From Spirogloea muscicola (taxonomy: Eukaryota; Streptophyta; Zygnematophyceae; Spirogloeales; Spirogloeaceae): 57,607 bases of DNA. The stretch lies in assembly GCA_009602725.1 (NCBI GenBank), contig WELB01000210.1, forward strand, positions 75,618 to 133,224, written 5' to 3'. This document shows, one piece after another, positions 1 through 57,607 of this stretch. A model generated the notes under the pieces. That model made no database searches. It was not told where the DNA came from and worked only from the letters and a program-made list of their open reading frames with translations. The position numbers were made by a program, and so were the translations under genes. Position 1 is the stretch's first letter. Each line of letters begins with the position of its first letter.

Positions 1-60
1 CGCCGTCGCCGCCGCCGCCGCCGCCGCCGCCGCGTGCGGCCGCGGCGGGGCCGGGACTAG
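1..60. repeat. (CCG)n tract at the left edge
   Basis: The first 30 or so bases are an almost pure CCG/GCC triplet run and the block to about 60 is very GC-rich. In this window such tracts sit at gene 5' ends (RPS3A, AtpG, eL36, VAD1-like, eL19), so the edge may be the start region of a gene lying to the left. That is inference; no coding sequence is visible here. Confidence 0.6.
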
Positions 61-399
61 GGCGCCAAGGGAGGGGACCAATTCACTACACTAATGCATC
101 GGGGTTATGCCCTAACAACGGGCGTATTATCGAATCTCATTAATGAATCCATGCGTCAGAAATAGTGGCGAATGGCGCCAATGTCACGCAGCTATGCAAG
201 GGACTTCAGCTAATGGGAGCTTTGTTGGTAACCCCGAGGCTCGAGGTTAAGAGTAGTAGCTCAATTAGTGGCTTACTCAACTCGAGGATGGGCCAGGGGG
301 GAAGACAGTAGGCTACATCGTCACGTCCCCTTGTAGTTTCGTGGTTCAGTACCTGCCGGGCCTGACGGACTTTCCGGACCTTATCCACTCCTCTTGGTT

Positions 400-600
400 G
401 CTGTGTAAGTACCACGGCAGATCACAGCTAAGTGATACCTAGCTAGCAGCCGCAAGTCAGAATGACTAGCAGCCGGGAATGAAAAGCGCGGCCATATTGA
501 CTGGTGGTTGTGAGAGGCCAGCACAAAGGAATGGACAAGGTCTGAAGGAGTCGGATGGCGCAGAAAGCAAGGTACTAAAGTGGAAAGTGGTCCCCTTGTC
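400..600 (-). repeat. Decayed copy of the dispersed repeat family of 32.7-36.7 kb
   Basis: Read on the minus strand, about 430-480 translates to a stretch ending SDLRLLARY, a degenerate form of the SDLxLLTRGY-stop tail found many times near 33-36 kb. On the plus strand, about 485-560 (gcggccatattgactggtgg, then an aaaggaatgg-caaggtctgaagga block) closely matches 35757-35868. It is a lone outlying copy of that family, about 32 kb from the main nest. Confidence 0.65.
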
Positions 601-2045
601 AACAGCCAGAGTCAGCAGCTAGGAGGAACACTCTTCCCAGTAGAGGGCTATGGCTATGATTGGCCAGCCCAGGAAACAAACAAAAACGCCGCCAGCTACT
701 CTAGCTCTGGCTCGTCCTGGCTCCTTGGCTCTTCCACTGGGCGACGCCTTGCGGATGCCATACGAGGACTTTCGGCTTCCAACATGTCCTGGCCCTTCCC
801 TCGCCCTGTCTTCTTGGGGTGCTGTAATGTAAATGTGGCGAATGGGCGGCAGATGCAACCAAGGAACGTAGATGCTGACATTTGTGCAACCAATTCATTG
901 ATTTCGTCTAGAAGCACAAGAGTGTCTGGGGCAGTGACTGTGGAGTCGCCCTATGTAGCGATTTCCAGAAAATGAAGCAGCAGGTTAAACCAATAAGCTC
1001 ACATTCTCGCCGCTGCTGCCAAACAAGTGCTCTGCTGGGAATGTGCTCGGCCAAACTCTTCACTTTGATATTTTGTGGCTGCTTGCATGTAGAAAATATT
1101 GCAGCGGGCAGGCTTTGCAACTGCATGAGGATGTCCTGCTCCAGAGTCCAGCTTTGAGTCGTGTCTATACTTATACTGGGTCAATATGCAAATGTACACC
1201 TCGCATACACTTTTCATGCAAGTAGCATGGCTCAAAATGTGGGGAGCATGTTCATCTTCGGATTTTCTCTTGCGTATCAAAGCCACTGATATGCTCTGAT
1301 TCAGCCAAGCACAACAAAGAGGTTGCCAAAGATATATCCTACATTATTGAACACCTGTCACCTGCCGAAGGTGACCACCTTTGCCTGACCCTGGCTATCT
1401 TCCTATCCTCCGCTCGAGTCAAATGCACGAGCTTACACATGCATTAGCCAGCAAACCACCTTGACGTTAGGGTGACGATGTAAACAGTTGGAGCCTGGAT
1501 AACAGAGTGTTGTGTAAACGATAAACTTATCAAAAGTACGAAGGAAGGCCAACAGCGAAGGCAGCTCTGTATCTTTACTGAAGCTGAGGTGCGAAAGCAT
1601 GGGGAGCAAACAGGAGTAGAAACCCTGGTAGTCCATAACGTAAACAAGTCACTGTGACTGAGTATCTCAACTGACGAACGCGCACCAAGAAAACTCTGCT
1701 TCCTCCTCAACAGCGCAAGCCTTCGGGGACCGTCTGCAGGGAGCCGCGGGGGCTGACATGCTAAGACGTGTGTCTAAGTTGTCCTCATCACGCCTCATCC
1801 CTCTCTTGCTCCCCCCTCCATCTGCTAATTGCCGACTACCCGCCCCAATGCACACCACTGCTGCCACTTGCGGCCCTCAGACAACAAAGAACTGACATCG
1901 CACCGAGGCACCAAAGGCGAGAACAATACTTGCTTGAATTTCAAGCACAAGAGCGGCTTTGGAATCCACTGGAGGAGAGAATTGGGATTTTGGAGGGAGA
2001 GAGGAAGGAGAGCGAGAGAGGGCTAGAGACATCTCCAGTGCAACT
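601..2045. other. No confidently identified gene; possible minus-strand exons at 620-920
   Basis: I recognise no product here. The only coding-like signal is on the minus strand. A segment at about 850-900 reads DEINELVAQMSAS after a cttctag acceptor. It could join in phase to a segment at about 640-845 (SRKSSYGIRKASPSGRAKEP, basic and Ser/Arg-rich) that follows a ttacattacag acceptor. No homologue comes to mind and no start is seen. From about 950 to 1750 both strands are broken by stops. From 1750 to 2045 the sequence leads into the 3' end of RPS3A. Transcript evidence would be needed to call a gene. Confidence 0.25.
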
Positions 2046-3732
2046 CTACGCGCCGACAACTTTAGTGGGCTCTGTCGCCTCGCCCTCGCCGTCCTCAGCG
2101 GGCCGCTCCACCTTGGCACCCACCTCCTCGCTGTAATCCCCGTGCACCTGCACGCAAATTTGGAACAACAGCGTCAGCTCAAGGAGGGAGGTGAAAGCAG
2201 GGGCCAGGCTAGAGGGAGAGGGGTGTGGAGGGGCTGTGGCGGTCATTTTATGGCACGGCGGCACTACTCGGCGAGTGCCGCTCCGCCGCGCCATCTTCCG
2301 GCCGCAGCGCTCGCTCTGGGCGCCTACGCGGCAGTCGCCCCACCGTGAAACTGGGCAGGGTGCTGCTTGACTAGGGCCCCCTCCCCCTCTCCGTAACCTC
2401 CTCCCTCCTCTCTCGAGCTCTTTCCCTCTTCCTCCCTCGTGCTCCTATGACGTGTCCGCTCTCAGGAGTCCTCTGAGCTCGCCCCCACTTCGCTTGTACT
2501 TAGACTTCTTCTCACTACGTCTCTCGAGGTCTCTGCTCCTTACCTCCATAAGGCGGCTGAGGTCGAACTTGGGCGCCTTGAGCACCTTGACCTTGCGCAC
2601 GTACGCGTTCTGGAGCGGGTAGATGCCCGCCGCGGCCTTCTCGACCTCCTTGCCCATGACCTCGGGGATGAGCTTCGCCACCAGCTCCCGCAGGTCGCAC
2701 GCTGCCGACTCCTTCACCATGATCTCCCTCATCTTCCTCCGAATCTGAGCGCCTCAGTCATGGCCACCAACACGGCCATCAGGAAAATTGACCAGGGGTA
2801 AAGGGAGCGTGAACCTCAGGAGCAAGAGGAGGGAGGGGGAAGGTGGCGAGCAACGACGGACCTGGCGAATCTGCGCCGTCTGCGCGTAGCACGTGCGCTT
2901 GATCTGGTTCGGCCGCTTCTTGGTGAACGCAATGGCGAAGAGGCGCAGCGTGTAGTTGTCGGTCGTCTTCACGTCCACGTGCGCCTCGATGAGCGACTGC
3001 CACTTGCGCACCAGCGACCGCAGCTTGTCGGTCGTGAAGTCCATGCCCTGCGCCAACGCATGGCAATGGAGGGACGTCAGCCGCAAAGTGGCGAAGTTGG
3101 AGATGAGGACAATGTTAAGAAGGAGCAGAAGAGGAGTCGAGGAGGGCTGACCCAGAAGTTGGTGAGGACGTTGCGGCCCTGCACGTCCTCGGCGCGCAGC
3201 TTCATCTTGCGGAACGCCTGGTCCTCGTCCTGCTGCAGGTCCGCCAGCGACACCTCGAACACGCGGCCCTTGAGGCCGTCCGACGCGATCTGCACATCGT
3301 GGGCCTCGGCGTTAAGCACTTGGGCTCGAAGCTCGACCACACAGCGGCCTTGACGCTAACAGCGGCAGCCGAGCTGCCATGGCCGGCGGTCGTCGCGCAA
3401 CGCACCTTGGTGCCCTGGGTGCGCGTGACGAGCGTCTTGCCGATGGAGCGCTGCGTGAACATGGACGGCGCCTTGACGTCGTACCAGTCCTTCTTGGCAA
3501 ACGGGTCCATCCTGCACACCACAGCGAGCCGCGGCCGAGACCATCACACCCTCGCCAGCCACTAGAATCGCCACAGGGCCCCCTGGCCATCGTCGCCAGG
3601 CCCTCCATCGCCAATGGCTTCCTGACGACGAGATAGTGAGAGACGGAGCAGAGACGGAGTAAGAGTGGAGGAGAAGCTCCTCACGCCTTCTTCTTGCCGC
3701 CCTTCTTGCCCTTGGAGATGCGCTTGTTCTTC
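2046..3732 (-). CDS. RPS3A: 40S ribosomal protein eS1 (S3a)
   Basis: Structural protein of the small cytosolic ribosomal subunit. Minus-strand exons, 5' to 3': 3732-3685, 3511-3406, 3289-3152, 3047-2862, 2744-2544 and 2147-2046 (stop TAG). The joined product follows eS1 almost end to end: the basic start [15 protein letters not shown], then [69 protein letters not shown] and the tail [15 protein letters not shown]. All junctions keep phase and use GT-AG. The first coding exon is missing: the family begins M-A-V-G and 3732 is a splice acceptor completing a Gly codon. The upstream ATG must lie in or beyond the GCC repeat at 3784-3809, and I cannot find it. The gene is divergent from the GNAT gene. 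Family identity is certain; the start is not. Confidence 0.95.
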
Positions 3733-3783
3733 CTGCACACGCGGCGGCGGCGGCCTGCATCAGCCGCGCCGCCCGCGCCGTCT

Positions 3784-3809
3784 CCGCCGCCGCCGCCGCC
3801 GCCGCCGCA
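3784..3809. repeat. (CCG)n tract between RPS3A and the GNAT gene
   Basis: About 26 bases of uninterrupted CCG triplets. It lies upstream of the RPS3A exon at 3732-3685, where its first coding exon or 5' UTR should be. Such tracts collapse easily in assembly, which may be why the RPS3A start codon cannot be found. Confidence 0.7.
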
Positions 3810-3887
3810 GCTTGCTGTGTCCGGGGCGCTCCCGCGGCGGACTATGGCTGCTGTGTGCGGCCAGAGCGGCGCGCATAATCCGGCGCA

Positions 3888-5244
3888 ATGAGCAGCGTGA
3901 CAGTCGTGAAAGTAGCTAAACAGGAGGAGTGAGTTCTACGCTTCTGGATGCCAGATCTGCATGCCGCCGTGCTGATCGTCAACTACTGCTTCGTTCCAGC
4001 TCATTTCCGGTAGCGCTTAGGACCTAGCGGCCAGTGCCAGCTGCCTAGTCGCCGCCAGGCCGAGTTCGCCGGACATCCTTTGATATTTTCTATGACGCCA
4101 GGACTCGTCGCATGCCAATGCTCATGTTGCAATGCCCGTGAGAAGTACTTAGCACAACATATACCGTCCGATCCGCTGTTGACTGCAGTTCGGACAATAC
4201 AGGCGGATCCGGCATGACGTCTTTGTGATTGGTCAGGGAGTTCCAGAAGGTTGGGGTGCCAACTTTTAGCACTCCCTTGGGCTCTCATCTTAAGTGAATA
4301 AGGGCTCGCGCTGCTGCTTTGAGAATTGCCAACTTAATTTCTCGTATCAAACTTACGGCCTTCAGGTGGTTGGCACGTCTTCCCCTCATTAGCCTCATTG
4401 GCTGGTCATAGCCTTTACACTGTTAGGAGGTGCCCCTTCATAAAGTTCTGTGTAGCAGCCTCATGAAGGCAAGCAATGGAAAACCTGATTGCCTCGTGTT
4501 GATGATGTTACTCATTAGTTCGTGCATGTTCCTTGTCCAGAAGAGGAAGTTGACGAGTTTGACGAAGGAGCCCTGGTGCACGAAGCAACAAAACGAGCTG
4601 CTCATTTCTTGGCTTTTGTGAATAGTGTCCCAGCCGGCACAGGTGTGCTGCCTCTGGTGCAGCTGACCTCCCCATGATTCAAGGATCAGCTCAGTGTGTG
4701 ACCAGCAGAAGGCTGATGGGATCTCTGAGCAAAAGCAAAAGCAAAAGCTGCGGATAAGTTCATAGCAAGGACTTTGTCAAGACCTCCACTGGTGGATTGT
4801 AGCAATTTGAACTCCACACAGAGCACGGGCAACTTACAAGTCCATCTCCTATTTTTACGCCTACAGGTAGGCTCCTGACTTACAAGGCGCCAGGTGAGCT
4901 TGCCAAGGTCGGGCGCATTGCCACTTCGCCGGACTTTCGACGTCAGGGGGTTGTTAGGGCCACTATGCTTGCCATTCATGTGAGCTTTACCTTTCCAACA
5001 TGCTATAACACTGCCTCACAGGTAGGGATGGCAGGACAGAGGAGGTGCTCAGCCAATGGCACAGGCCATCTCTCACGGTGGCTTTCCCCAGAACGAGGCA
5101 CATCAGTTGGCTTATGCCGGTCGCTACCTAGGAGCACAGCTGGATGCTTGCAACTTCTATTTGTCCCTGGGCTACATATTTCAATCAGAAGAGGTGTTTC
5201 TGGATGCTGGAATCAAGCACCACTGGATGGAAATGAGACTCTAA
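3888..5244 (+). CDS. GNAT-family N-acetyltransferase (YjcF/ElaA-like)
   Basis: A small acyl-CoA-dependent N-acetyltransferase of unknown substrate. Solid exons: 4189-4249, 4541-4642, 4867-4979 and 5053-5244 (stop TAA), all in phase. The product reads IRHDVFVIGQGVPE, then EVDEFDEGALVHEA, VPAGTGRLLTYK, VGRIATSPDFRRQGVVRATM (the acetyl-CoA loop, Q/R-x-x-G-x-G/V type) and FYLSLGYIFQSEEVFLDAGI near the end. That matches the short YjcF/ElaA type, about 150 residues. The acetyl-CoA loop reads RRQGVV where the family has R-x-x-G-x-G/A. A likely first exon is 3888-3928: ATG, then SSVTVVKVAKQE, then a GTGAGT donor. Its phase does not join directly to 4189, so a small linking exon is missing from my model. 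Neighbours give no hint of the substrate. Confidence 0.85.
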
Positions 5245-5924
5245 GATATGGCTACTTAAAGAGATATTGATATGATGTGATAAGCTCTTCAACAAGGACG
5301 TGGAGGGACTCTACACAGTCTTTCTACTTGCCGGTCACTGTACATACTTGTAAGTTCCTATGATACTCCGCAGCAACTATGGCTATGTGGCTAGCTTTTG
5401 TTAACCATGCCGCTTGTATTGGCAATGTGCAGCAGTGGTAACCCCGTTGCTTGCCACCTTTGACATGCCTATTTAGCCGTAGATTGGCTGCAAGCATCAG
5501 GCAAAGCTCCTCCTGAAGCATTGATAATTTCTATGCAGGGAATGCCTTTCTGACCAGAACATGTTGCTACTGGCTGATCCAAAATACCGATTGAAAATTG
5601 GGCCTTCTAGAAAGACACCTAGTAATCTACCCTCCTTTGCTGCTATTGCCATTCTCGCCCAGTGTATCGGATGCCATTGGGCTAGGCCATGCATAGCCGC
5701 CGCCTGTGTAGCAGCCAATAATAGCTGCATTGCTGCACGCACCTGTCTGCTGTTGCTGTTGCTCTTTGGAACAAGTGAGCAGCTGTTGCTTCATTGTATC
5801 TAAGACTGAAGTGGCTTTGAATACCCCTAGCTCTGGAGACATGTCAAGCTGCACGCAGGGGTTGCCCCTGCAATGCAATATCATTGCTGCCAATCTCTAG
5901 CTCCGCCACTCTCGCCATCCGACG
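5245..5924. other. Intergenic or 5' region of the LRR gene
   Basis: No coding segment I can support. Short open stretches on both strands lack splice context and family resemblance. It should hold the GNAT 3' UTR and the 5' exons or promoter of the LRR gene that opens at about 5925. Confidence 0.4.
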
Positions 5925-8900
5925 TTGCTGGTGTCCTGCAAGNATGACGGTAACGGTGGCGCTTACGGCAACGATGACGATGATGGAGAGGGACAGGACT
6001 ACAGCGAGGGCCAGCGCCAAGGGCTCGGTGGCCGGCGGCAGCGGCAGCGGCGGCGGAGCCTCTCCTTCGACGCCGCGGACGGGGCCGCCGTCGCCGACCC
6101 GCTCGCGGCGCATTTCTATGAGGGCCAGGCTGAGGCGGCAGCGACTCCAGGAACGACAGCAGAGGCGGCGGCGGCGGCGGCGCAGAGGGCGACTGAGGGC
6201 GTTGACGGTGCGGCGCCGCCGCAGGAGGAGCGGGACGACGGCGGAGGGCATGCCAGCGACCCGGGCGAGTACATGACGCGGCGGGCGGCGCCGGCGGCGC
6301 TCCCGGCGTCGGACAAGGACGCGGAGGACGACGACGGCGCGGACTCGTACTACCTGCCGGACCACGAGGAGGAGGGCACCACCAGCGTGGCAGCGCTCTC
6401 GGGCCTGGAGCTCCCCATCTCCCGCGCCCACAGCGAGGCCGCGGCCGGCGCGGCGGCTGCTGCCAGCGAGACGGGGGACGGCGGGAGCCACCGGCGCGGC
6501 AGCGGCAGCAGGGACGGCGACAGCCGCCATGGCGACGATGCCGAGTGCGGCTCCTTCGAGCGGCGGGGCTCCCCGGCCGGCCACCTGAGCGACCCGGGCA
6601 TGCAGCACCACGTGGCGAGCCAGGACGGCGACGACGATGGCAGCGGCGACCGCCTCCGTGAGGAGTTCTCCTTCCTGCGGGAGTCCTCGCGGCACGAGGT
6701 GCTTCTGGAGGTGGCGGCGGCGGCGGCAGCGGAATGGCAGGAGGCGTCCGCCGACCAGCCTCTGAGTGCCCCGGCGGCGGTCGCTGGCCTGCGCCGGGGC
6801 GGCGACAAGGAGGAGAGCCGGCGGAAGAAGAAGCCCTGGTGGCGGAGCCTGCTGGGCGCCGCTGCCGGCGGCGACGGCAGCGGCGGTCGTGCCCTGGCGA
6901 CGGCCGGCCGGAAGCTCTCGGCAGACGGCCTATCCGACCCCGGCGGACTGCGGGCCCCGGAGCCAGGCGAAGGCCGCATCTCGCCCAAGTCGGAGACGGC
7001 CGTGGCGGCGGCGATGGGTGCCGCTTCGGAGATACAGCAGCAGCAGGCGGCGCCCCAGCCGTCGTCGCGCCGGCGGCGGCCGTGGCTCCTGGCGCCGGCC
7101 TACTGGATGGGCAGCGGCATGGTGCGGTCGCGGAGCCACGAGGCCATGGGCACCCAGCCCCTCTCAGCGGCAAGGGCCGCGGCGGCGGACGCCGCCGGCG
7201 CCGGCAGCGAGGCCATTGCTAGCAGCAACGGCGACTTCCGCGAGCGTGCCGAGCGGAAGCTGGCGGCGCTGCAGCTCGAGGGGCTCGGCAAGGGGCAAGG
7301 CCGGGGCTTCGACGCGCCAGGTCTTGTGCAGCACGCCAAGGCCGGCGCTGGCGATGGCCAGGCCGATGCGACAGACGCTACTGTCGGAAGCAGGGAGCAG
7401 CTCACATGGGTCGAGCAATGGCTCGGCGGCTTCAACGCCGCCGAGCCGCCGCTACCGCCGGACGACGATCGGGAGCTTTCTGACGTTGGCTCGGATGGTC
7501 ATCAGCCCATGCTGTCATCCAACACCGCCCTTGTCGGGCCGCCGGCAACGGCTGCGGAGGCCGGAGAGCGCAAGGTGGAGGCCCAGCTGCCGACAGCGGC
7601 GGCTGCGGCTGTGGCAGCAACCGCGCTCGCAGCGGCGACCAAGAAAGTGGTGCCGGATGCCGCCGTCCCCGCTGTTCCACTCGATGCTGATTTCCTGCAT
7701 GCCCTGGGCGTCGTGCGGGGGCTGGACCCCAATGCTGGGAGCGCGTACTTCCCCGGCCGCGCTCTCCGCGTCGCCCCCCCGCTGGCTGCCTTTGGCCACC
7801 TGAAGACGCTCGACCTCTCCCGCAATCTCATTGGTGTGCTGCCATAACATAACAACATTCAACATAAAACAGCAACCTTCTGCATAATTCTGTCCATAAA
7901 GGATCTCATGTAGCATTGTCCTCGATGCAAATGTTGTCAAAGTCAGGATCTCAAGTCTGCATCGCGTCTGCTGTCTTTGGCGGCTTCTGTGCAGCGTATG
8001 TATCTGGCGGCACGCTGCCCAAGGGCCTCCACAACCTCGACCTGTCGGGCAACAAGCTCGCCGCCGTCGACTTCCTGCGGGAGCTCACCCGCCTCCGCGT
8101 CCTCAAGCTCTCCAATAACCGCATTGGCCGGTTGGGCCATGGTGAGCAAACATGCAGCTCTTAAGCTTTGCTGTACTCAGATATCGGTCAGTGCGTCGCT
8201 ATCCTCATCCTTTGAGAATATTGTCGTGAGGTCATCTTATTGCGCATTTGCAGTGTGCAGTTCTGTTTTGCTGCCATGCTTGTGCAATAGATGAGCTACT
8301 GCTGACAGGAGGCTTGTCCTTTACCGCGGTGGCAGCGCTGGGCAACTGCTCGTCGTTGCGGGAGCTCTACCTCGCGGCGAACAAGCTGAGCGAGGTGGAG
8401 GGCCTGCACCGTCTGCTCAAGCTCTCGGTGCTCGACCTGTCCTTCAACCGCATCACCAGCACCAAGGCCCTCGGGCAGCTAGCTGCCAACTATGGGAGTC
8501 TGCAGGCCCTCAACCTGCTAGGCAACCCCGTGTACACCAACCTCGGAGAGGACCCTCTCCGGCGCTTCAGCACAGGTGCATGGTGCAGGAAATTCGTTAG
8601 AGGTCCATAGAGGCCCTCAGGTTCTGGGTCCTGGGTACTATGGGTCTTGAGAGCTATTTCAGGAGTATAGCATGATATGCTGCTGTTTTGCAGAGTAGCA
8701 ACTGGCCCATACAATCATTATGCTTATCATGATTATTGATATACTGGAATACACAAATGAGATATGCAACTCATGATAGTGCAAATCTAAGCTTCTGTGA
8801 CAGTCTGGCTCAAGCTGGTAGTGCACTTCGAGTTATTAGAACATGTATTGACAGGAAGAGAATGCAGTTGTTGCTCATTAGCAGCCACACTAATGATAGC

Positions 8901-9798
8901 TAGTGTCTGCTGCGCTTGCGCAGGCCTCCTGCCCCACCTGACGTACCTCAACCGGCAGCCCGTTCGTGCGGCTGCTCCAGCATCTGATAGCATCGCCCGG
9001 GCGGCTCTCAGCAGCCAGGCACGGCTCTCGAAGAAGCCTGCGAGCCGGTCGGCTGCGGCAGCGGCGGTAAGTGGCAGTGCTGGTGGCAGCAAGCGCACGG
9101 CGGCGTCCTCCTCGTCGCGGCATGGGCGGTCATCGAGTGTGGCATCAGGTGCCTCAGGGCGCGGTGCTGGGACCGGCGGAGGCGGCACCAGCAGCCGGCG
9201 GAGGGAGAGGGAGAGAGAGAGGTTCGGCCGGGAGGCCGAGCGCGCCGCCAGCCTCCTCCGGGGCTCGGCCAGCCACGGTCACCTGTCGGCGCTGGCAGCT
9301 GCCGCTGCGCCTGGCGGCTCGAGCGACTCGCTGCCGCATCGTGGCGATGCTGGCGCTGGCAAGATCACCGGCCGTGCGGCGGCGGCGGCGGCGGCGCCCT
9401 CGCTGGCGCCTGCGCTGCCCACTCTGGCCAGCGTCAGCAGCGTCTCGCTGCCGAGCCTCGAACAGGGCGGCGAGTCGCTGCGGCGGGCGCCCAATGGCCA
9501 CCGCCACCACCACCACCACCACCATCACCACGACGCCGCCGGCGTCGGCATCGGCGGCGGCATCCCGCTCCCCCGGCCTGCCCGGCAGATGCATCCACCG
9601 GCACTGCGGTCGACTCGCCCGCCTACGGCCCTGTCCGCCTTTGAGATGCAGCCATCCATCGGCGGCAATGGCAGCGGCAGGGGCGTCGGTGCGGCACTGG
9701 TGCCACTAGAGCTCCCCGGCACGCCAGACCTGTCCATGGGTGCTCTTCGCCGTAGCCTGCCCGCCCTGAAAGATGCCGGCCTCTCTCCTGCGACTTGA
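5925..9798 (+). CDS. Leucine-rich-repeat protein, plant dynein-light-chain-1-like family
   Basis: Exons: 5925(5' uncertain)-7833, 7995-8141, 8291-8575 and 8924-9798 (stop TGA), all in phase. About 630 N-terminal residues are Ala/Gly/Asp/Ser-rich low complexity. Then come about six LRRs of the SDS22/LC1 type: LKTLDLSRNLI, LHNLDLSGNKLAAVDFL, LRVLKLSNNRIGRLGH, LRELYLAANKLSEVEGL and LSVLDLSFNRITSTKALG, followed by LLGNPVYTNLGEDPLRR and LLPHLTYLNRQPV as a cap. This repeat order and cap match the plant family annotated as outer arm dynein light chain 1-like (At1g78230 type). The tail after the LRRs is low complexity and has nine consecutive His at about 9503-9529. The 5' end is doubtful: an N at 5943 breaks the frame and no ATG in frame is seen. 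A role in dynein is not implied by the LRR resemblance alone. Confidence 0.8.
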
Positions 9799-10577
9799 TT
9801 ACAATCTCAGGATTCCTAGTATACAACAAACGGCACTCCATTCAGTTAGCAATGATAGAATTGTGATGTTGACAACCACCGCGCACGCTTCATTCAAAGA
9901 CTGGGACACCGTCTATTGAGCTTTCTCACCTGACGCTTTTCAGCTTGACAGCGTGATCTTCAATCTTAATGGTCTTCTTATTGCCCCTCATTGCCCTCAA
10001 AGTATTGTGAAGTTTAGGTCCTGAGCTCTTGTACGCGTGTAATAATAATAATAATAATGGGCATATGTAGTCATTTAGAAAGTTTGATCGAGCACTGTAC
10101 TCGAGTTTCACGACATGAGTCTCACAAGCATGCCACAGGTTGCATCCACAGTATGAGATTCGTTGCCATTTGCCGCTCAGCAAAGATGGGGTGGCTGCGA
10201 TGAATAGGCACTTGCCATTGAGGAGCAACTTCACTTCACCATATCAAAGAGCTCTACCAGGTCGTTTAGATGCACTCAAACCACTGACAATTCTGCTGCC
10301 TTCCACCTACGAAGTACAACAGTGCAGGCAAAATCATGCAGTACTTATAAAGTACTGCATGGCCATACAATAACGGCTGGCTTAGCCAGAAGCTATGGAG
10401 GGAAAATTTCTGAAGACTTCATTGGGATGTCACCATCATATACGCCAAGAACGAGTGCCAAGAGCTACTTGGCCATGTGCTGGGTCTGCTGCGGCGGCCT
10501 CTGTTGGGGTGCTCAAAGTGCCGCAGGAGCTGCTGCTTGTCGAGGTGAGTTAGCTAATACGCAGCGCTAAAAAGCCA
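9799..10577. other. Convergent 3' intergenic region with a (TAA)n microsatellite
   Basis: It lies between the stop codons of two convergent genes (LRR protein and CYP37). A short (taa)n run is at about 10039-10058. The rest shows no coding segment, RNA gene or repeat that I can support. Confidence 0.5.
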
Positions 10578-13500
10578 TTAAGTTGTTGAAGCAGCGGTGG
10601 CCACTTCTGCGCCCCTGTCGCTGCCGCCGGTGTTCACAAGATGCTCATGCCCATCTTTGAGCTTCGCCGACTGGATGACGTCACCAGTGCGCAGCTGTGA
10701 CAGCAGCTCCCGGCCCTTGGTGACATACCTGGCAGGTGGTACTTGGCCGCCAGTCAAGCTCAGTCTGAGCATAACAAGCGTAACTTGCTATCTTCTTGAA
10801 GCAAGTCTCAACTTGTGGCTCAAGGCGGACACCTATGTGTGATACATTACAGAGGAAAGCAGGACATCAGGTAGCAGCAACAACTCGGCATAATCGTTAT
10901 GCAAGCTATTGGCTAAAGCGGCAGAAGATCACCCGAATACAGAAAACTGGCCTTCGTCAAAAGTCAGCCCTCCGAGTCCTGACTGGCGCCAGAATGCGCC
11001 AGCGCAGATCACAATCGAGGCGTTAGTACAAAGAACCTCTGCACCGCACATTGGTGCGTGCACAAGCGTTTCTGCTTCAGCCCCTTCGACGCGTATCGCA
11101 CGGCAAGATAGTCAGAACATTAACAACATAGCATTTGTTCATTGCCTGCAGTTAGCAGTCAAATCTCAGACCAGGATGTGGGCATGCATGTGGAGCTCAC
11201 ATTGCGCTTGTCATAGAGGTAGAAGAAGAATTGGGAGGGAGAGGAGGACGTGTCACTGTCGACGCTGTGAGACATTGCAACGGCGCCATACACAGACATG
11301 GGCAGGACAGGGAGCTCGCCATCCTGCACTGCCACGAGGAGGTTGCTCAGAATGATAACCTCTCAATTGACCTGGATTAGATGATCGATTCTTCCAGAAT
11401 GTCAACCAACACAGCTATAGGCTTCTGGATTGCACTCTTTGCCCTCAAGCAACATCCCAGACCTTACGATCATGTGCTAAGGTCCATGCTTTTGCAAGAA
11501 CTAATTTCAGGGCAAACCCACATGCAACTTTAGCTCAATCCAGAGCTCATGCTGTGCTCCAGCCACTATGCGCTTGCCACGGCCTCATCAGGCCATGCCA
11601 CCTAGCTGCTGTACTTGCCGTGCTTGTAGCAGCACATTATAGAGGACCATTAGAGGCAGGACTGGAGAGGCTGGACTCCAATTCAGGCCCGTCCAAGGCT
11701 TGACAGAAGTATGCAAGACCGAAGCTTGTGAGGCAATTGTAAGGCTATGGGATAGGGGTCATTGTGTAGCACATGAACCTCACATTGGAAGGACCAGAAT
11801 GACGGTCTATGAGTATGGTTGATTATATGGGCCAAGGCTCTGCATTAAGAGTTGAGGTTAAACATTTGGGTACTTGTCACGTGGACTTCAAATCATACCT
11901 GAACCACAAGTGGCGTGCGGTAGAGTGGCTGAAACTCGCCGGCGGGCTTGATCTCCAGCGGAATCTCGTGACCAACTCCCGCGCCGGCGTCTGTCAGCAC
12001 CGCCTGCCCGGTCGTGCGCACCGGCACGCAGTTGTACGCATTCTTCAGCACCTGGCAGCCCAGCAGGAGGCCCCGAGCGCCGCATCAGCGCTGCTGCATG
12101 TGGCCGCTTGCTGCAAACTGCAGGTGCCAGAGCTATTCTTAAGGTTGCAGAGAAGTGGTTAGCTGAAAAGGTTATGGTAAAGAGAGGTTGCGGTAAGAGG
12201 AGAAAAGTCAACGTGAAGGATGCTCCCTGCAGGTGCCAGAGCTACTAGTTGAGGTTGCAAAGAGTGGCTAGCTGAAAAAGGTAACGAGGTTACGAGGTTT
12301 ATGGTAACGAGAGGTTGCGGATAAGAGGGGAAAAGTCAAGGGGAAGCAAGATGGAAAGGAGTATGAGGAGTAGTGGAGTGTGGAGGTGGGGTCGACCATG
12401 TCCGCAAAATTGCCAGCTGTAAGCGGCGCCGAGTACCCGTCCAGCACCACCTGTGCAGTACAATATATGTGATACCCATTCATGTAAGTTGTTAGTAGAC
12501 ATAGGCTCTACTATGTCAACTAATTGCTTAAGAGGTCTGTGACGATGACCCAGCTGAGAGGTCAGCAGACAGCGTAGACAGCTGTGAGGCCGAAGCTGCC
12601 GCCTTTAGATCGCCGGTTTCATTCAGTGCCTGCCGCCCATCACCTCCAAGGTGCCAGTGTCTCGCTGGCCGCCGCCCTCAGGCACCGTGAACGCGCCGCC
12701 GTCGGCCTTCACCAGCGTGAACTCCACAGTCGCCCGCCCCGCCAGCCTGCCAAGACCCAAACTCCACAAAGTCAGCGCTCCCCAAAGTCAAGCTTTGACT
12801 TTGGCTTCTCACAAGCCTCGCCCCCTTTGGATGAGTTTACACTTCTCTCTCTGTTCTCAAGCTCAGCGCATCCATTCCGGTCGACTACTCTTCAGTTGAG
12901 TCCAGCTTTCAAGCTGTGGCTTGCAAAGAATCAATGTGGGGGTTTGAATATACCGGGGCATGTCGGCGTATTTGGTCGGAATCGAGAAGGGCAGGCCCGG
13001 CGCCTGCCAGTGCCCGCGCCGCCCGCCGCCGCCGCTGTCGGTGAGCGGCGGTAGCGCCGGCGGCGAAAGCAGGAGCTGACATCGTCGCCTTTACCCAGAT
13101 GCCAGCCATCAAGGCTCGCAGCCAACGCGGCGCCTCGAATCGACAACACAGCGGCAGAGCGCAGCTGCCGCAGACACTCATCGTTGCTCGGGCGAAGGCC
13201 CAGCGGAAGCGACGCGAAAGCGGCAGCTAGCCATCATATTTCATTGTGGTGGCGCAGTGTCGCGCGTGTACAGGGGGCGCGAAGTGCGTGCAACATGGTG
13301 TGCACGGAAGGCATGAGAGCGAGCGCCCACTGAGGCATCTGATCACAAGAGCCGCCCAGCGCCCACTGCCGAGGCGGGGGAGGAGAGAGAGAGCTAACAT
13401 CGCGGCTGTCGTGGCGCATTCGAGGAGGGGGGGAGGAGGGCGGGAGCTAAGTGTGAGCAGCGACGGCGGGGGCCTGTCTAGACCTGGAGGATCTCGAGCT

Positions 13501-14492
13501 GGCCGATGTTGTCGAGCGTCGAGCCGAGGCGTACGGCGATGCGGTCCGGGTCCTGCACCTGCACCGCCGCCAGCAGGCCCGCCAGCCCGCCCTGGCCGCC
13601 GCAGCAGCGCTCGGCATCGCCGTCAGAATGCAGTCAAGCACAGGTCCTCATAGGGTTTAAGGTTCACGGTTAGGGCTTAAAGGTGTAGGAAAGTGGGTTG
13701 TAGGTTCCTGAGCACGACTGCAACCCACTTATCTGATGCAGTTAAGCTAATTGCTGACTCAGTTACTGTGACCAGCCCACAGGAAACCCAGACGCAATGC
13801 TTTTGGCTCAACCTTCAGCTCTCACTGTTCAGTGCTAACCTATCCTTGACCTTGACGGCTGCTGTAAACATCGCCGTCGACCTGGCAGCGGTATGTTGGC
13901 CTGACCAAGACCGTTGGCCTATCGACAATTCTCTTAACTGAATACTAACAGTGGTTACAAACAGGTACATGGGGGCGGCGCTCAACGCTAAACCCCTGAT
14001 GCTTGACCCTTGACATTCCTTAACCCTAAACCCTTAAACCCTAATCCCTAAACCCTAAACCTCCAGAATCCTAAACCCTGACCCTAAGCCCTTAAACTCT
14101 AAACCGTAAGTATCAAGTCATAATTGACATTGATTCCTAAACCCTTGAGACCCTCACCTGCTGGAGCATCGGCCCTAAGCTACAGTTATCTGATCCTTAG
14201 TTGACCGTTAGTACTAACCCTCGGAACCTGGACCCTTGACCTTGGACCCCGACGTTGACCTCTGACCCCCGACCCTGGACTCTGGGCCCTGGATCCCGAC
14301 CGTTGACTCTGGACCCTTGACCCTTGACTCTGAAGATTGCTGACTTTGGACGGGGACGACGACCGCTGCCCACTCAAAAGTCAGCCCCGGGCGCACCTTG
14401 TCGGCGACGATGGTCTCGTAGAGCTCGGCCCCCTGTGCGGCGTACTCGCTCGGCAGCGCCGCCAGGATCGACGCCTTGTTCTCGGTCGCCAG
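10578..14492 (-). CDS. CYP37: Plastid cyclophilin-like protein CYP37 (N-terminus missing)
   Basis: Chloroplast peptidyl-prolyl isomerase-like protein of the CYP37/CYP38 group (lumenal in plants). Minus-strand exons: 14492-14397, 13591-13484, 13003-12954, 12746-12644, 12450-12397, 12051-11899, 11323-11201, 10982-10933 and 10728-10578 (stop TAA), all in phase. Helical N-terminal part: ASILAALPSEYAAQGAELYE, GGLAGLLAAVQVQDPD, LGSTLDNIGQLEILQ. Cyclophilin part: VVLDGYSAPLTAGNF, EIPLEIKPAGEFQPLYRTPL, DGELPVLPMSVYGAVAMSHS, FFFYLYDKRN, SGLGGLTFDEGQFSVFG, LRTGDVIQSAKL. The order matches Arabidopsis CYP37 closely. About 295 residues are recovered. Roughly the first 100-160, including the transit peptide, are not found upstream, where the divergent TIFY gene starts within about 50 bases. 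The intron 13592-14396 carries telomere-like repeats. I do not see the usual catalytic Arg/Phe pattern of active cyclophilins, so isomerase activity is uncertain. Confidence 0.92.
13650..13690. repeat. Short telomere-like patch, TTTAGGG orientation
   Basis: The stretch reads tagggtttaaggttcacggt and then ttagggctta: two or three degenerate TTTAGGG units, opposite in orientation to the larger tract about 350 bp to the right. It lies in the CYP37 intron. Confidence 0.55.
13985..14150. repeat. Interstitial telomere-like CCCTAAA repeats
   Basis: About ten units of the plant/algal telomere repeat CCCTAAA and close variants (ccctaaa, cccttaaa, ccctaat) run in one orientation from about 13985 to 14110 and fade out by 14150. 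The tract is inside the CYP37 intron 13592-14396. It is too degenerate for a chromosome end and is flanked by coding exons of one gene, so it is interstitial. Confidence 0.8.
14215..14335. repeat. Degenerate CCCTTGAC / CCCTGGAC repeat tract
   Basis: Directly after the telomere-like tract come 12 or more short units built on gaccctt, gaccccc, ccctgga and gttgac. They look like a further-drifted extension of the same array. Reading frames through it are repetitive shadows and not protein. It ends about 60 bases before the CYP37 exon 14492-14397. Confidence 0.65.
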
Positions 14493-14540
14493 CTGCGCCA
14501 CCGCAAGCGGGGAGGGAGTACGAGTGAGTGAGGCTGGAGG

Positions 14541-17500
14541 TTGGGCGCGGGCCCGCCGGCCGCTGCTGCCGCCGACCCCGCCGCCGCCGTTACGGCCGTG
14601 CACGCACACAGGCCGCCACTCAAGCGACTCTCGAACGACTCAGGCGGCGCGCGCGACGGCTCCTCCTCGCTGATCTTCGGCTCCGACGAGGCCGCGTCCC
14701 ACGACCCTGCCCTGCACGTGCTCGCAGCGGCCGCCGAGGGCAGCATAACCGGCAGGTCGGGCCCGAGACCCTCTCCTCCTCTTTTCACGTAGCGGCTAGC
14801 AGACGTCAGAGCCCGCTCACGAGCATGTCGCTGGCCGAGGGCGTGACACCGGCCGCATCTGGCCGGTGGCCCTCGAGGCTGGCCCGAGTGCTGCCGCCGT
14901 GCGCCACGAGCCTCATGTCCTGTGGTGGGGGAATGCTGCTGGAGAGCTTGCCGTGCTGAGACAAATGCAGCGCATGGTTGCCCGGTCTTTGATCTTTGAC
15001 GGCGCTCGCTGCTGATCACGCTGCTGGGCCTTGCCCTCGTCACCATGCAGCACGACGAGCCCGCTCTTCCACGAGCTGCAGCTGCCTCACCTCACGCGCA
15101 TGGCCGGGGGCGCCGGCAGCGGCCAGGCCCAGGCGCTCGGCCCGTCGTACAGGCTGGCCCAGAAGCCAGGAGCAGCGTGGGAGCACCAAGGCCCTGCCCT
15201 GGCTGCAGAAGTACGCCGGTCGGCCGAAGACGAGGGCGGCCAGGAGCTCGCCAAGCGGGTGCGGCTTGACGGCCCGGCCAGCCATCTGACCGAGGCGCAG
15301 GTCCGGGTGCTGGCTGCCCAAGAGGCGCACATCTTGCAATACCTGCAAGACCGAGGTCCGGCCCTTGTCCCCATGGCTGCCCTTACCCTGGCCCCTGCTG
15401 CCCTGTCCGCCACTTTGGACCTTCTTCTAAATCTCGCATGCACAGTGCCTCTTGAACGCTTCTCCACTCCTGCTTCGGCGTCGCAAGTTTGGCACTCGTC
15501 CGGAGGAGCTCGACTTACTTTTATCCGCTTCTCTGACGTCCAGCGTGTGTTGTGATGTACGATGGGTTACAGGCGTGCAGCTCACGGCGCAGCAGATGCG
15601 GGATGGCGGGCTGGGAAACCAGGTGCCAGTCAAGGACGACTCACGGCACGCCTCTGCTGCAACGCAGCAGCAGCTGCTGCAAAGCCCGACACTGCTGCCG
15701 GCATCGATATCAACCAAGCAGGCCATTCAGCAGCAGGACATGCGCGTGCAGTCTCGGCTAGCGCAGCAGTCGTCCCCGAGGCACGACGGTACCGACCAGC
15801 GCCGTCTGCCGCGCATGCAGCAGCCAATGCAAATCCCAAGCACCGGCCAGCAGCACCAGCACCAAGCACCGCCATCACCGTCATCGCAGCTCGCAGTCAC
15901 GGCACCATTGCCGTCCAGGCCGACGCCGGGGCCCTCGCTCCAGCAGCAGCTGAAGCACCTAGTGGGGCCCCATGGCAGCCGCCCTGCAAGCAGCGGGGCA
16001 CCCTCCCCCCCAGCAGCGCTGCCCGCTCGGCCTGCCCTGTCAAGTCCGCTGCTGCCTGTTGCCAAGCAACCGACAGTGTTCCGCCAGGGCAAGCTCTCGC
16101 CCCCGCTTGCAGCACGCCGGGGAGCGGCGGCCAGCACCCTGCCGCCCATGCACCGCTCTCCCGCCCAGACCGTGGGCAGCATTCCCACATTCGTAGCAGC
16201 CGAGAGCCAAGGAGGCAGCGCCGGCGGCGGCGTTGCGCGGCCAGTGATGTCGGCTCCGGACGCGCTGACTCGTGATGGTGGGGACTTCACCGTCCACAGC
16301 CCGTCCATAAGCCCACTGCGCCAGTACCAGCACAGCTTGGCCACCACGGGCTTCGCAGCAGCCGGCGAGCACCGGGATGGTGGCCACATTACGCAGCCCG
16401 CAGGCAGTGGCGGCTCGCAAGATTGGGGACGCACAGGAGCAGAGACCCGCCGTTTTGCCCGTCCTGCCGTGTCCGGGGAGCTGATGCGTAGCGGCGCACC
16501 CCTGCCGCGGAGCCCACTGGCAGGACTTCAGCAGTCACTACAGAGCATGCCTGAGGCAGTGAGGGTGCAGGTGAGGTGGCCATCACTTGCTTGGCCTCTC
16601 TTTGTGGTCATAGTGACATTGCTCTCGTTGTGATGTGATGCGGGTGGACTGCAGCATCTTGACGCTGCTGCCTGTCCTCACATTGGTGATATTATTGAGC
16701 AGGAGAGGAGTCGAAGCAGCCCCTTGGATGGCCACTATCGTCGCGATGTGGCGTTGCGCACGCCTGTGGCACCGCTGATGGAGGCATCTACCAGGTGAGC
16801 AATGCCTGGTTACCACCGGCTCAAGTTGCTCAATGGCGCCATGTCTACTAAGTTGACCTATAGCTCAACTTCATATGCAGCGTCAAATGAGGTGGCTGCT
16901 CCTTGTCAGTCCAGTTACTGCTTTGACGACTTGTCAATCTCCACATGTGACCTGAGCTGAATCAAGCTATTGACGTACCTCTGACATCCCGTGCAGGAGT
17001 GTCGCAAGCCAGGGCCAAGCTGAGAAGCAAATGACCATATTCTATGGTCGAGAGCTCCACGTCTTTGATGACGTATCTGAGGAGCAGGTGTGGTGTAGGT
17101 CCTTGTCACGAGAAGTCACATTCAGAATACGTAATGGGTCAAGGGCAAGCTTGCCTGTGTTTTGAGAGAGGAAAGCAGCAGCTCAACCTTGAAACACTTG
17201 CTCCGCACATTCAGTTGGCTGCTTCCTGCTCTTTCTTGTCTGATGTCAACAGAAGCTGTTGGTCTAACTTGTGGAGCTTGTCTGGGACCCCTTCAAATAT
17301 GTGCAGGCAAAGAAGATCATGCTGCTGGCGGCTGCGCAGCGGGGCAACAGCTACTCGACATCGTGCGCTCCCACTGGGGAGCCATCAGTGTCTCGCAGCA
17401 TGCAGCGCAGTGCGCGACGCACTTATAGCGTGGCTGACACGATCGACTCCAGGCCCCGAGTCAGTGGTGGCGGTGGTGGCGGTACTGGCAGCGGCTGGAT

Positions 17501-19362
17501 GGAGGCAACAGTCCATTCGGGCGGCTCAGCGCTGCCGGCAGAGTCCTATGGTGGCAGCAGCGCTGGTGCCGCTGCAGAGGGCTTCCTGCAGGGTCTGCGG
17601 AGAATTGGGGGCCGGGCTGGTGAGGGCAGCGTGGCCGGCGGAAGTTCTCTCTTAGGCCGCGGTGATGCGGGTGGGGGCGGGGGCGGCGGTGAAGGCAGCA
17701 TAGTCGGCGGCAACGAGGTGGCCAGTCTCGCCCGGCAACTCGACGACGCACGAGCAGGGCACCCACAGTATGCCGCCCAGCCAGGCGACTGGGGGGAGGG
17801 CTCGGTGACGGCCCCAGCGCGGGGCGTCAGCCTCGCCCTTCGCGAGCAGGAGCTGCAGCCAGGACGGGTGGTCGAGTCGAGGCCCAACGTGGTCAGTAAG
17901 GCTGGCAGCGGAGCTTTTGCGCCTGTGATGGTCTCGGAGCAGAGGGAAGATGCCACTGGCCCCGGCAGCAGTGGCCAGGTGGTGGGCGGCACCAGGCCTG
18001 ACGTGGATCTGAGGTCGTCGCCAGGTAGCTTGGGTGCTTCGAGGAGAGGGGCAGCCGCTGACAGTGGCTGGGCGGCACGGGAGGATGCCGACCGCCATCA
18101 AAGTCAAGAGAGTCCTGCTGCACAGGGCGGCAAGCCCACGGTGTTCTCAAGGGCCGAGGATGGTCGTGCAGCGACAGAAGAAGGGCTGCCCAGGGCGGCA
18201 GGAGACTGGCGCGGCTCGAGGTCGCTGCCTCGAGAGCTGCTGGCAACCAGCAGCTTCCTCACAGCTGCCATGCCCGTGGATGTGCCGCCAGTGGCCAGCA
18301 TTCCAGAGCCAAGGACGCTAGGGAGCAGCGGAGGTGGTGGTGGAGGTGGAAGAAGGCTGGCTGCCCATTACCCTGCTGGTACCGAGCGGGAGCAGAGCCA
18401 GATGGCGTGGCATGCTTCTGGCTCCGAGAGGGCTGGCAGACACATCGAGTCACCTCGCATGGCTCCGCAGGGAGGTGGGCAGGGAAGACTTGAGCACGAC
18501 AACAGCCCAGCTAGTGCAGATGCACGGCATGGCAGGTAGGACAATTGAAGTATTAAGCGACGACCTTTTGTTGCCACGCAACATACATTCTTCTGACACT
18601 CGGATACTTCTATGTCGAATATGCAGTAGCATGTGCACATCATAATCGCCAGTGGCGTTGCATCTCTTCTTCCGCGGCTACTTTGTGCCGTCTTATTGAT
18701 TCCTCATCAAATGGCAGCGCTGCAATGAGTCCTTTCAAGGTCCGCAAGTGATGCTCTGTGCGAGCTCTCTTTCAGCTGTGTGCTGCAAACCCCGCCAGCA
18801 CGCTTCTCTCAGAAGGAAGGCAGATGGAGGGAGGCAGGTACAGAACCCTTGGGAAGGGGCTGGGTCCTTGTGGTAAGTAGGAGCTTGCATCTGTCGCTCC
18901 TCTCTAAGACGGAGATAGTAAGACGTTGATGTTATGCAGTCCGGTGGTTCATATCCTCGGTGTTCTCGATTCTTTGCTGTAAGGAGGAGGGCCAAGGAGA
19001 GGGGTTTGCCGAGCCTTGCATGGCTTCTTCGGGTGCAGGATGCGGACCCTGAAGAACACATTGCAAATCACGTAGCACACAAATGGTTTCCTAAGGTACT
19101 CTCTTAGCAGCTGGAGTCCCCAAACAGAAGAACTGGTGAAGAAGCTGGCTCCAGGGCTCATGCAGAGTTGGATCTTGGAGGGGCATGGGGGATGTCCAAG
19201 GGCCTCAAATGGTCGCTGTGGAGCATCAATCACTGCAGCTGGATGTCAAGGACTACATGTGGGTGGGATTGGCCTCGCCTGTCATCAGCACCGTCTCGCA
19301 TCTCGATCACCTCTTCTGCGGTGTGGACACTTGCCGCTGCATCAGCGCTTTCGAGAGCGTGA
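14541..19362 (+). CDS. Large TIFY (ZIM)-domain protein
   Basis: Exons: 14541(start uncertain, no ATG seen)-14755, 15051-15355, 15573-16570, 16703-16794, 16997-17087 and 17307-18535, all in phase, giving about 975 residues. Exons 5 and 6 join to form a full TIFY domain at about residues 545-580: EKQMTIFYGRELHVFDDVSE followed by AKKIMLLAAAQRGNSY. It keeps the TIFY core, the VFDDV strand and the A-x-x-I-M-x-L-A helix. In plants this domain mediates dimerisation and NINJA co-repressor binding in JAZ, PPD and ZML nuclear regulators. The rest is Gln/Ser/Pro/Gly-rich disorder. No GATA finger is seen. Tentative 3' exons, in phase, are 18718-18739, 18940-19095 and 19111-19362 (stop TGA). The middle one has a basic CSRFFAVRRRAKERG patch faintly like a Jas/CCT motif. 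If 18535 is not a donor, the protein stops at TAG 18537-18539. Function is inferred as nuclear regulation. Confidence 0.75.
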
Positions 19363-19405
19363 AGTAAGCAACGCAAGAAGAGCGTGAAGTGAGCAACGCA
19401 AGAAG
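19356..19405. repeat. 25-bp tandem duplication
   Basis: Two head-to-tail 25-bp units, 19356-19380 and 19381-19405, start agcgtgaagt and end gcaacgcaagaag. They differ at one base (taag versus tgag). The possible stop codon of the TIFY gene (TGA 19360-19362) lies in the first unit. Confidence 0.85.
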
Positions 19406-19856
19406 AGCTGGCAAGCACAACAGAAGAGGAGGGAGGGGCTTCAGAGCGCCTCCCGACATCCCTCACGCCAGGCGGCGCGACGCCCGTCAGCCTGACGGTG
19501 CCACCGTCGCTGACGCGCCGCGAGTGCCCCGCGCGCGATCGGCCCCCACCTCGCCCGGCCCGGCGAGAATGCGGGATTGCACCGCGGTCTTCCTTCCTGC
19601 GCCGGTTGGCCCAGCGAATCTGCGGATACCCGGAACGGGGATCGCCCCCCCCATCATTATTATCGACGCCCGCCGCAACGCCCGCTCCGATCCCTCCCAC
19701 GCCGGGACTGCCGCCGCGATCAGCGGCGCCTCTCTCGGCGGCGATCGCGGCGGCCCTCCCGGCGCCGATCGCGGCGGCTCCCCAGGCGTCGCGCGAAGCC
19801 CTCGGCCCCGCCGCACTCCCCGCGGGCCGGGAGCGGGCGCCGAGCGTCCTGCGGCC
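19406..19856. other. GC-rich 5' region of the PGAM gene
   Basis: About 450 bases of GC-rich sequence with many ggcggcgatcgcgg-like near-repeats (about 19690-19800). The frame is open back to 19389, but the PGAM family starts close to the ATG at 19857. I read this as promoter and 5' UTR, although an N-terminal extension cannot be excluded. Confidence 0.5.
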
Positions 19857-22800
19857 ATGGGGCCGCTGACGAAACCGAGCTTCCAGCTGAAGCCGCACGC
19901 GGTGCTGGCGCGGGGCAAGCCGGTGGCCGTCATCGTGCTGGACGGCTGGGGCGAGCAGATCCACGACCAGTACAACGCCACCTTCGTGGCCCCCACGCCC
20001 ACCATGGACGCCCTCAAGCAGGTCCGGGCTTTCTGTGGCATCCCTCTGCCAGCTGCGCTGGCCATCGATGCCCATTAGCTGAGGGCCATTTGTGGCGTTG
20101 CGAGCGGCGCAGGCGGCGCCCAAGCTGTGGCGGACGGTGCGGGCGCACGGCCCGGCGGTGGGGCTGCCCAAGGAGGACGACATGGGCAACAGCGAAGTGG
20201 GCCACAACGCGCTCGGCGCCGGCCGCATCTTCGAGCAGGGGTCAGCCGCCCGCCCTCCGCTCTGCAGCCCCTGCTACGGGCTCTGCGCGACGCGCCGTAT
20301 TGCCGCGCTGTATCCATTGCGGCGCTGCCGCTCGGCATTGCGGCTAGAAGGCCTGTGCTCACAGCCGGGCCTGGGGCGGTGCAGGGCGGGCCTGGTGGAC
20401 AACGCTCTGACGACGAAGAAGCTCTTCTCCGGCGAGGGCTTCAAGTGGCTCTCTGAGTGCTTCGAGAAGGGCACTCTGCACCTCATCGGCCTCCTCAGCG
20501 ATGGCGGCGTGCACTCGCGCTACGACCAGCTCCAGGTGTGTCAGAATCTCCTCCTATCACTCCGGCACACTTCCCCTGACCTGCGGCAAAGAGCTGTTAC
20601 AGCAGCCTAAGCTACTGACCTGACAAGCCATAGCTGCAGAGACCAGGAGGATGTGGTTTTAAGCTTAACAAATGCAATTTCGTGGTGACATCCTAGGCGT
20701 AGACCTCTTTCCAAGAGAAGGGCCCCTTGAAATGCGCAGAGCATTGTTGATACCGTACTGTCGCTGTCATACTTGTGGTCCTTTGGCGAAGAAGCTGATC
20801 AGGATGTCAGCTGGATGGAGCAGATGTTGCTCAAGGGTTCCGTAGAGAATGGAGCCAAGCGGATACGCGTGCACTTCTTGACAGATGGCCGTGATGTCCA
20901 AGACGGGAGCAGCCTAGGCTTTGTGGAGCAACTTGAGAAAGACCTTGAGGAGCTGAGGTCTGGCGGCACAGATGCGCAGATAGCTTCTGGAGGTGGCCGA
21001 ATGTATGTCACCATGGATCGGTATGAGGTGAGGCCTAGAAGACTTGTACAGCTCCAAATCTGCTTCACTCAAGCATTTAGGCAGGCAGTTGGTACAGACA
21101 GCATAATAATGCAGTGCAGCTCAAGTGCTCTGCTGTGCAGCTATGTTCTGCTTCTGATTGTGGCAATCAAAAGCAACATCCTCCATAATTTCACATAGAG
21201 CAGACCAGTGGTCTTTTACATTGCAGCCCTTTTCATGCAGAACGATTGGAATGTGGTGAAACGAGGCTGGGAAGCTCAGGTACTCGGAGAAGCGCCCAAC
21301 AAGTTTACCAGTGCTGTGGAGGCGCTGAAAAAGCTGAAGGAGGCTGACCCGAAAGTCAATGATCAGTACTATCCACCGTTTGTCATTGTCGACAAGGACG
21401 GGAAGGCTGTTGGCCCCATTGTCGACGGGGACGCGGTGGTCACTTTCAATTACCGAGCAGATAGGATGGTGATGCTCGCAAAGGCACTGCAGTACGAGGA
21501 CTTTGACCATTTCAACAGAGTGCGCTTCCCTAAAATCAGATATGCGGGTATGATGCAATATGATGGAGAACTGAAGTTGCCCAACAAATTCCTCGTTAGT
21601 CCGCCCGAGATTGCGCGTACTTCTGGGGAGTACTTGGCCCACAATGGCGTTCGCACGTATGCCTGCAGGTGAGTGATGCATTGCTGGGCTTGAGGAGGGC
21701 AGTATATCAGAGATTCGTGGTTGTGCCTCTTATTGTTCTTCCGGTGGCGGCTCACTAGTGGCAGGACACGCTAATAGCTGCTCTAGAGACAGATAGCATT
21801 TCACATAGTCAAACTTTTGAGATCCCACTCATGTCTGGTCGTGCTTGCGACAATGTCTTGGCATATCTCCAACTTTCAGTGAGACCGTGAAGTTTGGGCA
21901 TGTCACTTTCTTCTGGAATGGGAACCGATCAGGTTACTTCAATCAGGACTTTGAGACCTACTTCGAGATTCCCAGTGACTCTGACATCAAGTTTAATGAG
22001 AAGCCGCTGATGAAGGCTCTTGAGATTGCTGAGAAGGCCAAGGAGGCATTGCAGAGCGGAAAGTATGATCATGTGAGCACCAAGCGGATTTTTACTTCTT
22101 TGTGGGGCCGGTTCAAACCTGCATTTCAAGCCAAGCTCGCTTTGTACTTTGACTTACTGATGATGTCAAGAAGCGCGTCGGTCACTTGTGCATGCTTGTT
22201 GTCTTACAATAGAAGCCTCCCTGTGCTGATCATGTGGCTAACAACTGGCAGGTGCGGGTCAATTTTCCAAACCCTGACATGGTCGGGCATACTGGTGACT
22301 TGGAAGCCACCATAGAGGCTTGTGGTGTGGTTGACAAGGCCATCAAGGTTAGCTTGCATCTCAAGCAAAGAATGGAGCATAAGCCATCTTAGTGTCCAGC
22401 ACATGCAGTGTATGGTGCTCAACTCCCTGCAGTCGTCAAGTATTGCATGTGAACACCCCGCTATGAGCTGAATGAATGGATGCCTACATCGATGTACTAC
22501 TATGAGGCACCAAGGCTGGAGGTCTTTGTCCCATGCATACCTGTGCAGGTAATCCTTGATGCAGTTGAAGAAGTTGGTGGCATATTCCTCCTTACAGCAG
22601 ACCACGGGAATGCAGAGGACATGGTGAAAAGGAATCCAAAGACTGGGGAGCCACTGAAGGATAAGGCTGGAAAGCTGCAGATCCTCACGGCTCACACTTG
22701 TGCACCTGTAAGACCTCAAGCCGATGCCTGTGGGGTGGGTTTGCCTGGCAAGGCTGCATGACGCTCTACAGCTTTTGCGTTGCGGCATTTGGTGGGTGGA

Positions 22801-23051
22801 TGCAGTGCAGCCTTCCGGCCGAATATGATATCGAATGTGTAGTGGTCTGCTGCTGAGATGCCACCTCCTTTAAGGTCCTTGCATGCGAGTTGCAGGTGCC
22901 CCTTGCCATTGGCGGTCCTGGTCTCAACCCTGACGTACGACTCCGGACAGACCTTTCAGAGGCCGGCCTTGCCAACGTGGCTGCTACATTCATGAATCTC
23001 CTCGGCTTTGAAGCTCCAGAAGACTACGAGCCTACCATGATTGAAGTGTGA
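19857..23051 (+). CDS. PGM: 2,3-bisphosphoglycerate-independent phosphoglycerate mutase
   Basis: Interconverts 3- and 2-phosphoglycerate in glycolysis with two Mn/Mg ions and a phosphoserine intermediate. Nine exons: 19857-20021, 20113-20240, 20385-20535, 20824-21027, 21241-21668, 21880-22072, 22252-22347, 22549-22707 and 22896-23051 (stop TGA). All phases agree and give 559 residues, the usual plant length (about 557). Visible: metal site VIVLDGWGE; catalytic serine in [114 protein letters not shown]. The ATG at 19857 gives the normal N-terminus with no transit peptide, so the enzyme is probably cytosolic. It is the most complete gene in the window. Confidence 0.97.
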
Positions 23052-24158
23052 TCTGTTCAGTGGCCCGCTTTCTATGTACAAGTTCCCACTGTGCCCTTGC
23101 TGTTATTCGCTACTGTAGGCTAGACAGCCCAGTAGAAGCTCTCACCTGGCGCCTTTGCTAGAGATGTACGTCAATGCTGCCCTCACGGGAGCTTGACCAC
23201 TCGAACAGATACCCTATCATTGTAGTCGGTGGCTTAATCGTTCATGTGCACCGCGGAAACACAGGCCTTACATGAGTGATCACCCGTAACGCAACAAGTC
23301 GCTGCATGCATCAGCCTTGCATATGATCAGCAAGCTCGCAGCTGCCGTGTCAAGCGCTCTTGCGCCACGAGACCGCAGGTACTCCTGATTTCTCGTCGTT
23401 CAGGCGGCAGCTTCCGACCCTGTGACGGAAACGCGCGGTGAGGCATTCGGCCGCGTGGCCCACGAGCTCCTGCAGTGGCAGCGTAGCGCGAGTGGGCGGA
23501 CAGAGAGCTGTCGCCCACGAGAATAGGACTGGTGGCTCCGAGCTAAGGGGCCGGCGGACGGAGGAGATGGGCAGCGGCGGCGAGGAGGCAGCCAAACTGT
23601 GGGCTTTACATTCATGATTCAGGTTCTAGGCTTTAGGGTTCAGGGCTCATGCTCCTGCGGCGCGCGCGCGCCGGCGACGTGGAACGACGGCCGCCATGGC
23701 AGCCCGAGAGCCCCGGCCCGGCGGAACCTCGGCGGAGCAGGCGCAGCCGTGGGAAGCGGACCCCTGGGGACGTGGCGGGATAGTGGTGCCACGAGAGCTA
23801 TCCCGCGCCTAGCTGGCCGCCAGCGTGGACTTATCCGGGGCGGGGGGGGGAAGCACTGGTCGGAGGGGGGCCCCGCCGCCCGCCCCTGAAGGCCGATGCT
23901 AACCGCCGGTTAGCGGGGCGCGCCGCGACCGGCCCGACTGCTTGTCCCCACGTCAGAGGGCCGCCTCCACCGTCACGGAGGGGAAGCACCCACTGGCGGT
24001 TATGAATCTCAATGTCACCACTGATGGGAAGTGATTATCTAACCGTTCCCGGCCGAGATCGCGCTTGTGCCCCATCCCCCCGCCGCCGTCCGCCGCCGCC
24101 GCCGCCGCCGCCGCCGCATTTGGCGGCGCCGCTGCCGCCGGGATCGCCGCCAGCTGCG
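23052..24158. other. Intergenic region upstream of the plastid ATP synthase b' gene
   Basis: No gene found. 23052-23600 is the PGAM 3' region, with short open frames lacking context. 23600-24060 is GC-rich with a ggcgggggggggaag-type G run near 23840-23851. A (CCG)n run at about 24086-24118 precedes the assembly gap. The 5' end of AtpG should lie here or in the gap. Confidence 0.45.
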
Positions 24159-24321
24159 NNNNNNNNNNNNNNNNNNNNNNNNNNNNNNNNNNNNNNNNNN
24201 NNNNNNNNNNNNNNNNNNNNNNNNNNNNNNNNNNNNNNNNNNNNNNNNNNNNNNNNNNNNNNNNNNNNNNNNNNNNNNNNNNNNNNNNNNNNNNNNNNNN
24301 NNNNNNNNNNNNNNNNNNNNN
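24159..24321. other. Assembly gap (163 N)
   Basis: A run of 163 unknown bases, set in GC triplet repeat on the left and Ala-coding GCG repeats on the right. It removes the start codon and transit peptide of the AtpG gene. The gap length is probably an estimate, so the reading frame across it is not reliable. Confidence 0.98.
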
Positions 24322-24801
24322 GCGGCGGGCGCGCTGGCGGCGGCGGCGCCGGCGCTGGCGGAGGAGAAGGGCAAGATCTTCGACTTCAACCTCACGCTGC
24401 CCATCATCGTCGTCCAGTTCCTGCTGCTCATGGTGGCGCTGGACGCCATCTGGTTCAAGCCCGTGTCGCGCGTCATGGACGAGCGCGACGAGGCAATCCG
24501 CGCCAAGCTCGTGGGCGTGCGCGACAACTCGGCGGAGCTCAAGGCGCTGCAGGACGAGGCGGAGGGCATCCTCAAGGCGGCGCGCGCCGAGACCACGACC
24601 GCGCTCAACAAGATGAAGAAGGAGACGGCCGCCGACCTCGACGCCAAGCTGCAGGAGAGCCGCGCGCGCATCGAGAAGGAGCTCACGCAGTCGCTGGCCA
24701 ACCTGGAGGAGCAGAAGGAGGACACGCTGCGCAGCCTGGACAAGCAGGTCCAGAAGCTCTCTGATGACATCATCAAGAAGGTGGTTCCCTTCCCCATCTA
24801 G
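24322..24801 (+). CDS. ATPG: Plastid ATP synthase CF0 subunit b' (subunit II), 5' part in gap
   Basis: Peripheral-stalk subunit of the thylakoid F-type ATP synthase, encoded in the nucleus in plants and green algae. The part after the gap is a single exon ending in TAG 24799-24801. It begins with an Ala-rich lumen-directing segment ending in PALA followed by EEKGKIFDFN, a typical mature start. Then come the membrane helix LPIIVVQFLLLMVALDAIWF, the link KPVSRVMDERDEAIRAKL and a long charged coiled coil (about 95 residues) ending VVPFPI. Mature length is about 145 residues, as expected for b'. The transit peptide and ATG are lost in the gap 24159-24321. No intron is seen in the visible part. 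Confidence 0.93.
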   Translation, partial: AAGALAAAAPALAEEKGKIFDFNLTLPIIVVQFLLLMVALDAIWFKPVSRVMDERDEAIRAKLVGVRDNSAELKALQDEAEGILKAARAETTTALNKMKKETAADLDAKLQESRARIEKELTQSLANLEEQKEDTLRSLDKQVQKLSDDIIKKVVPFPI

Positions 24802-24815
24802 ACTTGCCGGCCCTT

Positions 24816-24906
24816 GGCCGCCCTGGACTCTGGTCCAGAAGAAGACGGGTTTGCTTCGTGCAAGGGCCGCCCTGGACTCTGGTCCAGAAGAAGACGGGTT
24901 TGCTTC
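24816..24906. repeat. Tandem 42-bp repeat (period 49) in the AtpG 3' region
   Basis: Two identical copies of a 42-base sequence (starts ggccgccctggactctggtc, ends gacgggtttgcttc) begin at about 24816 and 24865, separated by gtgcaag. They start about 15 bases after the AtpG stop codon, so they fall in its 3' UTR. Likely a recent local duplication; no function can be read from it. Confidence 0.85.
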
Positions 24907-25660
24907 TGTACTCAACCGGTAACCTCAGCTACCTTGCTCTTGTTGCAATACATTATGGCAAATTTACCATTCAACATCGTTGGGTCAAGCATGGTGTCAA
25001 AGCCCCACGATCTTTCAACAAAGTCAGAAAGAGTCTCTACTGGGAACCAGGGAATGAGAATGCTGTGCATCATGTTGGAGTGAGCATTGTGCATTGCTTG
25101 CACACAGGCAGCTACTAGACTGAAGACACGTGTGCCACGCCTTATAGAGGAAATAGTTCCTCAACGTTGTTGCTTCAAATGCTTTGTAATAGGAGGGAAT
25201 CTTATTGAGATCCTGCAAGGCACATCTGAAGCACTTGGCACATACCTATGCTGTCTGCCACTCACGCTGGCGCATCTACACATACAGAATAGCTGCCACA
25301 ATATAGCACCCGTACTTTGTTTATTTCACTACCTGGCTGGTAAAGTAGCCTCGTTGAAAGAGGCCACTCTAGCCAGTCCGATGAATGCATAGTCAGTGAC
25401 TGTGGTACAGGCATGTGATCATCTGTGATGATGACCCAGCCAAGGAGGGCGTAGAGCTTGTGAGGATTGCGTAGGCTTACCACGTTGTCTCCTCGAGGCC
25501 CCTGGCAAGGACCTGCTGGATGCTGCCGTGGCTAGGGGTGACAGATGTCAAGAGGGAGGAGGAGGAGTATGGGGAGAGAGTTTGCGAGTAGTAGCATGTA
25601 GGAGAAGTTGATACTGATGAGTTGAAGTACGTGGGCGCCTCACTGACTGCTGGTCCTCGA
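24907..25660. other. Convergent intergenic region AtpG / EDR2-like
   Basis: Lies between two convergent stop codons. I see no coding segment with splice context, RNA gene or named repeat. A purine-rich patch (aagagggagg-aggaggagta) is at about 25548-25570. Confidence 0.4.
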
Positions 25661-28600
25661 CTATGCACCTTTGGTGTGCCCGTTCCTTGGGCCTACGTGC
25701 GTAGGTAATTCGGCTTCGTCGACAAAGGGGGGGGGGTTGACTGCAGCGTGCAGCTGTAGCTTGGAGATGCGCACAGCGCCAATGAGTCGCTCCGGCAACT
25801 CCTCATGCGTGTTACTCTGTCCAATGCCCAATGGGACCCAGCAGCGAAGGCAAATCTGCACGGTCAGAGCCAAGCGCAGGAATTTCGTGCATCTGCTACA
25901 GCGCACAAGCCTAAGAGGAGTGCATGACCATTGACCCAGGGCGCGCCAGACCAGGTCTGAACGGACCTGTACAAGAAAGGCCATGTCGACCACCAGGTTG
26001 GTGATGTATCCAAAGACAAGCCCGAGGACTCCATTGGCCACTGTGGACGAGCCAATGTTCACATCAATCTGGACAGACAAGGAGGCTGCTGAGAAGCATG
26101 CAGCTGAAAACCATAGACAGTGGCTTGGAGGCAGTCAAGTCTCAAAGAGAAGGTACTCAGGGTGTGCAGAGCCAATGCCTCACAGGTCTGCTAAGTAACA
26201 GTCCGGTCCCTCCAAGCTAGTGCCATTGAACGATTCTTCCTGTCCAGACGATCAATTGACAGCTGTACTGATTACTCTAGGAGTCGCACAAAGAGGCATG
26301 CGCAATGACCTCTAAGTATCCATGACGCCTGTAGTAGGTGCAGTCGACGGCCTTTCCAAGAAGACATGGTGTGCTCCCAACACTTTGTCGTACTATCCAT
26401 GAGCCCTGCGCTTGAAGCAAAGCCACAGGAAGTTCTTAGCTGGCAGCATAGTGAAGCAAGATAGACCTGGCTTGTCACCCCACTAAGGGAGACTAGCATG
26501 TCACCAGTGTAAGGGAGAACTTTTACTGGATGCAGGAAAGCAAGCCTAAAGCTTATCTGCTGCTCAGTATAAATTTCAGTGCTCACTGACCTTTGGCACA
26601 GCAGGGATGAGCTTAAAGCGACTGTTTCGGAAGCTGTCATCTCCGTCAAGAAATCGCTGCAGCGCGGATTTCAGAGGTATTGGCTTGATGGCCACAAAGT
26701 AGAAAACCATGCTGTAATGTGTCGCGCCAGGGACCTGCATGTGAACGTATGACAATTGGCAGCATTTGGCATGTCATAGCTGGCCAACACAGGACAGGCA
26801 GAAGCGGCCAAAGGAGTAGTACTGACACGCACTACCCCCTGCACTGAGCCCAGGCACATTGGTACCTCACTTGCAGAGTATCGCCTACAAGCTAACCTTC
26901 CAGATAGCATGGTCTGAAGCAAATCAGCAGAGAGCTACCCTGCATGATTCATGTCTGGCTCGTACACCAAAATCACAACGACAAAGGACAGCTATTTACT
27001 GTGTGCCCCAATCTAAAATTAAATATGAGGAGTGTCTTCAAATGCTGTCTGCAGGGCTTCTCATATACCTGCATATTGACAATGAGCACAAACATTCCAC
27101 GATCTATAGCAGCCTGCCACATGGAGGCAGAACACAGCAGAACACATATCATGAATGTTGGACATTGCCACACGCTGTTGTGAGTCACACGGCTCTAGAC
27201 ATGCACGTCATAAGGTCAGAGCAGTGTTTATTATTTGAATGGGTCACCGCAGAAAGGCTCAAAGCTGTGACAACAGCTTGCAGATCATTGCATGGTAGCA
27301 AGAGCAACCTGAGCTGCACATCCTCTGCAGCGAGCCAAGTGGTCCATGCGGATCTGCGACTTGTACCAATCAACTGCAACCAAACTCATCAAATTCTCGC
27401 CAGCCGGAGCCTGTAACAAGCCATCAAGGGCTTGACTAAGGTCATGTGCCAATACTCCATCTCCACTCACTGTCGTGAATATTTTGTTCGGACTAATTAA
27501 CACCCTGCTCTTCAATCTCTACTCATGCCGTGTGCCATTGCCATGCCAAGTCCGAATCCTAAGCCCTGAAACTTTAAAACCCTCCTCCTTCTGAGGTGTG
27601 AATGGGAGCTTCCTGGGCAGATGACAAATCGAGCACCAGTCGACTGAACGCTAATAAAAGATGACCACACCCTAAGCTCACCATTTCATACATTGCCATA
27701 CCTTTCCTTTGTTCGAAAGGAACATCTTGCTACGAACTCTGAATTTGCAAGGATCTGGCACGCTCCAGCAACATTGGCCATCTTCGTGGTCTCCCTCCTC
27801 CAGAGACCCATAAAAGTGAAGATCATCAAAGGACAGGTCCGGCACTGCTTGATCCTGATCTGACCGTTGCGAATGTCCTGAGTATACAAATAACGAAGTC
27901 TCAGATATGGGTCAGTCCTCATGAGGACATATAAAAGTCTGAAGAGCAATCTAACAAAACGTAATGCCAAGTCGAAGTGTACAACGAGCTTGATGATGCG
28001 TGGCTTGATGTATTTGCCTACAAGGTGCACCCTAAACAGACTCGTCGCACTGTAAGCTGGTTGTCATCAAAATTGGGAGTTACCTGGTGTTGATCTGAAG
28101 CCATCAGAAGGGATTTGTTCCTGCCAATTGCAGTAGTTATACTGCCTAATGAGCAAACAGTAGCTCAAGCTGTTCACACTTTTTCCAGAATTTCTGACAA
28201 TACGATCACTTTGAGTGATCTTCCTTTACATCAATAACATGCTTTCGTATGAGAGAAGCAACACACCTCTTGAGCTGCATCATACATTGACACCAGGAGT
28301 CCGGAGTCTTCGTCATCTGAGTAGTCATCTGTGGGTTGATGAGGATATCGCAGTGGGCTCAACGAGTGAGCAGGCACTTCTTTACCATTGACCTTCTCGA
28401 CCAGCTTCTTCAACATTGCTGCTGGGTTTCCATGTGACAGACCCACAAGCTGAGCCATCCTCTGGACAGGCCGAGGCACATAATCTTCATCCCTTGCAGC
28501 GAACCACTCGCGTAACCCTGATAAGCAATCAAGAGCAAGGATATGGAATCTCAACTTGCTGAGATGGAACACTTACATACCCCATGAACTCTTCAGACCC

Positions 28601-31600
28601 TTTGACTCAGGTGAGTTGTCTAACAGAGCCTGCTTCTCTTCAAAGATCCAGTGTGCAGTAGTAGAGATCGACCTTGAAAGAAGTAAAGATCATCAACCTA
28701 CCAGCAATAGTATTAAGCTGCGCCAATACCACACTCCGGTAGTACGTAGGAACATAATGTGCACCCCAACCCTTAAGGTCAAGCTGGACCAGATGCTGGA
28801 CTAGAGACCTCGGCGATGTTGCGCTGCCGCGAGGCCTCAGTGGCTGTATAAGATATCCACCACCTACAACCATGCCCTCAGTATTTACCCGTCAACATGC
28901 TTATGCAGCAAAAGTGCAACCTTCTCATTGCTGTTAAGCTCAAGCGAGAACACGAACAAGAGTAGTTGTCGCCTGCATGAAGTGCTGATGCAAGCAGTGG
29001 GAGGACTCAATACTTTCAAGGTGTGCCCTGACATATCCCGGTTGAGGAGGACAATGAGGATGCTTTGTAGACCTGGCCAATATCACTGCGGTACAGTGGG
29101 GCACAGATGAGTCTGTCATATCGGGCTAGCTGATACATGGTTTCTATGCACATGCTTTTGACATCTTAGCTAGGTTTGCAAGCTCAAAGGCAAGAGTAGT
29201 GTGATAGCATTTGTTATCACAGCCCACAATATGCGCTGCACCAAATTGGAGACTTGTTCCGAGAGATACGGCAGTCCAGTACGTACCATAGGAGCCATCG
29301 TCGTTGCGGCGCCAGTATCTAGTGTAGCACAAATCCCTTGGCCACAGAAACCTAAGGAAGTCCCTGCACAATATTGCATTTTCAGAGGATTGCAAATGTG
29401 GCTCGACCAGCACTTCCCCATCGCTTTGTGATACAGAAAAGCAAACCCTACAGACATGCAAACTGCAAGTGAGACAATGATGCGGTTACCATGGGCAGTA
29501 GTGTTGCTGGAATGCGTGATAGATGACTGCTGTGTGACCATCCACTTCTTCAACCAGGCTCCCTTGCTGGAATGCTGCATCCCATCTGCCAAAAGGTATC
29601 CAGTACGCAAAGAAGTGGTGCTGAGTAGAAAGAAACATCTTCAACTTATCTGCCAAAGGGAAAGTCATTAAGAAAGCTGCTGCTATGCAATGGCCTCTGG
29701 CTTGGACTTGCTCTACCAGGAGCAGTGAATGTAGGTCTGCGACATACTCAAAACGCGTCTCTCCCATCCCCATCACAAGCTCGAAAATGTCAGAACATGA
29801 CGCCTCTACCACACCCACAGCTCGCCAAGCTCCAAGTCCAGACTGCAGACAAGGCATCGCTCAATCAAGTCAGATATTGCAAATTAGGCTGGCTATTGTC
29901 CGCTGCGCTTAGCAAGCAGAGGAACATTGGTTGAGGCTCATACGACCTATGACCAAATAACACAGTAAAGTTTCTGCTTCAAACACTGCCTGCTGATTCT
30001 CAAGCAAAGTTATCTGCTGAGCAAGCTGCATCAGCAGATGCACTTACTGCTGCGTCAGCCTCTGGTATCTCCTCAAAGATACGAAGAGCTGCACGCAAGC
30101 GGAAACGCAGCTATCAAGCCAGGAGAACAGCCAAGGAGACGGGCACCAGTTGACACAGAACAACAAAACTTTTCACCACCAGCTTGCTTCATAGGGTGCT
30201 ACACTGGATCACACGCATCACTGGAACCTTGTACTCAGTCTCTATCTTACCATTCTGACAACCCAGGAGACGCCAATTGCGGTTGTACATGCCCATCTCC
30301 TGAGCATCTCCAGATTGGTCATCTGGTTTCCAGTCCCTTGGCGGGCCTGCGTATGAGGTGACAAGCAACTCTCTCCATGAATGCGATGATAGCATAGAGT
30401 GTGTCTTGCTTGGTTAGCAGCACATCACACGTATGAGCTTAATATGAACTGGAGCTGTCTATTACACAGCTGGGTGTTGCTCTTGATTAGCCGGCTGTGC
30501 TCATCCAAAACGTCAGTCAAAGATGCGGATTCAGGCCTCATTTCTCGTACAAAGCCAGCCAATACGCAGTCCCACTGATGCTTGCTGTCGCAATCAGCAT
30601 CAAGCAACGTTGTTGTAGCCTACTTGAGGATGACTCTGTTTTAAGTACCTCTCCCAAAAGTTGCAGCTCTGGTGAGGCTACCAGATGGACCATCATCCTC
30701 AGCCTCAGTAGACGTTGTCGAACCTCTGCTGTCCCTGCACGTTACAGCAGTAAACAGACGGGAGTCTACATTATATCAGTATTGAAGCAGGCACTTTGCT
30801 CGAAAGTCAAATTCTGCCGACAGTGACCATGTCACCTGTCACGGGCATGCTCCTAGCATCAGAATGCGACGGTGCTCAATAAACGCAGGAGAGCCTGACT
30901 ACCTGTGGTCAGCCTTGTCTGGCAGGTGCGGCAAGCCGGTGGGTTCACCAAATCTGTCAAATTTGTGCATAGATGGAGCCATTGAACCGTACAGCTGGCA
31001 CCACAAGAACCAATATGAGCTGTCAAGACATAATACAATAGACTGAAATAGACTTGACCGTGTCGAGCATCACAATCTGAAGCTGCCAGAGCAGGCAGGG
31101 GCCTGTCGGCATTCACCAGCCTCTGAGCTGTGCTACTACGCATCACCTGCCAATTGAAAGGGTACTAACATGAGGCAGCTGTGTGGAGAAGCTCGCCTGG
31201 TCGATGGCATGCTCAATAGCAGAAAGCCAGAGCTGGGACGTTTGGATGTTCAAAGCAGCCATCTGCATAAGAGAAGCAGTAGGTTCAGAAGCTTCACTGA
31301 CTGGTGGAGCCACTCTGTAGCATGCCAAGGACAAATCTTACGGACTATATTTGCTGAGAAACAATCTTACTCCGATGCTGCATCCTTGTCTGCCATGACG
31401 CCGAGCAATATGACGCGTTAGGCAGCAATCAGGTGGGAAACTGCACGGAACCCACTGTTATTGAGTTGGAGCGGTCCCTGTTGTGCACTGTAAGAACATA
31501 TACACCCTGCGATTGGAAGAGAGGCCAAACAGGACAACGCATCGGCTGAGAAATCACATGAACAGGCACTGCACTTAAAGTAGCAAAAAAGGATGTGGGT

Positions 31601-32494
31601 CGCTAACACGCCGCCGTGAGACTGGCACACCCACCCCCGTATGCAACCATATACTTTCACCCCTGAATCACGAAGTTGACTTCTATATGTGGGAACTCAC
31701 AAAGGCAGCATTCAGATGCACTGGTCTGAGCTGTGCTGCAGAACGAGCGGCAGCACTCGATGCATTGGACTTAGCTGTGCTGCAGAGGAGGTGGTGCTAG
31801 CTGAGTAAGTTAAGCAAGTGTGTGTGACCCATGGGTCACAGCCACATGGACTTGGCCTGCTGCTAAAGCATCAGGTGACTCACGTGGCCATGGTGCGTCT
31901 CCAGTCCCCGATCTTCCACCCTGCAGTTGCCATTCAGCCCCAGCGACTGGACGGGCACCTGCTGCTCGGCACACAGTCGCACGACGAAGCTGGCCACAGC
32001 GTGAGCAGACGCTCGACGAGCGTGAGCTGCGAAGCACGGCCCTCTTGTAGCCTGTGTGCGCCTCTGATAGCCCTTATGCAGCAAGCAAAGGCCGTGACAG
32101 GCAACTTCATGACCAAGTGCGGCGCAGCCACAGGAGGAGCAGGACGGCGACGGACCTCGTCCTCCTCCTTGGGCTTCTTCTTGAAGTAGCAGAGGAGGCG
32201 CGGCTCCAGCACAAAGTAGCGCTTGTGGAAGAAGGAGCGGCCGATGGCGCGGCGGCCGAAGCGGAACATCCAGCCCTCCACGAGCGGGGGGCTCGTCTGG
32301 GCCAGGCCGTTGAGCGACTTCTGGCGGCGGATCTTGGAGGAGCTGTGGGCCTCCGCCAGCGCGCCGACGTACGGCGCCACATTCTGCAGCACCGCCGCGT
32401 CCAGCGTGCTGCCCTGCCGCTGCACGTAGCTCGGCACCGGGCTGCGCGACCCGCCGCCGCCGGCGCGCGGGATGGAGCTCTTGGTGCCGGCCAT
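25661..32494 (-). CDS. EDR2-like PH-START-DUF1336 lipid-binding protein
   Basis: In Arabidopsis EDR2 restrains salicylate-dependent cell death; PH binds PI4P and START binds lipid. Minus-strand exons: 32494-32156, 31961-31884, (one or more PH exons unresolved at 31263-31883), 31262-31170, 31146-31059, 30346-30251, 30088-30048, 29842-29748, 29585-29490, 29363-29287, 29085-29014, 28863-28702, 28517-28267, 28120-28084, 27877-27702, 27410-27309, 27113-27069, 26734-26591, 26405-26310, 26068-25967 and 25816-25661 (stop TAG). PH: VEGWMFRFGRRAIGRSFFHK, KRYFVLEPRLLCYFKKKP. START: GVVEASCSDIFELVMGMGET, QQGSLVEEVDGHTAVIYHAF, FLWPRDLCYTRYWRRNDDGS, SLVQHLVQLDLKGWGAHYVP, then LREWFAARDEDYV. DUF1336: CCWSVPDPCKFRVRSK, APAGENLMSLVAVDWYK, HYSMVFYFVA, LDGDDSFRNSRFKLIP, GSWIVRQSVGSTPCLLGKA, IDVNIGSSTVANGVLGLVFG, EELPERLIGAVR. 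About 780 residues are recovered; Arabidopsis EDR2 has about 720. The start ATG at 32494 is well placed. Confidence 0.93.
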
Positions 32495-32528
32495 GCACCG
32501 CGAGCCGCCGCCGCCGCCGCAGCCGCAG

Positions 32529-32557
32529 TTTTTTTTTTTTTTTTTTTTTTTTTTTTN
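32529..32557. repeat. T28 homopolymer ending in N, upstream of the EDR2-like start
   Basis: Twenty-eight T followed by one N, 35 bases upstream of the ATG of the EDR2-like gene (A28 on its sense strand), so probably 5' UTR or core promoter. The N shows that the true run length is unknown. Confidence 0.9.
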
Positions 32558-32763
32558 TGCGGCGGGGCGGCGCGCGGCAGCCGCTCGCCTTGCTCCATGG
32601 GGGCCGGGCCCGTGGAGCGCGGTGGCGCGGCGGGGAGCTGCGCGCGGCTGCTGGCGCCTCTCGTCTCGTCGCCAGCGGGCTGCTGGCAGTGTCAGGGCCC
32701 GCGGCTAAGTCCAGGGGGGGCCCGATGATGGCTGCGGAAGGCCAGCCCGCCAAGAAGAGAGAA

Positions 32764-33001
32764 GGCGCGCGGGGCGCATGAATTGAAAGGGAGGCCAATT
32801 CAAGCCAATACATTGTTCAGGCAGAGTCGAGTGCAGACTAAACAATGCTACATAATACGGAGACCTAATCTAAGGTACCTAAGATGACATTAGTACCCAC
32901 GGGTGAGCACAAACAAATCTGACAAGCTAACTTGGGGAGCTGGAGCGCCGCCACGAAAGCCGGAGGCCTGACTTAGAGCGCGCCCTGCACGTTGACGAAG
33001 A
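32764..33001 (-). mobile_element. Short element copy 1, flanked by a 15-bp direct repeat
   Basis: The 221 bp at 32764-32984 are the exact reverse complement of 33550-33770. They begin ggcgcgcggggcg and end agagcgcgcc (imperfect terminal inverted repeat). On the minus strand they carry one SDLFVLTRGY-stop tail. The 15-base word gccaagaagagagaa occurs directly before (32749-32763) and again at 33002-33016, as expected for a target-site duplication around an insert of 238 bp. The insert lies about 270 bp upstream of the EDR2-like start codon. Confidence 0.7.
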
Positions 33002-33349
33002 GCCAAGAAGAGAGAAAGTGCTCGCCTATTGAGGATAGGGGCTGGAAAAGCCAGCCCAAAAGAGAATGAACAGAGTACGAGAAGGGGGCCAGGGGAAGCG
33101 CCACGAAATACAAGCACACAAAGAAACAAACCAGCTACGAATCACTCAGTAACCCCTGCTAAGCAGCCGCAGATCAGAGATGCTAGGCTCCTGGAAGAAA
33201 ATTCCGTGTATTAGAAACGAATGTAGGCCAAATGGCCAAGTACAAAGGCAATGGCTGGAAGTGGGGTCCCCTGGCGGCATATAAAGGCCCAGCATCAACA
33301 CACTTTGCTGGGCACGCAGTGGGCGGAGCAGAGCAAAGAAAACTGCGGC

Positions 33350-33950
33350 ATTACTCCGATTACCCCCAATGCGATCAACTCCTGCCAGCTGCAATCGACG
33401 TCTTTGGCTGTCTGGGTCCTCGCTTCCACACTCTGCTTCGAAACATTGCCAATCTAGGCTACACTCGACGTGCAGATGTGTTTCCGGCTGAGATGGGCTT
33501 GCCAGCTGCATATCTGTCGCTCTTGCGACAGAGAGAGAGAGAGAGAGAAGGCGCGCTCTAAGTCAGGCCTCCGGCTTTCGTGGCGGCGCTCCAGCTCCCC
33601 AAGTTAGCTTGTCAGATTTGTTTGTGCTCACCCGTGGGTACTAATGTCATCTTAGGTACCTTAGATTAGGTCTCCGTATTATGTAGCATTGTTTAGTCTG
33701 CACTCGACTCTGCCTGAACAATGTATTGGCTTGAATTGGCCTCCCTTTCAATTCATGCGCCCCGCGCGCCTTCTCTCTCTCTCTCTCTCTTGCGACGACG
33801 AGTTTCGGCCTGTTTGCAGCGTGCTCAGGCTAGTGCCTTGCACCAGAAAGCTGGACGAGCTCTAGTAGGTGGCAGAAGGGCTCCGTTCCTGGCATCTAGT
33901 ATTCATGCATCGAGTAGTGACCTTTATGTTGTGACCCGTGGTTATTGAGC
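33350..33950 (+). pseudogene. Relic of a repeat-element open reading frame, interrupted by element copy 2
   Basis: The plus strand at 33350-33530 reads LPAAIDVFGCLGPRF, HTLLRNIANLGYTRRADV, FPAEMGLPAAYLSLLR. After an insertion (33530-33786), a related frame resumes with LQRAQASALHQKAGRAL and ends SDLYVVTRGY-stop at about 33948. The same protein, without the insert, is seen on the minus strand at 36403-36665, so this copy is a split relic. The VFGxLG...LL and LQRAQA patterns recall, loosely, the C-terminal end of algal reverse-transcriptase ORFs; I give that low weight. Confidence 0.6.
33530..33786 (+). mobile_element. Short element copy 2, inserted inside the relic ORF
   Basis: It contains the 221-bp unit 33550-33770, 100 percent identical to copy 1 in inverted orientation. 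It is bordered by (AG)n aagg on the left and cctt (CT)n on the right. The word ctcttgcgac is found immediately outside on both sides (33520-33529 and 33787-33796), a probable 10-bp target duplication. The interrupted sequence is continuous in the related copy at 36.5 kb, which confirms an insertion. Inside, a plus-strand SDLFVLTRGY-stop tail ends near 33648. Confidence 0.75.
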
Positions 33951-36402
33951 GGGTCAATCTGCTGTAGGTTATGTAGATTTCTAGATGTGCTTGCCTTTGT
34001 ACCTGGCCATTTGGCCTACATATCTTTCTAATACACGATGCCCCTGGCCAGAGCCAAGGACCAGCTCTCCCGACGTCAGGGGCAGTGGCTGTGAGAAGGA
34101 ATCGCTCGTCAAAGCAAGGCAATGGCTGGGACAAAGAAGGGGGCAAGGGCTGTGAACAGCCAGCCCGACAGGAATTGACAAGGTCCGAGAAAGGGGCCAC
34201 AAATCAACGAACAACGAAAGCGCTTCCGGCAGAACGAACCACTTAGTAAACGCGAGTGAGGAGCCGCAAGCCAGAAAGACTCGCAGCCGCAAAGCAATCC
34301 CCCTGACGAAAGCCAGAGGCTGCAAGGCGTGGGCCACGGGCTAAGGAATGCCCGAATGAATGCACAGGCGGTGGACTGGCGAGCCGACGAGAGGCGGGCA
34401 GAGCCGGGGCCGTTCGGCGAGAAAGAGGGGGGCTGGGTATCCTCTTATTGTATTGGCGAGCCATTTCCTCCCCCGTCGCCTGGCCTTCCCGTACCACAAG
34501 CGCCCAGTTCTCCACCGTTTCCCAGGGCGCGCAATTCCTGTTCCCAGCCGGCAGGCTCCCAGGGCTTCGCGGTGCTTGCACTACCTTTGCACTGATTGTG
34601 CCTCCCCTTTATCAATCATACTTCTGGTCTAGTCGGAATGCCTCTTTTCCAGCTGCAAGCCACTCCATTTGCGGCTGCTAACTCGGGCTTATCAAGCTCC
34701 TATTCGCTGTAGTCTCCTGCATAGCTGTGTGTCTTGGCTCTCTTCGGCGCTTTAGACCTTGTCCATTTCTCTGGGCTGGCTTTTCACAGCCCTCGCCGGC
34801 TTTGAAAGAGCTCACTTTCAATCCTGCGAGCGCATGGCGGTTCTTTACTTCTTCTTCAACCGCGCGCCATCTCTCCTACCCGTGAGCCGCATACTGGCTC
34901 AGCTTGGCCTCCCTCCCATTTCGTCTGTACTTGGCCACACATGCCCTTCAGCACTTGGTATTCATTCCACTTCGTCTGCACTTGCTGACTAGAGGTTATT
35001 GAGCACCTACTCGCAGAAGTCACGGATAGTATGTTCGTGCGCACCTTCTGGCCCCTTCAGACCTTGTACATTCCTTTGGGCGTCCACTTGGGCGTCCACT
35101 TGCGTGCAGGCCGCACCTTGGCTGCTGCTTTCGGGTTCCATCAAGGCGACAGTCTTCCGCCCGCTACTTCTACAGACCTGCACTTCTGACTAAACATTAC
35201 TGAGAGCCAGCCCACTTGTTGACGTCTTAGAGATCAGTTTCCTGCAATTCGGCCTATTAGACCTTGTCCAACCCTTTGGCTTTGGATATTGTCCATTCTT
35301 TTTGGGCTGGCTTTGCCAGCCCCTTTTCTCTATGGGCGAGCACTTCTCTCTGCTTTGTTTCTTTTTGTGCTTATTTTTCTTAGCGTTTCCCCTGGCTGCC
35401 TCTTTGGCCCCCTTCTCGTACTTTGTTCCTTCTCTGTTTTGGGCTGGCTTTTCCAGCTACTATCCTCAGTGGGCGAGCCCTTTCTTCTTCTCTCTCACAG
35501 CCACTGCTCTCAATCTGGAAGAGCTGTTTTCTTTTCTTTGGGCTGGCCTCTTACAGCTGATGCCTTACTTTGAGAAAGCTGTTTCTTTCTTTCTCTTCTT
35601 CAACTCCTGCGCACAGCCGAAAAGGAAGTGCTCGCCCGTAGAGAAGAGGAAGAGGGGCTGGCAAAGCCAGCCCAAAAAGAATGGACAATATCCAAAGCCA
35701 AAAAAGGAAAAGATGCCGAAAAAGGACTACACTACAAAGCAAAAGAAGAAAGCGCGGCCAGACTGACTGGTGGCTGGGAAAGAAGCGCGGCCAGATTGAC
35801 TGGTGGCTGGGGAAAGGCCAGCCCAACGAGAACCGCGGCCCAAAGGAATGGCCAAGGTCTGAAGGAGCCAGAGTGCGAAGGACTAGGACTAAGACATCAG
35901 CCAGGAAATGCTCAGTAACCTCTAGTCAGGAGATGCAAGTCTGAGTAGCTAGCCGGCGGAAAGACGTCGTCCTGATGGAAGCCGGAGGCCGCCGCCAAAG
36001 CTCGCAAGTGAACCGCCTGCGCTCAAGTGAACCGCAAAAGACAATGCACAGCGCGCGCCTTCTCTCTTTCTCTCTTCTTTTGGGGCTGGCCCACCACAGC
36101 ATGGGCAAGGCCAGCCCAAAAAGAATAGACAAGTGCAAGCACTGGCCACTTGAAACGAAGCCCTAATGAGAAGGGGGGCTGATGTAACACCGTGAATGCT
36201 GGCTGAAGGGGGACGTCAGTGCTCACGGGTGAGCTTACTCAACATTCGACAGGCGAACTTGGGGAGGCGGAGCACCGCCACCTGCAAAGAGCGATCAAGA
36301 GGAGCGGAACGTGTGTATTAAGAGATGGGGAGGCCATGTGTGGCCAAGTACGAAGGCAAGCACATTGACAAATGCACGTCACCTGCTGCTAAGCCGACCC
36401 GC

Positions 36403-36665
36403 TCAGTAACCACGAGTCAGCACATAGAGGTCGCTAACTGATGCTCGAATACCGGATGCAATCGACAAGCTCTCGAACTACCAGCCAAGGCTCGGCCAGC
36501 TTTCTGATGCAACGCATGAGCCTGAGCTCGCTGCAGACAAGCTGACACTCGACGTCGCAAAAATGACAGGTAGGCAGCCGGCATACCCATCTGGGCTGGA
36601 AGCATATCCTCGCGTCGTGCATATCCCAGACTCGCTATGTTCTCAAGTAGGGTATGGAAGAGGGA
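36403..36665 (-). pseudogene. Second relic of the repeat-element ORF
   Basis: The minus strand reads LFHTLLENIASLGYARREDM, PAQMGMPAAYLSFLRRR, VSACLQRAQAHALHQKAGRA. A small frameshift then leads to SDLYVLTRGY and a stop near 36403. It is colinear with the interrupted relic at 33.35-33.95 kb and about two-thirds identical at protein level by eye. Synonymous differences (ggt tat tga versus ggt tac tga) hint that the parent was a coding element. It abuts the 5' region of the eL36 gene. Confidence 0.55.
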
Positions 36666-36899
36666 AGACACAAGTGAAGTGTGTATTAGTGATGGAGAGG
36701 CCAAGAAAGAGGGGAGGGAGATGGAGGGCGGGGGACCACGCGCCCCTGCGCTGCGGCCGCGTGGCGCCCACAATCCCCTCGTTGACGGCACGCCGTTTGC
36801 CTCGTGCCCGGGCGTCCCGTCCGGCGACGGTCGCATTTCCGGGTTGAAGCAGGCCGCGGCTCCCCCAGGGTTTAAGCGGCCGCGCCCTAGCCGCCCACC

Positions 36900-36900
36900 C

Positions 36901-36933
<33 letters not shown>

Positions 36934-36934
36934 N
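36900..36934. repeat. (CCG)n tract ending in N at the eL36 start
   Basis: About eleven CCG triplets run into a single N at 36934, directly before the first recognisable eL36 codon. The single N marks a repeat whose true length was not resolved. Confidence 0.9.
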
Positions 36935-37586
36935 GCCTGGGCAAGGGCCACGTCGTGACGCGCCGCGAGAAGGTCGCCCGCCCGGCCCACCGCAAGGGCG
37001 TGAGTCCCCGCTCCCCCCCCTGCCGCCGCCGCCGCAGCCGCTGGGCGCTCCGGCTGGGCGTCTCGCCCTCATCGCCGAGGTGCGGGACGGCGGCCGCCGA
37101 GGTCCTGACCTCCGCTCTCGTGACGATGGGCAGGCCCTCGGGAAGCGCACCAAGTTCGTGAGGGAGCTGGTGCGCGAGGTGGTGGGCCTGGCGCCGTACG
37201 AGAAGCGCATCACGGAGCTGCTCAAGGTCGGCAAGGACAAGCGCGCGCTCAAGCTCGCCAAGAAGAAGCTGGGCACGCACCTCCGCGCCAAGCGCAAGCG
37301 CGAGGAGATGACCACCGTGCTCCGCAAGTCAAGGTGAGCCGCTTCCCGACTTGGCCCCATTGCGCAGCGACCACCTTCTGTGGAACCAGCAGTCACTTGC
37401 TGGGCCTGTGCTTGGTGGCTGCGGGGCACAGGCTTGGAGGGCCAAAGCGAAGCGGCTTGCGGCTCTCTCAGCAGTCATTCCCGCGTCCTGGATATGGGCG
37501 CTACCGTTTGCAAGTGCTGACTGTGTGGCCGGACTTGCAGGACGCATGCCACAACACATGCCACAGCGACCGACAAGAAGAAGTGA
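36935..37586 (+). CDS. RPL36: 60S ribosomal protein eL36 (start not visible)
   Basis: Structural protein of the large cytosolic subunit. Exons: 36935(or earlier)-36999, 37134-37333 and 37541-37586 (stop TGA), in phase. Exon 1 gives [20 protein letters not shown]. Exon 2 gives [56 protein letters not shown]. Exon 3 gives a short basic tail ending DKKK. This is the full eL36 pattern, about 105 residues in the family. The first 10 or so residues are lost at the (CCG)n tract (36900-36933) and the N at 36934. No ATG is visible in frame just upstream, so the tract may hide a first exon or an assembly collapse. Identity is certain. Confidence 0.95.
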
Positions 37587-38304
37587 GTTGCGGGCTTGAC
37601 ACTGTGGAGACCCCATCTGTGTGGAAGTACCTTGGCGGCTGCTGTTGTCGGGAATTGACATCTCCGAGCACCTTACATGCAACCCCAGCACTAGCCTGCA
37701 GGCAGCTCGTACCAGAGTCTGCAAAAGGCTTTTGGCAGTCATCCGTTGGAAGCTTGCCTGGAGATCGGCCCAGCATGGAATGTGGAGTTCGTGCCTGACA
37801 GGCTGTTGACAGGAGACCCACATGTGTAGCAAATGTAGTCAGCGGCTCCACATATCTGGGAGCATCGGCCAGCTGCTGCTGCCCCTGCGTGGGACATGTG
37901 TGATACAGAGATCTCTTAAACTGGCAGAGACAAGATAAGCCCACATTGCCAGCAGGGAGGCTATAAGCAGCTATCAGGCTATTAATACATGACTGAATTG
38001 CTTGGTATGCGTGCTGTCCTGGTCCATCTCCCCACTATTGTCTGACAGAACGGTTGCTCTTCCTAGAAGTCAACAACTCACCTTACTACTGCTGAAGTAG
38101 ACTAAGAAGACTTGTCTTCGCTAGGAACTAATAAAAGGTTGCTACAAGCGCAGTTGCTATTGACCACGGCAAATCAAAGATTGACTTCTTGCTGACTATT
38201 TGCCCAGCAAAGCTTTGGGCATGCTAAAAATGGGTTTGGGTTTCATAAATCTCATGAGGCCTGTTTAGTGAGGCCATGGAGCATAGCTATGTCTTTGATC
38301 AATC
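37587..38304. other. Convergent intergenic region eL36 / VAD1-like
   Basis: Bounded by two convergent stop codons. No coding segment, RNA gene or repeat that I can support; both strands carry frequent stops after about 37850. Confidence 0.45.
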
Positions 38305-41300
38305 TCATCGAAGTTTATCACTGACATCAGTGACCGACTCGCTTTCCTTGCCTTCGTCATCAAGGTCCTCTGGTGCTGTCATTGTGTGGGCTCTACATTG
38401 AGGAGAGTCCCAAATGTCTTGCTTAAAGCGTGACAAATCAATGTGCATCAACTGAAGCTTCTTCTCAAGTCGGTAGGCATCCTTCTGCACAGAGTGATAC
38501 AGAGCCGCCAGACTGTCAGCGACACTCACATCGAAGCATGACCCCTCGAGCGCCAGAAGACATTCAGCATTGCACATTGTTGTATCGTTATGTATAAAAT
38601 CGTGTGTAAAGGTAAGCCAGAGCCACCTGGAATCGAAGTATTCGCTTTTCCCATCTATCCTCCCACTTTGTATATGCCTTTCTGCTCATTTGAATCTCGT
38701 GCTGAAGTGACACACGATGCTTTCTCGTTTTGACTACATCCACTATGGGAGCTGTTTGCCAGCCTGGCCACTCTAAGAGGAACTGCACAGTGGCCAAAGT
38801 GCGTGAAAGAGTCAATGACAACATTCATCAGCTCTCAACCGTCTTTGGCTCAAATGTTTTGGTAAACAGGGGAAGCACCATCATTGGATGACAAATGTCA
38901 CTTGATTTGGCATAGGCGTCAGCTGACTCACCTGCAGCGCTAGTATGGCAAAGCCAAGCAGGAGCAAGAGGGCAACTCCTCGCCATCTGTTCCAGAGCCT
39001 GCGCCACCTTGTTGCCCGGCCTCCGCCGGTGCTTATGCCAGAGGCACCTCCAAAATTGGCTGAGACATCGCTTGATCGACGACGGACGGGACGCATGTAA
39101 CCTCCTTGTAGTGAGGCACCTGCAACAGAGTCCCAGTCAGCCACGACTCAATCCAGGAACAGTGCAGTATACGACAGAAATTACCATACACAATGTAAGG
39201 CTGTTAGTTTGTAAGTCGAAGGGGCATCACATTGACTGCAGTAAGCACCTGGCGTCGACTTGCTGCTCGTTGACGTGCTTCCACTAGCAGCTGCTGCATC
39301 AAGCTCATCCTTTTCAAGATTGAGTATGGCTCTAATCTCATTCTCGTACTCAGGAAGAATCTTCTTCTCAGCTGCACACAAGAAGCAGCTCTTGTATGAT
39401 GTTGGTCAATGAGCGGCATGGTAGCAGGGCGAAGCCTCCTCTCCACAAACCGTCATACTGGAAGGGAGGGAAAGAAGCTTAGCAGATGGTTTCTTGTTCT
39501 TCAGCAGGCCTGCAATTCATACAGTGAAGACCCTGAAGACATACACTGAAGACCCTGATTGCATACGTTGAGGATAAGACTAACCCATGATAGCCAGGAG
39601 CCGAGCTGTTGCATCATCAATATGGGCAGGGCGGCTTCTTGCTGAGGCAGGACCGAGCCCATTGTACGATGTGGATGCTCTACCCGGGACATGGGAGTCA
39701 TAGCCTGACTCTTGCGCCTCATCAAATGAGGAGGCTTGGACTGCTGCGCGGGCCTGCAGGAGAGAGCTGTGAGAGGCATAAGCAAGTGCTCAATAGACTT
39801 GTTAATGCACATTGAGCTCAGAGGAAGAGGGCGTCCACTGCAGAAGGTACGGGGCACAGTACCTCCTCCATCCAGAGCCGGTATGTGTCCTGGCATTCAG
39901 TCAAAGCTCCCTGCTCGATTTTGCCTGTGTTTGAGTCAATGCAAGCTTTCACATTTCCACTCCATTACATCATATGCCTGACAATACATGCTCAGCTGCC
40001 AAGCAGAACCAAAGTGCTTCCAAAAAGAGACCACATCAGCAACTATACACTTACTGGACTACGCAACTGCACATGGCTTTGAGTCTCATAGGCTTACTCT
40101 TCCACATGGTCTTCTTTGAGAAAAGAACACCCAGATTGATGGAGATTCTGCAGCAGTCTGAGGGCTTCCTTTCCTCTGTCAGCAAGTCCCACCTCATCTG
40201 GCAAAAAACAAGGTCGTATAGAAGGATACTCACATCTCCGATGCGCTGTCCCACAATGCATTGCTGTGCTAATTCCACCTATCAAACATGAGCTAAACCC
40301 CATTAAACAGTACAAAGGAACCAGGCATGTGTTGTGCCTTACATTCACAGTGAAGTAATCTCCATAAGGAATGTCGATCATTTGCTGCCTGCTCTCAATT
40401 GCAATATGCCTGTCGTGTAAGACAAGCACCAGCTTTCATTAACTTCAATGACATCTCATCAAAGTGAAGCATTCCGCGCAGAAGTGGACACGCTAATGAT
40501 TGTCTGACCAGTCTGTTACACCCTCAGGAGCCAAAGTGTGAAAGAATCTGCTCATAGACATTGCTGGCAAATCCCTAAAGTACGGGAAAACGTCATACCC
40601 ATCTTTATACATGTTGATATGCTGCTGCTGCTTGCAAAGTGTAGACTTTGGTCCTGCAAAGGACAAAATGCATGTCAAAGGTTGCCACCAAATGTGCAAC
40701 AAAGTGTATGCCTCTTCAGGTTAATAACATATTGACAACAAACAGCTACTGTGCTACACAGCAATTTCGAGGTACTTGCTTAATTACAGGAGGGAATGCT
40801 TGTAAGCTTGTGACCTCAGAGCTTTTACTTACAATATGGTGGTGTTGTCTTACATCAACCAGCATTGAGTAGCAATATGCAATACACATTTTGCTCTGCG
40901 CCTCAATTGAGCATTGCAAGCAGGGCACTCTCACCAATGAACAGGTTAATTGGATGTCGAAAGGAGATGTCACGGACATAGCCACTCTGCTCGTGCTTCC
41001 TCCACTTGCTGCATTGATAATCTATTCACTTCGCACAGCGAGTCGCGATAAGATACTGGATGATACTGGGGTACAACCCACAGGTACAAGACCAACAATG
41101 ACCCATTACTATTGCTCTGAGGAGCAGCTTAGAGCCTTACCCTCATCACCTTGCCTGCACTGGAAGTTGGCCTGAAAGGAGCTGTCGTCTGAGAAGAAGT
41201 GGTTGAAGAAAGCCTCCACGCTGACCTGTTGAACAACACCACAAGGTCAATAATTGTCAATGCAGCAGATTATCAGTCCATATGCTAAGCAATATCCTAG

Positions 41301-44300
41301 GACAAGAGCTGTGGTACTAGCATTCTTATGTCATGCATTTCCTGATCATTAGAGTGAGACAATATCGCAACAGTTTTCCCTGTGGCAGAGAAGGACACGC
41401 CGTTTCCAAATTTCTGTCAGGCCCAGTGTGTAATTGATGCTTATGAATCTCTACAGAACGTCGCTTTCCACAGACTGAGGAAACACACTCCTCTACCAGC
41501 CATACGACCTCAGCCAGAGCCTTGGTCTCCATGCCGAACAGGCAGCCAAGTATTGACACCAGCATATTAGGTGCCTGCTTTGTGTAGGATGTACCTTGAA
41601 GACGCCCTCGGCCAGCAGTGTCATGTAGGCGGGAACTGCATCAACAGTGACAATTCCTTGCTAGTCTGTCAGGACAAGCTATACCATATACTGTTATCCA
41701 ATGGCTGGCCACTTGAGCACATTCACCAAATTGCTCAGGTTGATAGTGTACGTATATGTCAGTAGAGCTCTCATGAGGCTACTTGACAGTCTCTCACCTG
41801 GAGGCGAGATGAGGTCAAGGCTTTGGAAGAGACCCAAGTCCAGGGACCTAAGCTTCTTGGCTGGTGGCATGGAGCTCTGAGCTGTGGTGGGCTCAACGGA
41901 GGGGTCCTTCACGGTAGCAGGCTGAAGAGCGGCACGCACTGCCGAGACGGCAAGGCTCTCAATGTTGACGCTGTCGCTCGGCGGTCCTACTTTCAGCCCC
42001 GACCAACCAGAGGGTGGGTCGAGCAGCTCGACAAGCCCCACATCCAGGGTCACCGGGTCGCTTGGAAGCACGTCGGCGGAGCCCTGCTTCAGTCCCAAGC
42101 CCTTGCGTTGCGCAAATGCCACCGTGGATGCAAGCACGGCCTTGATGCTGGCCGCGGCACCCTGCACCGGAGGTAGCCCTGCATCGCTGCCGTCAGGTGA
42201 CGGCTCAGCAATCGACATAGCCGGCATGACTGCTGGTCTATCGCTCGCCAACTCCGTGGGCCGTGCCTCGGCCAAGTCTTGGTGCGACTTTGCAGAGAGT
42301 GCTCGAGAGATGTCATAGACTTTCTCAGCAGGCGGCTCCGTGTCATACACTGCGTCGCCAGTAGGTGTCATCTCCTCCACCTTGCTACTCTCTGGACATG
42401 GCAATGGGGATGAACTTGAGGCCTTCAGAAGAGATTGCCCTGGATGGCTCCTTGACACTGGACTTGCTTCCTCGTCCATAGTTAGGTTGTCCACATCACC
42501 ACTCGTGTATGTGCGCTGCAGAGAGCCATTCAGCTGCTCCTCTACCTGCTGCATGCTACCGGCGATGTCAAGAATGACATTGTGTTGCTGCACGTGTTCA
42601 TAGCAGAGGGTGCCATCAACACTGGCGCCACACTGACGGGCCAGGCGACAAGCTGATTAACCATTGCCCTGATTGTGCAGCAAAGCAGATGGGTAAAATA
42701 CCAAAAGGAGGTACCAGAAATCTTGACCCCCTCACCTGAATCACAGCAGGCGGACTCTCATCAGCAGTGGCGCTGCCAACGCTTGCGGGGCTGCTGGTCA
42801 GCTGCTGTTCCGCCGCAAAGACTTTGGCATAGCCGCTGTTGAGGGACCACAGGTATGTGATTTGACGGAATGCCTCGTCGCGCGAAATGAAGGATGCGAA
42901 GTAGTTCTGCAATTGGTTGATTCAGGCTGATACACAAGTCAGCTACTGCTGCCAGAGCAGGGAATGTGAGATCATCTGATGAGCCCTCAAAGGTCACGAG
43001 GAGCACCTCGAAGACCAGGTTCTATGCTAGATGAACAGATACTATAGCGGTGTATGTGAAGCACAGACCTTCTTGCCCATGGCGGTGACCTCAATTGCGT
43101 TGGGGAAGACGCCAGCAGTCTTGGCCTTGCGCACAGCTGTGACCTCCGTCAGTGGAATGACCTTCTGGCACAGGGGCCACAGCAGGTACACTCTCGTAAG
43201 TTGCCGCTTCTGAAAATGCCTCCGCAGGCGCCCTTCCCACCAAGACTTCAGGTCATCCTCTTCCCAAATTTGCCATACTGTCACAAGGACGTTGGCTGCT
43301 GAAGACATACCAGTCTTTCATAACCAAATATGTTGGAGTAGAAGCAAAGGTAGTGATCAAAGAGGTAAATGTGACCCTGGCAACAGCAAGCAGTTGCGGT
43401 TTTCTGTCAGACTGCAGATGGACATATGATGGCCGGGAGAAGTGCAGGAAGCAGAAGTGCTAGACACAAGTATTGGTCCAAATACAAGCACAAGATGGTG
43501 AGAAAATGCCAGCTGGCCATATCAATGCCAACCTGCAAAAGGATCTTCTTCTGCAGTGCGCAGTTGAAGTCCTCAATCAGCGTCTGGAACACAGAAAGGA
43601 GCTGGTTGGGTCAGGATGAGTTCCTGACCCTGCTGTCGCCTGTAGAGAGCTCGATCTGCTTCAGTTGCCCGCTGGAGCTGGCCAGCGGTAGCAGCTAGTT
43701 GATTGGCGCCAGCTTTCAGCTGCCTGCAGCCAGGGTGACACGAGAAGGAAGCGGCAAGCAGCTCACTTCTTCTGCAGGAAGCTCAAAGAGCTGGCGATAC
43801 TCCTCGCCCTTCTGCGCGTAGCGAGACACCGCCTGCGCAGCAAGCGCTGATCGTACTGCAATCAGAATTGCTCATCAGTTGCACCTGCAAGCTGATGCGC
43901 CTCTGATTGCATTCCCTCACCAGTCGCCCGGGCACTCACTAGCGAGTCCGACTTGTTGCGCCGGTAGCCCTGGAAGCTGAGGCTGCCAAGCGAGCCCAGG
44001 ATGCTGCCTGAAGCCATACTGTCATCAGCAACTGCCGACAGCGGCGAGCCCGCATCGCTGTCCGCAGTGGCTCCGGCAGCCGCCGCCGTCGGCGAGGCCT
44101 TGAGAGCACCGTCGTAGTTCTGATTGTCTATAAACTGCGTCACGAAGGAGAAGAGGCCGCCAGGGCTGGCGGCGGGCGCCGGCGGTGGCGTTCGCCTGGG
44201 GCCACTGGGGAGTGCCGGGAGGGAGGCGGGGGACGCTTGCTCTGCTGGAAGCGGCGCACCGCCACCGTTGCTGTGAAGCAGCGGCGGCGGCGTGGCCAGG

Positions 44301-44470
44301 ACTGCGACAACAGCGTCCTGCTCGAGCGCCTCGGGCGCGCAGGGCGCCGAGAAGGAACGCGGAAGGACAAGTGGCGGGGAGGCGGGCTTAGGTGGAGGGC
44401 TGGTACTGCTGGACACCAGCGACTGAAGCGGCGGCGGCCGAGGCGGCGGCGGCGGCGGCGGCGGCGGCGN
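38305..44470 (-). CDS. VAD1-like GRAM-VASt membrane protein (Lam/Aster-type lipid transporter)
   Basis: In Arabidopsis VAD1 limits spreading cell death; the VASt domain is the START-like sterol-binding fold of yeast Lam/Ltc and animal GRAMD1 proteins. Minus-strand exons: 44470(5' end at N)-43921, 43855-43767, 43583-43533, 43376-43311, 43164-43069, 42906-42736, 42632-41798, 41635-41595, 41225-41155, 41008-40935, 40653-40599, 40409-40343, 40278-40234 (doubtful), 40197-40098, 39924-39863, 39753-39585, 39371-39249, 39119-38932, 38782-38627 and about 38544-38305. GRAM: TLIEDFNCALQKKILLQ, GHIYLFDHYLCFYSNIFGYE, KVIPLTEVTAVRKAKTAGVF, NYFASFISRDEAFRQI. VASt: VSVEAFFNHFFSDDSSF, KWRKHEQSGYVRDISFRHPI, SRQQMIDIPYGDYFTVN, INLGVLFSKKTMWKS, ECQDTYRLWMEE. 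Membrane segment: GVALLLLLGFAILALQ, then a coiled-coil tail. At about 1080 residues it is longer than VAD1 (about 600), because of an N-terminal extension and a 278-codon linker exon. One intron appears to be GC-AG. Confidence 0.92.
44430..44470. repeat. (GGC)n tract ending in N at the 5' end of the VAD1-like gene
   Basis: A GGC triplet run (CCG, poly-Pro, on the coding strand) reaches a single N at 44470. The reading frame of the first VAD1-like exon stays open through it, so the start codon lies within or beyond the unresolved repeat. Confidence 0.85.
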
Positions 44471-45156
44471 CCCCTTTCTTCTAGTTATGGATATTTGTGC
44501 CTGTCAGAGGCACCTGTAGTAGGGGTGGTCGACGTGATAGAGGCTTGTCGTGCAATGACAAGGTTCTGAAATTAGGAAGGCACTGCAACACCATTGCAGC
44601 AGGGGAGTAGATCTCCTACTGGCCGTGGCTGACTCGGGTGTACAAATTGGTGCCGCTATTTATATGCAGAAGAACTCAAGTTACTACATAAAAGGCAGGC
44701 AAACAAGCATCCTTTACCTTGAGAATTGACAGTTGTTGAATAGAGGCTACTCCACATCTTACTGAGGTTGGCATCAACAACAAACCATGCATGACACAGT
44801 CAGCATTGTCAACATGCTGCTGTTATTGGCTGGGGTTCAGTATTCAGAAGAACTTGACCATAAGTTACAAGACCGAAAGACAAGAGGCATGCTTTCAACT
44901 GAAGTGAGTCTCACTTCTTTACTTACACAAACAGCAGTCACTCGTCAAGTCAGCGAGTAAATGCAGCCAAATTCTGGAGGCTCTTGAGCCTGCCAGGGAT
45001 GTCAGATTCATGACCATGAAGCAGATGCCTATGCTGCATCTCAATACAGCTGACTTGAAACGTGGCCTGCCGCGCAGCATGAAGATAGCATGGCGAAGTG
45101 TGGGGACTTGAAGGCTGGTAGCCATCATAACGACAGAGCCTGCTCAGTGTCAACAT
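44471..45156. other. Region between the VAD1-like and eL19 genes
   Basis: About 690 bases holding the upstream region of the VAD1-like gene and the 3' region of eL19 (both on the minus strand). No coding exon is supported. A further VAD1-like 5' exon could hide here because its start is unresolved. Confidence 0.4.
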
Positions 45157-46678
45157 CTACTTCTTGGACTTCTTCGACGCCGTTGCTCTGCACAGCGGGC
45201 ACAATAGACCAGGAGGTGTCAGAGCCCGTTGCAGCATCGCTCTGCAGCTAATGGTATTGCCATCTCAATGCAAGGCTGAACCTCGTAAATAGTTGATAGT
45301 CTGCTTAAGAGCCACAAAATGACAGCCTACTCACGTAGGCTCAGGTGTAGCTGCCTCAGGAGCAGCAGCAGGCTCTGGCTCCTCAGCAATGCCCTGGCAA
45401 AGACCAGCCAAGCTCCACATGAGAAACTCATGTAAGTCTTAACCACCAAGTCATCTGCTAAACGAATTGCTAGGGCTGATTCAATGCTCAATGACGGCAG
45501 CTGAAGTGAACTGGAGCCGCTGTCGCCAGTGACGTGGTGCACACCTGCGTGAGCCGGTCCTCACGGCGGGCAATCTTGCGCTCGCGCGTGGCCTTGTTCT
45601 TGGCACGCCGCGCCTCGAACTGGTCAGACAGCGTCTTCTCGCGCGCCTTCTCAGCCTTCTCCTTGTGAATGGACTCCATCAGGACACGCTTGTTCTTGAA
45701 CACGTTTCCCTTCACTTTCATGTACATGTCGTGATACATGTGCCGGTCTATCTTCTTGGCATCGCGGTACTTGCGCAGCAGCCGCCGCAACACGCGCAGC
45801 CGCCGCATCCACAGAATCTTGGTCGGCAGCCGGGCCTCACGCGTCCCCCGCCGCTTGCCTGTTCCCCCGGGCAAGCAGTAGCAACCAACCAATTAGCATG
45901 TAAGCTGTGTTATAGTTTCACAAGAGGCACCAAGAAGCCTCACCTACCAGACCTTTGCTTACACTTGCTGACCTGACATAGCATGTGATGGTCGTCTTGA
46001 TGACTGCAAGTTCATGCGAACAAGCTACCTTCGAACCACTCAGCAGCCTCTTACACCACTGAGAGAGCCAGTACAGGGTCACAGCTGAGTGACAAGACCA
46101 GCATCAACTGCAGCGAAGAGCAGATTCCAGGTCTATTAGCAGCTAGACCTGACGTCGGTCCTACTAAAACGCAGGCTGTGCAATACCGTATCCAGAGTGG
46201 CGGCCCTTGCGCTTGGCCTCAAGCGAGCGGCGGGCGCGGTCGCGCGAGTGGATCTTCTGCGGCTTCCGGATGACAAAGCCGTCCTTGATAAGCTTCCGGA
46301 TGTTCTGCCCTGCGGTGCCGCAGCGACGGAGGGACCGCCGCGCGTCAGCAAAACGGGACACGACGGCGTCCGGCTCTGCCAGCGGCCAGCCACAAGGACA
46401 AGGTCCACTGCAAGCGACGCCAGTGCCCGGCCTCCGGAAAAGGGAGCTCAGGAGACGGCGGGAGCGGCGCCGGTAGGCTCATGCGAGCGGCGGGAGCCGC
46501 GCCGCAGCGCGGACGAGCGAGAGCGACGGCGCGGGAGAGGGGCGAGGGGAAGGAGGAGCGGCTCACTGGAGTTGGCCATGGAGATCTCGTTGACCTCGTT
46601 GGGGTCCAGCCACACCTTGCGCTCGCCGCACTTGAGGACGCTGGCGGCCAGCCGCTTCTGCAGCTTTAGGGCCACCAT
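45157..46678 (-). CDS. RPL19: 60S ribosomal protein eL19, complete
   Basis: Structural protein of the large cytosolic subunit, whose long helix contacts the small subunit. Five minus-strand exons: 46678-46567, 46309-46187, 45858-45545, 45393-45335 and 45187-45157 (stop TAG), all in phase. The ATG at 46676-46678 gives [20 protein letters not shown], the family start, followed by [104 protein letters not shown] and [18 protein letters not shown]. An acidic Ala/Pro/Glu linker (exon 4) and a SKKSKK end close it. About 212 residues, normal for plants. The 3' exons are very short (59 and 31 bases). Confidence 0.96.
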
Positions 46679-46933
46679 CGCGCCGGCCTATTTAACCCCG
46701 GCGCAACGCAAGAGCCGCCGGCGGCGACGGCGGCGGCGGCGGCGGCGGCGGTCCGGAGGCCGACATCTCCAGGTACCTCCCTCCTTCGCCGCCAGCCCTG
46801 CCAGCATCCCCGTCGCCCACGTCCTCGGCGCGGCTAAGCGCGGCGCCACGGCGTCGTCATCCTCACGCGCCTCATCTGACGCGGCAGCGGCGGCGCCGCG
46901 ATCCGATGCCCCAGGGCGCGCCGCAGGAGCGCC
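46679..46933. promoter_or_regulatory. Divergent promoter region between eL19 and the gene at 46934
   Basis: The 255 bases between two divergent reading frames include a (GGC)n run at about 46724-46750 immediately upstream of eL19. It is the only place for both promoters if the plus-strand gene starts near 46934. No TATA box or other defined element can be named with confidence. Confidence 0.4.
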
Positions 46934-47617
46934 GTGGACGTGCTGGTGGCGACGGCGGCGGCCATCGGCCTGGCGAGCGCCGCGCCAAGCCTGCCGCTTG
47001 GGGCCGCCATCAGCTCGCCGTCCCCGCCGCCGCACCTTTCGCTGCTGCACGACGTCGACGACCTCGCGCCCAGATCCGACCGCGCGGCCATGAACAGCAG
47101 CGCCGGTGGCATGCCCGGATCGGCGCCCGCCCTCACGGATGCGCTGCTGCGCCCCACTCTTGGCATGGCCGGGTGGCCCGCAGCCAGGGGCGTGGCATGC
47201 CCGGCCTGGGGCCCCAACAACAACTTCGAGATGGTCGTGCCCGGCCACCTGCGCGAAGCCCCGCGGCCGCCGCGGGGCCAGCTGCAGTGGCTCGCGAGCC
47301 TCCCTCTCGAGCCGCTGCTCGCCGATGACCCCGATGTCGCCGGCTGGCGGGCTGACGGCGGTGAGAACTTCCACGGTGACGGCGGCATCCTCCAGCCGGG
47401 TGTCCTTGCCGCTGCTGTGGGCAGCCCCTTATCTGCGGCAGAATGGTGGGCAGCTCCAGGCGCAGGTAGCAAGAAGGTGCTGGTGGAGGTCATGCCAGGG
47501 GGCTCCCTGCAGATCGAGGAGGTGCCGTTTGTGGGCGACAGCGCGCTCCTGCGAGAGGCTCCGCGACTCGGGGGCCAGCAGCCTGCTGTTCCATCACGAG
47601 CCTGCTTCTCACTCTGA
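46934..47617 (+). CDS. Unrecognised protein, start uncertain
   Basis: An open frame of about 228 codons ends in TGA at 47615-47617 with no intron needed. I do not recognise the family. It opens with an Ala/Leu/Ser-rich stretch (VATAAAIGLASAAPSLPLGA) that could be a signal or transit segment, then Pro/Ser-rich sequence. The later part looks more ordered: GPNNNFEMVVPGHLREAP, LQWLASLPLEPLLADDPDVA and KKVLVEVMPGGSLQIEEVPF. The first codon of the open frame is GTG and no ATG is in frame nearby, so a 5' exon may be missing. GC-rich third positions like those of its neighbours support coding. Function unknown. Confidence 0.5.
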   Translation: MDVLVATAAAIGLASAAPSLPLGAAISSPSPPPHLSLLHDVDDLAPRSDRAAMNSSAGGMPGSAPALTDALLRPTLGMAGWPAARGVACPAWGPNNNFEMVVPGHLREAPRPPRGQLQWLASLPLEPLLADDPDVAGWRADGGENFHGDGGILQPGVLAAAVGSPLSAAEWWAAPGAGSKKVLVEVMPGGSLQIEEVPFVGDSALLREAPRLGGQQPAVPSRACFSL

Positions 47618-48290
47618 GCTTGCCTGCATGTGCATGCTTGAACTGCCATAGTATACAATCTGTCCTGCCAACACAAGATCCCTAGGCCGCCTGTATATAT
47701 CTTCCTGCTCATTGTGTACATATTTTCTGTACAGACCTGTGGCATTAGCTCCACGCAGAGACTTGTACATTCACACCCAAAGTTGGCCGTGACCAACATA
47801 GCAGCCTATATTGAATTGCTAGTTTGGCATTGTTAGCATTGCGGTTGCATAGGGCAACCATATGACATTTTAGAGATTGGGCCTGGTGTCAGCAACATTA
47901 CCCTGCTAGGGCCGGGCCCGCAATTAGGTGATTGAATTGGCTTTGAATGCTGCACACTGATTGGCGCTGTGACAACAAATAAATTGCAATGGGAAGATTG
48001 TACTTGTCAGCTACTGTTGGCCCAAACATACCAGCCATCAACTCTTAAGAAGATGTTACAGAACTGTGAGACAACTATCAAAGAGCCACTTGAGAGCCCA
48101 CTTCTTCGGGGCTAGGCATTGCAAGATGACAGTAAAAGTAGAGGCTACAGCTTGGCAGAGGGGACACAGAAGTGGGCTGTCTGGCTAGCTGGTCCACAAG
48201 CTCGACAAGCATAGAGTAGCCTCTTTGTGAGCTTCGTGTGAATTTATGGTATAGCAGACTTCTCAGCCTTGCCAAGTGCCATGTTGACTC
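47618..48290. other. Convergent intergenic region
   Basis: It lies between the stop of the unrecognised gene and the BASS2 stop on the other strand. No gene or repeat seen. A tgtatatatc stretch at about 47690-47700 may belong to the 3' UTR. Confidence 0.4.
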
Positions 48291-51200
48291 TCATTCCATG
48301 AAGTCATCCTTATCATTAGCAGGTATTGGGCTATTTCTCCAAAAAACAGCCAGGCCGCTTCCTCCCAGCTGGTAGGACACGACCAAGGTCAGCAATGACT
48401 GATGTCAGGATCATCAGCGACAAGAAATGCCACAATCAAGTAATGGCAGTGTGAGGCAGTCTGATAGTGAGTGATGAAGCACTTACAGCCATGGCAACCA
48501 CAGAGACAGCAGATGGCACAGCCACCAAAGGATTGGAGAAGTGCTTCTGGGCGAGGAGGAACCCTAGCGCAGAACTCTGCCAAGTGCAGGACATACAGCA
48601 TCACACATTTAGATACGCAAAGCTATCCAAGATTATGTTGGAGATATTGCATGCTGCGTAGGTGGTCAGCTGGTGGTGTACTGCAGTATCATACACATTG
48701 TTAATGTACAATTGCTGCATGTAGGCTGCCACTGCAGTCAAGACCACTTCGGCTCAATTGACAATAGTCCGTAATCTTGTCACCAGGCTCCTGATCCAGC
48801 ATCTCAAGGATATCTGACCTGCATGCCACACTCAATGGAGATTGTACGTGATGTGGTCTCTCCAAAGTTGCACGCCCTCGATAGCCAGTAACCGAGGAAA
48901 AAGGCAGCCACATGAAGTGCAGCCACGGGCATAATCAGCTGGGAACCCTGCGTCTTCAGCACGTCGGCGACCTGCCCAATCTGGAAGCAAAAAGGAGAAG
49001 CGACATTTTTTATCACAAGAGGAATAGGATCTGGATGCCAATGCATCACCTTGCACCACAAGATTGAAATATTCTAAAGCCAAGCCTTCATTGAGGCCAA
49101 GAGCAATACCGGGCTGGCGCAGAGCAGCGTGGTCAAGACTACTCCCACAAGTGGGGTGAGGAACTTTATCTTCTCGGTGAATCTTGGCAGGAACTCATTG
49201 GCTAGAACTGGATAACAGCAACACAGCAAGGAGTACGTCTGACTATCAGAACATGATTGCAGTTTGCAGATTGCAGAAGTATCAGAACTTATAGAACGAC
49301 ATATCCAGGAGAGAGTACTAGTCAGCCATTACGGCATGCCAGACGTGCCTACCTCCTACAACAGTGGGCACAAGGACCACCTGGAAGGTGCTAATAGCCA
49401 GCCCCTGTAAATGATTGCACGGGCCTGGGTCAGTGCTTGGTCACAAACTATGCTCAGCCGTGGGCAGATCAATGTCAACCCGTTGTGGATGATCTGACCT
49501 CAGCAAGGTAGGTGGCAGTACACAAAGCACCTTGATGACAGATCATCTATGTGCAGAAGGCAAGGAGATAAGGATACTCAGGAGGGGGTGATGGGGGCAG
49601 AGATCCTCACAGCTGCATCAACAGGCACCAGTTGCCCAGCAAGGATCTTGGTGAGAAGCGGAGTCATGATTATGGCACCCACAGTTGAGCAGCTGCAAGG
49701 CACTACAAGTTGTCGGTCATTGCATTCACATCCATGTCTCTTATGGTACCCCCAAACAGCCAGAGCTGTAAACAAGCTGGAGCAACCATGCAACAGCGCA
49801 AAAGACCCCAATGCCTTGGCAGACATATGCTTTGTCAGATGGCCAAGGAAGCGAGCTCACGTTGTCATGAGTACAGAGAGCGCAACATTGCCTTTTGAAA
49901 TGTAGGTGGCAACATTGGAAGCCTGCCCGCCTGGACAGCAGGAGACCAAGATGAGGCCCGTGGCTAGAGGTGCCGATAGACCCAGCGCCTGGAAAGAAGT
50001 ATAGAGTTCAGTCACACTGTGGACTATGTTCGTGTACAGCTGTAACGTTCCTATGAGCGTCCTTGCTGCAGAGGAAGCTGGTAATCTGCTCAGGTCAGCT
50101 TGCATTCCTCATTTGTATTAGCAGGGCATCCAAAGAAAACTGCATGACAGATCAGCCTTGGCACGGTACAACTCACAAGTGCCAAAGCGAAACCCAGGAT
50201 GGGTTTGATGAAGTATTGAGCCAAAAATCCGACACCAACCTGCCAGGAAAGTCCTGCTCCTTCAGCATCATGGACGAGATCAGCGAAATTGCACTCTTGA
50301 CCAGGTTGCATGATATGGGTTGCAACGGGTAGACTTAAGGTCAAGGATTGGAGCCTCAAGGTTCAGAGGTGGTGCCTAGAATCTATAGCTTGAAGTCATC
50401 ACAAGTCTTCCAGGGCCAGCAGGAGCCAAGCCTTGGTGAAGCATGTATCTCCCAAGAATAACATGACAGTCTCACTAAGCATGTATCTTTGGGTGGAGCC
50501 CGAGCTGCCAAATGCAAGAGCTTGTTGACCTCAGTAGAGCTCCTGTGTGCAGAGGCTGTGGCTATTCACGCACCGTCCACGGATTGCGTAGGCAGCGGCG
50601 GAAGTCGTCAAAGGTAAGAGTGAGGCCCATGGAAAGCATCAGAAAGCCCAGCCCAACAGTGAAGAGGTCTGTCTGGAGCCATGTGACCTGTAGCCATGCT
50701 CACCTTGAGATGCATATCAACACGGGGACGACTAGCAACCAATGGCAGGCCCTAATGCAGACTGGCTTATTTCGTCAACATTATTTAACCAACTTCAGGC
50801 CTAGCAGGCCACAACAGCGGGCGTGACTGCGGCTGGATGCTACCCTGAAGCCACTGCAAGTTCTTTGGTGTGCTGGACAAGAAGAGACTGTGCAATCTCT
50901 CTTTGTGCATGATCCAAGAGACTACAGCAGAAAGCATACCGCTGAAGGCTTGACTAGGCCAATGATGGTGCCAAGGATAACCTGAGCAAGGTCTCCACGC
51001 AGTTTCCCTGTCAGACAGGGTGAGTCCAATGCATAGCTACTTCTCGACGCAAGTAGTACTCCGTATGCAACTCTACAAGACAGCTGATCTCATTCCTGTC
51101 CATTGAAGACTAGCTGGACATCAACAACCCTCACGAGACCTCCGCGCCCCACTAGCGCATGACAATGCTGACCAGCGATCCTGGTATCCAGATTATGTCC

Positions 51201-52040
51201 AGATTATGCAGTGGATACTCACCCAAACTGGAAAAAGATTTGTCAAGAGGTCAACAAGCTTCTCGAAGCTGGAGGGCTGGCTCAAAGGCCCACTGCTACT
51301 ACTGGACGGCAGCTCCGGCTGGCCGACCGCGCTGCTACTAGCTTGCGCTCTGACCACTTGCTGCCGCGTTCTCCTGCAAAAGATGCAAGGGATCCAGACA
51401 CCTCAGCCTTGCTTGGACCAGAGTCGACAGGCCGCTCCCTCCGTCACACTAATCTGACGTGGACGGGGGGTCCAGAGGTGCAGTGTATGTAAGTGCTGGT
51501 TACAACGTACAGTGTGGCGGGGCTAGTAGGGCATCTGACAGCGTGCTCTCAGGGGTCTTCCGTGTGAGAGGCAGCTACCAGACAGCCAGGGGCCGGGAGG
51601 GCCCAGGGGTGCTCAGGCCAGCAGGGCGTCGCAGCGCTGCAGCCGTTGCTGCTGCTGCCGACCGGCTTTGACCGCCTGCACCGAGCCAGGGCAGCCAAGG
51701 CAGCTGAGAGGACCCCTCTCGAAGGCCGGAGGCGGCAGCCGCGGGCTGCGCTCGAGGACCGCGCCATGCCGCCGGGGCTGGCAGGAGCAGCACGCAGCGA
51801 GCAACGAGCAGCTGGCAGCTTCGGATCTCCGAGCGGCAGCGCCAAGCGGAGCTGGCCAGCTTGCGGCGAGCGAGACAGGGCTTGTCGTGGAGGATGTGAA
51901 AGAGGGGCTTGCGCACCTCGCCGTGAGCCGGGCAGCGCGGAACTCAGGGCCGGGGAGGCGGCGGCGGGGGCGGCTATGAGGCGGGGGCCCCGCCCAGCGG
52001 CTAGCAGGCAGCAGCGCGCCGCAGCGGCCGCGGCCGCCAT
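48291..52040 (-). CDS. BASS2: Plastid sodium:pyruvate transporter BASS2
   Basis: Bile-acid:sodium-symporter family carrier that brings pyruvate into plastids with Na+ in plants. Minus-strand exons: tentative first exon 52040-51924, then 51373-51223, 50981-50940, 50687-50574, 50239-50177, 49988-49861, 49692-49611, 49404-49353, 49207-49110, 48980-48819, 48576-48487 and 48368-48291 (stop TGA). From 51373 onward all are in phase. Transit-type VVRAQASSS, then [141 protein letters not shown]-type, [40 protein letters not shown] and the tail [17 protein letters not shown]. The Na+-site motifs and tail are those of BASS2 and not of BASS1. About 390 residues, as in plants. The first exon (Ala-rich transit start) does not join in phase, so a small exon is missing. 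Confidence 0.94.
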
Positions 52041-52951
52041 GGCTGGCGCTGCGGCGGCAGAAGCGGCGGCGGGGACCCGAAGCTGCAGCTGTGACCAGAG
52101 AGCGAGAAGGCGTGCGGTGCGAATAAATGAAATTCATTGGTCGAAAGGGGGCGCGACCAGGGCGCGAGCTGAGAGGCCCCCCGCCGCGTAGCACCAGTGG
52201 GAATGCGCTCAAGGTCCGTGGACACGTGGACTGGTCCAGCGGAGCAGCCTCGGTGCCGGCGGTCGGGCCGTGGTGGCTGGCTGCGCCAACGAGCGTCCTT
52301 CCTCAGCACACGTCGGAGAGCAGGTGCCGACGTGGCCTTGAAGACGTGGCTTTTTCTCTCGTGTGTGACACGGGCCTGCTCGATGGGATTTCAGCCCCGG
52401 CTCCCGCGCTCCCGGGCCGAGCCAAGCTTGCCGCCCGCCGCCATGGCGGCCCCGCGGCGCCGCCGGGTGCGGCGGGCGCTGCGGCCGGCCGATGCGAGGT
52501 AGACGCGGCCGCCGCCTGCGCACGCCGGGGCGCTCTCGCCGGGCCGCTACTCGCCATGAGGCTACTGCCGTTCTCCCAAAGCCCAGCTCGAGCTGAGCCG
52601 GAGCTTGCCGAGCCAGCCATGGCTGCGCCGCCTGGTGAGCGTTCGATATGGCGACATCTGCTGCATGGGCTCGGGATCCTCTTGCTGAGCTTGAGGACTT
52701 CGGCGCTGCATCTGAGACGACGAGCCTCGGCGGCAAGTTATGGAGTCCTGACTGCAAGAGAGTGGCAAAGACCTGTCCGTGAGGGCTTGCCTCCATCTGA
52801 TGTAGCTGTTCATTGGTGGCTGAGCCGCATCATTCTCGACAGTCAAGCGGGTCAAATGGTATGGGGCTGAGTATGGGGCTGCTTTGCCACCGCAAGCTTG
52901 CCTGAGAAGGAGCCTGCTCAGCCTGTGCTGATCACTTCCTGCTTGGTGCAG
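52041..52951. other. Divergent 5' region of BASS2 and the mitochondrial carrier
   Basis: GC-rich DNA with long chance-open frames on both strands. It must hold the BASS2 promoter and the 5' exon(s) of the carrier gene. A plus-strand candidate start is the ATG at 52619, whose coding stretch soon meets a gtgagcg donor. I could not tie it in phase to the exon at 52952. Confidence 0.4.
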
Positions 52952-55694
52952 GACAGAGGGAACCGACGAGAGACAAAGGGGAGCACGCCTGTGCTGGCCC
53001 CGGCCTCTCCTGCCGCTTCGCGGCCTCCTCAGCACCACTCTGGCAGTCTCCAACGGTCCTGTCTCACGCAGAGCCGGTAAGCGATTGTTATTCTCTTGGT
53101 CTGCTGTTCACTGCGCCAGTCCACAGTGTAGATTGGCTGACAATACCCCTCAGTACATGGGCAGCAGAGGAGAGGCAGGAGCTCAAGGGGCCATCACTTA
53201 AGACAATTGGATCTCAAACGAGACCCTCTGGTACGACCATCAGGTAAGGAGTCACTGAGCGAGCACGTGCCCGAGGTGATTGAACACTGGTCACGCAATG
53301 AGTAATTTATCTGGCACGCCATCAGTAGCGGACTGCACAGCAAGCAGGGCAGTGAGCCCTGTGCTGAAGCTTTGAAGTACATCTGCCCCTGAGCAGAGCA
53401 CATCTGCCTCTGAGATGGTCCTTCTTCATCAGAAGAGTAGCTGCTTTTGCTGGCTGGCAGCAGCAAAAATGGTTTGGCTGTATAATGCTCTCAGTTGCTC
53501 GTACTTTGTCGAGCCCAGGAAGAATGCAAAGAAGACAAGCACAGGGAAAAATGCTCTCGCCGGTGGCCTCGCCGGAACTATCGTCAGCTGCTGTATACAT
53601 CCTGTCGACACCCTCAAGACTATGATACAAGCGAGCCATGGGTCAGGGCGTTCCCCATTTCATACACTGGCCACGCTTGTGCAGGAGAGAGGTAGCTTAC
53701 CCCTCTGACTTCTCTTTTACCGGCCGTGTTTGTAGATGAGGCTGGTACAGCAGCAGCAGGAGGCTTGCGGACTGACGTGTGAGGACGCAGTGCACACTCT
53801 TTGCTATATGATACAGAAGTTAGTATAATTAGAAGTGCGGCTATGAGTGCCAGGCGAGTGCTTACGCAGATGAGGTGGGCGCATTTGGCTAGGAGGTTCA
53901 GTACTCATTCACGAACCCCTTGACAGCAAACTTGCTTGTCCAGAGGGAATTATGAAGGGTCCTACAAGAGCTCCACTGTGCAGGATTTGGAGGTCTATAC
54001 CGGGGCTTGGGCTCAAACATGACAACTTCAGCGCCTATCTCAGCATTGTACACCTGCACATATGAAGCTGTCAAGGAGGCCCTTCTCCGTCGACTGCCCA
54101 ATGTCAGTGTCCAATGGCAGCTCCATATCCTGCTAGCTTCAATGTCTAGAGTTGCAGAATGATGGGAATCAATTCAAGACTTGACACAATCAATAGCAGC
54201 GTATCACAGCAATCATGGCTTGTTGCAGTAGCTCCCCTGATATTAGTGAGACATGCACCACGTTCTCAGAGCGGCAGTGCATGCCATGGCGACTGAAAGC
54301 TTCACATCAAATTGCAACATCTGCAGGAACACTGGGCAGTAGCTCACTGTGTAGCTGGTGGCTGTGCGAGTGTGGCAACCTCTTTTGTCTTCACACCCAG
54401 TGAGGCAGTCAAGCAGCGTATGCAGCTTGGGGGCCACTACAACAACTCTTGGTACCGCAAGCAATGTACAACTGCTATTTTTAATGATCAAGTATGATTT
54501 GCCTCCTGGCTGGCTTAGGACCAGATGTCGTCATTGTTGCATCATGCAGGGTGGCGCTTGTAAGCATCCTCCGCAATGAGGAAATTGCCTCTCTGTACTC
54601 TGGCTGGGGCGCTGTGCTTGCTCGCAATGTTCCACAGTCCATCATCAAGGTCAGCTGGGGCCCTCTTTGAGAATCTTTAGCTTTGCATGGAGTAACCTGC
54701 TGGATTGAAGCTCCAAGAATTATGTCCTTGTCAGAAGCATCACCTACATTGTTGACCCACATCGACTTGATAATGAGAGTTCGTTACTTGCCTTGTATCA
54801 GTTCCTCACGTATGAGGGCCTCAAAAGCTGGGTGCTGAAAGATCGCCCTCAGGATCAGCGACTTTCTACTTTCCAGACGGTACATCACCCTCTGATCCAC
54901 GTTGTATGAAGTAGGGGTACAGTGCATATCGTGATCCAAAATCCTCGACGCTTAATAAAATTTGGACTTAGCAGATAGCTTAATTTCTGCTGCTTCTACC
55001 CTAGGCAGCTTGCAATCGGAGGAGCAGCAGGGTCGACAGCCGCCTTTGTAACAACTCCCTTTGATGTCATCAAGACACGCCTACAAGCTCAGGTCAGTAA
55101 AAGCAGCTTATAGATGTTGTTCTTGTGTGGATGACAATGCTAGTCAACTTGCAGAAGTGCCACAGCCTTTACCATGCCTCTGTGTTTCTCTCTCTCCTTG
55201 GTTCAGGTGCCCGGCACACTCCTGCAATACAATGGTGTGCGTCATGCGCTTTCTCGAATTGTGGCAGAAGAGGGTGTTGCAGGCCTTTACCGGTGAGATC
55301 TGAGTCACCTCTCACGCATTGCGCACTGATTGTCAATGTGCATCATGCATTGTTCCCATCAAATTCTTCCCCTCAAGTCATTTTGAATTGTAGGCCATTG
55401 CAGCAAGTAACAGCAGGAAGCAAAGAATTGCAAACATTGCACAGTGCACCACACTCTGTCTTACTGAATATCTGGAATGCATGACATGCTTTCTCTTGCA
55501 GAGGAGTCTTGCCTCGGCTTCTCATCTACGTCTCTCAGGGAGCAATTTTTTTCGCTTCTTATGAGGCACTAAGGCATCTGTTGGCTCTCAATGCCCAGGA
55601 GTTCTGTGGCAAGACAGTTGATGCCTTGCAGGCAAAGCCGCTATCCAGAAGTCTAGGGCAACAGAGGTCACTCTGTGATGCTGAAAAAACTTGA
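52952..55694 (+). CDS. Mitochondrial carrier family (SLC25) protein, 5' end incomplete
   Basis: A six-helix solute carrier of the inner mitochondrial membrane (some relatives are in plastids). Exons: 52952-53076, 53154-53243, 53519-53691, 53984-54102, 54327-54451, 54550-54649, 54802-54879, 55009-55092, 55207-55292 and 55502-55694 (stop TGA), all in phase, about 390 codons. Three repeats are seen, each with the carrier signature: NALAGGLAGTIVSCC with HPVDTLKTMIQ; VAHCVAGGCASVATSF with TPSEAVKQRMQLGG; IGGAAGSTAAFVTTPFDVIK with TRLQAQ. In between are GLYRGLGSNMTTSAPISALY, YSGWGAVLARNVPQSIIKF and LYRGVLPRLLIYVSQGAIFF. Repeat 2 has P-S-E-A-V-K instead of P-x-D. The sequence resembles a plant subfamily with an N-terminal extension; substrate unknown. 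The start codon is not located. Confidence 0.9.
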
Positions 55695-56006
55695 ATGCTT
55701 GAGCCATCAGCCATCATTGTTGAGTTTGATAGCATCAGGACACTGATACTGGCCACAGACTATTGCAGTACAGAGCACATAAGAAGAAGCTCAACTGAGA
55801 CACTACTATTCATGTGCCTGCACAATTGCAGTTGCCGATTACAAGATTGGGTAAATCAATCATGTGATACTCCTGATTTGGCTTGCACATTCCCAGAGCG
55901 TGAAGCACGACATAGGCCTGCAGATGCTTTGATTGGATTTCACTGCTCAAACAACTCAGTGATACAACAGAGCTTCTGATATTGACCTGCACAAAAAAGT
56001 GCCACT
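55695..56006. other. 3' intergenic region after the carrier gene
   Basis: No gene seen. It leads directly into the hairpin and 77-bp tandem repeat at 56007-56178, between convergent genes. Confidence 0.4.
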
Positions 56007-56178
56007 TGCAAGCAAGGCCATGCACAGGCATGGCCTTGCTTGCAGAATTGAATAATGGGCTCATTAAATACAAAAACCGAATGTGTGGACATCCAAAGTA
56101 ACAGGCATGGCCTTGCTTGCAGAATTGAATAATGGGCTCCTTGAATACAAAAACCGAATGTGTGGACAGCCAAAGTAA
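56007..56178. repeat. Perfect hairpin plus 77-bp tandem repeat between convergent genes
   Basis: Two structures overlap. A 16-base inverted repeat (tgcaagcaaggccatg at 56007-56022, its complement at 56029-56044) leaves a 6-base loop. A 77-base unit beginning acaggcatggccttgcttgc starts at 56024 and again at 56101, with only three or four mismatches. The right hairpin arm is therefore repeated in the second unit. The block lies just beyond the FKBP20-2 stop codon (56198) and about 310 bases after the carrier stop. Confidence 0.85.
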
Positions 56179-56197
56179 CAAGCTCAGCAAGTCTGAT

Positions 56198-57607
56198 TCA
56201 CTTGCAAACCACGTCAGAGTAGAAGCCTATTGTCCGACGTTCGCAGTCGTGGATGGCCAGAAGCTCTACATCGAAGACTTCGTACTGCTTGGCACTGAAG
56301 AATGTCGATGGCCCAGTCTGAAGCACATCAAAGAGCAAGTTTTAGGTTCTAGAAAGCGGTGACACCCCAAACCATGGAAAGCTGAGTTGTGTACCCATGA
56401 CAAACTTGGTATCCTCCTAAAGAAAGCTCATGCAAGCACATCATGCATGCCGACTGAGTGCATATGGATGGAAGCGAATGAGCAGCAATGTGAGCAGCAC
56501 GGTCTATGTTACGAACAGGAGGTCCAAGCTCTGGGGGGATGACGATCCTCCTTTTCCCTCCTGGCCGCATGGTACTCAAACCTTCCTCGAAACCTGGAAT
56601 TGGGAAACGCCAGTACCATCCAACAGCTCATGAATTGCAGAGGATACTGCGCACTGCACAAACCCAGATAGCAGATATGGAACGGAATCGTGCCGTATGC
56701 AGTTCTTAAGTACAATTGCCTGATCTCATTCCCTTACTACAAGAATTTCGAGGTTGTTGTAGCAGGTCCTCATCTGATTTGCAGTATTATGGTAACCTGA
56801 CCTCGGCTGATGCTATCGAAGCTCACCTGGGATCATGCCGCCAATCCCGAAGCGAGTCTGCGCCGGCCTTCCCTGCTGATAGCTGCTATCAACCCTCCTT
56901 GCGGACTCATTGTAGCCTGTGTAGTGGAACACCACCTGGATAGTGGAGAGCGTTCAGGAAGCATCGTCAGGCTTCTACAGGCTTCTAACAGAACTCCCCT
57001 GATTTGAGAATCTGAGCCTGCTTGCAGTGACTATCTACAGCTGGAAGAAGGTCTAACGTACATTGCAATGTAGACGACACGATGGAATATGATGCATTTG
57101 ACGACCGCACTCAAGTAGCCAAAAAGAATCAGCCAGGTGACAATGCCATGGCGGAGTACCTCTTGGCCCTTGTGGGGAGGCTCTCCAGAGCCCTCCTCTA
57201 TGTCCTCGAAGTAGAGGCCCGTGGGCGTCATCTTGTACGTGTCGTTGCACACCACTTTCACCTGGAAACCTGCCAGCAAGTCCCACACGTGCAAAGGAGT
57301 CAGGGTATCAGGCTGACGAGCTGTAGAGTAGTTGGACCACCGCAAGCTGGTCTTGCAGCCACAGTGTATGGGAGCGCAGCCACACAGAGGAACGAAGGCG
57401 CGGACCCTCGCGGATGAAGTTGGGGAAGTTGGGGGGCGCGTTGTTGAGCCGCTGGATGCGCATGTTCTGCTCCAGCAGCTTCGCCTCATCGTACGGGTCC
57501 AGCGGCTCCTTCACCTTGGCGGCCTCGCCCGTGCCCGCGCGCGACGCTTGGCCGGCGGCCACGCCCAGCAGCGCCAGGGCGGCCCTCCGCCCGACGGGCG
57601 GCGCCCC
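56198..57607 (-). CDS. FKBP20-2: Thylakoid-lumen immunophilin FKBP20-2, 5' end off the window
   Basis: FKBP-type peptidyl-prolyl isomerase-like protein; in Arabidopsis FKBP20-2 is a lumen protein needed for photosystem II supercomplex build-up. Minus-strand exons: 57607(edge)-57406, 57269-57160, 56935-56827, 56593-56517 and 56317-56198 (stop TGA), all in phase. At the edge the frame reads GRRAALALLGVAAGQASRA, a twin-arginine lumen signal, then EAKLLEQNMRIQRLNNAPPN. The FKBP part reads KMTPTGLYFEDIEEGSGEPP, VVFHYTGYNESARRVDSSYQ, TRFGIGGMIPG, FEEGLSTMRPGGKRRIVIPP and TGPSTFFSAKQYEVFDVELL. The tail CERRTIGFYSDVVCK has the two Cys residues also present in FKBP20-2 of plants, where a C-terminal disulfide is described. 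The stromal transit peptide and ATG lie to the right of the window. Confidence 0.94.

Follow-up and report, generated by a model that had tools for sequence, protein, structure and literature searches.

The window analysed here (C210:75618-133224, the whole stretch of 57,607 bases, with a GC content of 0.56) carries a six-exon gene, of about 950 amino acids in this copy, whose product contains a TIFY domain. It is likely to be a streptophyte-algal, probably zygnematophyte, TIFY-only gene kept in three homoeologous copies and specifying a TIFY8-like nuclear adaptor. On sequence grounds, the TIFY domain is more than a chance match. The gene belongs to an already known plant gene family, here represented in an alga, and brings no surprise on the deep history of green plants. 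Taken together with a complete ZML gene in the same genome and a search that found no JAZ gene, the three TIFY-only genes of a zygnematophyte would represent a concrete pre-JAZ state.

A TIFY domain divided by an intron

In the window copy, exon 5, read in the frame that starts at 16998, translates as SVASQGQAEKQMTIFYGRELHVFDDVSEEQ and finishes with ...TIFYGRELHVFDDVSEEQ, while exon 6 translates as AKKIMLLAAAQRGNSYST and opens with AKKIMLLAAAQ. The intron between them has GT and AG ends, lies in phase 0 and falls inside the TIFY domain. Searched against the PF06200 profile (cut-off 27 bits), the joined exons gave 46.5 bits (E 2.3e-12) over positions 2-34 of 34, covering the TIF[F/Y]xG core and the helix, whereas the unspliced read-through of exon 5 gave 31.4 bits over positions 5-26 only; the splice therefore completes the domain. 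The first-pass annotation had proposed that two exons join in phase into a TIFY domain and had suggested this profile search. Both the score and the intron borders read in the DNA agree with it, and its numbering of the pair as exons 5 and 6 matches the six-exon model (Table 1).

The same two-exon layout, with GT and AG at the identical place, is found in all three copies of the gene, on contigs C210 (the window), C59 and C105. When the exons of the C59 copy were joined by hand, the resulting protein of 997 amino acids matched TIFY with 47.2 bits and, up to an E value of 5, no further Pfam family, which places it by its domain content in the TIFY subfamily, where TIFY is the only known domain. 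A PF06200 search of the assembly (153,112,186 bases in 471 contigs) returned matches for four of five candidates, namely these three copies and a ZML gene on contig C114. The TIFY exon of the latter stops at profile position 26, with a GT donor and a CAG acceptor before VQAVLLLLGG, so that the position of the intron is common to both kinds of TIFY gene, TIFY-only and ZML.

Table 1. Coordinates of the TIFY-only gene and associated features (window positions unless a contig is named)
Feature	Position	Strand	Remarks
Exon 1	14545..14755	+	homologous part only, 5' limit uncertain; three-way alignment
Exon 2	15051..15355	+	KRVRL basic motif and conserved HLTEAQVRVLAAQEAHILQYLQDR (15283-15354); open in all three copies
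Exon 3	15573..16570	+	Gln/Pro/Ser-rich linker
Exon 4	16703..16794	+	from the three-copy comparison
Exon 5	16997..17087	+	first part of TIFY, 17016-17087
Intron within TIFY	17088..17306	+	GT...AG, phase 0; same position in C59, C105 and C114
Exon 6	17307..18539	+	TIFY helix 17307-17333 (AKKIMLLAA), Gly/Ser/Ala-rich tail, TAG stop
Segment with adjoining iPGM gene	19746..22614	+	syntenic with C59; blocks shared with C105 reach 21323, where the fetched stretch ends
ZML gene	C114, about 281090-282630	-	TIFY, CCT and GATA; profile scores of exon pieces

The three copies and the 5' end of the window copy

The TIFY-only gene occurs in three syntenic copies, referred to below as A (window, C210), B (C59) and C (C105), which share 88-92% DNA identity in their common blocks. 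These blocks run from 14544 as far as the ends given in Table 1, with gaps between them, pieces of up to 80 bases being left unlisted, and the iPGM gene is the neighbour common to the copies. Its exons in the window (20731-22312, +) match iPGM_N with 55.1 bits and Metalloenzyme with 51.6 bits. A scan of the window for neighbouring genes covered 20 open frames, four of which had a family; the window also holds a ribosomal S3Ae exon (2757-3311, -) and an exon of the EDR2 C-terminal domain (25664-26134, -).

All six exons are open in the three copies and the introns have GT and AG ends. Ka/Ks ratios were computed with our own script from Nei-Gojobori counts, over the part from 14626 onwards (upstream of this point the start of exon 1 is unaligned) and short of the last residues of all copies, C being shifted there. 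They amount to 0.365 for A-B, 0.376 for A-C and 0.466 for B-C (929, 921 and 924 codons, respectively). Over the 37 TIFY codons they fall to 0.097, 0.206 and 0.266, rough values that depend on two to six changes of each kind. These ratios indicate that the gene is under purifying selection. The earlier view that the gene is native, and that contamination is hard to invoke, is sustained by the synteny of the copies and by this selection. We give a negligible probability to contamination, or to a recent acquisition from a land plant, as the source of the gene: no point was found in favour of either, the copies sit on contigs of 248, 718 and 492 kb with the iPGM gene as common neighbour, and the intron in the TIFY domain occupies the identical position in the ZML gene of the genome itself.

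The 5' end of the window copy differs from that of the others. Its homology to the B and C copies starts only at about 14544. A start codon is visible in exon 1 of copy B (MAGHSPPP...), where copy C has N; upstream of the homology, the window copy consists of unrelated DNA with an in-frame stop and lacks the start codon of B. Plant-type telomere repeats (CCCTAAA, three units, 14024-14059) are located some 500 bases upstream of the break. Loss of the 5' end, a start placed in exon 2, or an assembly error could each explain the window copy. A related reading is that it is a decaying duplicate whose function is carried by the C59 and C105 copies, and the homology break, the missing start codon, the upstream stop and the nearby CCCTAAA repeats all speak for it. 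We nevertheless hold decay to be unlikely, since 948 codons are open between 14626 and the stop at 18539, the Ka/Ks ratios of the window copy against the two others are the 0.365 and 0.376 reported above, and the shortened C terminus belongs not to the window copy but to C105, which is shifted there and ends some residues earlier than the other copies.

Host lineage

The host is almost certainly a streptophyte, judging from the sequences of its photosynthesis proteins and from its gene content, and very probably a member of the Zygnematophyceae. The PsbO protein (C222) was compared with chains of solved structures, among which the five best scored 391-371 bits and the next one 310 bits. We take 5xnl, 3jcu, 5mdx and 8c29 to be the pea, spinach, Arabidopsis and spruce sources of PsbO, and 8bd3 and 6kac to be Chlorella and Chlamydomonas. 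Among the 60 best of 625 matches to an Lhca4-type protein (C19), the 18 leading rows, at 341-291 bits, are single-domain Lhca4 or P4 chains; they are followed by the multi-domain 9vfj_11 (272 bits) and by 7yca_4 (243 bits). In that same set of 60, the Lhca4-named chains 8cmo_4 and 7dz7_4, presumably from algal complexes, reach 221 and 214 bits. For an Lhcb protein (C37), the 60 best of 649 matches comprise a best single-domain chain at 444 bits (7xqp, which we assume to be moss) and other land-plant Lhcb chains down to about 408 bits, then 402 (9is4, 6kac), 362 (Bry-Lhcb1) and 353 bits (Lhcbm-I). Two multi-domain 9vfj chains owe their 555 and 442 bits there to summed repeats, and algal chains outscore some land-plant Lhcb3 chains. 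Of the three host markers, Lhcb taken by itself is the weakest. Land-plant chains thus come first for PsbO, Lhcb and the Lhca4-type protein, most of the organism labels being assumed. Zygnematophyceae are not known to possess flagellar dynein; none of three candidates in the genome matched a flagellar dynein D4 model, although misses by such a search do not show absence. As for rbcL, also considered as a host marker, no match was found in the assembly.

A GRAS search of the genome gave 92 matches, which places the host among Zygnematophyceae or embryophytes on the dating of GRAS given in the accessible text of PMC11096116. Three near-equal matches recur for TIFY (C210/C59/C105), TDBD (C108/C230/C12), LisH and GRAS, and the sets C53/C160/C91 and C40/C77/C55 are likewise threefold. 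Such loci agree with the triplicated genome described for Spirogloea muscicola (PMC7994812), and the host is probably this species or a close relative. Against this, PsbO and ZML each turned up at a single locus rather than three, and masked stretches may hide copies.

The first-pass annotation had taken the host for a chlorophyte alga, and had drawn from this that the TIFY domain either predates the split between chlorophytes and streptophytes or was transferred. The general algal look of the window, its GC content and its GC-rich low-complexity proteins are in keeping with a chlorophyte, and GATA fingers of type IVc, which are those of the ZML class, are noted in chlorophyta as well (PMC11608367). 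Against this, land-plant chains lead the top single-domain chain of chlorophytes or other algae by about 41 bits for Lhcb, 61 for PsbO and 98 for the Lhca4-type protein, with labels that are partly assumed; the 92 GRAS matches point the same way, and TIFY is placed outside the green algae in the consulted portions of PMC8891376, PMC9581314 and PMC3880041. A chlorophyte host, which we consider very improbable, was rejected on the three streptophyte-type photosynthesis proteins and the GRAS matches. The inference of an origin before the split, or of a transfer, falls with that premise, and TIFY is not pushed back to the base of green plants. Catalogues of chlorophyte TIFY proteins no longer bear on this genome.

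Published accounts of TIFY in algae vary. PMC8891376 and PMC9581314 describe TIFY as confined to land plants or as lacking in green algae. In PMC3880041, Tify figures among the families that neither red nor green algae possess; a search for JAZ in algae came back empty in PMC6829463, and PMC8836299 connects TIFY with the emergence of land plants. More recent work reports JAZ protein domains across streptophyte algae with functional JAZ limited to embryophytes (PMC11289646), and an absence of JAZ in most algae, Klebsormidium flaccidum being the exception (PMC8079949). A TIFY domain in a zygnematophyte is therefore to be expected, since the newer work places JAZ-type domains in streptophyte algae. 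Within the accessible open-licence literature, we found no description of a chlorophyte TIFY protein, which does not prove its absence from print, nor, in the literature searched, of TIFY-only or ZML genes of Spirogloea.

Relatives of the gene and candidate partners

By architecture alone, the gene product is likened to Arabidopsis TIFY8, each protein having one TIFY/ZIM domain and no other family, and TIFY8 being without Jas (PMC9967580, in the text available). The algal protein differs from TIFY8 by its length of about 950-1000 amino acids, its long Q- and G-rich linkers and its three copies. A known N-terminal domain, QLQ among those considered, was rejected: no Pfam family appeared up to E 1 or E 5, and the one PDB match was due to chance. 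The TIFY core and helix are also like those of JAZ1 (TIFY10A, PDB 8t2i chain J; phmmer 19.8 bits, E 0.0085). The window gene differs from JAZ repressors in having no Jas match downstream of TIFY, and it does not classify as JAZ.

The ZML gene on C114 provides the other term of comparison. It combines the three domains of ZML/ZIM proteins (class C GATA), with TIFY at 42.2, CCT at 43.8 and GATA at 48.8 bits, the exon pieces being scored apart, and its GATA finger reads CX2CX20CX2C, with a spacing of 20; it is accordingly a ZML gene. One copy was found, and the adjoining DNA reads N. The window gene, on the other hand, gives no CCT or GATA match and has a core of the TIFY rather than the TLSY type, so that it does not classify as ZML. 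In a genome search for the Jas motif (PF09425), one of four candidates matched, and this was the CCT exon of the C114 gene, with 35.4 bits against the Jas model. A sole Jas match in a ZML CCT exon would be odd in a land plant. No JAZ gene was found by that search, misses of this kind not showing absence. Given the Jas score of the CCT exon and the lack of a JAZ match, the alga appears to have a TIFY-only protein and a Jas-like CCT segment in separate genes. In such a pre-JAZ state, where adaptor and Jas-like segment are still apart, the assembly of JAZ would become testable.

All three copies show good conservation of the N-terminal block HLTEAQVRVLAAQEAHILQYLQDR. The stretch around LTEAQVRVLAAQEAHILQYLQDRG was compared with a provisional PPD domain sequence, a comparison chosen after the likeness had been noticed. 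It scored 36, 37 and 43 in copies A, B and C, respectively, and is the top-scoring 66-residue stretch in each of the three proteins. These scores were reached by 3, 2 and 0 of 2000 segment shuffles and by 13, 7 and 0 of 300 whole-protein block shuffles; in a background of 1643 segments of the fetched DNA, the gene's own loci included, two reach 36 and one reaches 37. Such values, seldom attained by shuffling, raise the possibility of a forerunner of PEAPOD (PPD), in which a PPD-like N-terminal motif and TIFY were joined before the truncated Jas* was added. The wide spacing of bryophyte PPDs and the divergent PPD domain of Marchantia (PMC8836299, in its accessible part) would accommodate it. 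We consider this quite improbable: the comparison is post hoc and uses a provisional sequence, the alignment is gapped and covers only the first part of the domain, and the gene yields no Pfam family for this block, no solved relative and no Jas match. The resemblance to PEAPOD amounts to a partial N-terminal likeness to a domain of 53-57 residues, plus TIFY. No Jas* was found in the window gene, although a motif of 15 residues could escape the Jas model. If the forerunner reading were true, a PPD-like motif and TIFY would already have shared one protein in the lineage sister to land plants, when Jas* had yet to be acquired. JAZ and PPD would in that case derive from a stem protein of this kind combined with the Jas-like CCT segment of ZML, both being present in this alga in separate genes.

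For the likelier TIFY8-like adaptor, a role may be proposed by analogy. Arabidopsis TIFY8 is reported to use its ZIM domain for binding NINJA and PPD proteins and to act as repressor of a transcription factor (PMC9967580). By this analogy, the algal protein would be a nuclear adaptor that does not itself bind DNA; its TIFY domain would pair with itself or with the ZML protein of the genome, and/or bind a TIFY-binding adaptor, and in this way a repressor would be brought to a transcription factor. The nuclear location, the pairing and the repression are drawn from the comparison with TIFY8, and this mechanism, taken alone, has roughly an even chance of being right.

Searches for the components of such a system gave mixed returns. 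Over the 924-932 aligned residues of copies A, B and C, no LxLxL or DLNxxP motif occurs. With an EAR/NINJA model, none of four candidates matched, nor did any control, so that this search is not informative. LisH_TPL matched in four of five candidates, at the level of the domain rather than of TOPLESS. For F-box_5, 12 of 17 candidates matched, 10 of them over the cut-off, without distinguishing COI1, and three of six KIX_2 candidates matched, each with an internal stop and none assignable to KIX8/9.

The TIFY-domain-binding domain (TDBD) matched in nine of 12 candidates, and proteins carrying it are, with the ZML protein, possible partners of the TIFY-only protein. Seven of the nine loci were read (C108, C230, C12, C19, C29, C82 and C15, leaving C128 and C85), and none of these seven is clearly NINJA. 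The TDBD piece of C15 matches the ULT1 and SAND models below their cut-offs. In the parts scanned, C12 combines MBD with TDBD and C108 carries a PHD finger (24.4 bits, cut-off 24), a build that we take to be IDM1-like. C108, C230 and C12 represent one TDBD gene in three copies.

Follow-up and report, generated by a model that had tools for sequence, protein, structure and literature searches.

The window examined here is the whole stretch of 57,607 nucleotides at positions 75618-133224 of contig C210 in the Spirogloea muscicola assembly (153 Mb, 471 contigs). It contains a nest of repeats that has two exons as neighbours. One of them (32123-32494, minus strand) belongs to a PH-domain-like protein, with a PH match below threshold, and the other (36882-37334, plus strand) encodes ribosomal protein L36e (E 4e-31). 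A poly-T run (about 32530-32557) and a CCG run (36934) each stop at a single N, which resembles joined assembly gaps. Searched with Pfam, none of ten long ORFs of the window matched a family. At 1418-1659 (plus strand) the sequence resembles a piece of small-subunit rRNA of bacterial type (52 bits; 34.5 bits, below the cut-off, in a shorter search) and is perhaps an organelle DNA insert.

Within the nest, a loose pattern for a C-terminal peptide tail finds nine sites between 32890 and 36462. Eight are clear, three on the plus strand and five on the minus strand, as the initial annotation had observed in proposing at least eight such sites in both orientations; one of the eight reads LRLHLLTRGY and another SGLRLLTRVY. 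On the plus strand, the tails are at 33585-33644 (in a copy of a subfamily termed F), 33889-33948 (in a copy related to subfamily Y) and 34943-35002 (LRLHLLTRGY), with the ninth, degenerate site, PALLTKHY, at 35144-35203. Those on the minus strand are at 32890-32949 (subfamily F), 33146-33205 (subfamily R), 34243-34302 (SGLRLLTRVY and a stop), 35912-35971 (SDLHLLTRGY) and 36403-36462 (subfamily Y). The synonymous endings GGT TAT TGA, GGG TAC TAA and GGT TAC TGA, reported earlier, are each found in the nest. A stricter motif, S[DG]Lxx[LV][TSAN][RK][GVS][YFH]stop, occurs seven times in the nest, which accounts for all its occurrences in the window, and is absent from every one of 200 dinucleotide shuffles of the nest. 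A further site had been placed at about 430-480. A related peptide, SDLRLLARYH, can indeed be read there by eye on the minus strand, but the stop is missing; the site is a decayed copy of the element described below, which it matches at 458-563 (minus strand), at the left end of the window.

Aligned with longer genomic copies, notably those at loci L069 and L071, the nest resolves into a series of element copies. An F copy, truncated at its 5' side, occupies 32756-33006 (minus strand); its ORF ends at 32890-32949 and is followed by a 3'UTR ending in CGCGCGCCTTCTCTCT, and near-identical copies are found across the genome. Next to it, a 5'-truncated R copy (33005-33205, minus strand) is 84% identical over 33005-33197 to positions 3787-3966 of the L071 element and carries a GGGCTGGC hairpin in its 3'UTR (33018-33145); the hairpins named here and below are putative, predicted by folding the 3'UTRs. 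Directly upstream of this R copy and in the same orientation is the 3' end of another Y-like copy (33205-33251, minus strand; inverted repeat I7). Then comes a Y-like copy split in two on the plus strand. Its left part (33276-33529), which encodes HYSDYP..PAAIDVFGCLGPRFHTLL.., is 74% identical to L069 element positions 3469-3722, and its right part (33791-34036), with the 3' end AATACACG, is 73% identical to positions 3717-3965, so that 6 element positions are present in both. Between them sits an F copy (33550-33778, plus strand) of 229 nt, bordered by (AG)n and (CT)n and 100% identical to 32756-32984 of the first F copy, to which it is opposite in orientation. The word CTCTTGCGAC is found on both sides of the inserted F copy, though it may begin with letters that are part of the F tail.

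Further to the right, tail pattern and element match identify truncated copies with hairpin-bearing 3'UTRs at 34121-34302 (minus strand, ending SGLRLLTRVY) and 35622-36004 (minus strand, ending SDLHLLTRGY), as well as the degenerate tail with its hairpin-type 3' end at 35144-35345 (plus strand). The copy at 34943-35081 (plus strand), recognised by its tail pattern, keeps the tail and part of the 3'UTR. A hairpin-type 3' end without a tail (35405-35489, plus strand) is 85% identical to L071 element positions 3881-3963, an old F-like fragment (36212-36281, minus strand) retains 77% identity over 70 nt, and a Y copy (36310-36660, minus strand) is 91.5% identical over 353 columns to L069 element positions 3616-3968. 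The truncation points differ from copy to copy, which bears out the earlier remark that upstream extent varies.

The initial annotation proposed that a full-length element with a reverse transcriptase (RT) would lie upstream of such tails. Genome searches with tail peptides, in which the best 150 places of 14,815 and the best 150 of 17,019 candidates were scored, revealed such an element. An open frame of 1267 codons is present in 7 of the 150 scored Y places. Seven full-length Y copies have their 5' end region in common. In the Y copy at L069, an ORF of 1255 amino acids starts with ATG and ends in the tail; two R copies have ORFs of 1273 (listed from GTG) and 1270 amino acids with the same ending. 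A Pfam RT search of the genome gave mostly other elements (30 loci, none with the tail) and did not bring this one to light.

The 1255-residue protein has an N-terminal zinc finger (sub-threshold in Pfam) and an RVT_1 match at residues 542-740 (E 9.8e-19), and gives no Pfam match to an APE endonuclease at E up to 1. Behind the RT come a CCHC knuckle and then a restriction-like endonuclease of the PD-(D/E)xK type, and an R2 profile match runs through both. Residues R1097, D1101 and D1116 of the endonuclease part are invariant in 7 sequences. The spacing of the knuckle, CX1CX11HX3C, is unusual with respect to the published CX2-3CX7-8HX4C (PMC5678591). Identity between Y and R proteins is 52% for the RT and 43% for the endonuclease part; in each of six regions compared, the two agree least at third codon positions. 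The intact element is about 4 kb long, without LTRs, with one ORF encoding zinc finger, RT, CCHC knuckle, endonuclease, a helix and the tail S-D-L-x-x-L-T-R-G-Y.

A profile built from 48 relatives can be aligned colinearly with R2 chains over the RT, the linker, the CCHC knuckle and the endonuclease (E 2.8e-55 with 9nl3), whereas it matches L1 ORF2p in the RT only (E about 1e-25). A structure model of residues 470-1255 (mean pLDDT 92.8, pTM 0.89) leads to the same neighbours. Among the Foldseek matches listed, ranks 1-7 are all R2 (E 4e-22 to 1e-18), followed by L1, and the closest folds are those of R2 (PDB 9nl3, 9dou, 9nl2, 8gh6; TMq 0.54-0.65). In the numbering of the model, an alpha-beta endonuclease core (585-717) is followed by a long helix (729-765), and the last 20 residues, including the tail, are predicted to be disordered (pLDDT mostly below 50). 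The algal element differs from R2 by this additional C-terminal helix and tail, profile positions beyond 935 being unmatched in R2. By sequence and fold, the element is an R2-like non-LTR retrotransposon with a restriction-like endonuclease, akin to the R2 elements of insects, the RT tree containing its relatives only. A 5' HDV-like ribozyme is described for R2 (PMC3774820); no Rfam match, at E up to 1, was obtained in L069 1480-1900, L071 or L072. As described, the NeSL clade, including Utopia, has a comparable single protein with N-terminal zinc fingers, a central RT, a C-terminal zinc finger and a restriction-like endonuclease (PMC4640811). The earlier view that the tail is the end of a retroelement ORF left by 5'-truncated insertions is supported, and the element can now be typed as R2-like; the type of endonuclease, the several subfamilies and the insertion of copies in copies go beyond what had been expected.

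Genome-wide counts of 28-mers from L069, allowing up to one mismatch, start at 9 for the 5' end and increase through 12 (zinc finger), 24 (YADD of the RT) and 151 (endonuclease) to 1047 (tail), with reversed-pattern controls giving 0. This rise toward the 3' end matches what 5' truncation predicts, even if truncation is not its sole source, because among older copies the tail is better conserved than the rest. A degenerate tail pattern is found at 5033 places in the genome, and an exact F 29-mer at 449. Together with the ORFs, their domains and the copy found within another, this gradient makes it very probable that each tail is the C-terminus of a copy truncated at its 5' side, the copies belonging to several subfamilies (Y, R, F and others) of a single R2-related non-LTR retrotransposon. 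As for the biochemical steps, we infer that the enzyme would nick DNA and that copying would begin at the 3' end of the element's own RNA, by target-primed reverse transcription. Copying would usually halt early, leaving most copies with the 3' end only, and later copies would often land inside or beside earlier ones, thereby forming nests.

The short copies might instead form an independent SINE-like family with a 3' end borrowed from a LINE. Many F matches to the window query do span the same 250 nt and are near 100% identical. However, their shared 5' limit is the point where the query copy is itself truncated, other F copies reach further upstream in the same frame (L004), the gene models P0001 and P0006 have F-like tails behind an endonuclease, and truncation points vary among copies, all of which renders a SINE-like origin very improbable. 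Even less credit, close to none, can be given to the tail as a DNA or RNA motif that merely resembles a peptide, although hairpin sequences lie close behind it in several 3'UTRs. The full-length ORFs rule this reading out, and the nest tails switch between codon families for both Ser (TCA, TCT, AGC, AGT) and Arg (CGT, CGC, AGG, AGA), third positions being the most variable. Moreover, the ORF is uninterrupted and dN/dS among copies, a measure proposed in the initial annotation, is low. Its median is 0.15 for 30 Y copies compared with L069 over 110 codons, a value biased low because the copies were best protein hits; stops occur in 5 of these 30. A comparison of reading frames on copies selected by the tail peptide is circular, and it was therefore repeated on 59 copies chosen by the upstream helix, independently of the tail. 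Mean pairwise amino acid identity is 0.589 in the ORF frame, whereas the two remaining sense frames give 0.351 and 0.378 and no antisense frame exceeds 0.478, so the tail frame is the best conserved of all. Neither of the two outcomes by which the initial annotation would have been refuted, copies lacking a common upstream ORF and a tail frame conserved no better than the others, is thus observed. In this set, SDL stands at the same distance in 46 of 59 copies and the stop is at codon 37 in 47. Window duplicates in L001 were excluded from the dN/dS and frame counts. The shared ending is the selectively kept end of the enzyme.

With the truncated copies attributed to the R2-like element, the way in which they accumulate may be considered. 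The flanks of the seven full-length Y copies are unrelated, and a fixed target sequence, sought in 3' flanks, was not found. These differing flanks speak against insertion at one site of the 28S rRNA gene, and R2 differs in this respect from the algal element, whose seven copies lack a common insertion site. They likewise do not point to U2 snRNA genes, which Utopia is described as targeting (PMC4640811). Exact words of at least 7 nt flank only three of the seven copies, at uneven offsets, and the case for target-site duplications is therefore weak. A site-specific target for the element is not supported. Clustering, on the other hand, is apparent. Among 107 recognised 3' ends (27 F, 39 R, 41 Y), another element begins within 100 nt in 57 cases, with the same orientation in 39 of these. 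Element cover falls from 0.32 in the first 100 nt past 30 Y 3' ends to 0.20 at 600-1000 nt (29 loci), and amounts to 4.4% in the window as against 0.004 at the 30 loci of other RT elements (zero in 29 of them), figures obtained with an incomplete library and comparison sets that are no random genome sample. It may be imagined that the endonuclease is directed to the 3' ends of earlier copies, which are rich in pyrimidines, in line with the CTTTCTTC or CTCTCT tail that 3' ends have in common and with the shared orientation of neighbours within 100 nt of R-type ends (16/20, p 0.012). Such a preference is nevertheless rather unlikely. R alone is uneven, the orientation bias being absent for F (11/17, p 0.33) and Y (12/20, p 0.50). 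The weak pyrimidine excess (p 0.08 for Y, 0.03 for R and 0.83 for F) spans about 10 nt and could stem from the tail itself, the inserted F copy of the window sits in a coding part of a Y copy, and plain build-up in tolerant regions would also explain the clustering. Zepp elements of Chlorella and Coccomyxa are L1-type LINEs with poly(A), found as nested copies. The algal element resembles them as a LINE nested within a green alga, but its endonuclease is of the R2 type and the 3' ends examined lack poly(A).

In an RT tree of 46 rows, the element falls in a clade of 15 (support 99/99) comprising 3 Spirogloea, 5 Closterium and 7 unnamed rows. The Closterium and unnamed metagenome proteins have the same C-terminal helix and are 30-40% identical over the aligned part, but end, for example, in ADMQYIYDAYV where the Spirogloea element has SDLYVLTRGY. 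A motif [SAV][DE][LM]xx[LIVM] lies within 8 residues of the end in 6 of 18 relatives possessing the helix and a C-terminus, compared with a mean of 0.09 and a maximum of 2 in 2000 shuffles, a contrast that is post hoc, since the motif was composed after viewing the tails. The tree includes five of these six, all within the 15-row clade; P0005, the one it lacks, hardly differs from P0003. Three of the six come from Closterium and are nearly identical to one another. By eye, P0018 and P0026, of the same clade, have other C-termini without the motif. The tail thus has the appearance of a C-terminal peptide that this lineage has retained, though not in every member. Tentatively, it may be a docking peptide, S-D-L-x-x-L-T-R-G-Y in Spirogloea and the looser motif in the clade, that would be needed for transposition and would bind either a host factor or a second molecule of the enzyme. 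It would then represent a conserved handle, lacking in R2, that lies outside the catalytic domains, and it might guide new insertions into copies already present. Three proteins among the wider relatives, P0042, P0053 and P0063, additionally contain Pfam domains of the PHD, Ulp1-protease and OTU types.

R2-type LINEs are described as best known for site specificity (PMC4640811). Here, in an alga near land plants, about 5,000 tails of an R2-like lineage can be recognised; its insertions are scattered, and it includes intact copies that are nearly identical. The lineage offers a case for studying how target specificity is lost, how nests grow and how selection preserves a C-terminal peptide. The element is ordinary in kind, the new detail being the kept tail peptide and self-nesting; judging by titles, none of the publications found in the literature searches describes it. 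The element also explains a repeat leaking into Spirogloea gene models, several of which match it, including six SM... proteins (P0001, P0004, P0006, P0008, P0014 and P0019). For P0019 (SM000006S19526, s6:1315503-1317175), 457 of 534 residues align at 100% identity at the same coordinates on contig C6, and this agreement in coordinates and sequence indicates that the assembly carries those SM gene models.
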